From a virus: a stretch of 41,132 nt of DNA. Positions 1 through 41,132 of this stretch are shown here, piece after piece (position 1 is the stretch's first letter; each line of letters begins with the position of its first letter). The notes under the pieces are model-generated. The model ran no database searches, was not told the DNA's origin, and was given only the letters and a program-made list of their open reading frames with translations. The stretch spans positions 1 to 41,132 of IMG/VR virus record IMGVR_UViG_3300050821_004492; one strand, 5' to 3'. A program made the translations under genes and the position numbers.

Positions 1-73
1 GATACATAACGTAAAGCATTATTGCTTGCCCACAACGCCAATCAGTTGTCAAGCGATTCCACATCACAATGAG

Positions 74-103
74 TTGACTGGACATGCCTAGTGATTGTGC
101 TAG
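74..103 (+). promoter_or_regulatory. putative sigma70-type promoter
   Basis: A -35-like TTGACT (74-79) is followed after 18 bases by TGCTAG (98-103), continuing as ACT. It lies about 330 bases upstream of the DUF932 gene and is the only clear promoter-like pair before the left gene cluster. The core CTAGAC recurs in the stronger promoter at 32534-32562 on the other strand. Not proven without transcript ends. Confidence 0.4.
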
Positions 104-137
104 ACTGTCTCATGGTCGCGATGAGGAGGCGGCCACG

Positions 138-350
138 GTGCGGGGAGCGACCTCGCGACAAGCGTCAAGACGCGCCAATACGTCATCCCGCGCGCAGTGG
201 GGACCGAGAACCCGCAGGGATAGGGACGGAGCAACGCACCGATCGGGACTGAGCTTAGGGTATCGCGTGGCTGTGATGGCCGGCGAGAGAGTAGGCGAGG
301 CGGTGTGCGATCTCCTGCGGATGAGCCGAGTGGCACCGCGTGAACACTAA
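138..350 (+). CDS. possible small basic protein (70 aa), doubtful
   Basis: A GTG start at 138 sits 7 bases after a GAGGAGG ribosome-binding site (about 124-130) and opens a 70-codon frame ending at 350. An ATG further up at 84 falls inside the promoter spacer and would not be transcribed from it, so GTG is the better start. The product is rich in Arg, Ser, Ala and Gly, shows no domain I recognise and could be a chance frame in GC-rich leader DNA. The alternative is an untranslated leader or a small RNA. The rest of 1-431 holds only the promoter and the hairpin at 375-402. Confidence 0.25.
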   Translation: MRGATSRQASRRANTSSRAQWGPRTRRDRDGATHRSGLSLGYRVAVMAGERVGEAVCDLLRMSRVAPREH

Positions 351-374
351 CACTCTCTTTTTGCGTTGGTTGCT

Positions 375-402
375 CCGACAGCGGATCACGGTCCGCTGTC
401 GG
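375..402. repeat. perfect 11-bp inverted repeat upstream of the DUF932 gene
   Basis: CCGACAGCGGA (375-385) and TCCGCTGTCGG (392-402) form a perfect stem with a 6-base loop TCACGG. No T run follows on either strand, so it is not a standard terminator. It lies 30 bases before the DUF932 start and could be an operator, an mRNA-stabilising hairpin or a weak attenuator. Confidence 0.6.
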
Positions 403-431
403 CGCAATCACGCGCTAACGGAGTGTCTACC

Positions 432-1301
432 ATGAACTTTGCACGCAACACCGTCTACGCTCAATCAGCTCGGTTTGATCACGCAACGCCATTGAGCGAG
501 GACGACTTGCGGCGCCTTGCGCCAAGCGTCTTTGCAACAGAAGCACACTACTCCCGTTCAGAACGGTTCCGGGTTATCCCGACAATCGAGGTTCTGCGCG
601 GCCTTGCAAAGGAAGGCTTTAGCGTAGTCGCCGCACAGCAGTCTCTTTGCCGTCAGGATGATCGCCGCGAATACACCAAACACATGGTGCGCTTGCGGCG
701 CCTCGATGACGGCAAAAAGTATCAGGTCGGCGATACCGTTTTTGAAACACTGCTCAAGAACGCAAACGACGGGACTTCGGTCTACGACTTGTTGGCCGGC
801 ATGTTCAAAATCTTGTGCATGAATAGCCTAGTCTCGCAAACCGACGATATGGAAACCCTGAAGGTTCGCCACACTGGCGACGTGACGCACAAGGTGATCG
901 AAGGAACGTACCGAATTCTTGATACTGCTGAACAATCCCTGAAGGCGCCGCAAGACTGGCCAGCAATCACGCTGAACCGTGATGAACGCCAGATATTCGC
1001 TGAGCAAGCCCACGTGCTGCGCTTTGCGGATACCGAAGGCAACATCAAGACACCTATCAAGGCTGAACAGTTGCTGATCCCGCACCGGCAAGCGGACACG
1101 GCGCCAAATCTCTGGAACGTGTTCAACGTCGTTCAGGAGAATACAATTCGCGGAGGCCTGACGGCCGTTGGCCGTGATGCCAACAATCGTCCGCGCCGCA
1201 CGACAACGCGCGGCGTGAACGGTATCGACCAGGACGTGAAGCTCAATCGAGCATTGTTTACGCTGGCCAGCAAGATGGCCGAGCTGAAGCAAGCAGCCTG
1301 A
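432..1301 (+). CDS. DUF932 family phage/plasmid protein
   Basis: A 289-residue protein. The start is the ATG at 432 (MNFARN) because ACGGAG at 419-424 gives a ribosome-binding site; an upstream in-frame start at 366 has none. The pattern matches DUF932 as I know it from phages and plasmids: an N-terminal half with SVFATEAHYSRSERF and VIPTIEVLRGL, a following LCRQDDRREYTKHMVRLR stretch, and a helical C-terminal half. Members are often conjugation- or phage-linked, but their biochemical role is unknown. It is the largest gene in the left cluster and presumably early. Next: a possible 33-codon frame and then a zinc-finger gene. Confidence 0.8.
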   Translation: MNFARNTVYAQSARFDHATPLSEDDLRRLAPSVFATEAHYSRSERFRVIPTIEVLRGLAKEGFSVVAAQQSLCRQDDRREYTKHMVRLRRLDDGKKYQVGDTVFETLLKNANDGTSVYDLLAGMFKILCMNSLVSQTDDMETLKVRHTGDVTHKVIEGTYRILDTAEQSLKAPQDWPAITLNRDERQIFAEQAHVLRFADTEGNIKTPIKAEQLLIPHRQADTAPNLWNVFNVVQENTIRGGLTAVGRDANNRPRRTTTRGVNGIDQDVKLNRALFTLASKMAELKQAA

Positions 1302-1316
1302 TTGCATTCCAGTTCC

Positions 1317-1418
1317 GTGATCTTCCGGCAAATCGGGACGGGTGACTTCGACCGGGCTGGGGCGCGTCAGCTAAACCGCGCATTTCCCTACATGCGGCAC
1401 ACCATGCGCCGCATCTAG
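1317..1418 (+). CDS. possible 33-aa ORF after the DUF932 gene, doubtful
   Basis: A GTG-initiated frame of 33 codons continues in the same frame as the DUF932 gene after its TGA; there is no stop between 1302 and 1416. The product is basic (ending MRHTMRRI). No ribosome-binding site precedes the GTG. It could be a small gene, a read-through extension of the DUF932 protein, or chance. The gap 1302-1451 holds nothing else I can support. Confidence 0.2.
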   Translation: MIFRQIGTGDFDRAGARQLNRAFPYMRHTMRRI

Positions 1419-1451
1419 GGCAATCAAGCCCAAACATCCGGAGCAAACCAA

Positions 1452-1640
1452 ATGAAACTAGATAATCCGCTCACGCGGAAGGGCTACACTTGCCCATTCT
1501 GCTACGGGCCAAAAGATCAGGGCCTACTTGCTTGCTGGTACTGCTTCAATCGCAGCGGACTTAGAAACGGCGAGCCGCATGCTGATGAGGCTATTAGCAA
1601 TTTCGAGTCGTTTCTGGAAAGTCAGGAGCGACGCGCGTGA
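1452..1640 (+). CDS. small zinc-finger-like protein (62 aa)
   Basis: Residues 14-30 carry CPFC and CWYC, two CxxC pairs 12 residues apart, typical of a small zinc knuckle or ribbon. The C-terminal half is acidic and helical (NFESFLESQERRA). The start is supported by CGGAG at about 1439-1443. It ends in GTGA shared with the next gene, so the two are translationally coupled. Function unknown; such proteins in early phage clusters often act on host regulators, but nothing here shows that. Confidence 0.75.
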   Translation: MKLDNPLTRKGYTCPFCYGPKDQGLLACWYCFNRSGLRNGEPHADEAISNFESFLESQERRA

Positions 1641-1843
1641 CACCACAACAATCAAAAGCGCTGCGCAAGCTGTGGCAGCGTATGAGCGCAGATAGTCGCG
1701 GACAATGGGGCGCCTACAGCGACCCACGCGGCGCCTATCGCGCATTTCGCAAGAGTGCATTCCGCGCATTTGGTGATGTGATCATGATCAAATGGTGCGG
1801 CATGCTGATCGGCATCGAGACGGACGGACACACACACTCGTAA
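1637..1843 (+). CDS. small basic hypothetical protein (68 aa)
   Basis: The GTG start at 1637 overlaps the previous TGA by four bases (GTGA). The N-terminal part is basic and helical (ALRKLWQRM, AYRAFRKSAFRAFGD); the end is more hydrophobic (DVIMIKWCGMLIGIETDG). I recognise no family. The tight overlap and the following ACGGAG site make it a real member of the left operon. Confidence 0.7.
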   Translation: MTPQQSKALRKLWQRMSADSRGQWGAYSDPRGAYRAFRKSAFRAFGDVIMIKWCGMLIGIETDGHTHS

Positions 1844-1853
1844 CGGAGCAAAC

Positions 1854-2033
1854 ATGACACCACACCATAAGCCGAAGAATGTCGCGTTGAGTAAGATCAC
1901 GCGATTGCGCACGCCGCAAAAGGGCATACGCTTCGTTCCCGATACTGCGGCTGATCTATCAGTCAGTGGTCAGCATCTCGGTTTCGAAGTGTCTCAGGCG
2001 GCACTGATGCGAATTCGCGGGGGGTTCGTGTGA
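1854..2033 (+). CDS. small hypothetical protein (59 aa)
   Basis: ATG at 1854 follows the recurrent ribosome-binding module AACGGAGCAAAC with ideal spacing. The 59-residue product begins MTPHHKPKNVALSKITRLRT and ends MRIRGGFV. Its stop overlaps the next gene's GTG by four bases. No family recognised. It may be missed by callers with a 60-residue cutoff. Confidence 0.7.
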   Translation: MTPHHKPKNVALSKITRLRTPQKGIRFVPDTAADLSVSGQHLGFEVSQAALMRIRGGFV

Positions 2034-2233
2034 TGGATCCCGACGCAACACTTGTTGTTATTCGTGAGCTTGTCAGGCAACTCGAAAGCTATGACAGCTT
2101 ACCCGGTAATCACGCTATTACTGAACAGGAAGCGTTAGCGCTCGATCTAGCTGAGCACATTGGCGCGCTGGATCAGTGGCTATCGAAGGGCGGCTTCCTG
2201 CCCGCTGCTTGGTTCACACGGCGGCCGCGATGA
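2030..2233 (+). CDS. small hypothetical protein (67 aa)
   Basis: Starts at the GTG in GTGATGG (2030), which overlaps the preceding TGA; the ATG at 2033 is the alternative. The product is an acidic, probably helical protein (VVIRELVRQLESYD, ALALDLAEHIGALDQWLSKGG). It overlaps the next gene by ATGA. No domain recognised; position and coupling support it as a true gene. Confidence 0.7.
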   Translation: MMDPDATLVVIRELVRQLESYDSLPGNHAITEQEALALDLAEHIGALDQWLSKGGFLPAAWFTRRPR

Positions 2234-2445
2234 CATACGGAACAAGCTACTTCCGCAGCATGATGCACGCTGTCTGGTACTACAAGAGCCAGTACGGCGA
2301 GGCCGCGCTGCACTACGTTCCCGAAAAAGTCCGGTGTGGAGAAATCCACATCGGTATGCCGCCGTTGAAAGACGGCGAAACCTGCTTCCTGATCGACAAT
2401 GGTTGTCGATGGGCAGTCAACACCAACGGAGCAAAAGCAAAATGA
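2230..2445 (+). CDS. small hypothetical protein (71 aa)
   Basis: The ATG at 2230 shares ATGA with the previous stop; an in-frame upstream start at 2176 would overlap far more and is rejected. The product has aromatic-rich segments (SYFRSMMHAVWYYKSQYG) and a C-terminal half with two cysteines (VRCGEIHIG, ETCFLIDNGCRW). Family unknown. It is followed by another ATGA-coupled gene. Confidence 0.7.
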   Translation: MTYGTSYFRSMMHAVWYYKSQYGEAALHYVPEKVRCGEIHIGMPPLKDGETCFLIDNGCRWAVNTNGAKAK

Positions 2446-2663
2446 CCAAGTTGGAATTCCGCAACCTGCTGTGTTTGATACACAGCGTTGATAGTTGGGA
2501 GCTGCCGGCAAGCTGGAGCACCGATTTGCAATCGGCGTTTCTGCGTGACTCGATTGACTTCTTTCTGCGTTGCGATGACGAGCGATCCGAAGCAATCTGG
2601 CAAGCGATGATGAAACGCCTTCACACGCAAGAAATCCCACAATACCGTGATGAGCCATTCTGA
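2442..2663 (+). CDS. small acidic hypothetical protein (73 aa)
   Basis: ATG at 2442 overlaps the previous TGA (ATGA) and is preceded by AACGGAGCAAA, the same ribosome-binding module used earlier in the cluster. Sequence: MTKLEFRNLLCLIHSVDSWE, then DSIDFFLRCDDERSEAIWQAM, a helical acidic protein. No family recognised. It is the last gene of the left cluster; a long inverted repeat starts at the base after its stop codon. Confidence 0.7.
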   Translation: MTKLEFRNLLCLIHSVDSWELPASWSTDLQSAFLRDSIDFFLRCDDERSEAIWQAMMKRLHTQEIPQYRDEPF

Positions 2664-2746
2664 GTTAGGAGCGGATCGACGCTCCGTGTCGGGGACCATG
2701 CGCATCGATTTCACGAAAGTCAGCCTGTGGCCGATCCGCTCCTAGC
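2664..2746. repeat. long inverted repeat with a competing short hairpin
   Basis: GTTAGGAGCGGATCG (2664-2678) pairs with CGATCCGCTCCTAGC (2732-2746): 15 bp with one G.T pair, enclosing 53 bases. The left arm can instead fold locally, GGAGCG (2668-2673) with CGCTCC (2680-2685). No T run follows. It starts directly after a stop codon and lies in the 2664-3026 non-coding region before the terminase. Possible roles are mRNA 3' end, attenuator or packaging-site element. Confidence 0.7.
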
Positions 2747-2838
2747 GTGGATCACGAGGTGCCATTCAAGGCTGGCAACGCATGGCGGGAGCGGGCGGGA
2801 GCGCAAGCCCGCGCCGCTCCAACTAATCCAACGGCTGG

Positions 2839-2916
2839 ATCAGAAATTTCTGATAGGGCCAAAAATCCCAAAAAAAATAAAAAAGAAAAAAATCCTAAAA
2901 AATAGAACCAACGGAG
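2839..2916. other. 16-bp palindrome plus A-rich tract (candidate regulatory, packaging or replication site)
   Basis: ATCAGAAATTTCTGAT (2839-2854) is a perfect palindrome. It is followed by an almost pure adenine tract (about 2861-2908) with the repeated motif ATCC(C/T) plus six or more A. An orphan ACGGAG box (2911-2916), identical to the ribosome-binding boxes of the left cluster, has no start codon behind it. A related A-rich motif lies on the opposite strand near 31325-31372. Bendable A tracts next to a terminase gene fit a packaging or origin region, but this is inference. Confidence 0.45.
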
Positions 2917-2951
2917 AACAAACTAGAAACAAATTAGAACACAAAACAAAA

Positions 2952-2973
2952 CCGCCGGCCAATAGGCCGGCGG
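2952..2973 (-). terminator. strong hairpin with T-rich tail on the minus strand
   Basis: CCGCCGGCC (2952-2960) and GGCCGGCGG (2965-2973) form a perfect 9-bp GC stem with loop AATA. Read on the minus strand the stem is followed by TTTTGTTTTGTG, the form of an intrinsic terminator. On the plus strand it sits 54 bases before the first packaging gene and has no T tail. It would block leftward transcription leaving the late operon. Confidence 0.45.
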
Positions 2974-3026
2974 CAAGTCCGCGAGTACCAATCTAAGTGG
3001 GGACATCCCCTATACCGGAGGCTCTA

Positions 3027-3326
3027 ATGGACGACAAGATAATCGCAGCGATTGACGCAAGTTTAGCGCAAGTAGTTACGGCAATTGAGGAAATCCGCCG
3101 TTCGCTAGTCGTGTGCGGCGCTGTTCCGGCAGAAACGTCAGTGCAGAACCTGCAAAAGACCTACGCCAATCGCGAATTGCGCGAGGTAGCATCCAAGGAG
3201 TACATGTCGGGCAGATGGGTAAGGCGCGATGGCGACATCTTCGGTGCCCATCCCGCGCCCAAGGCTGTGACGCTCACGCCCTTAGTTGGGGACACCAGTG
3301 CCAACCGTAAGACAGGGGATTTATGA
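3027..3326 (+). CDS. hypothetical protein in the terminase small subunit position (99 aa)
   Basis: ATG at 3027 follows CGGAGG with good spacing. The protein starts MDDKIIAAIDASLAQVVTAI, an amphipathic helix, then a basic middle (YANRELREVASKEYMSGRW) and a flexible tail. It ends inside the start of the large terminase (29-base overlap). Size, helical content and position fit a small terminase subunit, which recognises the packaging site, but I see no clear HTH and cannot assign the family. Alternatively it is an unrelated gene. Confidence 0.6.
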   Translation: MDDKIIAAIDASLAQVVTAIEEIRRSLVVCGAVPAETSVQNLQKTYANRELREVASKEYMSGRWVRRDGDIFGAHPAPKAVTLTPLVGDTSANRKTGDL

Positions 3327-5097
3327 TCTTCTAACCAGTGTCGAGGTTGACACCAAAGAGCTGGGACGGACCAGGGTCGAACCTTGGCCGTCTCAGCGTC
3401 TTGTCATCGATGCGGTTGCCAAGGGACTGAGTGAAGGTGTTCACGAATTCGTCGTGCTCAAATGCCGACAAGTTGCCATCACGACGGTATGTTCGGTTGT
3501 TGAACTATTTTGGGCTCTGGCTAATCCTGGGGTGCAAGGTGCTATTATTGCGGACCGCACTGATAACCTTGAGCGCTTGCGTCGCATTTTTGCAAGTCTA
3601 CTCGAAACCCTCCCGCCCGAGTGGCGATCTCCCGAGCACCGACTAGTCCAGAATAATCGCACCGGTATGGCGTTCGCCAATCGATCAGTGATTGATCTGC
3701 TGGCGGCTGCTTCCAATCCGGATCTCGGCGCCTCGCGCGCGCTCAACATGATGCACGCGACCGAATGCGCACAGTGGAAATCGCTGGCTGGCGTGGAAAG
3801 TCTGAAGGCATCGCTGGCGCGGCAGAACCCGACCCGGCTTTACATCTGGGAAAGCATCGCGAACGGCTTCAACTGGTACTACAATCACGTCCAGCAAGCC
3901 AAGCAAGACCGCCACATGCGGTTTATCTTTATCGGCTTCTGGGCAAATCCAACCTACACCATTGCAAAATCCGATCCTGATTTCAAAATCTACTGGGACG
4001 GTGGCAAGCTGACCGAAGACGAAATCACCCGCGCCCGCTACGTCAAACAACAATACAATCACGTCATCAAACCGGAGCAAATCGCATGGTGGAGAAGGGA
4101 GGCGGAATTCCGCCACGAGGAATACATGTTGAGGCATTACCCCTGGCACGAGAGGGAATGCTTCATCGCCAGTGGCAGCGGGTTCTTCCCGGCACAACGG
4201 ACATTGGAAATATCCGAGCTGCTGACGCCATCAGGGCCGCCTTACAAAGGTTACAAGTACCTGTTCAACGAACAATTTCTGGAAAGCCGGATTGAGCCGA
4301 CGAATGACCGCGACGAAGCGATGCTCAAGGTTTGGGAGCCGCCTGAAGAAAATGGCATTTATTGCATTGGTGTTGACCCTTCCGGTGGTGGTGGGGGCGA
4401 TAGCGACGATCACGCTATTGAGGTCCTGCGCTGTTACGCTGACCGCGTTGTGCAAGTCGCGGAATTCCGCACCAACAAACCAATAACCTACCAAATTGCC
4501 TGGGTGCTGGCGCATCTTGCCGGCGCCTACCGCGATCACATCGCCAATCTGGAAGTGACCGGCGTAGGTGCCGCCGTGCTGCCCGAGGTCCGGAACCTGC
4601 GCATGCTGGCCGAACGCGGCATGATCCAGGGCGAGCCGGGATCGGAAAAGATCCTCAACATGATCGGAGCTGTGCGATGGTTTCTGTACAAGCGAGCAGA
4701 TACCTTGGGTGGAGCTGGAAACGTCATCGCGTGGAAAGCGAACGTAGACAACAAACATCAGACCTACAGCGAAGTCCGCGACAGCCTGATGCTGCGCCGG
4801 CTGGAACTCCGCTCCCCGGCCCTGGTGGCACAGATGCAAGCAGTGATCGAGGACGAGGGGTGGATTGGCGCCGGCCCCGACACCGGTGAAAACGACGATC
4901 TGGTGTCGGCGCTAGTTCTGGCGCATCATGCCTGGATCGAATGGCGCCGACCAATGCTAGTCGCCCGCAATCACACCTGGGATCGCGTCAAGGGCGAGCG
5001 GCCCCCGGCCAACGTCGGCACCATGCTTTCGTTTGCGTTCTCACAGCACTTTGCTGCCATCAACAGGAAAGCCAACGTTAGAAAAGAGAAATTCTAA
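3298..5097 (+). CDS. terL: terminase large subunit (ATPase-nuclease)
   Basis: DNA-packaging motor, cutting and translocating phage DNA into the prohead through the portal. ATPase signs: a Walker-A-like KCRQVAITT (residues 55-63) and a Walker-B-like [10 protein letters not shown] (151-160). RNase-H-fold nuclease signs: GVDPSGG (about 358-364), LEVTGVG (about 418-424) and the late acidic pair [15 protein letters not shown] (from about 532). Length 599 residues is normal for the family. GTG at 3298 is preferred because GGGGA lies just upstream; a TTG at 3286 is the in-frame alternative. It overlaps the preceding gene and shares TAATG with the next. Confidence 0.92.
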
Positions 5098-6248
5098 TGG
5101 CTAAACCAACTGGCTTAGTATCAACGACCCCCGAGCTGGCAACAATCCCTGCTGGTAACTCGCTTTCAAACTCTGTCGATTGCAGCGCGGGCAGGCCAGT
5201 ATTTCTTGGAACGCCAGAAAACTGGACACCAGCCGCATTCACGTTCGAAATCTCAATGGACGGAGTTAATTTTTATGAACTTGTTGATGCAAGCGGCAAT
5301 GTTAGGCATTTCAATTTTGCCCCTGGCGCAGGAATGCCATTCACCGCGACGTGGGCACAGTACATTGTTGCAGTCAAAATAAGATCGGGCTCCAAAGCTT
5401 TTCCTGTTGAACAAGACGCAGATGCTTCATTCAGATTGGAGCTGCAAGTCGCGGACAGCACGGGTGGTGGAACGCAAGGACCACCCGGACCAACAGGAGA
5501 GACGGGCCCTCCTGGCCCGGAAGGCCCGCCAGGGCCAGCGGGAGCGGACGGTGTTGACGGAGCAACAGGGCCAGCGGGCCCGGCTGGCTCTACCGGCGTT
5601 GCAGGACCAACCGGCCCCAAGGGAGACACGGGCGCTGCGGGCGCAACGGGACCAGCGGGAGCGCAGGGCACGCCAGGGCTACCGGGCACAGCAGGCGCAA
5701 CGGGTCCGGCAGGGCCGGCTGGCCCGAATGCGGTGTCAGTCAACACCGGCAACATCGCCAAGCTGGGAACCGACAGCCTCATTTTTGTGCCAAAGAACGT
5801 CATCGGCACCATCACCAACGACAACGCTCCGGCTGGCTGCGTCGGCGAGTTTATTTCGAAAACTGTGCTTGCAGCCAATGCTGTAGCAGCGGCAACCGGC
5901 GTGACCGTCAACGTCACCAGCATTTCGCTATCGCCCGGCGATTGGGACGTTCAAGGACAAATCTGGATTGCCCCAACCGGAACACGCGCCGCTACAAACG
6001 TCACCGGGATTGGTACCTGGGTCAGTGCAACATCCGCTCTCATGCCAACGGTTCCTGCCGGAAGTCTGAATTCACTTTTTGGCATCAATATCGCCCTGGT
6101 CGCGGCCAACCTACCCGTTCTCACAACGGGAAAGGTGCGCTTTTCGCTCGCGGCTACAACAACAATCTATCTTAGTGGCTTGGTGACTTATACCGGCGCA
6201 GGGCCAATTGGGCTTTACGGCTATATCGACGCACGGCGCGCTCGCTAG
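5097..6248 (+). CDS. collagen-like fibre/appendage protein
   Basis: A 383-residue protein in three parts: an N-terminal beta-rich domain (about 1-120), a collagen-like Gly-X-Y stretch (about 127-210, with [16 protein letters not shown]) and a C-terminal domain beginning after [11 protein letters not shown]. The C-terminal part, with [23 protein letters not shown] and the closing YIDARRAR, resembles the end of the protein at 39954-40487. Phage collagen repeats form trimeric rods, so a trimeric fibre on the capsid or tail is likely. Starts at the TAATG overlap with the terminase, unusual as the first gene after it. Confidence 0.8.
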
Positions 6249-6259
6249 GGAGAATTACA

Positions 6260-6913
6260 ATGCGTAAGCTTCTCGCCTTGCTGGCCCTGTTGATGGCTAC
6301 GGCATCAGCAGTGGCACAAACGGGACAAATGTCTCAGCTCCCGACTTTCAATCAAACAATTCATGTTGTCACCGGCGGAACCTATCAGCTCATTGCCAGT
6401 GGCACACAGCCATTGCGCTCATTGACCGTCCAAAACAACAACACCAATTCCACCGTCACCAGTATATCACTCGCGACCGTTGGTGCTGGATGCACGACCG
6501 GATCACAGACCTTCACCGTCGTTGGCGGCACCGGCACGGCAGCAACGTTCACGTCAACGGTGGCCGCCGGTGTGCTGACCAGCCCGTTGACACTGGTCAA
6601 TCACGGTAACTACACCGCGCCACCGCTCTCGCCAGCGCCGGCAACGGGCGGTGGTTGCACAACGGCCCCAACCGTCAATCTCGTCTCAGCTCTGGATACT
6701 TGCTGGATTGAAATCAGTGGCGCCGTTGCCGTTGGCAACACCTTGAGCACCGCCATAACCATCCCTGGACAAACCGCCAGCACCGCACAAGCGGTGTCAA
6801 TTCTGCTTAATTCGAGTCAGCACTATGATCGTTATTCACCACATGGCCCGACCGGGCCAATCGTTGGAACCTGCACAACAACGGGTGACAGCCTGTATGT
6901 CGATTGGCAATAG
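6260..6913 (+). CDS. signal-peptide-bearing beta-repeat protein (217 aa)
   Basis: The N-terminus MRKLLALLALLMATASAVAQ is a textbook Sec signal: two basic residues, a leucine-rich core and an AVA cleavage site near residue 19. The mature part is Thr/Gly/Val-rich with motifs such as VGGTGTAATFTSTVAAGVLT and NHGNYTAPPLSP, of the kind seen in phage fibre beta repeats. AGGGAG lies just before the start. Export would place the product in the periplasm or at the cell surface, which is odd for a gene between terminase and portal. It could act in adsorption exclusion or as a surface decoy; these roles are guesses. Confidence 0.75.
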   Translation: MRKLLALLALLMATASAVAQTGQMSQLPTFNQTIHVVTGGTYQLIASGTQPLRSLTVQNNNTNSTVTSISLATVGAGCTTGSQTFTVVGGTGTAATFTSTVAAGVLTSPLTLVNHGNYTAPPLSPAPATGGGCTTAPTVNLVSALDTCWIEISGAVAVGNTLSTAITIPGQTASTAQAVSILLNSSQHYDRYSPHGPTGPIVGTCTTTGDSLYVDWQ

Positions 6914-6922
6914 GGGGCGCTG

Positions 6923-7138
6923 ATGGTTCCAGTCATTCACACGTGGGAAGCAAATCCGTTAGCGGAATTACACAAGAGGTTGCCGAAAGAGGCTCAAAAT
7001 GAATTAACGGCAACATACCGTCGTGTTTTTGCTCAAGCTATTATTGTCCAGCTCTACGGTGCACCATTTCACTGCTTCTATGAACAAGACCACGACGGAC
7101 AGTGGGCTGACGATGGAGGAAGAATTGCCGATCGTTAG
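6923..7138 (+). CDS. small hypothetical protein (71 aa)
   Basis: ATG at 6923 follows a GGGGG ribosome-binding stretch. The sequence has a helical N-terminal half (LAELHKRLPKEAQNELTATYRRVFAQAIIVQLYG) and an acidic end (YEQDHDGQWADDGG). It overlaps the zinc-ribbon gene by 26 bases. The family is not recognised; the segment around RVFAQAIIVQLYG loosely recalls RRVFAQMVVVLLYR in the capsid protein, likely by chance. Confidence 0.65.
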   Translation: MVPVIHTWEANPLAELHKRLPKEAQNELTATYRRVFAQAIIVQLYGAPFHCFYEQDHDGQWADDGGRIADR

Positions 7139-7589
7139 AACCTACGCTTGTGAGGCGTGCAATCACTTCATCGAAGTCACCTTGAGCATGGAGCAATGCG
7201 ATGATCCCGCGCCCGAATGCCCTGCGTGTGCGGCGCGTGCTATGCAGCAGCAGTTTCGTCCGGTAGCTATTACCGGCTCGCCATCAGCACGCGCCCACGC
7301 TCTCGCCGAGGACATCGCAGCTAAGGATTACCACGTCGCCAACATGGGAGACGCGCGCAAGGAAGGCGACGTTCCCAAGGTGCGCTACAAGGATCAATCA
7401 CTGGCCTCAATCCCAGCAAGCTCATGGTCCGGCGTTTCGCAAACCACCCTTGAGCAAGCCATAGCCAGCGGCCGGCACACGCGGTTGAACTTCGGGTCCG
7501 GCCTCGACGTCCTGCAAAGCAATCTCAAATCCGGCGCCGAACCGGATCTGATCGCCGCCTCCAAACGCAGAGCCATGAAGGTCTGGTAA
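7113..7589 (+). CDS. FmdB-like zinc-ribbon protein (158 aa)
   Basis: The N-terminal zinc ribbon is clear: YACEACNHFIEV followed by CPACAARAM, two CxxC pairs as in FmdB-type ribbons, which usually sit at the very N-terminus. That favours ATG 7113 (MEEELPIVRTYACEAC) over in-frame starts at 7080 or 7023. The C-terminal part carries basic helices and KSGAEPDLIAASKRRAMKVW. Such proteins occur near the portal in several podovirus-like phages; the function is unknown. It shares TAATG with the next gene. Confidence 0.75.
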   Translation: MEEELPIVRTYACEACNHFIEVTLSMEQCDDPAPECPACAARAMQQQFRPVAITGSPSARAHALAEDIAAKDYHVANMGDARKEGDVPKVRYKDQSLASIPASSWSGVSQTTLEQAIASGRHTRLNFGSGLDVLQSNLKSGAEPDLIAASKRRAMKVW

Positions 7590-7798
7590 TGCCGTTCGTA
7601 TGGCGCAATAAATCTGGACGACCCAAGCTTACGTCAACAACACATATCACCAAAATGTCGATACGCGAGTTGGTGGCTTACGAAGAATTCCTGTGGGAAT
7701 GCATGGAGAAGCTACCAAACTCGCCAAACATCGTGACCACCCTCAACGCGATCCATCGAGAGGTAGAGTGGCGTGCTCAAGATCCCCAATTCAAGTGA
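7589..7798 (+). CDS. small hypothetical protein (69 aa)
   Basis: Begins at the TAATG overlap with the zinc-ribbon gene and overlaps the portal start by 26 bases, so it is embedded in the coupled head operon. The product is basic at the N-terminus (MPFVWRNKSGRPKLTS) and helical afterwards (IRELVAYEEFLWECMEKL). No family recognised. Confidence 0.7.
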   Translation: MPFVWRNKSGRPKLTSTTHITKMSIRELVAYEEFLWECMEKLPNSPNIVTTLNAIHREVEWRAQDPQFK

Positions 7799-9500
7799 CG
7801 ACGGCAATCTGGAGCTTTGGGTCCGAGAGGTCATAGACGAATGCATGGCCTCGGTTGAGGAGCGCGCCATGGTGTACACGCGCGCCTCGCAATACTACTA
7901 CACGGGCACGTACAGCACACAAGCCGCGATCTACAACAAGACAAAGCCGTTCATCGACAAACTGTCCGGCTTTCTGATGCAACCGACTGACGTGCGCTAT
8001 CAAGTCATTTACGACAGCGGTGAACCGGAAACCGTACTGGAGCGCTCGCAGCTCGTCTCAGAAAAGCTCACTGCCGACTATCGGCAGACCGACAGCGACA
8101 TCACCTTTTCGGAAGCGCTTACGTGGTCAATGGTCAACGGCTGCTATCTGCTCAAGCATTACCCGCACGAAGACGGCTTCAAAGTCGCTCCCGTGCACCC
8201 GCAAAATTTCGGCGTGCTAGGCGAAACCATCCTTGACCTCGATGAGCAAGAAGCGTTCTGCCACGTCACCTATCCGACGATCTCGCGTTTGCGGACCATT
8301 TTGCAGGATCATCCCAAGCGCCGGGAAATCCTTGCGCGCATATCCGAGGGGCGGCCAACGCAGCAAGACGAAGAAAAGCCCAGCTATTTTCATCAGATGG
8401 TGGTCGGCGGCCTCAATCCGCTGGGCGATCCTGGCGGAATGCCGAACTCGGAAGCCGCCGGCATCGTCAACGTGTTTCCGATCCCGACCCCCTGGCACCC
8501 GCAGCGGCGCATCAGTCCCACGGTCAAATTCTGCGAATTGTGGGTCAAGGACCGCGATCGCGAGGGCGACTACACCACCATGCAGGTGGTCTATCCCGAC
8601 ATCATCATCGAAGGCGATAAAACCCGGCGCAACCTCTCGCGCGTTCCCGGTCATTCGTCATTCGTGAAAATCCAGCCGCAGGTGACGCCTGGATATTTCT
8701 GGGGCCGCAGCTATGTCGCCGACGTGCAGATGTTGCAGGATTTGCTCAACAAGCGGCTGCGCGACATCAAGGTCATGTGGGACAGAAACGTCAATGCGCC
8801 ACAAGTCTTCTCCGGCTTCACCTCGGTCACCGAGGAGCAGTATTACAAAATCATCAGCGAAGGCGGGTTCATCAACGACCCGAACCCGAACGCCAAAGCC
8901 TCGAAGCTCGTTGAACCCCCGCCGCCCGGCTACATGGAGGAGCTTAATTTCATCTTCTCCATGTTCGACGAAGCCGGCGGATTTTCCCCAATCATGTCCG
9001 GACAGGGCGAGCCCGGTGTTCGCGCCGGCATTCACGCGCAGACTTTGGTCCGCACGTCGTCTCCACGCCTCATTGATCAAGCTGCTCGCGTCGAACGGCA
9101 ACTAGCGCAAAGCGGCTATATCTCGCTGCGCATCATGCAGGCCATGGATGCGATGATTTACACAACCGACAGCGGGACCGATTTCACCCTGCACGACATT
9201 CCGGACAACTTCCAAGTCCAAGTCGACAGCCATAGCGCCAGCCCGGCTTTTGCCGAAGACAACCGGCAGGTCGCCATCGCGCTCGCCCGAGCTGGCGCCA
9301 TCGACGGCGAGGATCTGATCCACATGCTGCACCCACCCGGCGCCGAGCTGCTATTGGCGCGCTTGCGGCAGCGGCAGAAAAAGCAAGCGCAAGCGGCGCA
9401 GCAGGAGGAGCAGAAGGAATTGCTCAAAGACGTACTGCAACTTCCGGGGCGAAGTCAGAGCAAAAAAGGGCGCAAGCCCAAGGCTGGTGGCGGGGGGTAG
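7773..9500 (+). CDS. portal (head-tail connector) protein
   Basis: A 575-residue protein in the portal position, after the terminase and before scaffold and capsid. Features seen in podovirus portals: an acidic helical N-terminus (VREVIDECMASVEERAMVYTRA), an aromatic YYYTG stretch, a central beta-rich wing, GYFWGRSYVADVQMLQDLLN resembling the stem helix region, and a Gln/Lys-rich C-terminal helix. Portals form the dodecameric ring through which DNA is packed and ejected. GTG at 7773 has AGAGG upstream. Assignment rests on order, size and pattern. Confidence 0.8.
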   Translation: MLKIPNSSDDGNLELWVREVIDECMASVEERAMVYTRASQYYYTGTYSTQAAIYNKTKPFIDKLSGFLMQPTDVRYQVIYDSGEPETVLERSQLVSEKLTADYRQTDSDITFSEALTWSMVNGCYLLKHYPHEDGFKVAPVHPQNFGVLGETILDLDEQEAFCHVTYPTISRLRTILQDHPKRREILARISEGRPTQQDEEKPSYFHQMVVGGLNPLGDPGGMPNSEAAGIVNVFPIPTPWHPQRRISPTVKFCELWVKDRDREGDYTTMQVVYPDIIIEGDKTRRNLSRVPGHSSFVKIQPQVTPGYFWGRSYVADVQMLQDLLNKRLRDIKVMWDRNVNAPQVFSGFTSVTEEQYYKIISEGGFINDPNPNAKASKLVEPPPPGYMEELNFIFSMFDEAGGFSPIMSGQGEPGVRAGIHAQTLVRTSSPRLIDQAARVERQLAQSGYISLRIMQAMDAMIYTTDSGTDFTLHDIPDNFQVQVDSHSASPAFAEDNRQVAIALARAGAIDGEDLIHMLHPPGAELLLARLRQRQKKQAQAAQQEEQKELLKDVLQLPGRSQSKKGRKPKAGGGG

Positions 9501-9542
9501 TTGCAACCTACTAGGTTTTGGGTTTAGTTTCACATCGCGCAA

Positions 9543-9593
9543 GCCGCCTCCGACATTTCCCTCCTAGCCCCCACCCCCGATGGCGGAGGCGGC
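9543..9593. repeat. 10-bp inverted repeat between portal and next gene
   Basis: GCCGCCTCCG (9543-9552) and CGGAGGCGGC (9584-9593) are perfect complements with a C-rich 31-base loop. The 110-base gap 9501-9610 is one of the few in the late operon. No T run follows, so it may stabilise or process mRNA rather than terminate it. The right arm contains a GGAGG that would be hidden in the stem. Confidence 0.5.
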
Positions 9594-9610
9594 CCCTAAC
9601 GAGGGTATGC

Positions 9611-10105
9611 ATGGCTAACGGCGATGAAATCGCGGGTGGACCGCAGGGCGCAAACACTGGTGCGGCTGGTCCAGCGCCTCCCTCGCCCGCTTCAGCTCCC
9701 GGCAATGCTCCTGGTGGAGGCGGTCCTGTTCTGGCTGCTCTTGCCCGTCGTCAGCAGGGTCCGCAGCCTAGTGCGCCGGGTCCGGGCGATCAGGCATCGT
9801 CCCTGACCATGCTGCAAAACGCGCTCGGGATGATGCAGTCGGCACTGTCCGGGCTTCAACCCGGAACCCCGGTGCATCGTGATGTATTGCGCGCTTTGCA
9901 ATCACTCAGTCGGCACATGGCCCAAGGTCAGCCGACCGTTGGCGTTCAACAAACTCAGCTCCAAGACATGCTGCGAGGTTTGGCTCGTAATGCCCTGCTG
10001 TCTAAGGTCATGGGTCAACAGGGTGAACAAGGAGGGCCTCCTGGCGGACCCGCTGGGGCCGCGCCGCCGGCGCCAATGCCCTCGACGCCATTACCGGGAG
10101 CATGA
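9611..10105 (+). CDS. Gly/Pro/Ala-rich virion-associated protein (164 aa)
   Basis: ATG at 9611 follows AACGAGG. The first 65 residues are low-complexity Gly, Ala and Pro; the middle is helical (SLTMLQNALGMMQSALSGL, DVLRALQSLSRHMAQGQ, LQDMLRGLARNALLSKVM); the end is again Pro/Gly-rich. It lies between portal and scaffold, where minor head proteins or assembly helpers are found. I do not recognise the family. Confidence 0.65.
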   Translation: MANGDEIAGGPQGANTGAAGPAPPSPASAPGNAPGGGGPVLAALARRQQGPQPSAPGPGDQASSLTMLQNALGMMQSALSGLQPGTPVHRDVLRALQSLSRHMAQGQPTVGVQQTQLQDMLRGLARNALLSKVMGQQGEQGGPPGGPAGAAPPAPMPSTPLPGA

Positions 10106-10138
10106 TAAGAGCAATGATCAGCGGTAATTGGAGGTAGT

Positions 10139-10324
10139 ATGGCACAGAACCGTAGTTACGACCCACCAATCACGACACCCCCTGCCACGCCACCGCGCAC
10201 CGTGCTGCAAGTCGACACCCAATCCGAAGTCTCGGAATGGGGTGCGATCGCCAAGGTGGTTCCAAAACCCGAAGGCGGCGTTCCACTTCAGCCGTCAGTC
10301 ATCGGTAAGAACAACAACAACTAG
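10139..10324 (+). CDS. small Pro-rich hypothetical protein (61 aa)
   Basis: Start at 10139 is fixed by TTGGAGGT with ideal spacing. The N-terminus is proline-rich (DPPITTPPATPPR) and the end is GKNNNN. It lies just before the scaffold gene. No known domain; possibly a minor head or decoration component, by position only. Confidence 0.65.
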   Translation: MAQNRSYDPPITTPPATPPRTVLQVDTQSEVSEWGAIAKVVPKPEGGVPLQPSVIGKNNNN

Positions 10325-10332
10325 GCTCTGCC

Positions 10333-10875
10333 ATGCCGCGCGAAGTATCGGACGAAGAATACAACTTCCTGCAAGGTCGCAAGCAAGTCGCCGACTTTGT
10401 TGAGTCGATCTACAACGATCCGGTGCTTTCGAAGGAAGCAAAGGCGCTAATCAAGAAAAAATATCCACAAGCACAGATCCCCGATTACGACATCGAGGAG
10501 CGCTTCAATCAAAAACTCGATGATGAAAGAAAAGCCCGCGAGGAAGACCGCAAAGCAGCAAGACAGGCAGAAGAAGAAAAGCGCTTTAATGAAACTCGCT
10601 CCCGAGTGCAACAAGAATACGGCTTCACAGACGATGCAATGAAAGACCTTGAGAAATTCATGGTCGAAAAAAATGTCGGCGACTACGAGATCGCCGCGTC
10701 CTATCAGGCGAGTAAAAATCCCAAACAAAGTGAAGCAGATTACAGCGACGGACTTTGGAACCACCAGAAGCAAGAGGGCTTCGGTGACATCGCCAAAGAT
10801 CCCGAGGGCTGGGCACGCAAAGAGCTTCTGACCGCCATGCGGCGCGATCATGAGCGAACAAGAGGCGGGAGATAA
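10333..10875 (+). CDS. probable scaffolding protein (180 aa)
   Basis: Highly charged and almost wholly helical, with a long coiled-coil run of Lys, Arg, Glu and Ala (about residues 60-100: RKAREEDRKAARQAEEEKRF) and a basic C-terminus (RRDHERTRGGR). It lies three bases before the capsid gene. Scaffolds of podoviruses have this make-up and position: they guide prohead assembly and bind capsid protein through a basic C-terminal helix. Assignment is from composition and order. Confidence 0.7.
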   Translation: MPREVSDEEYNFLQGRKQVADFVESIYNDPVLSKEAKALIKKKYPQAQIPDYDIEERFNQKLDDERKAREEDRKAARQAEEEKRFNETRSRVQQEYGFTDDAMKDLEKFMVEKNVGDYEIAASYQASKNPKQSEADYSDGLWNHQKQEGFGDIAKDPEGWARKELLTAMRRDHERTRGGR

Positions 10876-10878
10876 AAC

Positions 10879-11916
10879 ATGCCGATCCTCGGCACAGGCT
10901 TAATTCCATCTGGACCACTCGGGCTTGAACTGGAAGCAACCGTTCGGCGTGTGTTCGCGCAAATGGTTGTCGTGCTGCTGTATCGGCAAAATCCGCTATT
11001 GGCGCTTCTGCTCAGAAATGCCGTGCGCGCATCGGGCGGTGTGTCGCCCTACACCCAACCGGTGCAAACCGGACAGTACGTCACGTCCTCATGGATGGGA
11101 CCATCTGGACAGTTCACCTTGCCCACGGATGTTGCCGCCACCGTCAACGCCGAATTCAATCTCTGCGCCCTGGCAACGCCGGTCAGCTCGCTTGGGCTGG
11201 AGCAGCTCGTGACGCAGGACGCGATCGCCGTCGCCTCGCGCTTGATGCTCAAGCTCAACGATCTCAAGAACAGCTCGCTGAAATCGCTCGCCACAGCATT
11301 GTTTGGTAGCAATGCCGGCAACGTGTTGCAGATGTTTGGTCTGCTCGACGCCTACGATGACGGCACCGCTGTTGACGTGTACGGTGGCCTGTCGCGGGCG
11401 ACTTACCCAACCTGGGCCGGCCTGAAAGTCGCGACCGCCGGCGCAGTGCTGACCCGCACCGCCTTCATTCCGCAGATGCTCAAGGCAGTGAAGCACTCGG
11501 GCGGTGAAGCGCTGGATTTCGTCGTCATGTCCGTTGAGGACTGGACAACACTGCTGACGGACTTCATGTCGGTGGAACGTTTCAACAACGATCCATCAAG
11601 CCGCTGGGGTAAGGACGACCCGGTCAATTCCGGGTTCCGAGGCCTGCTCCTGGGCGACACCCCGATCTTCTTCGATCTCAATTGCCCGGCCGGCACTGCG
11701 TTCGGGTTCAATTCCAAGTACATCACCTTGGTAATCCACGAAGACGCAAACTTTGCCTGGACCGGGTGGTACTCGACAATTCCACAGGGACAGATCGCCA
11801 GCGTCGGGCTCTCGCTGACAGCGCTTAATCTCGTTTGCTCCAAACCCTCGACCGGGTTTGTCATGACGGGTATCACGGGTGGCGCTACCGGGTTCCCGGC
11901 CGCACCGCCTCCGTAA
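10879..11916 (+). CDS. major capsid protein
   Basis: A 345-residue protein directly after the scaffold, within the range of HK97-fold capsid proteins. It contains an N-terminal helical part with RRVFAQMVVVLLY, a long mixed core (LVTQDAIAVASRLMLKLNDL) and a C-terminal stretch (GFNSKYITLVIHEDANFAWTG) as in P-domain and A-domain strands. It forms the icosahedral shell. Gene order scaffold then capsid is typical. The fold is inferred, not shown. Confidence 0.8.
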   Translation: MPILGTGLIPSGPLGLELEATVRRVFAQMVVVLLYRQNPLLALLLRNAVRASGGVSPYTQPVQTGQYVTSSWMGPSGQFTLPTDVAATVNAEFNLCALATPVSSLGLEQLVTQDAIAVASRLMLKLNDLKNSSLKSLATALFGSNAGNVLQMFGLLDAYDDGTAVDVYGGLSRATYPTWAGLKVATAGAVLTRTAFIPQMLKAVKHSGGEALDFVVMSVEDWTTLLTDFMSVERFNNDPSSRWGKDDPVNSGFRGLLLGDTPIFFDLNCPAGTAFGFNSKYITLVIHEDANFAWTGWYSTIPQGQIASVGLSLTALNLVCSKPSTGFVMTGITGGATGFPAAPPP

Positions 11917-11934
11917 CATGAAGGGGTGTGACGC

Positions 11935-12285
11935 ATGGTTCCGATTGCCCAACCGGCCGGACCCGCGACCTATGTAATTCCCGGTTCGCACAACGTTGAC
12001 CCGCCTTATAGTTGGCAGGCGAGCCGGTCATGGCCCTATCCGCGCCAACCGGGCGTTTTCGAAAGCGAGAGCCGCGCTCCGGGAACCGGTTTGATTGCCG
12101 GCCCCGGAACAATCGCTGAAATCATTCCGCCCCCGGCTCTGCAAAGTCCGTTCACCATTCCGGACCCCGTGAAAGCCTTGCCCCCGCCAATCAGCACCGG
12201 GCAGGTTCTTGCCGATTATCTGTATCGCGATCAAACCAGATTGCCCGCACCTTCAGGCGCGGTAGATCCAGCCCCGGTGCGGTGA
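11935..12285 (+). CDS. Pro-rich hypothetical protein (116 aa)
   Basis: Follows the capsid gene with an AAGGGG-type site. The product is rich in Pro, Gly and Ser (PYSWQASRSWPYPRQPG, PPPALQSPFTIPDPVKALPPP) and probably lacks a stable fold. It may be a small head-completion or decoration component, judged only by its place between capsid and fibre-like gene. Confidence 0.6.
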   Translation: MVPIAQPAGPATYVIPGSHNVDPPYSWQASRSWPYPRQPGVFESESRAPGTGLIAGPGTIAEIIPPPALQSPFTIPDPVKALPPPISTGQVLADYLYRDQTRLPAPSGAVDPAPVR

Positions 12286-12288
12286 TGC

Positions 12289-14526
12289 ATGGGCGAAACC
12301 GAAACCCTCGATGATCCGGTCCTGCTTGCAGCACCAGCGCTGAAATGGGCGTCATGGCCGGGCAACAACGGCATGAACGTCCCCGCAACAACCGCACAGG
12401 TTGGTGTGATTACCGGGACGGGCACAGGTGGACAAGCTCCGGGTGCGGTTGCGCTTGGCGATCTTTTGATTGTTGCTGCACATGCCGGTAAAGCCGGTGG
12501 CATAAACGACTACACAATATCTGGCAGCGGCTGGACGCAAATCCTGCAACCGACTGCCGGTGACAATGAAATCAAAATATTTGTTTGGTGGAAGGTCGCG
12601 GCCGCTGCTGACGTTACCGCTGCCGGTGTCTACACCGTCACCTGGGGCGGGACTTCTCCCGAAGCCTTTTCCTGGGCGGAATGGAATTTTGGACAGAATG
12701 CTTTTGTTGATGCCTGGAATGGTATTTGGTCGAATGTCCTCACCGCTGGCGGCGGCGCTTGCATCAATCCTGCATGTTTCCCGACCGGCAACGCCGACAC
12801 ACTGCTAACTTACTGGTTCAATTATCACGACGCAACGAACTGGGTGTTGCCGGGCGGCCTGACGACAATTTTCAACAACACACAGGGCGGCCTGCCAAGC
12901 CAAGGCGCATCTGGCACCAAAACGCTAGGAGCCGCTGGATTTACCGGAAATCTGAGCGCAACTATTGGCACACTTCAGCAATACGGCGCATTCCAGATTG
13001 CCATCAGCACCGGCGCACCGCCTAATGGCGGCGGCGGAAACTCACCAATAAAATGGCTGAGTTTCATGGCGACGCAGCCGGCCGTGACGACAGGATCATC
13101 GGTTGTTGTTGGTACACAAGCAGTCGGTCAAACACTCGGACCATTCGCAGCCGGTGATTTGTATGTTGTTGCTGTCACCGTCGAAGCCGACACCGGCCCA
13201 CCGGGCGCTCTGTCAATTTCCGGGTCAGGATGGACGAACCTTGTCGCCACTGCCGTAGGCGCACCATTCAACACACGGCTATCAGTGTGGGCGAAGGTTG
13301 TCGGCGGTGGCGAAACAGGCATCTACACCGTGAGCTGGCCGAATGCGACCGGCAATCCATGCTGGACTGCCTGGAACCTTGGCCAAGCAACGATTGATGT
13401 TGCTGCTGGACAATGCCTTGCGCCCACCGGCGTTAACTTGATCGCGCCTTCGGTTACAACAACGGCTGCTAATGAAGCACTGCTGGCTTATTTTTTCCTA
13501 GTAGACACCACCACCCCAGGTGTCGGCGTTGTTCTACCAACAACAGCCGGGTTCACTCCACTCGCCATAAACCTGCAAGGCACCAACAAGTGGGACATGA
13601 GTACGGGCGCAATGCTCGTGCCGACTGCGGGCGCGACCGGCAATCTGACCGCAACCGGTCCTACTGGAATGCCCGTCTATTCCGCATTCCAATTGGCGTA
13701 CAAACCCACCGCCGGCGGTAGCCCACCGCCAGTACCCACTGGATTGACAGCGACTGCGGTTTCGTCATCGCAAATCAATCTGTCGTGGTCAGCAAGTGCC
13801 GGCGCGACCAGCTACGTTGTGTTGCGCGGCGGCTCGTCAGTCGGCACCCCGAGCGGAACAACCTTTAACAACACCGGACTGACCGCATCGACCAGCTACA
13901 CCTACACAGTCGAAGCGGTTGGCCCTGGCGGGACATCTGCTCCATCGTCACCGGCATCCGCGACGACTTTCGCATCCGGCAGTGGCGTGTTCCCGCTGTT
14001 CACGCCGTTGCTGCCGCCGCCGCTGGTTGGTCAAGGCGGTGGACCGCCTCCGACCTTCCCGCCGACCTCGGGCACGGCGCCAGTGCCGATCCCGCCCGGC
14101 GTACTGATCGGTCCCGCCATCGCGTTGCCCACCGTGATCGCCGGCAAAGCGCTGATCATCTTCGGCACTGGCAATGCAACCACGCCGACGATGGTGTCGT
14201 GGTTCCCCGTCTTCACCACCACCTTCCCGGCACCAACCTTTGTTGTCTCAAACGTATGGACGGTCCCAACCTTGTCAGGCGGGGTATGGACAACGCATCT
14301 ACCGGCGCAAACCGCAACGACGCCCTGTGTCCCGACTGGTGGCTGGGGATTACCTGGACCCTCCGGCAGCGGTCCCGGTCCGCCCTCGTATCCGACCCCG
14401 CCGGGGACCGGCTTGCCGCATCACGACCTCAACATCCTTGCGACGCAAGCCGAGAACGACAACGGCCACGACCCTAAAGCGGAAAGCGCGGAAACCCCGA
14501 GACGCCGCCGGCGCTCGGGTGCATAA
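12289..14526 (+). CDS. head decoration/fibre protein with two repeats and an FnIII domain
   Basis: A 745-residue protein with a duplicated beta domain: copy one about 19-235 and copy two about 250-475, each opening with a WxSW or KWLS motif and containing SGSGWT and YTV(T/S)W. A fibronectin type III domain follows (about 479-560: GLTATAVSSSQINLSWSASA to EAVGPGGTSAPSSP). The C-terminal part is proline-rich with a short beta region. Ig-like and FnIII domains on capsids usually bind cell-surface or mucus sugars weakly. Placed after the capsid, so an outer capsid decoration is most likely; a tail fibre is the alternative. Confidence 0.7.
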   Translation: MGETETLDDPVLLAAPALKWASWPGNNGMNVPATTAQVGVITGTGTGGQAPGAVALGDLLIVAAHAGKAGGINDYTISGSGWTQILQPTAGDNEIKIFVWWKVAAAADVTAAGVYTVTWGGTSPEAFSWAEWNFGQNAFVDAWNGIWSNVLTAGGGACINPACFPTGNADTLLTYWFNYHDATNWVLPGGLTTIFNNTQGGLPSQGASGTKTLGAAGFTGNLSATIGTLQQYGAFQIAISTGAPPNGGGGNSPIKWLSFMATQPAVTTGSSVVVGTQAVGQTLGPFAAGDLYVVAVTVEADTGPPGALSISGSGWTNLVATAVGAPFNTRLSVWAKVVGGGETGIYTVSWPNATGNPCWTAWNLGQATIDVAAGQCLAPTGVNLIAPSVTTTAANEALLAYFFLVDTTTPGVGVVLPTTAGFTPLAINLQGTNKWDMSTGAMLVPTAGATGNLTATGPTGMPVYSAFQLAYKPTAGGSPPPVPTGLTATAVSSSQINLSWSASAGATSYVVLRGGSSVGTPSGTTFNNTGLTASTSYTYTVEAVGPGGTSAPSSPASATTFASGSGVFPLFTPLLPPPLVGQGGGPPPTFPPTSGTAPVPIPPGVLIGPAIALPTVIAGKALIIFGTGNATTPTMVSWFPVFTTTFPAPTFVVSNVWTVPTLSGGVWTTHLPAQTATTPCVPTGGWGLPGPSGSGPGPPSYPTPPGTGLPHHDLNILATQAENDNGHDPKAESAETPRRRRRSGA

Positions 14527-14532
14527 TGCGCC

Positions 14533-15282
14533 ATGTTGGCCAATTACGTTAACGAGGTGCAAAACCTGCTCAACGACAATCAAGGGCAGTTTTTCACCAT
14601 TCCGACCCTGGGCAACTACATCAACCGCTCTCGCCGTCGCATCGCCGCCATATCCGGCTGCTTGCGCGTCATCCCGCCCGGCGTACAGACCATTCCCAAT
14701 CAGGAAGTCTATACGTTCCGGAGCTGGGACCCGCTGGTGCAGCTCATTATGCCGCAAGCGCAATCCGTTCTCGCCTGCCGCTCGCTCGCTCTCGGCATCG
14801 GCGGTCGCTGGCAAGTCACCGAAGACGAAAACGGCAATATCCTGAGTGGGAGCATCGTCGGCGGAAGTTGGAAACCACTCTGGCGGCGCCTGATCTGGAC
14901 GGATTTCCAAGCCCGCTTTCGCATCTATGGCGGCACCTTCATGGGCACCATCAGCGAACCCGGCTGGTGGGCGCAATACGGCGAGGGACCAACCGGATCG
15001 ATCTTCATGGCGCCGGTGCCAACGCAATCGCTGCCGATGGAAGTCGATCTGACCGTCATTCCACAGCCGCTACTGACTGACAACGACATCGACCCCATTC
15101 CCTACCCCTGGCGCGATGCCGTGAGCTATTGGGCGGCAACGCTCGCCTTGCTGCAACAGCAACGGCGCGAGGATGCGCTGGCCATGGCGCAGATGTTCGC
15201 GACCGAGCTGCCCCTGTGCGCGGCAGTGGTCTGTCCGCAAATGATCCAAACCGCTTACGGCGCGACGCTCAGATCAGCTTGA
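14533..15282 (+). CDS. head-tail adaptor protein (249 aa)
   Basis: The N-terminus MLANYVNEVQNLLNDNQGQF continues through PTLGNYINRSRRRIAAISGC, the helical start typical of podovirus adaptors such as P22 gp4 or T7 gp11 analogues, and a beta region (RIYGGTFMGTISEPGWWAQY) follows. It ends with helices (AVSYWAATLALLQQQ). Adaptors sit under the portal and connect it to the nozzle. The gene lies between the decoration protein and the nozzle-like gene. Family-level match by pattern only. Confidence 0.65.
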   Translation: MLANYVNEVQNLLNDNQGQFFTIPTLGNYINRSRRRIAAISGCLRVIPPGVQTIPNQEVYTFRSWDPLVQLIMPQAQSVLACRSLALGIGGRWQVTEDENGNILSGSIVGGSWKPLWRRLIWTDFQARFRIYGGTFMGTISEPGWWAQYGEGPTGSIFMAPVPTQSLPMEVDLTVIPQPLLTDNDIDPIPYPWRDAVSYWAATLALLQQQRREDALAMAQMFATELPLCAAVVCPQMIQTAYGATLRSA

Positions 15283-15286
15283 TGAC

Positions 15287-17005
15287 ATGCCTATCCAGAG
15301 TGCAAATCCACCCCAGCTACACACCTGGGAAAATTGGACGGCCGGGCTCAACCAGCAAGCCGGGCGCGGCGCGATCGGAGACGACGAACAGTGGTGGAAC
15401 GAGAACCTGTTCGCGATTGGGTCAGGGAATTTGCGATCCTGCTGGGGCCCCAGCCCCGCAATCTACACCGCGCCGGCCGGCATACGAATTTTGCGTATGT
15501 TCTTCGGCTTTATCGGCGATATTACACCGCAGAACGGTGCCCCGCCTCCCGGCGCTTATGGCTGGATGTTTTTAAGCGACGGAACCATCGATCAAGTCGA
15601 TCTCGACACCCATGACGTCGTGCATGTCGGCGGTTCCGGTCATCAGGTGTGGAACCCGATCGCCCCGCAATATTGGGCAAGCGCAAAAGTGTGGCGACCG
15701 CGCTTTATTGGCGCCGTCTCTGGTCAGGGCGGCGGCGTTTTGTTCGGCTCACCCGAGCCGGCCCTCGGTGGAACCGTTGGCGGGCTCTATGCCTGGGACG
15801 GCGCAACCCTGTCATCACCCGGCGATCCCGCTCCGGATTGGCTGACCGATGCGCTGGAGGTTTCCCCTGGCGTACCGTTCACCATGCCAATCGGCTTGCC
15901 GGGCATCTACGCCATGGAGGTCTACAATTCTCGGCTGTTCGTCGCCGGCAAGGATGTGATTTCGTTTTCGGCACCGTCCAACGGCGCCGACTTTTCCACA
16001 ACGGACGGCGGCGGCTCATTCGGCTATTTCGGCGACAAGCTGACCTACAGCTACATGGATCTGGCAGCGAGCGCCGGCTATCTGTTCGTTTACGGCGACA
16101 GCTCGATTGATATGATCAACCAAGTTCAGCTAATAGGGTCCGGCACTCCGGAAGCTCCATTCACCACCAATCTTTCCTACACCAATGTCGATCCACAAGT
16201 CGGGCAACGGTTCCCGCGTCCCGTTGGCCGCATTGGCCGCTACATGCAAATGTTCAACGGCGCCGGCATTTTTGAGCTGCGCGGCGGTGAGACACGCGAG
16301 ATCGGTCAGAAGACCACCAACATCTTCGACACGCTCGTCATTCCAAAAACCGCTGCTGATGCCACTGCGACACCGCCCCTGTATTACCCGACCATGGCGC
16401 CGGCGACCATGTTCGGGTTCCGCGTTCTGCTGTGTAATGGGCGCTTTACCGACATCTACGGACAGACCCGCAATCTTCTGCTGATGTGGCATCCGCGCCA
16501 GGGCGCTGAATTCTGGTCAATCGCCACACAAGGGGTGCAGCTCACCCACATTGGCTCGTATGAGCAGGACAGCGTCATCAGGCCCTACGGAACCGATAGC
16601 ACCAACCTGTTTCAGCTCTTTGCCCAGCCCGATCCCGCCATCCTCAAGATCCTGTCCACCAAATTCATTCGTGGCCAGGGGCTGGATCAACTCACCGTCA
16701 AGAACTGGAAGCGCGTGTTTCTGGATTTTGCCGACAATGACGGTCGCGGGGTCAATTTCATCGGCGGTTTTTCCACACGCGGCGGCGGCATCCCCGGCGG
16801 CACACAGGAAGTCTCATTCAACATTGCGACGGCGCCGGTATTGGGAACCGGCGTGAGCAACACCCCACGTCCGACATCGTCAGAGCCCTACCCCATTCAG
16901 GCTTCCGGCATTTCCGGCGCCATCGATATGCAATCACTATCCCCCGATTTCACCATCGAGCGCCTTCACGTCATGCTTGAAAGCCGCGTCTTGTGGGGGG
17001 CGTGA
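15287..17005 (+). CDS. tail nozzle/stabilisation-like protein (572 aa)
   Basis: Opens with HTWENWTAGLNQQAGRGAIG and then shows many Gly-rich beta stretches spaced like propeller blades (GGLYAWDGATL, SRLFVAGKDVISFSAPSNGADF, GYLFVYGDSSIDMI, GIFELRGGETREIG). This resembles the P22 gp10 and podovirus nozzle type, a beta-propeller-bearing ring closing the tail tube. It follows the adaptor, which fits. It is the last large gene before the micro-ORF array. Confidence 0.65.
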   Translation: MPIQSANPPQLHTWENWTAGLNQQAGRGAIGDDEQWWNENLFAIGSGNLRSCWGPSPAIYTAPAGIRILRMFFGFIGDITPQNGAPPPGAYGWMFLSDGTIDQVDLDTHDVVHVGGSGHQVWNPIAPQYWASAKVWRPRFIGAVSGQGGGVLFGSPEPALGGTVGGLYAWDGATLSSPGDPAPDWLTDALEVSPGVPFTMPIGLPGIYAMEVYNSRLFVAGKDVISFSAPSNGADFSTTDGGGSFGYFGDKLTYSYMDLAASAGYLFVYGDSSIDMINQVQLIGSGTPEAPFTTNLSYTNVDPQVGQRFPRPVGRIGRYMQMFNGAGIFELRGGETREIGQKTTNIFDTLVIPKTAADATATPPLYYPTMAPATMFGFRVLLCNGRFTDIYGQTRNLLLMWHPRQGAEFWSIATQGVQLTHIGSYEQDSVIRPYGTDSTNLFQLFAQPDPAILKILSTKFIRGQGLDQLTVKNWKRVFLDFADNDGRGVNFIGGFSTRGGGIPGGTQEVSFNIATAPVLGTGVSNTPRPTSSEPYPIQASGISGAIDMQSLSPDFTIERLHVMLESRVLWGA

Positions 17006-17068
17006 TCTCGTGGCAGACTAGATGTTGATGGCTCCAACAACCGACCTTAACAGGGAAAAGAGGAAATC

Positions 17069-17110
17069 ATGGCACGTAGACGCCGCCGTCACCGCCGAGG
17101 TCGCCGATAA
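17069..17110 (+). CDS. arginine-rich micropeptide 1 (13 aa)
   Basis: MARRRRRHRRGRR followed by TAA: nine of 13 residues are arginine. AGGGAAAAGAGG lies upstream with the GAGG 5 bases from ATG, a good ribosome-binding site. The TAA overlaps the ATG of the next micro-ORF by one base (TAATG). The 63-base gap to the preceding tail gene holds no other feature. Composition is that of a protamine or polyarginine peptide, which would bind DNA or RNA by charge. Below the usual gene-calling size, so translation is unproven. Confidence 0.55.
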   Translation: MARRRRRHRRGRR

Positions 17111-17154
17111 TGGCACGCCGTCGCCGAAGGGGTCGCAGAGGTCGCCGGAGGTAG
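17110..17154 (+). CDS. arginine-rich micropeptide 2 (14 aa)
   Basis: MARRRRRGRRGRRR, ten arginines out of 14, beginning at the last A of the previous TAA. It shares its first seven residues with micropeptide 1, pointing to tandem duplication. Its final CGG AGG codons supply the ribosome-binding site for the next frame. It ends in TAG and is in the same frame as the two ORFs that follow. Confidence 0.55.
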   Translation: MARRRRRGRRGRRR

Positions 17155-17160
17155 GCGCCC

Positions 17161-17247
17161 ATGCCCCGCAAGAGACGCTCGAAGCCTCTGAAAATGACGC
17201 GGAGAGCCAAGCGCATTCGTGCGCGTAAGTCCAAGCGGCACGGTTAG
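17161..17247 (+). CDS. basic micropeptide 3 (28 aa)
   Basis: Starts MPRKRRSKPLKMTRRAKRIR and ends KSKRHG: nine Arg and six Lys in 28 residues and no acidic residue. GGAGG at 17147-17151 is 9 bases upstream. Its composition recalls the microvirus J and gokushovirus VP8 DNA-binding proteins, a resemblance of type only. The TAG stop is immediately followed by the ATG of the next ORF. Confidence 0.55.
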   Translation: MPRKRRSKPLKMTRRAKRIRARKSKRHG

Positions 17248-17367
17248 ATGCCCAAATATGGCCTGCGCAATACGCAGAATTTGCGCCGGCAACTCAAACC
17301 CAAAAGCTGGCGGATGCCCAAGTGGCGTCCGCGCTTGTTCAGCTATCGCAAAGGCAGGAGGATGTAG
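17248..17367 (+). CDS. basic micropeptide 4 (39 aa)
   Basis: ATG directly abuts the previous TAG, in the same frame. The product has nine Arg, five Lys and no acidic residue, plus aromatic residues (MPKYGLRNTQ, KSWRMPKWRPRLFSYRKGRR). Aromatic and basic side chains together suit nucleic-acid binding. Its end encodes AGGAGG, the ribosome-binding site for the next ORF, and its TAG overlaps that ORF's GTG by one base. Confidence 0.6.
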   Translation: MPKYGLRNTQNLRRQLKPKSWRMPKWRPRLFSYRKGRRM

Positions 17368-17543
17368 TGGCAAAAGGTGCTGACCTTGGGCCGCGCTCTC
17401 GTGTCGATCCCGCTGGTCGCTTTCCCACCCGCACCCCACGAACCGGGCACAACACGCCTGGGTATCGTGCCCGTGAAACCCGCGCCTGTAGTCCGCACGG
17501 TGGCGGTCAACGCTATCGGCGGTCACGTCGCGGCGGGAGGTAA
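17367..17543 (+). CDS. basic small protein 5 (58 aa)
   Basis: GTG start at 17367 overlaps the preceding TAG (TAGTG) and lies 5 bases after AGGAGG. The protein is Arg, Gly, Pro and Thr-rich (RFPTRTPRTGHNTPGYRARET) and ends QRYRRSRRGGR, a strongly basic tail. Low sequence complexity suggests an unstructured chain. A competing frame in the same DNA is noted separately. Confidence 0.6.
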   Translation: MAKGADLGPRSRVDPAGRFPTRTPRTGHNTPGYRARETRACSPHGGGQRYRRSRRGGR

Positions 17544-17545
17544 CA

Positions 17546-17587
17546 ATGGCCCGTAGAGGTCGGCGCCGTTTATCGCGCAGGCACTGA
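17546..17587 (+). CDS. arginine-rich micropeptide 6 (13 aa)
   Basis: MARRGRRRLSRRH: seven arginines in 13. GGGAGG ends 5 bases upstream of ATG. It opens with MARR like micropeptides 1 and 2, a third copy of the same design placed about 440 bases downstream. The TGA is followed one base later by the next ATG. Confidence 0.55.
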   Translation: MARRGRRRLSRRH

Positions 17588-17588
17588 A

Positions 17589-17762
17589 ATGGCTCGCTCA
17601 CGCAAACCGCCGGGCCGCACTGGTCCGGTTTCCAGATTGCCATGGGCTAACGGAGCTTGGCCGGGTGACTGGAGCCGTACCCGGTTAGCCGGTAAGCGCT
17701 CCGGGGCGCGGTCCCCGCGTCCTGGGGCGCGAACTGGTCCGGTCCGCCGGTCAGCTCGGTGA
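17589..17762 (+). CDS. basic small protein 7 (57 aa)
   Basis: ATG at 17589 lies just after the previous TGA; an AGG in the preceding codons is the only weak site, so coupling probably drives its translation. The product has 13 Arg and two Lys with one acidic residue (MARSRKPPGRTGPVSRLPWA, ending TGPVRRSAR). TGPV occurs twice, suggesting a short internal repeat. The TGA overlaps the nuclease GTG by GTGA. Confidence 0.6.
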   Translation: MARSRKPPGRTGPVSRLPWANGAWPGDWSRTRLAGKRSGARSPRPGARTGPVRRSAR

Positions 17763-18130
17763 AAAGCAGGGTCACCGAAGCACAGCTTCACAAAGCTGTC
17801 GCTGATCTGCTCGATTGGATGCTGTTGCCACCCGCGTTATGGACGACGTTCCCGTCCGGGTGGGGGAAACTCGGCAAAGCTACGGCCGGCCGCCTCCACG
17901 GCTCCGGGCTTAAAGCCGGGTTTCCCGATATTCTGATCTTCTTCAATGGCCATTGTGTCGGGGTTGAGCTGAAAACCGAGACTGGCTTGGTTTCCAAAGC
18001 CCAGCACCTGATGTTCATGCGATTGTACGAAGCCGGCATACGGGTCTACATTTGCCGCAACACCGATGACGTGATTGGGGTTTTAGAGCAGGAAAGCCTC
18101 CCGCATCGGAAAATGAAGGTGGCAGCATGA
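17759..18130 (+). CDS. VRR-NUC domain nuclease (123 aa)
   Basis: A stand-alone VRR-NUC nuclease of the PD-(D/E)xK superfamily. Visible motifs: KAGFPDILIF (residues 52-61) with the catalytic Asp, VELK (69-72) with Glu and Lys, and SKAQ (79-82) with the conserved Gln. Family members cut branched or flapped DNA and are typical of replication modules. Here it is coupled by GTGA to the basic micro-ORFs inside the virion operon. A role in packaging, junction removal or ejected DNA is possible but not shown. It overlaps the next gene by ATGA. Confidence 0.85.
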   Translation: MKSRVTEAQLHKAVADLLDWMLLPPALWTTFPSGWGKLGKATAGRLHGSGLKAGFPDILIFFNGHCVGVELKTETGLVSKAQHLMFMRLYEAGIRVYICRNTDDVIGVLEQESLPHRKMKVAA

Positions 18131-18450
18131 CCCGAGAAACACAGAAGCCATGGCCCAGGACACGGGACGACGGGACGGAGCCGCGCTCACCGACCGCGTT
18201 TTTCGCTCACCCGGATGGAATGCTGAAATCCGATCGCTCACTCGCCGGGCCTTTGCGTATGGGCACCGCCCCCGGCGCCGGACCCACCGGCGCGCTGCGC
18301 GGCGGCACTAGCTCCGACTTCGGCATGGATCGCGTAACCCCGCGCCGGATTGACATCATCGGCACGCCGCTGGATCGGCAGGGCGCGACGGAAGCTTCCC
18401 CCCTTGTTTCACGTGAGCTGAGAGGCAGCAATCGTCGCAAGGAGGAGTAG
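18127..18450 (+). CDS. hypothetical protein, basic and Pro/Gly-rich (107 aa)
   Basis: ATGA overlap with the nuclease. The sequence is low in hydrophobic residues (KPWPRTRDDGTEPRSPTAFF, GPTGALRGGTSSDFGMDRVT) and ends SRELRGSNRRKEE, probably largely unfolded. The next gene's ATG follows its TAG without a gap. No family recognised; virion or assembly role by position. Confidence 0.65.
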   Translation: MTRETQKPWPRTRDDGTEPRSPTAFFAHPDGMLKSDRSLAGPLRMGTAPGAGPTGALRGGTSSDFGMDRVTPRRIDIIGTPLDRQGATEASPLVSRELRGSNRRKEE

Positions 18451-18786
18451 ATGGCCCTCTGCTCACTCCTTGTCATGCCCACAGATGCGCGGGCAGCAAT
18501 CGGCTTTGCCTTCGATCACGATCAACTGCATCGCGACATGACCACCGCGATCGGTCCCCCCAGCCAGCCGCGTTTGCTTGATCCCGCGACTGTTCAAGAT
18601 GCAAGCGCGCGCGCCGGCTATTGGCACTTCAATCATCAGAACGGCCACGACGATTTCAATCTTGCTCTATTTGGCACACCACTCAATCAGAACATGGCCG
18701 ACAGCAATCTAATGGAACCAGCGAGCCTAGCATGGTGGACGTTCGTCAATCATCAAGAGCACTTCCTGATCAATCAAATTCCATAG
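18451..18786 (+). CDS. hypothetical protein (111 aa)
   Basis: ATG at 18451 directly follows the previous TAG, and AAGGAGGAG lies 6 bases or so upstream, a strong site. The protein is His/Asn-rich (WHFNHQNGHDDFNLALFGTP, VNHQEHFLINQ). The 3' end overlaps the next gene by 55 bases in another frame. I do not recognise it. Confidence 0.65.
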   Translation: MALCSLLVMPTDARAAIGFAFDHDQLHRDMTTAIGPPSQPRLLDPATVQDASARAGYWHFNHQNGHDDFNLALFGTPLNQNMADSNLMEPASLAWWTFVNHQEHFLINQIP

Positions 18787-19244
18787 CCTTCAAGCCCGTT
18801 GTTACAACAACGATTGAGGCCGACACGGTTTTGCTGGAACCGTGGCTGTTAAGTGAAAACGATTTACCATGGTTGCATTTTCTTTTTAAGAAAAAATACG
18901 ATTCGCGCTTCGACAGTGTCACGACCGAGGGGTGGTACAGGAACATCGTGCTGAAAAACCCGATGATGTTCTACCCGATCAGGCTGGCCAACTCATTTCT
19001 GATCGCAATGCTCTCGACCTTGCCGTGGCTCCCCGCCGAGTTTGATTGCAACATCATCTGTGTGTGCGCGGATGACGGTGCCATGTGGGAAACCGTAAAG
19101 CTGCTCCGGGCGTCGATCGAATGGGCCCGGCAACGCAAATGCCAGTACTGGCTGTTGGCCTCCGATACGGTCTATGATCTGGCGCCGATGGCAAAACGGC
19201 TGAACGCGGACGAACTATCACCGCGTTACCGGATCAAACTGTAA
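18732..19244 (+). CDS. possible GNAT-fold internal virion protein (170 aa)
   Basis: Start ATG 18732 is chosen; a TTG at 18621 in frame has no site. The chain has alternating helix and strand with ENDLPWLHFLFKKKYDSRF, an ANSFLIAMLS strand, FDCNIICVCADDGAMWETVK and ends ARQRKCQYWLLASDTVYDLA. This recalls the acetyltransferase-like fold reported for small podovirus internal virion proteins such as the T7 gp13 type. Catalytic residues cannot be confirmed. The fold is a guess from pattern and place between nuclease and ejection proteins. Confidence 0.5.
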   Translation: MVDVRQSSRALPDQSNSIAFKPVVTTTIEADTVLLEPWLLSENDLPWLHFLFKKKYDSRFDSVTTEGWYRNIVLKNPMMFYPIRLANSFLIAMLSTLPWLPAEFDCNIICVCADDGAMWETVKLLRASIEWARQRKCQYWLLASDTVYDLAPMAKRLNADELSPRYRIKL

Positions 19245-19256
19245 GGGAGACGCACC

Positions 19257-19427
19257 ATGTCAATCGGATTGATCTTCTGGGTGCTGATGCTGATCTGGCT
19301 GATATTTGGTGTCCTGTCCCGAACCTCGCCAGTCATGAGCAGCTATCCGTGGGCAGGTGATTTGCTGATATTCATCCTGCTGTTTCTGCTTGGCTGGCAC
19401 GCTTTCGGTTTCATGGTGCATCAATGA
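19257..19427 (+). CDS. small two-helix membrane protein (56 aa)
   Basis: ATG at 19257 has AAGGGAG upstream. Two hydrophobic segments are clear: residues 3-20 (IGLIFWVLMLIWLIFGVL) and 35-54 (DLLIFILLFLLGWHAFGFMV) with a short polar turn. That is the shape of a small holin, but the place among ejection-protein genes equally suits a membrane-channel component. It shares ATGA with the next gene. Confidence 0.7.
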   Translation: MSIGLIFWVLMLIWLIFGVLSRTSPVMSSYPWAGDLLIFILLFLLGWHAFGFMVHQ

Positions 19428-19729
19428 GCAACGACGTTGGCGCGCTACTCACGTCCGGCGGGATACCGGCAACCGGGCCACAAACGGCCCTGAACCAGTA
19501 CACCATGGGCGAGGGCGAGGTACAAAACGCGGCAAATTTTTCCAGCGGCATGGGACACAGCACCAATGCCACTCAGGGCGCGACCGGACCGCTCGCTGGG
19601 TTCGCATTGAACCAGGGAAAGGCGTCGCTTGCCGACACGGCGGCGCAATCCGCATTTCTCAATTCGTCCTTCAAGAACTTCTCCGGTGGGATCGCGTCAT
19701 TTCTCGGTAAGCTGGGTGGAGGCGGCTAA
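19424..19729 (+). CDS. small Gly/Ala/Asn-rich virion protein (101 aa)
   Basis: ATGA overlap upstream and TAATG downstream. The sequence is flexible (GMGHSTNATQGATGPLAGFA) with a C-terminal KNFSGGIASFLGKLGGGG, a short amphipathic, membrane-interacting type of end. The next protein also opens with a glycine-rich amphipathic segment. Likely a minor ejection or tail component, by place. Confidence 0.6.
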   Translation: MSNDVGALLTSGGIPATGPQTALNQYTMGEGEVQNAANFSSGMGHSTNATQGATGPLAGFALNQGKASLADTAAQSAFLNSSFKNFSGGIASFLGKLGGGG

Positions 19730-20100
19730 TGTCCGGTGGCGGTTTAAGCAATTTCCTCGGTGGCCCATTTGGATCGCAGGGCGCCCCTGGATTTGTGCCT
19801 CCGGCGGCAAGCGCCGCGATCGGCCCTGCGGCCGGGCAGAGCGTTGAAATGATGGCCAACCGTTACAATCAGCTCGGGCTCGGCGGCCCCGGCGCGGCTG
19901 GCGGCACACAAACCCCGATGGGCACCCCGGAAGCGATGGATCTTGGCTTGGCACCGAGCGTGACCGGCGGCATTCCCGGACAATTCGCAGCCGTTGGCGG
20001 TGAGCTGCAAAACCAAGCGCTCGCTGCCGGCCCGCTCGGGGCCAACAAGAGCGCGGGAAATCAGATCGGCAGTATCGGCAAATTATTCGGCAGCAAATAG
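19729..20100 (+). CDS. Gly/Ala/Pro-rich virion protein (123 aa)
   Basis: Starts at the TAATG overlap. MSGGGLSNFLGGPFGSQGAP then low-complexity Gly, Ala and Pro, ending IGSIGKLFGSK. The N-terminus is close in style to that of the following 711-residue protein (MAGGGGISDLFGALGGGLSA). No domain recognised. Confidence 0.6.
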   Translation: MSGGGLSNFLGGPFGSQGAPGFVPPAASAAIGPAAGQSVEMMANRYNQLGLGGPGAAGGTQTPMGTPEAMDLGLAPSVTGGIPGQFAAVGGELQNQALAAGPLGANKSAGNQIGSIGKLFGSK

Positions 20101-20107
20101 GTGACGC

Positions 20108-22243
20108 ATGGCCGGCGGTGGTGGCATTTCTGATCTGTTTGGCGCCCTTGGCGGCGGCCTCTCGGCACTTGCCGGACAGCAACCGAGCAGCGGCGGCGGC
20201 GGCGGTGGTAGTGGCGGCGGCGCCGGCAGTGGCATAACGCCGACAAATGCTCCCAATAGCGTTTTCACCGATCCGCTCGTGACTGCTCCTGCCGCCCTGA
20301 CCGCCGGCGATCCGACCGGGCTAGGTCAGCAGCAACCGCAACAGCAGCCGATACAGGCCCCGACCTTCACACCGGCGCAGGCGCAGCAACCGCAGCCAGT
20401 GCCGTATCTGTCGCCCGAGGCGCGCAATGCGGCGATAGGCGGCGCACCAACGTCCGGGCTCGCGCAAGTCGCGCAAACCGCACAAGCCGACCCCAATTCA
20501 GCGCAGCCCATTACGGCCCAGGTTGGAGCGTGGCCCGGCACTTCGCCATTAACGCCCGGCATTTCACCGGAAACCCAAACTGGACTGACCCCGCAAGCCG
20601 AGGTCGCGGCCGGCTACCGGCCGCCCGAGGCGACCGATGCCGATCTGCAACAAGCCGCCGAGGAGCAGGGGCGCAAACAGGCACCGGTTGGCGCATCCTC
20701 GGTCAGCACCGATCAGCAACCGCAGCCGCAGCAACAGCAGAAACAACAAAACCCGCTGCAAACCGCTGGCCGCTTTCTGCAAGGAATGGCCGACCGCACT
20801 CCTGGCCCCAATCCACCCGGAAGCCAAGGGGGGCGCTCCGGAGGCGGGTTCAACCTCATTAAGGCACTAGGTGACCTAATAACGCAGGGACCGGGCGCCT
20901 TCATGCAGGATCTGCAAGGAGTTGCCGGTCAGGTTGGCAGCAATTACGATCCGCCATCGCAGGGCGGTGCACGTGGTTATGGCTACGGCGCGGACCAGCC
21001 CCCCGCACAAACTGCTGCAAGTCCCCCCGAACAGCAGCCGTCCGCGCCGCAGCCGCCAACCGCACCAGAAGCCGCACCGCAGCCGCCAGCCGGAAGCCCG
21101 GAAGCACAGACGGCCCAAGCTGAACAAGCCGCCGCCCCGCAAGCAGCACAAGCACCCGCAGCGCAGCCGCCCGCTGCACAACAGGCATCGCTAACCACCG
21201 GATCTAGCGCCGCCGCCCAGCCGATCGCGCACACCGAAATCCAGGCGAGCCCCTATTCGCGACATGGCGCCCCGCCCATGCGGCCAACTCAGCCGCATGT
21301 CGATGTGAGCCCGCTGCGCAATGAAGTCGGCAATCCGCGCACCGTGCAGCAAATGGCGCAGATGGTGTCGCAGGAGGTGTCGCTGAAGCCGGGCAACACT
21401 CGCGCCCAGATCGTTCAACTGGAAACGCTACGCAATCGCGCGCTCTACGGCATTGCCGGCAATGGGCGCTATCCGGACGGCACCCGGGCGCCGACCAGCT
21501 TGGCCCAGGCCGGGCAGACAGTTAACCGCAATGGCCCCTACGGCCGCGCTGGCTATGCCGGCTACTATCCCGACTACAGCAACCAGCGGGTCAGCCCGCA
21601 ACAGCTCGAAAAATTCAAGCGCGAGGTCTACGACGTCGTCTTTCCGCCGGACGGTAGCCCCGGATCGAACCTGTCCGACGTTGGCTGGGGACCAATGACC
21701 GGCAACGCCTCCAACGATCCGCGCATGGGCGAGCGCGGCATGGTCGCCAAGCATCAGTATATGCGCGGCACGCAGGGCTACAGCATGCGCAAGAGCGGCG
21801 GCGACGATTACTTCCGTGAGCACGTTCGCCCCGGTGATGCCTTACCGCACCCCGGCGGGCAAACGGCGACCGCACTTGAACCGCAGCGCCTGTTTGGTGA
21901 ATTTAACTTTGGCGGCAATCCGGATCTGACCGGGATCGTCAATACGACCGCGCGCATGACCCCCGGCGGCATTCCCTGGCAGGACTGGACCCGCTCTAGC
22001 AACGTCGAACAGGGCAACGATCCGTTCCTGACCCCGCTGCGCTACCCCACGGCAGAGACGGGCGCCCCGGAAAACGTCGTCAATGACTGGCGCGCGGGAT
22101 TACAATCGCCACAACGCGCATCGCTGATGGCAGCGCAGGCGGGGTCGAACGACATTGATCCGCTGCTTGACCAGCTCGCCCAGCAATGGGCGAAGCAGCT
22201 CATGGGCGGACAGGTTCCGATGCCACGGCCGCGACCGAGATAG
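20108..22243 (+). CDS. large internal/ejection protein with a possible cell-wall hydrolase region (711 aa)
   Basis: ATG at 20108 follows AGGTGA. Residues about 70-400 are low-complexity Gln, Pro and Ala. After them (about 400-570) a folded segment begins with QMVSQEVSLKPGNTRAQIVQ, LETLRNRALYGIAGNGRYP and YGRAGYAGYYPDYSNQRVSP, with VSPQQLEKFKREVYDVV after it. The layout ETLxNRA then YYP recalls peptidoglycan-hydrolase domains of virion proteins; I cannot confirm catalytic residues. The C-terminus is helical with MGGQVPMPRPRPR. A virion protein that opens the wall at infection is plausible. Confidence 0.6.
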   Translation: MAGGGGISDLFGALGGGLSALAGQQPSSGGGGGGSGGGAGSGITPTNAPNSVFTDPLVTAPAALTAGDPTGLGQQQPQQQPIQAPTFTPAQAQQPQPVPYLSPEARNAAIGGAPTSGLAQVAQTAQADPNSAQPITAQVGAWPGTSPLTPGISPETQTGLTPQAEVAAGYRPPEATDADLQQAAEEQGRKQAPVGASSVSTDQQPQPQQQQKQQNPLQTAGRFLQGMADRTPGPNPPGSQGGRSGGGFNLIKALGDLITQGPGAFMQDLQGVAGQVGSNYDPPSQGGARGYGYGADQPPAQTAASPPEQQPSAPQPPTAPEAAPQPPAGSPEAQTAQAEQAAAPQAAQAPAAQPPAAQQASLTTGSSAAAQPIAHTEIQASPYSRHGAPPMRPTQPHVDVSPLRNEVGNPRTVQQMAQMVSQEVSLKPGNTRAQIVQLETLRNRALYGIAGNGRYPDGTRAPTSLAQAGQTVNRNGPYGRAGYAGYYPDYSNQRVSPQQLEKFKREVYDVVFPPDGSPGSNLSDVGWGPMTGNASNDPRMGERGMVAKHQYMRGTQGYSMRKSGGDDYFREHVRPGDALPHPGGQTATALEPQRLFGEFNFGGNPDLTGIVNTTARMTPGGIPWQDWTRSSNVEQGNDPFLTPLRYPTAETGAPENVVNDWRAGLQSPQRASLMAAQAGSNDIDPLLDQLAQQWAKQLMGGQVPMPRPRPR

Positions 22244-22245
22244 CC

Positions 22246-24702
22246 ATGTCGAACACCGATTTCGATCCGCAACAGCAGGCCCCACCACCGCAGCCGCATT
22301 TCCCGCCGCCGCCACCGTCGCCGCTCACTCAGATAGCCCAGCAGCCGATGGGGCGCGTCGCGATGGCTGAAACCCCCGGTATCAACTTCACCGGTGGTCG
22401 GCTCGATGCGGCGCCGCGTGATGCACAGACCGATTTGCCGACCCCATTGCCAAAACAGCCGCCGCAGGTTCCGCAGCGCTATGTGCCGGCGTCACTCAAT
22501 GCCGAAGGACGTTGGGGCGAGGATAGTGCAGCTCGGGTAGCGGCCGAACGCGATCCTAGCGTGTTTGACACTTCGGCCATGCCGTCAATGCGGGAATACC
22601 CCAACATCGTTGCCGTCGCTGGACGCCAGCTTGGCCAGTTTTCCGCACCGGCGGTTTCCGCCCCAGCCAATATGGCCGCTCAAATTGCATCCATCATTGG
22701 TCCGACTCTCGATTTCTTCAGTCACAATGCCTTTTCCAGCTCCTATCGCAACCGCATGCTCGGTGGTCTAGCTGAACGCAAGCAGGCCATGCTTGAACAG
22801 CGCGAAAATGTGGAACTACAACACCAGCGAATGATTGATTTGCTCACACAGGCGCGAACCAATCAACAAGTCATGCTCAAGGATTATGATGAAGTCAGAC
22901 AGGAGATGGAACTACAAAGAAAATTGCATGGTGGTCAGAACACGCCGGATGAACTTGATACAGCGCGACAGAAAATCCGCGACCTGAACATCAAACACCA
23001 CCATCAAAACCTCGACGCCTACCTAGACAAGTACGACATACCTGGGGTGTTCTCCTATTTGAATTGGGAGAATGCAAAAAATCAGGACATTTGGAACGCC
23101 GAAACCGCTGCCAAGGCAGACAAGAAGAAAAAAGATGATCAGGACTATGATCCATATCTCGGCAACGGTCCCGGAGGCCGAGGCAGCGGCATACCCGAAT
23201 TAGGTGGCGGGGGTGAGCAAAGCGGCATTGGTAACGCGCCGGTAACCGCACCGGGAGAGGAAGCACCGGCCGCGCCTGACGCGCAAGGTCAGCCACAAGC
23301 CGATCCGCTGCAAGACCCCAACCCGCAAAGCCTGCCGGACAATTTTGATCCGACAAAGCAGGAGGGGACACCGCAGCAGGAAGCTCCGCAAAAACAATCG
23401 CAAGCCAAGCCGGACAGAGGCGTGCAGGTGGCCGGGCGCGGCGATATTGCCAGCGATGCCCCGGAGCCGGGCATTGGGCAGGTTGCCCAGGCCGATCCAC
23501 AGACGGCGGCAAGGCCGGACGATCAACGAACCTACGATTATGGAAAATCGCGCGTGCTCGACAATGCGTCGATGCAGTATCCGAACCTCAATCGCAAAAT
23601 CATCGATCAAGCCGCGCTGGATCTGATCAGTGGCGTACAACCTAAAACAAAGAACAAGAATGCGCTCGGCATTATCGATGCGCGTAGCAAGGAAATCGAG
23701 GGTCAGCTCACCGACATCATCAACAGGAAGGATTTGAAGACCGCCGATGATGTTGTTGCCGCCACTAATCGCGTCAGCCCGACACTGGCCAGCCACGTCA
23801 AAGGATTTGTTGATGGCACTATGTCACCACCGCGCAACACCAATATGGCTAAGCCTCCGTGGACCTACATTTATGGGCTGGCACACAAGGCCGATCCGTC
23901 GCTTGACATGAACGCATTCATGTATCGCGCCGGTACACTGCGCAGTTTTAGCTCCGGCCCGGATGGTCGCAACATGACATCGATCACCACAGCATACGGC
24001 CATCTGTACGCCTACATCGATGATCTAAAACAATTGAAAGAGTTTGAGGCCAAACACGGCAAGGGGTTCATGCAACAATTGATGCTGGCGGGAAAGGAAC
24101 GCCTTGGCGGATTTAAGTTTATGGGCGCACGGTTTGGCCTGTCACAACAAGAGCAGGATCTATTTGCCCGACTGGACAACAGTATGGACACCGCCGGCTC
24201 GGAATACGAACGCGCATTGACCGGCGGCAAGCCGACCGTGACCGGACGTGCCGATCAAATAGGAAAGATGAACTGGAAAGCGCTCGATGTTGATCGCGTC
24301 ATTGGCGATGCGCGTGACAAGATCGAAAAACTCAAGCAGCGCATGGAATATCAGGAAATGCGGTTCAGAGCTGGCACCGGTCGCGATCCAACAAAGCCGG
24401 ATAAACCCGGAGAAGCGGGACCGCTCGACAAGATGTTCAGGGCCTATGCCGCAGAGGGACGTGGCGGCGGCGAGAGCGATGCGCTGGGCGCGACAACCCC
24501 GGCAAATGCTGCGACCGCAGGGCTCGCAAGCTGGATGATGCAGCATCCCGGCGAAGACCCGCCACCCGAACTCTATGGCGGACGACGTGCACCGGCCACC
24601 CCAAGCGGCAAGGTGCATAAATCCAGCGATTATTCTCCTGGCGGCGGCGGTGCAGGTGGCGCAAGTGGCGGTTCCGTGGACTTCAAGGAGTTCTTGCAAT
24701 AA
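22246..24702 (+). CDS. large internal virion/ejection protein (818 aa)
   Basis: ATG 22246 (MSNTDFDPQQQAPPPQPHFP) is used; an in-frame upstream start at 22186 would overlap the previous gene. A Pro-rich N-terminus is followed by a helical, coiled-coil region (about 185-300), a Gln/Pro/Asp linker (about 330-440) and a long helical C-terminal part. It is the largest protein in the window. Podovirus ejection proteins have this size and helicity and form a periplasm-spanning channel for DNA. No enzymatic motif seen. Confidence 0.65.
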   Translation: MSNTDFDPQQQAPPPQPHFPPPPPSPLTQIAQQPMGRVAMAETPGINFTGGRLDAAPRDAQTDLPTPLPKQPPQVPQRYVPASLNAEGRWGEDSAARVAAERDPSVFDTSAMPSMREYPNIVAVAGRQLGQFSAPAVSAPANMAAQIASIIGPTLDFFSHNAFSSSYRNRMLGGLAERKQAMLEQRENVELQHQRMIDLLTQARTNQQVMLKDYDEVRQEMELQRKLHGGQNTPDELDTARQKIRDLNIKHHHQNLDAYLDKYDIPGVFSYLNWENAKNQDIWNAETAAKADKKKKDDQDYDPYLGNGPGGRGSGIPELGGGGEQSGIGNAPVTAPGEEAPAAPDAQGQPQADPLQDPNPQSLPDNFDPTKQEGTPQQEAPQKQSQAKPDRGVQVAGRGDIASDAPEPGIGQVAQADPQTAARPDDQRTYDYGKSRVLDNASMQYPNLNRKIIDQAALDLISGVQPKTKNKNALGIIDARSKEIEGQLTDIINRKDLKTADDVVAATNRVSPTLASHVKGFVDGTMSPPRNTNMAKPPWTYIYGLAHKADPSLDMNAFMYRAGTLRSFSSGPDGRNMTSITTAYGHLYAYIDDLKQLKEFEAKHGKGFMQQLMLAGKERLGGFKFMGARFGLSQQEQDLFARLDNSMDTAGSEYERALTGGKPTVTGRADQIGKMNWKALDVDRVIGDARDKIEKLKQRMEYQEMRFRAGTGRDPTKPDKPGEAGPLDKMFRAYAAEGRGGGESDALGATTPANAATAGLASWMMQHPGEDPPPELYGGRRAPATPSGKVHKSSDYSPGGGGAGGASGGSVDFKEFLQ

Positions 24703-25673
24703 TGCCCACCGTCAAGATGCCCAACGGCGATCTGGTCGAATTTCCCGACGACATGCCGCGCGAGCAGATCAAGGCGCAGATCCTGAAATGGTTTCCCGAT
24801 GCCGGCAAAGGTGCGGCCGAAAAGCCCGCTGCTGAACCGCACGAAAGCACGCTGCAATGGGCCGGACGCCAAGCGCTGGATTTTGGCAAAGGCGCCGCGC
24901 AATCCATCGGCAGCACCGTGGCCGGGTTAGGCGAAATCCTGCCGGGAGGAAATCTGCCCGGCTTGCCCGAACGTGCCGTCAAGGCGCGCGAGCAAGCCAA
25001 GCAGGAGCTTAAGGAATTCACCGACGCGCCAAGCCAGTCGTGGGCACAGAGTGCCGGGCAGGTTACCGGCGAGGTCGCGCCCTGGTTCATTCCCGGCCCT
25101 GGCATTGTCGGCAAGGTTGGCGAGGCCGCCGGCCGGGGGCTGACCAGCCTGTTGCCACGCGTTGCTCCCGCCGTCCGTGGAGCCTCCGGTAAGTTTTCCG
25201 CCAATCCAGCCTATGCCGCGCGCAAGGCTTTGCAGACCAAGCTCGGCGGCATCGGCTCAACCCTGGGCGATGTGGTCGAACGCGCGGCTATGGGCGCGAC
25301 GATCGGCGCCGCACAGGATGATGAGGATCGTGAACGAGGGGCCATTGCCGGCGGCATTGGAGCAGGGGCGCTGCCGTTTGGCCTCGGCGCCCTGTCAAAA
25401 CCACTCAGCGGACTTGCCGGTCACGCCACTCGAATGGGTGTCGGTGCCGGCACAGGCTGGGCTCTACAACAGGAAGGGCTTGACCCGCGCATAGCCTATT
25501 CACTCGGCCTTGGTGGGGCCTATGTTGGTCCGCTCGGTCATATCGTTCACAAATCGGCAGCTTGGCCAACCCGCGCAGCGATCGCCGCTGGCAGCAAATT
25601 TCCACCGCTGACCGGAGCAGCCGCCGCAGGCGCAGCCCGCAATTTGGGAGACAGCAATGAGCAGCAACCTTGA
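24702..25673 (+). CDS. ejection/DNA-transfer protein with glycine-rich hydrophobic core (323 aa)
   Basis: TAATG overlap with the preceding gene. The N-terminus MPTVKMPNGDLVEFPDDMPR, followed by EQIKAQILKWFP, is a short beta and helix module common at the start of phage ejection proteins. A glycine/alanine-zipper region follows (about 200-300: GAIAGGIGAGALPFGLGALS, YSLGLGGAYVGPLGHIV), compatible with insertion in a membrane. The gene ends the row of ejection proteins. Confidence 0.65.
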   Translation: MPTVKMPNGDLVEFPDDMPREQIKAQILKWFPDAGKGAAEKPAAEPHESTLQWAGRQALDFGKGAAQSIGSTVAGLGEILPGGNLPGLPERAVKAREQAKQELKEFTDAPSQSWAQSAGQVTGEVAPWFIPGPGIVGKVGEAAGRGLTSLLPRVAPAVRGASGKFSANPAYAARKALQTKLGGIGSTLGDVVERAAMGATIGAAQDDEDRERGAIAGGIGAGALPFGLGALSKPLSGLAGHATRMGVGAGTGWALQQEGLDPRIAYSLGLGGAYVGPLGHIVHKSAAWPTRAAIAAGSKFPPLTGAAAAGAARNLGDSNEQQP

Positions 25674-25998
25674 CCCGCTCAGCATCAACGTCCGGCTCTA
25701 CCATCAAGTCTCAGAAATGCTGCATCAGCTCGAAAACTCGCCCAACATCACCTTGCGCGAGCGCATTGCCGCACTGGTGGCAATCGGCCGGATACAGGTT
25801 CTGTTCGTCAATCTAAGGAAAGAAAAATTCGATGACGCCAGCGCAGGAAGCTCCGTCCGCAAATACGCCACCGCCTTCAAAGCGCATGACGCTCGTCGGC
25901 GAAAAGCAATTGCCGGAGCCGCCGAACCAGAACCCGAGCCTACAGTCGACGATCCTTTCGACGATGACGACGCCGACGACAACCGCGACACCGCCTGA
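25657..25998 (+). CDS. hypothetical acidic-tailed protein (113 aa)
   Basis: Begins inside the end of the ejection gene (17-base overlap). A helical part (RLYHQVSEMLHQLENSPNIT, then RERIAALVAIGRIQVLF) is followed by a basic segment and an acidic tail (PFDDDDADDNRDTA). Its second half overlaps the start of the next gene in another frame. Could be a lysis or assembly cofactor; family unknown. Confidence 0.65.
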   Translation: MSSNLDPLSINVRLYHQVSEMLHQLENSPNITLRERIAALVAIGRIQVLFVNLRKEKFDDASAGSSVRKYATAFKAHDARRRKAIAGAAEPEPEPTVDDPFDDDDADDNRDTA

Positions 25999-26236
25999 TC
26001 CTGCGCTAACTCGGGAATTCCTTCACCGCTCGGCCTGGAAGGCCGGAGTCATGGGGGCGTTGAACGTCGTTACCGCCGTCCTCGCCGTCCGCCTGATCCT
26101 GCTGGTTTCGGTTTGCGGTGCAATCGCACTGGCTTATCTGGCTCTGGTTCAGCCCGACCCTTACCGCCTCGGTGCGCTGGCGATTTACGCGGTGGCGGTG
26201 GTGCTTCCTCTGGTGTGGCTGTCGGCTCGTCGTTGA
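25832..26236 (+). CDS. two-helix membrane protein, candidate holin (134 aa)
   Basis: The N-terminal half is polar and Pro/Thr-rich. Two hydrophobic stretches follow, about residues 74-92 (GALNVVTAVLAVRLILLV) and 95-130 (CGAIALAYLALVQ, then ALAIYAVAVVLPLVWLS), with a basic end SARR. This suits a holin or virion membrane protein. Start choice is uncertain: 25832 (AAGGA 12 bases up), 25886 (MTLVGEKQLPEPP) or 25961. It overlaps the previous gene by up to 167 bases and the opposite-strand gene by 167 bases at the 3' end. Confidence 0.6.
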   Translation: MTPAQEAPSANTPPPSKRMTLVGEKQLPEPPNQNPSLQSTILSTMTTPTTTATPPDPALTREFLHRSAWKAGVMGALNVVTAVLAVRLILLVSVCGAIALAYLALVQPDPYRLGALAIYAVAVVLPLVWLSARR

Positions 26237-26579
26237 CGTCATCGCGCTCGGTGACCTCGGCCACGGTGCGCTGCTCCTCGGGCAGCACGCCCTTGGCCGC
26301 CGCGCTCGTCAGCTTTGGCCCGGTTGGGGTTTCGGCAATCGGCCGCTGCGCGCCAAATAGAACCTGCATCGAGTAGCGCTCTGTTGCGTCCCCCTCCGTG
26401 AACATCCCGATTTCGGCGCTGGGCTCGGCCGCCCCGGCATTCAGCAGCATCTTGCAGGCGTCGAACATTGGCACGGCCGACAGCCCGGTAACCGGGTGCG
26501 ACAGCCGGGTGCCCTCCGTCTCGATCCGGAACGGGAAGCGGCCGTTGGTGGCGGGACCGGTGATGACGACCCTAATCAT
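26070..26579 (-). CDS. hypothetical protein with basic disordered tail (169 aa)
   Basis: A folded N-terminal half (MIRVVITGPATNGRFPFRIE, then LSHPVTGLSAVPMFDACKML) and a Pro/Arg-rich C-terminus (PEEAPPPPRKSPAHRGGKGR, ending GSGGRRGRR). It is the last gene of the leftward recombination operon and converges on the candidate holin gene with 167 bases overlapped. Family not recognised. The basic tail suggests nucleic-acid contact. Confidence 0.65.
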   Translation of the reverse strand: MIRVVITGPATNGRFPFRIETEGTRLSHPVTGLSAVPMFDACKMLLNAGAAEPSAEIGMFTEGDATERYSMQVLFGAQRPIAETPTGPKLTSAAAKGVLPEEQRTVAEVTERDDVNDEPTATPEEAPPPPRKSPAHRGGKGRAEPEPDKPVRLHRKPKPAGSGGRRGRR

Positions 26580-26615
26580 TTTAAAGTCTCCAGGATGGAC
26601 ACTGACCCCAATTTT

Positions 26616-27044
26616 CTATTCCACGCGATGCGAACCGTCATCCGCAGGGGTTTTTGGAGCTTTGCCGGCCTTATAAACGGGAACTTTGCCGCGATTTGCA
26701 TTGTAGGGATTGCGCCCCATGCGATATGGCCAGCATGGGCAATTGTAAATTTGGCAGCGGCGGACCTCGGTCTTACTCTCCGCACAGGCCAAACAGTGCT
26801 CGCGCACCCCTCTGGCGCCACGCGGCGGATTATCCACAAAGCAGCCGCCAAAAGCCGAAAACACTTCCTGAGCACCACGGCGAGGATGACCCGAAGCTTC
26901 TAACGTCTCGACCGGTATATCCATAGGGTTTCTGCCGGATAGATAGCCATCCCTATCGATGTGCAGAAGCTGGTCGCGCCATTGCGAATTTTCAGGCGCA
27001 TACCCGCTCTCGATCACCCTACCCTTCAAACTAACTGGCGTCAT
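26616..27044 (-). CDS. zinc-binding protein of the C-x-x-C/CPxWPYRMG type (142 aa)
   Basis: The hallmark is REHCLACAESKTEVRRC followed by QIYNCPCWPYRMGRNPYN, a motif I know from many phage proteins where four cysteines precede a W/Y-PYR-MG-RNP box; the role is unknown. The N-terminal half is beta-like (LLHIDRDGYLSGRNPMDIPV). The ATG at 27044 lies within the end of the YqaJ gene, a 14-base overlap, so the two are coupled. It probably works with DNA recombination, by place. Confidence 0.7.
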   Translation of the reverse strand: MTPVSLKGRVIESGYAPENSQWRDQLLHIDRDGYLSGRNPMDIPVETLEASGHPRRGAQEVFSAFGGCFVDNPPRGARGVREHCLACAESKTEVRRCQIYNCPCWPYRMGRNPYNANRGKVPVYKAGKAPKTPADDGSHRVE

Positions 27045-27687
27045 TGGCGGCCATCCCTACGACCTCGGCAACATTACCCTGCCGACGCACCCAACGCTCG
27101 ACATTGTCCAACTCTTCGCAGAACAGATCCAGCTCCTGGCGCAAGCGGGCCTGATAGCGTTCGTCCGGCTCAACGGTGATATGCACCGGAGCAAAACGCG
27201 GATGCCAGCTCCAGAAGTGCATCTGCTCGAATTCGCTCACCAGAAGCTGACCCTGGACTTGCGGCCGGTAGCGATCTCCCGGTCCCTCGACCAGATACGA
27301 AATATGCGTCCAGGCGGCCGGTGCTTTGATCTCGACCCCCTCACGGCTCGATACGAGCCGATCCAGCGAGCAGCCATAGCGGCCGTCATCGGTGGTCATG
27401 AACCCGCCCGGCCGCAATACGGCATTCGGAAGAAAAGCTCGTGCCGCCTCCTCCTCCATTTCCCGGCCGCGCTCGGTGTATTCGTTGCCCTCGAACCGGG
27501 GCGGCGCCGGTTCCTCAAGAATGCGCTCGGCCACCAGCCGGTAGAGATACCGGCGGCGCTCCCTGTTGTCGGGTGTGGTCGGCTTGCCGCCCGGCGTCAT
27601 GAACAGATGGAAGTTGGAGGCAGTCGGTATGCCGAGGCGAACCTGCCACCATTCGGTCGAATACTGCTCGACTTCGTGGAATATCAT
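27031..27687 (-). CDS. YqaJ/lambda-exonuclease-like recombinase nuclease (218 aa)
   Basis: A 5'-3' exonuclease of the YqaJ viral recombinase family that prepares DNA ends for single-strand annealing. Motifs in order: TEWWQVRLGIPTAS (11-24), CSLDRLV with catalytic Asp (106-112), VEIKAP with Glu and Lys (118-123), and QVQGQLLV (143-150). ATG 27687 is chosen because it shares ATGA with the upstream stop; a GTG at 27705 is the longer alternative. Partner proteins nearby are the SSB-like protein and an HNH endonuclease. Confidence 0.88.
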   Translation of the reverse strand: MIFHEVEQYSTEWWQVRLGIPTASNFHLFMTPGGKPTTPDNRERRRYLYRLVAERILEEPAPPRFEGNEYTERGREMEEEAARAFLPNAVLRPGGFMTTDDGRYGCSLDRLVSSREGVEIKAPAAWTHISYLVEGPGDRYRPQVQGQLLVSEFEQMHFWSWHPRFAPVHITVEPDERYQARLRQELDLFCEELDNVERWVRRQGNVAEVVGMAANDAS

Positions 27688-27935
27688 TTGTGCAATGTCA
27701 CCCACAGGTTTGTTGTTGACGAGCGCAACCCATCAGTCGCAACCCGGATACCGTCCAGCAAATGATCTTCATTCTTTGCAGAAGTGCATATCGCCAGAGC
27801 AAATAATTTGGTCATTGCCCACATCACGGCGCCAGCACTGACATTGGGGTATTCCCTACCAAGCCAGCTTACTAAATCCGCAAAAAGTTTCTGCGCTTCC
27901 TTCACAGTTTCAGCCTTAGCCTTACTGCGGATCAT
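27684..27935 (-). CDS. small helical hypothetical protein (83 aa)
   Basis: ATGA overlaps at both ends tie it to its neighbours. The sequence is helical (AKAETVKEAQKLFADLVSWL, GAVMWAMTKLFALAICTSAK), with a hydrophobic middle. No known family. Part of the recombination operon. Confidence 0.65.
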   Translation of the reverse strand: MIRSKAKAETVKEAQKLFADLVSWLGREYPNVSAGAVMWAMTKLFALAICTSAKNEDHLLDGIRVATDGLRSSTTNLWVTLHK

Positions 27936-28117
27936 AGCTCCAACTCCGGATCTCGCTGCTTGTGGTAGTCGTCAAGGATCGCTTTCAGAACATTGATTTC
28001 GTGCATGGCGACGTTCTGCGTCATCGTTCCCCGCTCGACCCGGCGCGGGTAGACCCTGAAGCGGAGCCGTAGCTCGCGCTCCAGGGTCGCAATTTTCTGA
28101 GTGAGTGTGTAGGTCAC
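27932..28117 (-). CDS. small charged helical protein (61 aa)
   Basis: GTG at 28117 overlaps the upstream TGA as GTGA; a TTG at 28129 is the in-frame alternative. The product is helical and rich in Arg, Glu and Lys (TLERELRLRFRVYPRRVERG, HEINVLKAILDDYHKQRDPE), possibly a coiled-coil. Function unknown. Confidence 0.6.
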   Translation of the reverse strand: MTYTLTQKIATLERELRLRFRVYPRRVERGTMTQNVAMHEINVLKAILDDYHKQRDPELEL

Positions 28118-28275
28118 CGCTGAAAGCAACGTGTCGTGCAGCTATAAGCATTGCACGTCGTCACGCACTCAGGCGGACATGGCCTACCATTACATAACTG
28201 CCCCTGCGCTCGCGCAGCGACCAGCACCGCCAGCAACAACGCCACCACAGCAATTATCACTAGACCTTCTTTCAT
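28114..28275 (-). CDS. small exported cysteine-rich protein (53 aa)
   Basis: ATG at 28275 has GGAGGGAGAAA just upstream and overlaps the HNH stop as ATGA. Residues 3-21 are hydrophobic (GLVIIAVVALLLAVLVA) after MKE, a signal peptide or anchor; AARAQ follows. The remaining short chain holds six cysteines: QLCNGRPCPPECVTTC, then YSCTTRC. Such spacing suggests disulfides in an extracytoplasmic peptide. A longer frame from 28320 lacks a site. Family unknown. Confidence 0.65.
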   Translation of the reverse strand: MKEGLVIIAVVALLLAVLVAARAQGQLCNGRPCPPECVTTCNAYSCTTRCFQR

Positions 28276-28706
28276 TTTCTCCCTCCATGTAAACGATGAT
28301 GATGCTTCGCACAAAGCCACTTGACCTTAAGCGGCTTTGCGTAGTCGTCATGATGTGCATGGACGTACTTTATCGATCCACATCTGGCGCACGGTTTCTT
28401 GACCAGCTTTCCATCCCTGAGCGCATTGCCAACGGCCGTTTGAGCACGATACCGATCAGGATGCTTTTGTCGCCAGCGCTTGGCATTGGCGCGGATATGC
28501 GCTTGGCGCTCTGCTGTTTTACTTCTCTCGTTGTCACGCCTCTGCACATCAGGATTATTAATTCTCTGATGCCTCGCGTAGGCCCGACGACACGACTTGC
28601 AAGAACCAAGATGACCATCAGCCATCATCGGATGCTTGTAGAATTCTGACTGCGGCTTGGTTAAGCCGCAGTCGTTGCAGGTTTTAGTAGGCGGCGTGGG
28701 AGCCAT
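28272..28706 (-). CDS. HNH endonuclease (144 aa)
   Basis: An N-terminal zinc finger has CNDC (10-13) and CKSC (36-39). The C-terminal HNH nuclease has CARC (106-109), VHAHHDDY (115-122) and WLCAKHH (130-136). Members of this class nick or cut DNA, often near cos or as homing-type enzymes. It lies 25 bases after the SSB-like gene; no good ribosome-binding site is seen, and a GCTAGACT box 7 bases before the ATG might be a promoter giving a leaderless message. Confidence 0.82.
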   Translation of the reverse strand: MAPTPPTKTCNDCGLTKPQSEFYKHPMMADGHLGSCKSCRRAYARHQRINNPDVQRRDNERSKTAERQAHIRANAKRWRQKHPDRYRAQTAVGNALRDGKLVKKPCARCGSIKYVHAHHDDYAKPLKVKWLCAKHHHRLHGGRK

Positions 28707-28731
28707 ATGGCCAGTCTAGCCCAGCGCCGCC

Positions 28732-29385
28732 TTAATTAAAAGGGATTTCGTCGTCCATTTCCTGCTTCAGCGTATCCGGCGCCTTGACCTCGCGCACGCC
28801 CTCACGCGAGCTGTCCCAGCCAATGATCTCAAACAACGGGCGCGGCACGTCGCCAAACGACTTGGTCGGCATCACCGTTCCCGACAGTTTGATCACCGGT
28901 TGTTCGCTGTGCCCGGTGCGCTGTGCCCGTCGCGAGTAGGACTTGCACAGATCCGCCACCGCGCGCTTGCCGCCAATCGATGACGTGACGAACACCAGTA
29001 ATTCGCCGGACCGGTCCTCCATCGGCAGCAGATACTGATACACCCATGGATCGGACGGCTGACCATTTGGACCTCTGGCCCACGTCTTCGGATCGTTGTC
29101 ATCGAGCTGATCGCGCTCGGGTGGACGTTGGCCGGACGCAACGCGATACATTTTGCGGTCAGCGACTTTGCTGTCGATGAATTTGATCCAGCACTTCGTC
29201 CACCCGACGCAATGCGCCACCAGCTCAGTGCCCCAATCGATGACGATGGCATCGGAGCTGTAGACGCCTTTCTTGAATTTCAGGAGTTTTTCAAAGCCGG
29301 CATCTTCGTTGGCCGCGTTGGCAATAGCGGCGGCCTCGGCGACGGCGGGAAGGTCTTGCGACAGGATTTTTTCGGTTTCGTTCAT
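28732..29385 (-). CDS. SSB-like protein of the recombination operon (217 aa)
   Basis: ATG 29385 (MNETEKILSQDLPAV) is preceded by AAGGA; longer in-frame starts have no site. The core is beta-rich (YSSDAIVIDWGTELVAHCVG, KCWIKFIDSKVADRKMYRVA, ELLVFVTSSIGGKRAVADLC). The last residues are MDDEIPFN, very close to the acidic C-terminal tip DDDIPF of bacterial SSB, which recruits repair and replication proteins. So a single-strand DNA-binding role is likely. The fold itself is not recognisable to me, so this is partly inference. Confidence 0.65.
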   Translation of the reverse strand: MNETEKILSQDLPAVAEAAAIANAANEDAGFEKLLKFKKGVYSSDAIVIDWGTELVAHCVGWTKCWIKFIDSKVADRKMYRVASGQRPPERDQLDDNDPKTWARGPNGQPSDPWVYQYLLPMEDRSGELLVFVTSSIGGKRAVADLCKSYSRRAQRTGHSEQPVIKLSGTVMPTKSFGDVPRPLFEIIGWDSSREGVREVKAPDTLKQEMDDEIPFN

Positions 29386-29502
29386 TGCTTGGTTTCCTTG
29401 TTTGATCATTTCCAGGAGCCAGGGCGGGCACATAAGCGGTACAGATGATGCACCCATGCGTAGAGCCTTGTTTTGTAGTGCCCATTGATATACCTTTACG
29501 CT
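29386..29502. promoter_or_regulatory. divergent intergenic region between recombination operon and HTH gene
   Basis: A 117-base gap between two genes reading apart, where control sites are expected. On the plus strand TTGTTT (29468-29473) and TACCTT (29491-29496), 17 bases apart, would start a transcript close to the ATG at 29503, so the HTH message may be leaderless. A TATATC box is seen for the minus strand. No clear operator repeat is visible by eye. Confidence 0.35.
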
Positions 29503-29826
29503 ATGGAAATGACAAGCCAAATTGAGCGGCAAAAGCTCGCGCTGGAGCTGATTGAGCGCATTGTTAAGCTCGAACCGGACCATGGCACCACTGCGCACGC
29601 GATGAAAATGCGCGAACGGCTGAAGCTGCCCATGTCGGTGGTGCTGGAAAAGCTCTGGCCGGATCTCAGCGTCATGGACAAGGTGCGCCGCCTGGGCGTT
29701 GCCCGGCAGGCCTATTACGGCTGGCTCAACGGCCTGTACCGGCCGGATACGAAGCTGGCCAAGGAACTGGCCAAACAGACCGGCTATCCCTGGGAGGACA
29801 TCCGTGGACGATCCTCAGACCGATAG
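29503..29826 (+). CDS. small HTH regulator (107 aa)
   Basis: Starts at ATG 29503 (or 29509). The C-terminal half carries a helix-turn-helix: MDKVRRLGVARQAYYGWLNG followed by PDTKLAKELAKQTGYPWEDI, as in Cro/CI and XRE-type repressors. The N-terminal part is helical (QKLALELIERIVKLEPD) and could dimerise. It reads away from the recombination operon, the usual place for a regulator of that operon. No standard ribosome-binding site precedes it. Confidence 0.65.
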   Translation: MEMTSQIERQKLALELIERIVKLEPDHGTTAHAMKMRERLKLPMSVVLEKLWPDLSVMDKVRRLGVARQAYYGWLNGLYRPDTKLAKELAKQTGYPWEDIRGRSSDR

Positions 29827-29974
29827 AAAGCCGACCGCCGCAGACTTGCGCGATGTGCTGATCAAGGTGCGTGATGCCAAGTACCCGAGCAAGCTGGCGC
29901 GCAACGGCGCACGGCTGACCGCACTGGAAACCGTCATGTTGGAAGTGCTGGATCGATCATTACTGCGCGACTAG
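29804..29974 (+). CDS. small helical hypothetical protein (56 aa)
   Basis: GTG at 29804 lies 5-8 bases after GGGAGG and inside the end of the HTH gene (23-base overlap). The product is basic and helical (ADLRDVLIKVRDAKYPSKLA, ARLTALETVMLEVLDRSLLR). A longer frame from 29699 runs through the HTH gene and is rejected. Unknown function; may act with the regulator. Confidence 0.65.
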   Translation: MDDPQTDRKPTAADLRDVLIKVRDAKYPSKLARNGARLTALETVMLEVLDRSLLRD

Positions 29975-29983
29975 GAGGTCACC

Positions 29984-31069
29984 ATGAAGATCGTCATCAG
30001 CAGCGGCCACGGCAAATACATTCGCGGCGCCTCCTGCCCAGCACCGGGATTGGACGAAGTTGACGAAGCTCGCAAAGTGGTTGACCGCGTTGCCGAGCTA
30101 TGGCGCGAAGCGGGAGTTGGGGTCGATGTGTTTCACGACAACGTCTCAACCTCGCAGAATGCCAACCTCAACGCCATCGTCAACTATCACAACAGCAAGT
30201 CGCGCGACTTCGATGTGAGCGTTCACTTCAACGCCTACAACAAAACCAACAACCCGATGGGCTGTGAAGTGTTGTATGTCACGCAACAGAAGATCGCCGC
30301 CGATACATCGTTGGCGATCGCCCAGACCGGCGCGTTCATCAATCGTGGCGCCAAGAAGCGCACCGATCTGTTTTTCCTGAACTCGACGGAAATGCCGGCG
30401 GTGTTGTTGGAGGTTTGTTTTGTTGACAGCATGGCCGATGCCGAGCTGTACCGACAACACTTTGACAGTATCTGCACCCGCATCGCCGAAGTGATTGGCA
30501 AAGTGTCGATAGACGAGGGCGCCCCCGAGCAGCCCCCGCCTATCGAACCCCCACCTGACACCGAAACAGCTCGGGTCGAAATCAACATCAAGGCGACCGG
30601 ACCAGTCATCGTCACCATCAATGGTGAAGATTTTATGGTCAACACGGCGGGGCCGGAGCAACCATCAACTCCGGCATTCCCGGCTAATCAACAAGACATT
30701 ACCTGCACGGTATTCGGCGGCAAGGCCGATCCAAACACCTCGGCTTATCCACCTTATGACACCATCACCGACAAAGAGTTGAGCTGCGCGCTGCCGTTCA
30801 AATTCAAGGACCCCAGGCCCGAGGTGCTGGTCAACTTGGCCGGCAGCGAAGTCAGCGTAGTTTGTCGCATCCGCGACGTAGGACCCTGGAACACTCATGA
30901 TCCGTACTGGACGACCGGCACGCGGCCGCAAGCCGAAAGCGGCACCGACATGTCCGGCCGACCCACCAACGGCGCCGGCATAGACCTCACGCCGGCTGCG
31001 GCCAAAGCAATTGGCCTCGAAGGCAAGGGCAAGGTTAACTGGCGATTTGTCGATGACGCTGTTGCCTGA
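29984..31069 (+). CDS. endolysin: N-acetylmuramoyl-L-alanine amidase plus DPBB domain (361 aa)
   Basis: AGGAGG upstream sets the start. Residues 1-175 form an Amidase_3-type domain: MKIVISSGHGK with zinc ligand His9, DEARKV with Glu28, VSVHFNAY with His81 and LLEVCF with catalytic Glu143. A Pro-rich linker (about 178-230) leads to a C-terminal domain (about 240-361) resembling RlpA-like double-psi barrels: TVFGGKADPNTSAYPP, VVCRIRDVGPWNTHDPYW, GAGIDLTPAAAKAIG. It cuts peptidoglycan at lysis; the second domain may cut or bind glycan. Release would need a holin. Confidence 0.82.
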   Translation: MKIVISSGHGKYIRGASCPAPGLDEVDEARKVVDRVAELWREAGVGVDVFHDNVSTSQNANLNAIVNYHNSKSRDFDVSVHFNAYNKTNNPMGCEVLYVTQQKIAADTSLAIAQTGAFINRGAKKRTDLFFLNSTEMPAVLLEVCFVDSMADAELYRQHFDSICTRIAEVIGKVSIDEGAPEQPPPIEPPPDTETARVEINIKATGPVIVTINGEDFMVNTAGPEQPSTPAFPANQQDITCTVFGGKADPNTSAYPPYDTITDKELSCALPFKFKDPRPEVLVNLAGSEVSVVCRIRDVGPWNTHDPYWTTGTRPQAESGTDMSGRPTNGAGIDLTPAAAKAIGLEGKGKVNWRFVDDAVA

Positions 31070-31136
31070 TCGGGACGCTCGGTCCTGATAGTCGCCGCCG
31101 GGCCCATTCCCATTCACCTGTCCGGCGGCGGCTTCC
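31069..31136. repeat. structured direct repeat, copy 1
   Basis: Starts at the last base of the endolysin stop. Contains hairpin ATCGGGAC (31069-31076)/GTCCTGAT (31082-31089) and a GC hairpin CGCCGCCGG (31093-31101)/CCGGCGGCG (31122-31130). About 60 of 68 bases match copy 2, exactly 300 bases further on, and substitutions in the first stem keep pairing through G.T. The right hairpin also overlaps the end of the minus-strand gene at 31114. Confidence 0.75.
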
Positions 31137-31302
31137 CGTCGTCGTCAAGCTTCCTGCCTTCGTCGTATCCGCGCATCAAGGCATTCGCAAACCAAGTCAC
31201 CATTAAATCTTCGTCAATACTCGGATTGAGCTTGCAGAACGCCCTTGCCCAATCATGCGCGTCAAACGACGGCAGCGGCCAGTTTGGATCATCCGTGTCC
31301 AT
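31114..31302 (-). CDS. small acidic hypothetical protein (62 aa)
   Basis: ATG at 31302 with a purine-rich upstream stretch (GTAGAAGAAG). The product is acidic and Trp-rich at the N-terminus (MDTDDPNWPLPSFDAHDWAR) and ends RKLDDDGKPPPDR. It lies between two structured repeats, as if it were a cassette. No family recognised. Confidence 0.6.
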   Translation of the reverse strand: MDTDDPNWPLPSFDAHDWARAFCKLNPSIDEDLMVTWFANALMRGYDEGRKLDDDGKPPPDR

Positions 31303-31368
31303 TGCTTCTTCTACTCACATTGAGCATATCTCGTTTTGTTCTTTTTTATTTTTTGGGATTTTTTTAGG

Positions 31369-31436
31369 ATCAGGACAACCGGTCCTGATAGCCGTCGCCG
31401 GGCCTATCCCCATTCACCTGTCCGGCGGCGGCTTTC
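31369..31436. repeat. structured direct repeat, copy 2, beside an A/T tract
   Basis: ATCAGGAC (31369-31376)/GTCCTGAT (31382-31389) is a perfect 8-bp stem, followed by a GC hairpin ending CCGGCGGCG (31422-31430), at exactly 300 bases from copy 1. It forms the 3' end of the coiled-coil gene on the minus strand. A T-rich tract at 31333-31365 adjoins it and, on the minus strand, resembles the A-rich tract near 2862. Confidence 0.75.
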
Positions 31437-31582
31437 TCCAACAATTTTCGGTGCGTGACGTAGACGTGATCAGGAACGAAACTCAAGGCATCTTTGAGTG
31501 CAGCGCGCAGCCGATCGATCTCGGCGTGTAGTCCTTCGATCTCGGCGATCAGGTTCAGGAACTTGACATCTGTTTTTGTCAT
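31370..31582 (-). CDS. small coiled-coil protein (70 aa)
   Basis: Shares ATGA with the upstream gene. Sequence LNLIAEIEGLHAEIDRLRAA shows heptad spacing of a coiled coil. The last residues (AAAGQVNGDRPGDGYQDRLS) are encoded by structured repeat copy 2; the first copy in the genome reads a different frame, so this tail may have been acquired by recombination. Function unknown. Confidence 0.65.
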   Translation of the reverse strand: MTKTDVKFLNLIAEIEGLHAEIDRLRAALKDALSFVPDHVYVTHRKLLEKAAAGQVNGDRPGDGYQDRLS

Positions 31583-32037
31583 CGTCCCATCAGCTCCCCT
31601 AGATCAAATCCATCGCCCAGACAGTCTTGGATCGAAACCATTTCAGTCCTATCAAACCCAAGACAACGCGCATCGTAAACAAAGACTTTCTTTGGGATGC
31701 GCATTCCGCTGACAATGAAATGTTCGCCCAATTGTGTAACCCGCCACCAGCCGGCACGGCCACCATCTTCGCGTGGCTCGGTCGCTTCCTCCAACAAGCG
31801 CCAGTAGGCGATCTTGCCTTCCTCGCGCGACTTTGCCGACAGGTTAGGGATGTACACCCACTCACGACTGGAACGCCCACCGCGTTTGTAGATGTTGATC
31901 AACGCTCTCGCCATGCCGGAATTGAATTTGCGTTTGTACTTCTTGGCGAATTGACCACAGCACGGACACCGCATACCCCAATCAAGATTGTCGCGCAGTC
32001 GCTGCTTCGCCTCCGCAAGTGTCTCTCCCCAGGGCAT
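31579..32037 (-). CDS. zinc-finger/winged-helix-like hypothetical protein (152 aa)
   Basis: Starts at the TGATG overlap with the upstream gene. CPCCGQFAKKYKRKFN (about 24-39) is one half of a zinc site; after it comes a helical and beta segment (SGMARALINIYKRGGRSSRE, GWWRVTQLGEHFIVSGMRIP) as in winged-helix folds, and VYDARCLGFDR. I know such proteins from many alphaproteobacterial phages but not what they do. Leftward operon, early type. Confidence 0.65.
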   Translation of the reverse strand: MPWGETLAEAKQRLRDNLDWGMRCPCCGQFAKKYKRKFNSGMARALINIYKRGGRSSREWVYIPNLSAKSREEGKIAYWRLLEEATEPREDGGRAGWWRVTQLGEHFIVSGMRIPKKVFVYDARCLGFDRTEMVSIQDCLGDGFDLGELMGR

Positions 32038-32231
32038 CAGTCTTCAACAAAGATTGCGTCCTGGCACGGCTGGCACAGCCCGCTGATCTCCCACTCGCGC
32101 TCGGAGGTTTGATCGCGAAAGATCCCCTTCGCCTGCTTACCGCAGCGCGGGCACATTCCGTGATCAATCCGCTCGCCGGCCTTCTTGCCGAAGGCAACAA
32201 TTGCAGCGAACCGCGCATTCTGACTAACCAT
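32037..32231 (-). CDS. small zinc-ribbon protein (64 aa)
   Basis: ATG 32231 (MVSQNARFAAI) overlaps the upstream TAA by one base (TAATG) and has GGAGGGGG upstream; the longer start at 32255 is rejected. It carries CPRCGKQAKG and GLCQPCQD, a four-cysteine ribbon. Function unknown; nucleic-acid or protein binding is typical of the fold. Confidence 0.7.
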   Translation of the reverse strand: MVSQNARFAAIVAFGKKAGERIDHGMCPRCGKQAKGIFRDQTSEREWEISGLCQPCQDAIFVED

Positions 32232-32515
32232 TATTTCCCCCTCCATTCTGCACACCAGTCGTCTCGCTCAATCGTGGGCCACACCGCGTGATCCGGCGCT
32301 TCGGTTGCTTCCGACCTTAGATCGTCATGCTCCCATGGCTCTTCGATGTTGTGAGCGCTGCGTAAGCTCCACGCGCAATCACGCAACAGCTCGCTAATAT
32401 AAAACACCAATGCATTGTATGGTGCTGGTGCATGCCGATGGCATTCGAGCCGCTCGCTTGCAAACGCCGGCCTCGCGTTTTTGCAATTGCCGCAGTTTGC
32501 TTTTTTGCTCGCCAT
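32231..32515 (-). CDS. zinc-binding small protein with WP...DDWCxEW motif (94 aa)
   Basis: ATG 32515 has GGGAGG 5-6 bases upstream, better than a start at 32530. CGNCKNARPA and LECHRHAPAP, followed by AVWPTIERDDWCAEWRGK at the end, match a known phage and bacterial family of small four-cysteine proteins without assigned function. It is the first gene behind the strong promoter at 32534-32562. Confidence 0.7.
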   Translation of the reverse strand: MASKKANCGNCKNARPAFASERLECHRHAPAPYNALVFYISELLRDCAWSLRSAHNIEEPWEHDDLRSEATEAPDHAVWPTIERDDWCAEWRGK

Positions 32516-32533
32516 TGACACCTCCCACATTGT

Positions 32534-32562
32534 CTAGTAAATAATCTTGCGGTGGGTGTCAA
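32534..32562 (-). promoter_or_regulatory. strong sigma70-like promoter for the leftward zinc-protein operon
   Basis: On the minus strand TTGACA (32562-32557) and TACTAG (32539-32534) are 17 bases apart, a consensus -35 and a good -10. Transcription would start near 32527, giving a 12-base leader with GGGAGG. The -35 is part of an inverted repeat, TTGACACC/GGTGTCAA, whose other arm (plus 32516-32523) covers the ribosome-binding site: a possible operator. Confidence 0.6.
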
Positions 32563-32840
32563 GGTGTTTTACTTATGGTCGGACGTCCCCGGCCTAGGGC
32601 GGAAGTGGGCTTTGTATCTGCAACATACCCAGCCCCCGGACAGCTTCCGCCCGACCCCCACCCGCCGACCCCACGAATACCCCCACCCCATAGCCCAAGG
32701 CATGGCGCCATAACCTAGGTTTGGCTTGACAGTTATGGGGGCCCCGGAACGTCTCTTGGCCTTTTGATCTCAGATCGGGCTCGGCCCCATGCCGGATTTT
32801 CCCCAAAAAACTTTTTGATTTTTTCTAAAAAATCAACGAC
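32563..32840. other. 278-base structured intergenic region, candidate origin or control region
   Basis: Holds no gene I can support. It contains GGGCGGAAG (32597-32605)/CTTCCGCCC (32644-32652) as a 9-bp stem with a nested GGGCT/AGCCC, a C-rich stretch (32650-32695), ATGGCGCCAT (32702-32711), CCATAAC (32708-32714)/GTTATGG (32732-32738), and an A/T-rich stem TTGATTTTTT/AAAAAATCAA (about 32815-32836). GC-rich dyads beside an AT-rich stretch, near the helicase gene, are origin-like; a leftward terminator at the AT stem is an alternative. Confidence 0.4.
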
Positions 32841-33077
32841 TTATTTGCCGATTTTACAAATTCCGCAATTTTGCAATTCGCGCAGGACGGTGAGGCGCAG
32901 TTCCGAGGAGAGGTTGGATTGGGTTTTGTGTTCGGCGACGTATCCGATCAGGTGTTGCACGGTGACGCCGCGAGCCTGGGCGATTTTGCATAGTGCGGCG
33001 TAGAACTCGTCTTCGAGGCTGATCGAGCTAGGTTTGCCGTTGATTTCGGCGGACCATTTGCGGACTTGGCTACGCAC
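32841..33077 (-). CDS. ribbon-helix-helix regulator (78 aa)
   Basis: Pattern SSISLEDEFYAALCKIAQAR then GVTVQHLIGYVAEHK then NLSSELRLTVLRELQN matches RHH_4-type proteins: a beta strand, then two helices with a conserved SLEDEF and SSxLRxxVL. These bind operator DNA as dimers. The GTG at 33077 is the only start near the domain; GGGGGAGG sits almost against it, so the true start is uncertain and may lie further up. It may act on the repeats at 33328-33430. Confidence 0.7.
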   Translation of the reverse strand: MRSQVRKWSAEINGKPSSISLEDEFYAALCKIAQARGVTVQHLIGYVAEHKTQSNLSSELRLTVLRELQNCGICKIGK

Positions 33078-33102
33078 GCCTCCCCCGAGCTGGGGCCGGT
33101 TT

Positions 33103-33300
33103 TCACCACATGTCGCGATTGATGCGCCGGACGTTCCAGTCTTTGACGTCGGCGTCGAAGTCGATCCAGGCTTGCGGGGTGATTTTAGCATAGCCGCCGT
33201 GTTCGGCGATCAGGGCTTGCAGATCGGGCCGGGGATTGGCCTTGAGCCATTCGACAAAATCGGGAGTGGTTTTCGGGCGGGTGGGGACGAAGCGGGTCAT
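33103..33300 (-). CDS. small hypothetical protein (65 aa)
   Basis: ATG at 33300 has AAGGAG at good distance. The protein is MTRFVPTRPKTTPDFVEWLK, then ITPQAWIDFDADVKDWNVRR, with helical stretches. It lies between the iteron-like cluster and the RHH gene. No family recognised. Confidence 0.65.
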   Translation of the reverse strand: MTRFVPTRPKTTPDFVEWLKANPRPDLQALIAEHGGYAKITPQAWIDFDADVKDWNVRRINRDMW

Positions 33301-33327
33301 CGCGGCTCCTTAACGCGGTGTGGGGGG

Positions 33328-33430
33328 TGTGGTGCCGAGGTGACCACATATCCCCCTCTATAGAGGGGATGTGGTCACCCCCCCCTCTGGTAACGGTGTG
33401 GTGACGATGTGGTCACCCCATGTGGTGACG
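33328..33430. repeat. iteron-like cluster with a 41-base near-palindrome
   Basis: Six matches to TGTGGT(C/G)(A/C)C: 33328-33337, 33339-33349 (inverted), 33369-33379, 33397-33406, 33407-33417 and 33420-33430. Two of them frame the near-palindrome 33339-33379, with arms GGTGACCACAT/ATGTGGTCACC around CCCCTCTA/TAGAGGGG. The cluster fills the whole gap between the replication gene and the next. It can be an origin bound by a Rep protein or an operator for the RHH protein. Confidence 0.7.
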
Positions 33431-33431
33431 C

Positions 33432-35369
33432 TTAAACGAACTCAATTCGCTCCCATCCAAGCGATGGTTTACCATACTGTTTTACCTCTATGGCCTTGGC
33501 TAGAAACAGTCGTTTCATAGCGTTTTCGAAGTCGCGTTTGTCCAGTCCCTCGGGGTCGGGCTCGCGGGCAAAGGCGGTAGGGGCATAATTGCGGGCGGTC
33601 GGTTTGGCGCTGACCGGGCGGTTGCCGTCGATCATCCGCCGCAACAGGTCGCGGAACTTTTGCTCGGCCTTGGCCTCGCGGGCGAGCTTGTCGAGGTTGG
33701 AGACGCCATCGGTTTCGGCCACGAATAGCCCGTTGCGAAACCGCAGGGTGAGGGATTGGGCCGGCGGGCCGTATTGGTTCTTCTGGAATTCGAGCACGCG
33801 CAAGTCGGAGCTGTCCTGTTCGTCGCCGCCGTTGGTAATGAATTTCATGTAGAAGCGGGCGCGCACGGCATTGTGCCAGGAGGTCGATCCAGAAATGCCG
33901 CTGTTGGTGTTCAATCCTGTGAGTGAGGGGTGGCTGATCAGGATCACTGAGCCGCTGGTGAGGATGGCGATACGGTTCAATAGGTCAATGAACTGCGTCA
34001 CCTGCGAGCGATCCATTTCCGAGCCGGCGAATACGTTGGCGCTTGACGCGATGATGATCTGCTGTGGTTTGAGGTCGCCGGCGCGCTGGTAGATTTCCCG
34101 GTACAGCGCAGTCGGTTCGACAATGCCGCTGCGGTTGGCGGTGGCCATGACCGCGCCTTTGCCGGCGAGTGAGAGGATGTGTAGGTCGGCGAGGTCGGCG
34201 GCACCGTCCTCGTAGTGGGCGAGGATTGCTTCGAGCCGGCGGTGGATCACGTCGAGATCGTCTTCGGCGTCGATGAAAAACGCCGGGCCGGGCGTCGGGT
34301 CGAAGCGCAGCCACGCGCGCTTGAGTGCGTGCGCGGCGGCAAGGTGCAGCGCTGTTGATGACTTGCCGACTGCGCCATGACCGGAGAACAGGCACACCTG
34401 TCTGGCTGGGATCAGGTCGCGCACCGACCATTCCTGTGCTGGTGCCGGGGTGCTGGTGAGAGTTTCTCCGGTGATCCAGATTGATGGTGCTGCTGGTTTT
34501 TGTGGTTCTGGCTCGCCGAGCTTGGCGCGCGCGCTTTTGAAGATGCCGGGCAGCTCTTGCAGCCGGCGCGACTGGCGGTCCGGATCGGCGCTTCTGGCAT
34601 TGACGATGCAGGCGTGCAGGAGATTGAACGCAGCGCCGTCGTTCATTCCGGCGCGCAGCATGGCCATGCTGGTGGACGCCAGCGCATCGTGATCGAGCTG
34701 GTCGTTGAAAATGCCGGTCCAGTCGAACCCATAGGTATCGCGATCGAATCCGTTGCCATCAGCTTTGCGGGTTCCGGTGAGCTGGTAGCCGTGCTTCAGC
34801 GCTATGCTGGCGCAGGCATCAATCAGCGCGTATCCGTTTTCTTTCGACAGGCCGGGCAACTCGTTGCGATTGACTTGATCGGGGCGGCCGCCGTTCCAGA
34901 AGAAATCCTTGTGGGTATCGGGGTGGATGCCGAAGCCGACGAACTGCTGTCCATCGGAGAGTAGTTCGATCCCGTGCTTGCGGCCGTCCGGTCCCCCTGG
35001 CGGGATAAGGTCGATCCTGTATTTGGCGAACGGCTCGCCCGAGAGCTGGAACAGGACCCCGCGCTTGGGCGGCATTCCGGTACGCACCATGACGTTGTCG
35101 CCATAGCGGTCACACAGCATGTCGATGATTTCTTCGACTGCTTCCGGGTGGTAGAGGTCGATGTCGAGGAATGGGTTATGGCGGGTGAGTAGGCCGGTGT
35201 TGGTTAGGCCGGCGAAGTAGGCATTGCTCGACCATCCCCGGATCTTGTCCTCGGGCATGTCGAACCACGTTTGCCAGCCGGTGATGCGCGGGATCTTGCC
35301 TTCGACCGGAATTGGGCTGTAGCCGTTGGCGCGTAGACGCAATCGTAGCGCGGTGATTTCTGGGTCCAT
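33432..35369 (-). CDS. primase-polymerase/RepA-like helicase fusion (645 aa)
   Basis: Replication initiator of plasmid type. N-terminal archaeo-eukaryotic prim-pol region (about 1-200): FLDIDLY with Asp69 and Asp71, and FVGFGIHPDTHKDFFW with His149. RecA-like RepA helicase region (about 315-560): Walker A GHGAVGKSS (330-338), FFIDAEDD (364-371), the strand IIIASSANVFAG (438-449) and ILISHPS. In this strand the usual Walker-B Asp is Ala or Ser, an oddity. A C-terminal winged-helix-like end follows. ATG 35369 has AGGGG upstream. A longer start at 35390 is possible. Confidence 0.85.
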   Translation of the reverse strand: MDPEITALRLRLRANGYSPIPVEGKIPRITGWQTWFDMPEDKIRGWSSNAYFAGLTNTGLLTRHNPFLDIDLYHPEAVEEIIDMLCDRYGDNVMVRTGMPPKRGVLFQLSGEPFAKYRIDLIPPGGPDGRKHGIELLSDGQQFVGFGIHPDTHKDFFWNGGRPDQVNRNELPGLSKENGYALIDACASIALKHGYQLTGTRKADGNGFDRDTYGFDWTGIFNDQLDHDALASTSMAMLRAGMNDGAAFNLLHACIVNARSADPDRQSRRLQELPGIFKSARAKLGEPEPQKPAAPSIWITGETLTSTPAPAQEWSVRDLIPARQVCLFSGHGAVGKSSTALHLAAAHALKRAWLRFDPTPGPAFFIDAEDDLDVIHRRLEAILAHYEDGAADLADLHILSLAGKGAVMATANRSGIVEPTALYREIYQRAGDLKPQQIIIASSANVFAGSEMDRSQVTQFIDLLNRIAILTSGSVILISHPSLTGLNTNSGISGSTSWHNAVRARFYMKFITNGGDEQDSSDLRVLEFQKNQYGPPAQSLTLRFRNGLFVAETDGVSNLDKLAREAKAEQKFRDLLRRMIDGNRPVSAKPTARNYAPTAFAREPDPEGLDKRDFENAMKRLFLAKAIEVKQYGKPSLGWERIEFV

Positions 35370-35370
35370 G

Positions 35371-35439
35371 TCAGGACCCCTGCGGCACAAATCGCTTGCT
35401 AGGGCTGCGGATCGTATCTATTTTTGCGGGATCAGGCAT
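35371..35439 (-). CDS. leader ORF 2 upstream of the replication gene (22 aa)
   Basis: ATG 35439 has AAGGAGC 7 bases upstream, the best site in this region. Product MPDPAKIDTIRSPSKRFVPQ then GS; the TGA ends one base before the ATG of the replication gene, so translation can be coupled. Such short leaders control RepA in IncFII-type plasmids. Not proven to be translated. Confidence 0.45.
   Translation of the reverse strand: MPDPAKIDTIRSPSKRFVPQGS
35396..35424 (+). promoter_or_regulatory. possible plus-strand promoter antisense to the replication leader
   Basis: TTGCTA (35396-35401) and TATTTT (35419-35424) are separated by 17 bases; four of six positions match consensus in each. It would start RNA near 35431, running against the replication mRNA leader and stopping at the hairpin 35523-35559. 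Moderate match only. Confidence 0.35.
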
Positions 35440-35467
35440 GAGGTTCGCTCCTTGTGTTCTGAGACAT
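35432..35467 (-). CDS. leader ORF 1 upstream of the replication gene (11 aa)
   Basis: ATG 35467 has TTGGAGG 6-7 bases upstream. Product MSQNTRSEPHA; its TGA lies inside the second leader, just after that ORF's ATG. Its coding bases contain the ribosome-binding site of the second leader. The arrangement looks like a coupled chain of small ORFs; chance cannot be excluded. Confidence 0.35.
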   Translation of the reverse strand: MSQNTRSEPHA

Positions 35468-35522
35468 TGGGTACCTCCAAGGGTTCCGGTGTTCGGTTTG
35501 ATGGCTGTGGTGGTCGTCAGTT

Positions 35523-35559
35523 AAAGGGTCCGGTGGAGCAACCGGGCCCTTTTCATTTT
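35523..35559 (+). terminator. intrinsic terminator on the plus strand
   Basis: AAAGGGTCCGGT (35523-35534) pairs with ACCGGGCCCTTT (35541-35552): 12 bp with one T.G pair, loop GGAGCA, then TTCATTTT. On the minus strand an A.C mismatch and no T run make it weaker. It sits between two genes reading apart, where no plus-strand gene needs it, so it ends some unannotated rightward transcript. Confidence 0.65.
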
Positions 35560-35637
35560 GCGAGCCTAGTCCTCACTCTGCGCCGGTGAAAGGGGTGGGC
35601 TACCGGCGGTCGCAAAAAATCTGTTAGTCTCCACCGC

Positions 35638-35955
35638 ATGCCGCAGCTCCCCTCCACGATTACCGCTCGCCCGACCGTCACGGTCGATGCACGGGCGGGC
35701 CGTGTGGTCGAGCCGGCGCTTCCTGATCCGACCTACCCCGGCACGCCCGGCCCGTTTGGCCGAGCGCGTGTCGTCACCGCGCTGCCGACCAATGGTGACG
35801 GTCCGGTGCTGGTCAGTCTGCCGGTGATGCTGCGCAGTCCGCGCGCTTATGTTGTTGATGCTGACGGCAACTTCGTTGGTGGCGGCAGCGCCTTGTACAT
35901 TCACCGGCTGGTCACCGCGCGCTGGGTCGAGGACACGCGCAGGCTGGGGGGATGA
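35638..35955 (+). CDS. small tail-associated hypothetical protein (105 aa)
   Basis: First gene of the rightward fibre cluster. No strong ribosome-binding site precedes ATG 35638. The product is Pro-rich at the start (PALPDPTYPGTPGPFGRARV) and beta-like later (VLVSLPVMLRSPRAYVVDAD). It likely belongs to the tail-fibre assembly by position. Upstream gap 35560-35637 shows CTGTTAGTCT 12 bases or so before the start, a possible promoter -10 region. Confidence 0.6.
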   Translation: MPQLPSTITARPTVTVDARAGRVVEPALPDPTYPGTPGPFGRARVVTALPTNGDGPVLVSLPVMLRSPRAYVVDADGNFVGGGSALYIHRLVTARWVEDTRRLGG

Positions 35956-35958
35956 CTG

Positions 35959-36276
35959 ATGTCGATCACGCGCCGTTACACCCCCAACTTCGCGCCGGGT
36001 GAGGCGTCGATCATCGGTATGGATTTCAGCTATGTCATTCCGCCTGGGGTCGGCATCGTCTCAGGTAGCTTGCACTTCTTCAACAACTTGGCGGTTCCGG
36101 TGGCGGCGGATGGTGACTTCACCATCGGCGCAGTCAGCGTGCTCGGGCGGGTGTTGTATGCTCCGATTTCTGGCGGCTCCATCGGCAAGGACTATCAGGT
36201 GCAGTGGACGGCGGTTGACACCACTGGCGCGATCTGGCCGCGCACGGCGTTGATGGCATGTGCGCCAACTAGCTGA
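35959..36276 (+). CDS. small beta-rich fibre-associated protein (105 aa)
   Basis: Starts four bases after the previous gene's stop region (TGACTGATG). The sequence alternates beta strands (IIGMDFSYVIPPGVGIVSGS, DYQVQWTAVDTTGAIWPRTA), as in phage Ig-like or fibre-base proteins. No exact family. Leads directly to the long fibre. Confidence 0.65.
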   Translation: MSITRRYTPNFAPGEASIIGMDFSYVIPPGVGIVSGSLHFFNNLAVPVAADGDFTIGAVSVLGRVLYAPISGGSIGKDYQVQWTAVDTTGAIWPRTALMACAPTS

Positions 36277-36289
36277 AGGAGCAGGATAA

Positions 36290-38212
36290 ATGGACGATTT
36301 TGTCATCAACGTGCGGCAGGTCGGCAACTATCCTCAGCTCCAGTATATTGGCGCCAATGATTTGTTGTTGATCCAGCAAGGTGGGATTGGTGGTCCCTAT
36401 GCCTGTGTTGATCAAGATGCTCTGCTTGGTCAGGTATTCGAGCGCGTCAACGTCGGAATTCTGCCGGCACCAAACAATCAGGGCATTGCTGCGTCCTACC
36501 TGATCACGCCGCTGGGGCAGCGCCAGGGCTTCAACTGGTATGTCGATCAGTATGGCGTGCAGCGTTATTTGCAGAATGGCGTGGCCGCCTACTGGAGCTT
36601 CAACGGCGTCAATCTGGTTTGGGCCACGTCGCCGAGCGGGGTGAAGGACGCGCCGATCGACACCACGGCGTGGGTGCCGATGTTCAACATCGGTGGCGGT
36701 GGCGGCAGCGCCATTACCGTCTCGGAGATCACTATCACTGGTACGCCATCAGCACCGACCGACGCGGCCACGGTTGGTTACGTAACGGCGCACACGGTGG
36801 CGAGCTTCAACACCCGCACCGGCGCGGTCACGCTCACCCTGGCTGACATCACCGGCGCTGGTGGAGCTCCGATTGCGAGCCCGGCATTTACGGGTGCGCC
36901 GACCGCGCCCACGGTGGCAACGTCGGATAGTTCGACAGCGGTTGCCACCACGGCGTTTGTGCATGCGGCGGTGGCGGCTGGTGTCGCGACGGGCGTGACC
37001 AGCTTCAACAGTCGCACCGGGGCTGTGCTGCTGAACTTGACGGATGTGACGGGAGTGGGTGGAGCGCCGCTCGCCAGTCCGGCGTTCACGGGGGCTCCGA
37101 CTGCACCAACCCCGGCGCCGGGGGATAATTCCACGGCGATCGCCACCACGGCGTTTGTCACGGCGGGTTTTGTTCCGACTGGCGGATTGTCCGGGTTTGC
37201 CCCGATCAACAGCCCGGCCTTCACCGGCATTCCGACTGCACCGACCCCGACACCGGGGACCAACACCGGGCAGCTCGCGACCACGGCCTTTGTCACGGCG
37301 GCGGTGGTGGCGTCGACCACGGGCGTAGCCAGTTTCAACACCCGCACTGGCGCCGTCGTTCTCAACACCACTGACATCACCACGGCGGGTGGTGCGGTGC
37401 TGGCGAGCCCGGCCTTTACCGGCACGCCCACGGCGCCGACCGCGACGGCGGGTACGGCAACGACACAGATCGCCACCACCGCGTTTGTCACCGCTGCAAT
37501 CGGCGCGGCGGGTGGGGTGACCACCTTCATGGGGCGGTCCGGTGCGGTCACCTTGACCACGGCGGACATCACCGCTGCGGGCGGGGCGATCCTGGCGGGT
37601 CCGGCTTTTACGGGCGTGCCGACCGCGCCGACCGCAGCTCCGGGCACGTCGACCACGCAGCTCGCGACCACGGCTTTCGTGGCGGCGGCTGTGGCAGCTT
37701 CGGTGCTGACCTTCAACGGCCGCTCGGGTGCGGTGACCCTGACCAGTGCCGACATATCGGCGGCGGGTGGGGCGTTGCTGGCGGGTCCGGCGTTCACCGG
37801 AATTCCGACTGCCCCGACTGCAACACCGGGAACCAACACCACACAGCTTGCCACCACCGCGTTTGTGCAGGCCAACCCGCCGACTTCCATCCAATCGGGC
37901 ACGGTGCAGGCGCAGAACGCCGACTTCGCCGCCTCGATCACCCTCGCCACGACCGACAACGGCAAGGTCAAGAACTGCACGTCGGCCTCGGCGGTGACGG
38001 TAACGTTGCCCAACAGCCTACCGCTGAACTTCTATTGCACCATCAATCAGGTGGGGGCGGGTCAGATCACCTTCTCGGCTGGCTCTGGCGCTACGGTGAA
38101 CAATCGGCAGGGGTTGACGCATAGCGCCGGGCAATGGGCCATGTGCTGCCTTTATGTGAAGTCCAACACCGGCACCAATGCCGCCTACATCCTGGGAGGA
38201 GACGTAGGGTGA
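36290..38212 (+). CDS. tail fibre with tandem repeats (640 aa)
   Basis: AAGGAG precedes ATG 36290. An N-terminal part (about 1-165) likely attaches to the virion: DDFVINVRQVGNYPQLQYIG and NWYVDQYGVQRYLQNGVAAY. Then six repeats of FNxRTGAV...SPAFTGxPTAPT...TTAFV (about 170-527) form an extended shaft. A C-terminal beta part (NNRQGLTHSAGQWAMCCLYV) ends it. Repeat three lacks its first third. Such repeats are known from phage side fibres. It overlaps the next gene by GTGA. Confidence 0.8.
   Translation: MDDFVINVRQVGNYPQLQYIGANDLLLIQQGGIGGPYACVDQDALLGQVFERVNVGILPAPNNQGIAASYLITPLGQRQGFNWYVDQYGVQRYLQNGVAAYWSFNGVNLVWATSPSGVKDAPIDTTAWVPMFNIGGGGGSAITVSEITITGTPSAPTDAATVGYVTAHTVASFNTRTGAVTLTLADITGAGGAPIASPAFTGAPTAPTVATSDSSTAVATTAFVHAAVAAGVATGVTSFNSRTGAVLLNLTDVTGVGGAPLASPAFTGAPTAPTPAPGDNSTAIATTAFVTAGFVPTGGLSGFAPINSPAFTGIPTAPTPTPGTNTGQLATTAFVTAAVVASTTGVASFNTRTGAVVLNTTDITTAGGAVLASPAFTGTPTAPTATAGTATTQIATTAFVTAAIGAAGGVTTFMGRSGAVTLTTADITAAGGAILAGPAFTGVPTAPTAAPGTSTTQLATTAFVAAAVAASVLTFNGRSGAVTLTSADISAAGGALLAGPAFTGIPTAPTATPGTNTTQLATTAFVQANPPTSIQSGTVQAQNADFAASITLATTDNGKVKNCTSASAVTVTLPNSLPLNFYCTINQVGAGQITFSAGSGATVNNRQGLTHSAGQWAMCCLYVKSNTGTNAAYILGGDVG
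36797..37870 (+). repeat. six tandem fibre-coding repeats
   Basis: Repeat starts at about 36806, 37004, 37334, 37526 and 37712 (FN- or FM-type starts) with spacing 198, 330, 192 and 186 bases; the 330 gap contains a full unit plus a short one of about 132 bases. DNA identity is high in the SPAFTG and TTAFV blocks, so recombination between units can change fibre length. Confidence 0.75.
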
Positions 38213-39945
38213 CCTTCCTCCTGCCCGGCGGCCTGGGCCAGCTTGGTGCGCCTTCGAGCGTGGCGTGGGACCCGCTCACGACGGGCTGGTCGACCCCGCC
38301 TGGGCTGGTGCGTGTGGAGCCGGCGATCCCGGCCGGCGAGCCGGGGACGGTTGGCGGCATGAGCATTGCGCCGTTGCTGGCGCCGACCGTGATCACCGAG
38401 AACTTCCCCACCGTTGAGAACCCGCTATCGAGCGGCGGGCAGTGGATGCATCAAACCACCTATTGGGCGAACATGGCGGTGGTCAATTGGCCGCCGCACA
38501 TCTGCTACAGCCTTCAGGACGGAACCAACCTTTACGGCGACGGCTATTCGTATCTGAGCCCCCTGGTTTGGCCGCCGAGCCACACTGACGTCATGGTGGC
38601 CTACACGGTCAACAAAGCCCCGAACGCGGGTAACATCGATGAATGGGAGGCCGTGTTCCGGGTCAGCGACAGCCCGCTGCCGGGTGGGGTTGGAACGGTC
38701 AAGCTGTACGAGGTCAACTACAATTCCGATGGCGCGTACACGCAGTTCGTAGCGTGGGACGGCACGCCGGGAACCTTCACCATCATCAACAACGGACCGG
38801 GGGTGGTTCCTGCGCTGGTGACCGGGGACGTCATTTCGGTGACGTTTCAGGGTCTGACCCATACGCTGAAGCGCAACGGGACCACGATCTGGACGGCCAC
38901 CGATCCCGGCACGGGCGGCGGCGATCCCAACTACACCGGCCCGTTCCTGACCGGCCAGCCAGGGTTCGGCAAGTTTTTCCAGGGGACAGCGGGGACCGGC
39001 AACAAGATGGGGGTCACGCAGGTTGTCGTGACCTCGGCGCCCTACACCGCGCCGACACCGTTAGCTTTGTTGGCGAATGTGTCTTCGCTGTCCACGGCCG
39101 GGACCATCGTTGGTCAGATCCCCTGCCAGCACAATCCGACTTCGTGGAGTGTCTCGGGGGCAACACCGCCCGGCAGCACGGGCTATTTCGCCATCGACAG
39201 CTTCGGCAATGTCGTCGTGCAGGCGGCGGCTGTCGGCAACATCATCGCGGCGGAATATGATTTCATAGCGACGGCGACCAACACCTTCGGCAGCAACACG
39301 GCGCTGGTGAAGCTCACCAATGTCGGCGTCACCGGCCCGCAGTTCAGCAACGGCAATCGCACCATCATCGACGGCGACAACAGCCACGGCACGGCGCTGG
39401 CGGTGCGTGGAACCAAGTCTGTTTTGACTACCGGCACGGCCGCCAGCCGGCGGCGCTACTTCGAGGTCAAGCTGGGCAACGTGGGGGAAACCCCTGCGGC
39501 GATTGGGTTTTGCAGCGCGGGTGTGGTCATCCCGGCGTGGAACGCGGTCACCACAACAGCCTTGCCGCTCGGGTATGACGCGGCGGGGAACAGCATCGGG
39601 GTCAATGCGAACCCCGGAGGCGCTTACGTACTCGTGTTTCAGGCTTCTGGGGTGTACGCCACCATCCTCGCGCCCATTGGCGGCGACATCCTTGGCATTG
39701 CCGTGGACAACAGCGGGGTGAACAATCCCTTCGGAACAGCGCTCTGGTTCAACATCAACGGCAACTGGCTGAACAGGGGCGCGGGGACGACCACGGTTTT
39801 CCCCGGTCTAGCGAACCCGGATTACGTCCTTAGTGGTGGTCCGTTTCAGGTTTGGCCTGCTTGCTCGACCGACTACCAAGATCACGTCACCATTCATCCC
39901 AATTCGACGCCGCTGTACATACCTGCCGGCTTCCTGGCCCTTTGA
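38209..39945 (+). CDS. receptor-binding protein with lectin-like, cadherin-like and SPRY-like domains (578 aa)
   Basis: GTG 38209 overlaps the fibre stop (GTGA) and has GGGAGGA upstream. Domains by pattern: a concanavalin or LamG-like part (about 60-280: WEAVFRVSDSPLPGG, YTQFVAWDGTPGTFTIINNG, VTFQGLTHTLKRNGTTIW), a cadherin- or Ig-like part (about 283-385: YFAIDSFGNVVVQAAAVGNI) and a SPRY-like part (about 390-560: RRYFEVKLGNVGETPAAIGF, ALWFNINGNWLNRG). These folds bind sugars or proteins, so receptor recognition at the fibre tip is likely. Confidence 0.65.
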   Translation: MTFLLPGGLGQLGAPSSVAWDPLTTGWSTPPGLVRVEPAIPAGEPGTVGGMSIAPLLAPTVITENFPTVENPLSSGGQWMHQTTYWANMAVVNWPPHICYSLQDGTNLYGDGYSYLSPLVWPPSHTDVMVAYTVNKAPNAGNIDEWEAVFRVSDSPLPGGVGTVKLYEVNYNSDGAYTQFVAWDGTPGTFTIINNGPGVVPALVTGDVISVTFQGLTHTLKRNGTTIWTATDPGTGGGDPNYTGPFLTGQPGFGKFFQGTAGTGNKMGVTQVVVTSAPYTAPTPLALLANVSSLSTAGTIVGQIPCQHNPTSWSVSGATPPGSTGYFAIDSFGNVVVQAAAVGNIIAAEYDFIATATNTFGSNTALVKLTNVGVTGPQFSNGNRTIIDGDNSHGTALAVRGTKSVLTTGTAASRRRYFEVKLGNVGETPAAIGFCSAGVVIPAWNAVTTTALPLGYDAAGNSIGVNANPGGAYVLVFQASGVYATILAPIGGDILGIAVDNSGVNNPFGTALWFNINGNWLNRGAGTTTVFPGLANPDYVLSGGPFQVWPACSTDYQDHVTIHPNSTPLYIPAGFLAL

Positions 39946-39953
39946 GGTTTGAC

Positions 39954-40487
39954 ATGCGAAACGAGCAACCGAAGTTTCCCGCTCCGCGCCACAGGCACAG
40001 GTTCTCGCCGCAGCTCCTGGCGCCGGTAATCACGACCACGCCGCCGCTTGCTGGACCAGTCATCGGTGTCGTTGATGGCTCCGATGCGGCGCCCGGTCAG
40101 GTCGGCGAATTCATGTTCGCGACCGGCACCTTCGCCTATGCGGCAGGCACCACGTCCGGGGTGACCAGTACTGGACACATCAACCTGATCAGCATGCCAC
40201 CCGGTGATTGGGACTTCACCATATCGGCGAGCTTTTCCGATTTGATCACTAGCGCGCTGTTCTTTCTTGACCCGCTGCCGACCGGAATGTCCAATCCGAT
40301 GTTCGGGCTCAACGGCAACTTCACCATGGCTGGCGAAGCGGAGACTGTTATCATCATTGGACAGTCGGCGCGCGGATCGTTTGCAGTGACGACTTCTCTG
40401 GTGTTTGAGGTTCAGGTTTTTAACAACTCCACTTCTGATCCGGCTGGGACCATGACCCTGCGCATCGAAGCACGACGGAGGCGATGA
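39954..40487 (+). CDS. fibre tip/tail protein with a C-terminal domain like that of the collagen gene (177 aa)
   Basis: ATG 39954 follows TTGAGG; a longer frame from 39852 is an overlap artefact. Basic N-terminus (MRNEQPKFPAPRHRHRFSPQ), then a beta domain: GSDAAPGQVGEF, SMPPGDWDFTISASF, ending LRIEARRRR. These three marks match [22 protein letters not shown] and YIDARRAR of the collagen-like protein at 5097-6248. So the same receptor or trimer domain occurs twice. Confidence 0.65.
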   Translation: MRNEQPKFPAPRHRHRFSPQLLAPVITTTPPLAGPVIGVVDGSDAAPGQVGEFMFATGTFAYAAGTTSGVTSTGHINLISMPPGDWDFTISASFSDLITSALFFLDPLPTGMSNPMFGLNGNFTMAGEAETVIIIGQSARGSFAVTTSLVFEVQVFNNSTSDPAGTMTLRIEARRRR

Positions 40488-40678
40488 TGCTGACTGTGTC
40501 GTTGACGATGGAGGAATGGCAGCGGGTGTGGTCATGCATGAGCTGCGCGCCGTGGCGTGACGTAAACCAATTGTTGATGAAGATGGGTGAGCAGGTACAG
40601 AAGCAGGCGCCTAATCATCCAACAACAAACAGCGTAGAAATGCCCATAAACATTGGACAAAATGCAGTCAAGCAATAA
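40484..40678 (+). CDS. small hypothetical protein (64 aa)
   Basis: ATGA overlap with the preceding gene; the second ATG at 40487 is the alternative. MMLTVSLTMEEWQRVWSCMS then CAPWRDVNQLLMKMGEQVQK and a polar Asn-rich tail. No family recognised; the shape TVSLTMEEWQ suggests a beta strand then helix. Confidence 0.65.
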   Translation: MMLTVSLTMEEWQRVWSCMSCAPWRDVNQLLMKMGEQVQKQAPNHPTTNSVEMPINIGQNAVKQ

Positions 40679-40703
40679 TGGTTGGCTCCAGTAAGGGAGA
40701 CAC

Positions 40704-40931
40704 ATGCAGGGAGTTTTCTTGCTGGCCATGCATCTGATACAGCTCACCGGACCGGAACATCAGATGATTGAGTTGAACCCCAAGAGCATTGTCAGTATGC
40801 GCTCGCCGCGCGCTGCCGAACACTTTGCGCCGGGGATGCATTGTCTGATCCATACGATGGATAGCAAGATCGTTGTGGTGCAGGAACGATGCGATGATGT
40901 GCGCCATATGATTGAGGATCAAAGACAGTGA
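40704..40931 (+). CDS. small conserved-type phage protein (75 aa)
   Basis: AAGGGAG lies 6-8 bases before ATG. Pattern: IQLTGPEHQMIELNPKSIVS, then MRSPRAAEHFAPGMHCLIHT and KIVVVQERCDDVRHMI, a small beta-barrel-type layout seen in phage proteins of unknown function near lysis or tail genes. Ends in a GTGA overlap with the membrane protein. Confidence 0.7.
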   Translation: MQGVFLLAMHLIQLTGPEHQMIELNPKSIVSMRSPRAAEHFAPGMHCLIHTMDSKIVVVQERCDDVRHMIEDQRQ

Positions 40932-41132
40932 GTGATCCGTCAGGTGTTGTTGCGGCGACCGTTGGTGCGCTCAAGCAACAGCCGCTGGTCCTGGCGCTGG
41001 TGATCATGAACCTTGCGCTGCTTGGGTTCCTCTACTATAGCGGCGTCATCGCGCACAACGAGCGTAGCGAGCAAGCCAAGATGCTGTCGGAGAACCGCAA
41101 CGCTATAGCCGAGCTGTTGGCGGCGTGCGGAA
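40928..41132 (+). CDS. small membrane protein, cut by the window end
   Basis: GTG 40928 overlaps the previous TGA. One transmembrane helix (about 20-41: LVLALVIMNLALLGFLYYSG) after a short N-terminus, then a charged helix (HNERSEQAKMLSENRNAIAE). The shape occurs in many alphaproteobacterial phages without known role; a holin-like or lysis role is possible. The frame runs to the last base. Joined to base 1 it gains four residues (RYIT) and stops at 12-14. Confidence 0.6.
   Translation, partial: MSDPSGVVAATVGALKQQPLVLALVIMNLALLGFLYYSGVIAHNERSEQAKMLSENRNAIAELLAACG

Follow-up and report, generated by a model that had tools for sequence, protein, structure and literature searches.

Background

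Small basic peptides that take part in DNA packaging are already known, both in phages with ssDNA genomes and in dsDNA viruses of eukaryotes. Microviruses (phiX174 type) are small ssDNA phages with a single J gene, and their J proteins are very short peptides, rich in Arg and Lys, that bind the genome during packaging. Members of the Baculoviridae, Adenoviridae and Asfarviridae encode small Arg-rich proteins that resemble protamines and are putative condensers of DNA (PMC3281028). For tailed phages, in contrast, the prevailing view is that packaging needs no proteins of this kind. The same paper, on chlorella viruses, states that there is no evidence of basic proteins contributing much to the neutralization of phage dsDNA genomes (PMC3281028).

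Here we describe a tandem array of seven micro-ORFs for Arg-dominated peptides in a virus record of 41,132 bases without end repeats (the window, i.e., the entire stretch of DNA that was analyzed). The window encodes a terminase (TerL, phrog_2), a head protein (phrog_9953), an SU10-type adaptor at 14533-15282 (PF24175 SU10_adaptor, above its cut-off), and a portal with a weak SU10-type match (PF23899) that falls below the cut-off, which together point to a short-tailed phage. The phage thus shares its adaptor type with Kuravirus SU10, the portal likeness being sub-threshold, and the SU10 virion paper proved, in a text search, to mention neither arginine nor condensation nor small proteins (PMC9509320). 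The phages with the array are uncultured and podovirus-like, have genomes of about 42 kb and form one clade. Among annotated records, the closest are two phages from spring-water metagenomes, with portal and capsid identities of 32-37%. No such array follows the tail gene of record MW202753, and bacterial genome contigs scanned with one array family (family e) and the tail protein gave no match. The window also carries a gene for a collagen-like (Gly-X-Y) tail fibre, at 5097-6248, which directly overlaps the end of the terminase gene.

The sequence-only reading of the window had likened the peptides to protamines and microvirus J proteins. The likeness holds as a description, since they are short, strongly basic and dominated by Arg, and need not imply homology. 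Microviruses have ssDNA and neither terminase nor portal, whereas the window encodes a head protein of tailed-phage type along with its terminase and SU10-type adaptor; descent of its peptides from J proteins is therefore improbable. Furthermore, 4-8 different peptides are encoded here in tandem, beside a nuclease, in a tailed dsDNA phage. The core proteins of eukaryotic dsDNA viruses are likewise small and Arg-rich, but those viruses are unrelated, and the array comprises several coupled micro-genes known from sequence alone. What appears new is the occurrence of basic, putatively packaging-type peptides in an unexpected type of virus and in a tandem format for which we found no described counterpart in the open-licence literature, whose silence is weak evidence.

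A tandem array of basic micro-ORFs

The array occupies positions 17069-17762 on the plus strand, which is also the strand of the structural genes. It is headed by ORF1 (17069..17110; 13 aa, MARRRRRHRRGRR), a poly-Arg peptide of family a preceded by the Shine-Dalgarno (SD) sequence GAGGA, and by a second copy of that family, ORF2 (17110..17154; 14 aa, MARRRRRGRRGRRR). ORF3 (17161..17247; 28 aa) belongs to family c (LKMTRRAKRIRARK), and ORF4 (17248..17367; 39 aa), which abuts the ORF3 stop, to family d (WRxPxWRPRLxSYRKGRR). These are followed by ORF5 (17367..17543; 58 aa), a member of family e with a GTG start (GxxLGPRSRVDPAG), by ORF6 (17546..17587; 13 aa, MARRGRRRLSRRH) of family f, and by ORF7 (17589..17762; 57 aa) of family g (GPVxRxPW...AWPSDW...SPRPGARTGPVR). 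The stop of ORF1 overlaps the start of ORF2 in TAATG, six bases separate ORF2 from ORF3, ORF3 and ORF4 are in direct TAG-ATG contact, and the ORF4 stop and ORF5 start share one base in TAGTG. Gaps of two bases and one base precede ORF6 and ORF7, respectively, and ORF7 overlaps the nuclease gene in GTGA at 17759. The seven lengths and all of these junctions, with gaps of no more than 6 bases, had been proposed from the sequence and proved correct base for base. Of the five clear SD sites proposed with them, those of ORFs 1, 3, 5 and 6 are good (AGGAGG for ORF5, supplied by the two C-terminal Arg codons of ORF4, and GGGAGG for ORF6); that of ORF2 is weaker (GAGG), and ORF4 and ORF7 are without a convincing one. 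No promoter- or terminator-like site was found on the array strand between the tail gene and the nuclease.

The 222 codons of the array include 71 for Arg and 14 for Lys (32% Arg), giving a net charge of +81; the single peptides, of 13-58 aa, each carry +7 to +15. Such small cationic products could conceivably be membrane-active lysis peptides similar to disruptins, which are small and cationic as well. We consider this very improbable. The poly-Arg members are almost without hydrophobic residues and hence cannot be amphipathic, and the gene for an amidase-type endolysin lies 12 kb off, at 29984-31069. Membership in the disruptin type was rejected, as the array at 17069-17762 is not linked to this lysis gene.

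Coding status and purifying selection

With a G+C content of 59%, and with long antisense and alternative ORFs present in the array region, the micro-ORFs might have arisen as a by-product of G+C richness, or the real gene might lie in another frame. The longest tail-to-head chain of basic micro-ORFs in the window has seven members on the array strand and two on the opposite strand. Chains never exceeded three members, whether the window was shuffled (100 first-order Markov shuffles) or the 800-bp array itself (500 shuffles). A run of seven linked basic ORFs is consequently far beyond chance. Five plus-strand micro-ORFs in the window are preceded by an SD site and have a net charge per residue of 0.22 or more, and four of the five lie inside the array.

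Comparison with related phages was more direct. With the counts from pairs of up to eight relatives pooled, in-frame pN/pS was 0.34 for family c (ORF3), 0.38 for d (ORF4), 0.27 for e (ORF5) and 0.30 for g (ORF7), against 1.0 to 2.3 in the other two plus-strand frames, where stop codons are present. One antisense frame also had low values (0.33-0.62), which is expected because antisense third positions face sense third positions, and it contains stops in relatives for d, e and g. It is close to certain that the longer ORFs (3, 4, 5 and 7) encode proteins under purifying selection. For these four, the idea of a by-product or of another real frame is refuted, the other plus-strand frames and the antisense ORF being ruled out by their pN/pS and stops, and for the array as a whole it is extremely improbable. 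ORFs 1, 2 and 6, which are too short for pN/pS, are probably coding to judge from their recurrence, SD sites and position. A single long frameshifted protein was also ruled out, because relatives conserve the starts and stops as well as the one-base overlaps that join families; the d/e overlap is exact in 43 of 58 loci. Another conserved frame, with the proposed ones broken, would have spoken against the original interpretation; the comparison came out for the proposed ORFs and bore out their description as genuine, conserved and coupled small proteins.

Conservation of the array and its families

Nine loci were reached through the downstream nuclease, and all frames of their array region were examined; the order of the array is kept in the close relatives among them. 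Alignments of ORF4, ORF7 and ORF5 led to 35, 43 and 65 loci, respectively. Overall, 4-8 basic micro-ORFs occur in a row at 63 distinct loci, the window included, in chains chosen by a score favoring basic ORFs with SD sites. Their peptides are dominated by Arg (32%, with 5% Lys, over 13,473 residues), and the summed charge of an array has a median of +70 (range +45 to +108).

The signature of family e (MARGVxLGPRSRVDPAG) was found in 63/63 loci, this being the family used for selection, that of g (GPVxRxPWxDxAWPSDW...SPRPGARTGPVR) in 59, that of d in 58 and that of c (LKxTRRARRIRAR) in 55. Two further families are less common, b (VPASRRAARARRR) with 15 of the 63 loci and n (AARRNLRKAR) with 11. 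Counterparts of ORF6 (family f, MARRGRR) were identified in L089, L092, L093 and L098-L100, and in some relatives family f is longer and has an RGG-like tail. The poly-Arg family a heads the array in most relatives, with its second copy present in L100 and absent in L098. Duplication had been called likely on the grounds that three ORFs begin with MARR. This was not established: MAR is the usual start in such arrays (184 micro-ORFs at 63 loci), which makes a shared start poor evidence, and near-likeness is limited to ORF1 and ORF2, beyond which nothing was found for duplication as the origin of the array.

Since family e had served to select loci, relatives were also collected with the upstream tail protein alone. 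The best 80 of 107 relatives, all IMG/VR contigs of one clade, were taken, and 72 of the 80 hold at least 700 bp beyond the tail gene. All 72 of these contigs have at least two basic SD-preceded micro-ORFs after the tail gene (median 5), with a density, among the best 80 of 107, of 3.7/kb after the tail gene versus 0.15/kb inside it on the same strand. In the distant relatives L214, L219, L223 and L231 the sequence signatures fade, and the array is present and still basic.

Many small phage proteins target the host (PMC11323111), and the number and kind of array peptides differ between phages, as might be expected of peptides that bind the nucleoid, ribosomes or RNA polymerase, or that counter a defence system. 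However, the array sits in the structural block rather than in an early region, and it keeps one place throughout the clade. A host-directed role consequently appears improbable.

Searches for described homologues gave no match, whether by nucleotide sequence against 50,697 phage records or with the array families tested against Pfam and PHROGs. When the tail protein and ORFs 4, 5 and 7 (family consensus sequences for ORF5 and ORF7) were compared with phage records by tblastn, there were likewise no hits, or hits with E >1. A PDB profile search with ORF7 found no match, and an AlphaFold2 model of this family, the one modeled, had no confident fold (mean pLDDT 59.9, pTM 0.22). Families b and c recovered few contigs in viral scans, the peptides being too short for E-values, and a strict poly-Arg start pattern recovered four contigs, none of which has such an array in the 2 kb or so surrounding its match. 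The array shows that phage genes of this very small size (11-60 aa, tandem, of low complexity) can be conserved across an entire clade and yet be missing from the Pfam and PHROG libraries searched.

Replacement of the neighboring nuclease

The array has fixed neighbors. Upstream, at 15287..17005 on the plus strand, lies the gene for a tail hub- or nozzle-like protein of 572 aa, a homologue of which ends just ahead of the array in 62/62 related loci. The putative tail role is suggested by its position after the SU10-type adaptor; the protein had no match in PHROG, Pfam or PDB profile searches, and its predicted structure had a pLDDT of 34.5. Downstream, the plus-strand gene at 17759..18130, with its GTG start, encodes the VRR-NUC nuclease already recognized in the sequence-only reading. 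The assignment was confirmed by PF08774 VRR_NUC (24.3 bits, curated cut-off 23.8), and the protein matches phrog_5702, Holliday junction resolvase (4.3e-10). It is followed on the same strand by a conserved small protein of 107 aa and unassigned function (18127..18450).

Among the contigs, 66 extend at least 1.8 kb past the tail gene, and in these the position after the array is always occupied by a nuclease (VRR-NUC in 34, RuvC-like in 19 and PDDEXK_15 in 13), and a homologue of 18127-18450 follows it in all 66. The PHROG matches of all three unrelated types are annotated as Holliday junction resolvase, the known phage enzymes to which this slot corresponds. On a maximum-likelihood tree of tail proteins (70 rows), four changes are required to explain nuclease type; for the VRR and PDDEXK labels, at least two changes are forced by well-supported branches. 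As judged from these sequences, the slot is a clear case of non-homologous gene replacement in which the array and its place were retained. No fixed pairing of a resolvase with a basic micro-ORF array was found described in the open-licence literature. Besides the window, the phages that show this variation of the slot after the array include L113, L116, L119 and L125.

That nucleases with one annotated activity replaced each other beside a constant array is the best, if indirect, indication from gene order that the array acts in the same process. We infer that both serve the maturation of replicated DNA for packaging. This could take place in the infected cell only, with peptides that are never packaged and that coat, anneal or compact replicating or concatemeric DNA, or assist resolvase and terminase. 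The invariable partner is indeed a resolvase-type nuclease and not a head gene, and in the window the nuclease start overlaps the last stop of the array. However, several different peptides of very high charge seem to exceed what a nuclease cofactor would need, and a specific peptide-nuclease contact is unlikely given that three unrelated nucleases accompany the same kind of array. A purely intracellular role is, in our estimation, rather unlikely.

A putative DNA-maturation cassette

The reading that we favor, with a probability of roughly one half, is that of a late DNA-maturation cassette whose protamine-like peptides bind, condense or tether DNA during packaging and are most likely kept in the head. 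The cassette would consist of individually translated, Arg-dominated small proteins expressed within the late structural gene block. Translational coupling through one-base overlaps and SD sites inside preceding ORFs should keep their production in step; this effect and the late timing are inferred from gene arrangement. The resolvase-type nuclease would remove branches from replicated DNA, and the peptides would bind the phage's own DNA electrostatically during maturation and packaging, partly neutralizing, condensing or tethering it. They would most likely remain with the DNA in the head, in the manner of protamines or J proteins.

The dominance of Arg, the lack of acidic balance and the absence of a confident fold in ORF7 lead one to expect nucleic-acid binding, and the location in the structural block next to a resolvase makes DNA the likelier target. 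Binding of DNA is therefore likely on compositional grounds, and a DNA-related role is strengthened by the fixed place of the array between the tail gene and a resolvase-type nuclease. Residence in the virion with the genome is predicted. With 82,264 phosphates in the genome and +81 per set of peptides, about 100 sets would offset 10% of the charge, which makes such residence possible. The conserved Trp, Pro and Gly residues of families d and g suggest a role more specific than charge neutralization, and these two families may attach DNA to a virion protein.

The statement on tailed-phage DNA in PMC3281028 counts against condensing peptides. If the favored reading is true, a selected, clade-wide array beside a resolvase would be a direct and testable exception to it. 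That this clade of dsDNA tailed phages condenses or charge-balances its genome with 4-8 coupled protamine-like peptides and an interchangeable branch-resolving nuclease, as an undescribed packaging cassette, is a proposal that we advance tentatively.

Variants of the array

The place of family b (VPASRRAARARRR) varies, as though it moved between slots: some phages have it within the array, others past the nuclease. Measured from the start of family e, it is found at +642..+728 in L119, +821..+910 in L105 and +839..+916 in L120. The basic micro-ORF with the AARRNLRKAR motif occurs past the main array, some 0.65-1.0 kb downstream of where family e starts, in its 11/63 loci, which include L104, L105, L108, L114, L125, L127 and L137. 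An HNH-endonuclease-like insert, recognized by eye, splits the array between families d and e in L094 (and also in L006).

Some of the poly-Arg peptides that head the array have a conserved acidic/aromatic leader (MGPNTHWLDFTEDRRGRRRGRRGRRR; MEQHILEANRRRRRGRRVRR), as in L113, L115, L116, L124, L139, L147 and others, a pattern that would fit a head for binding joined to a basic tail. Finally, two unrelated contigs, L242 (at about 3959) and L244 (at about 635), encode a single basic protein rather than an array, of the type MARRRRRR...GGKRALRKxMKxCAxxHKVTSxxFWACVRxGR.
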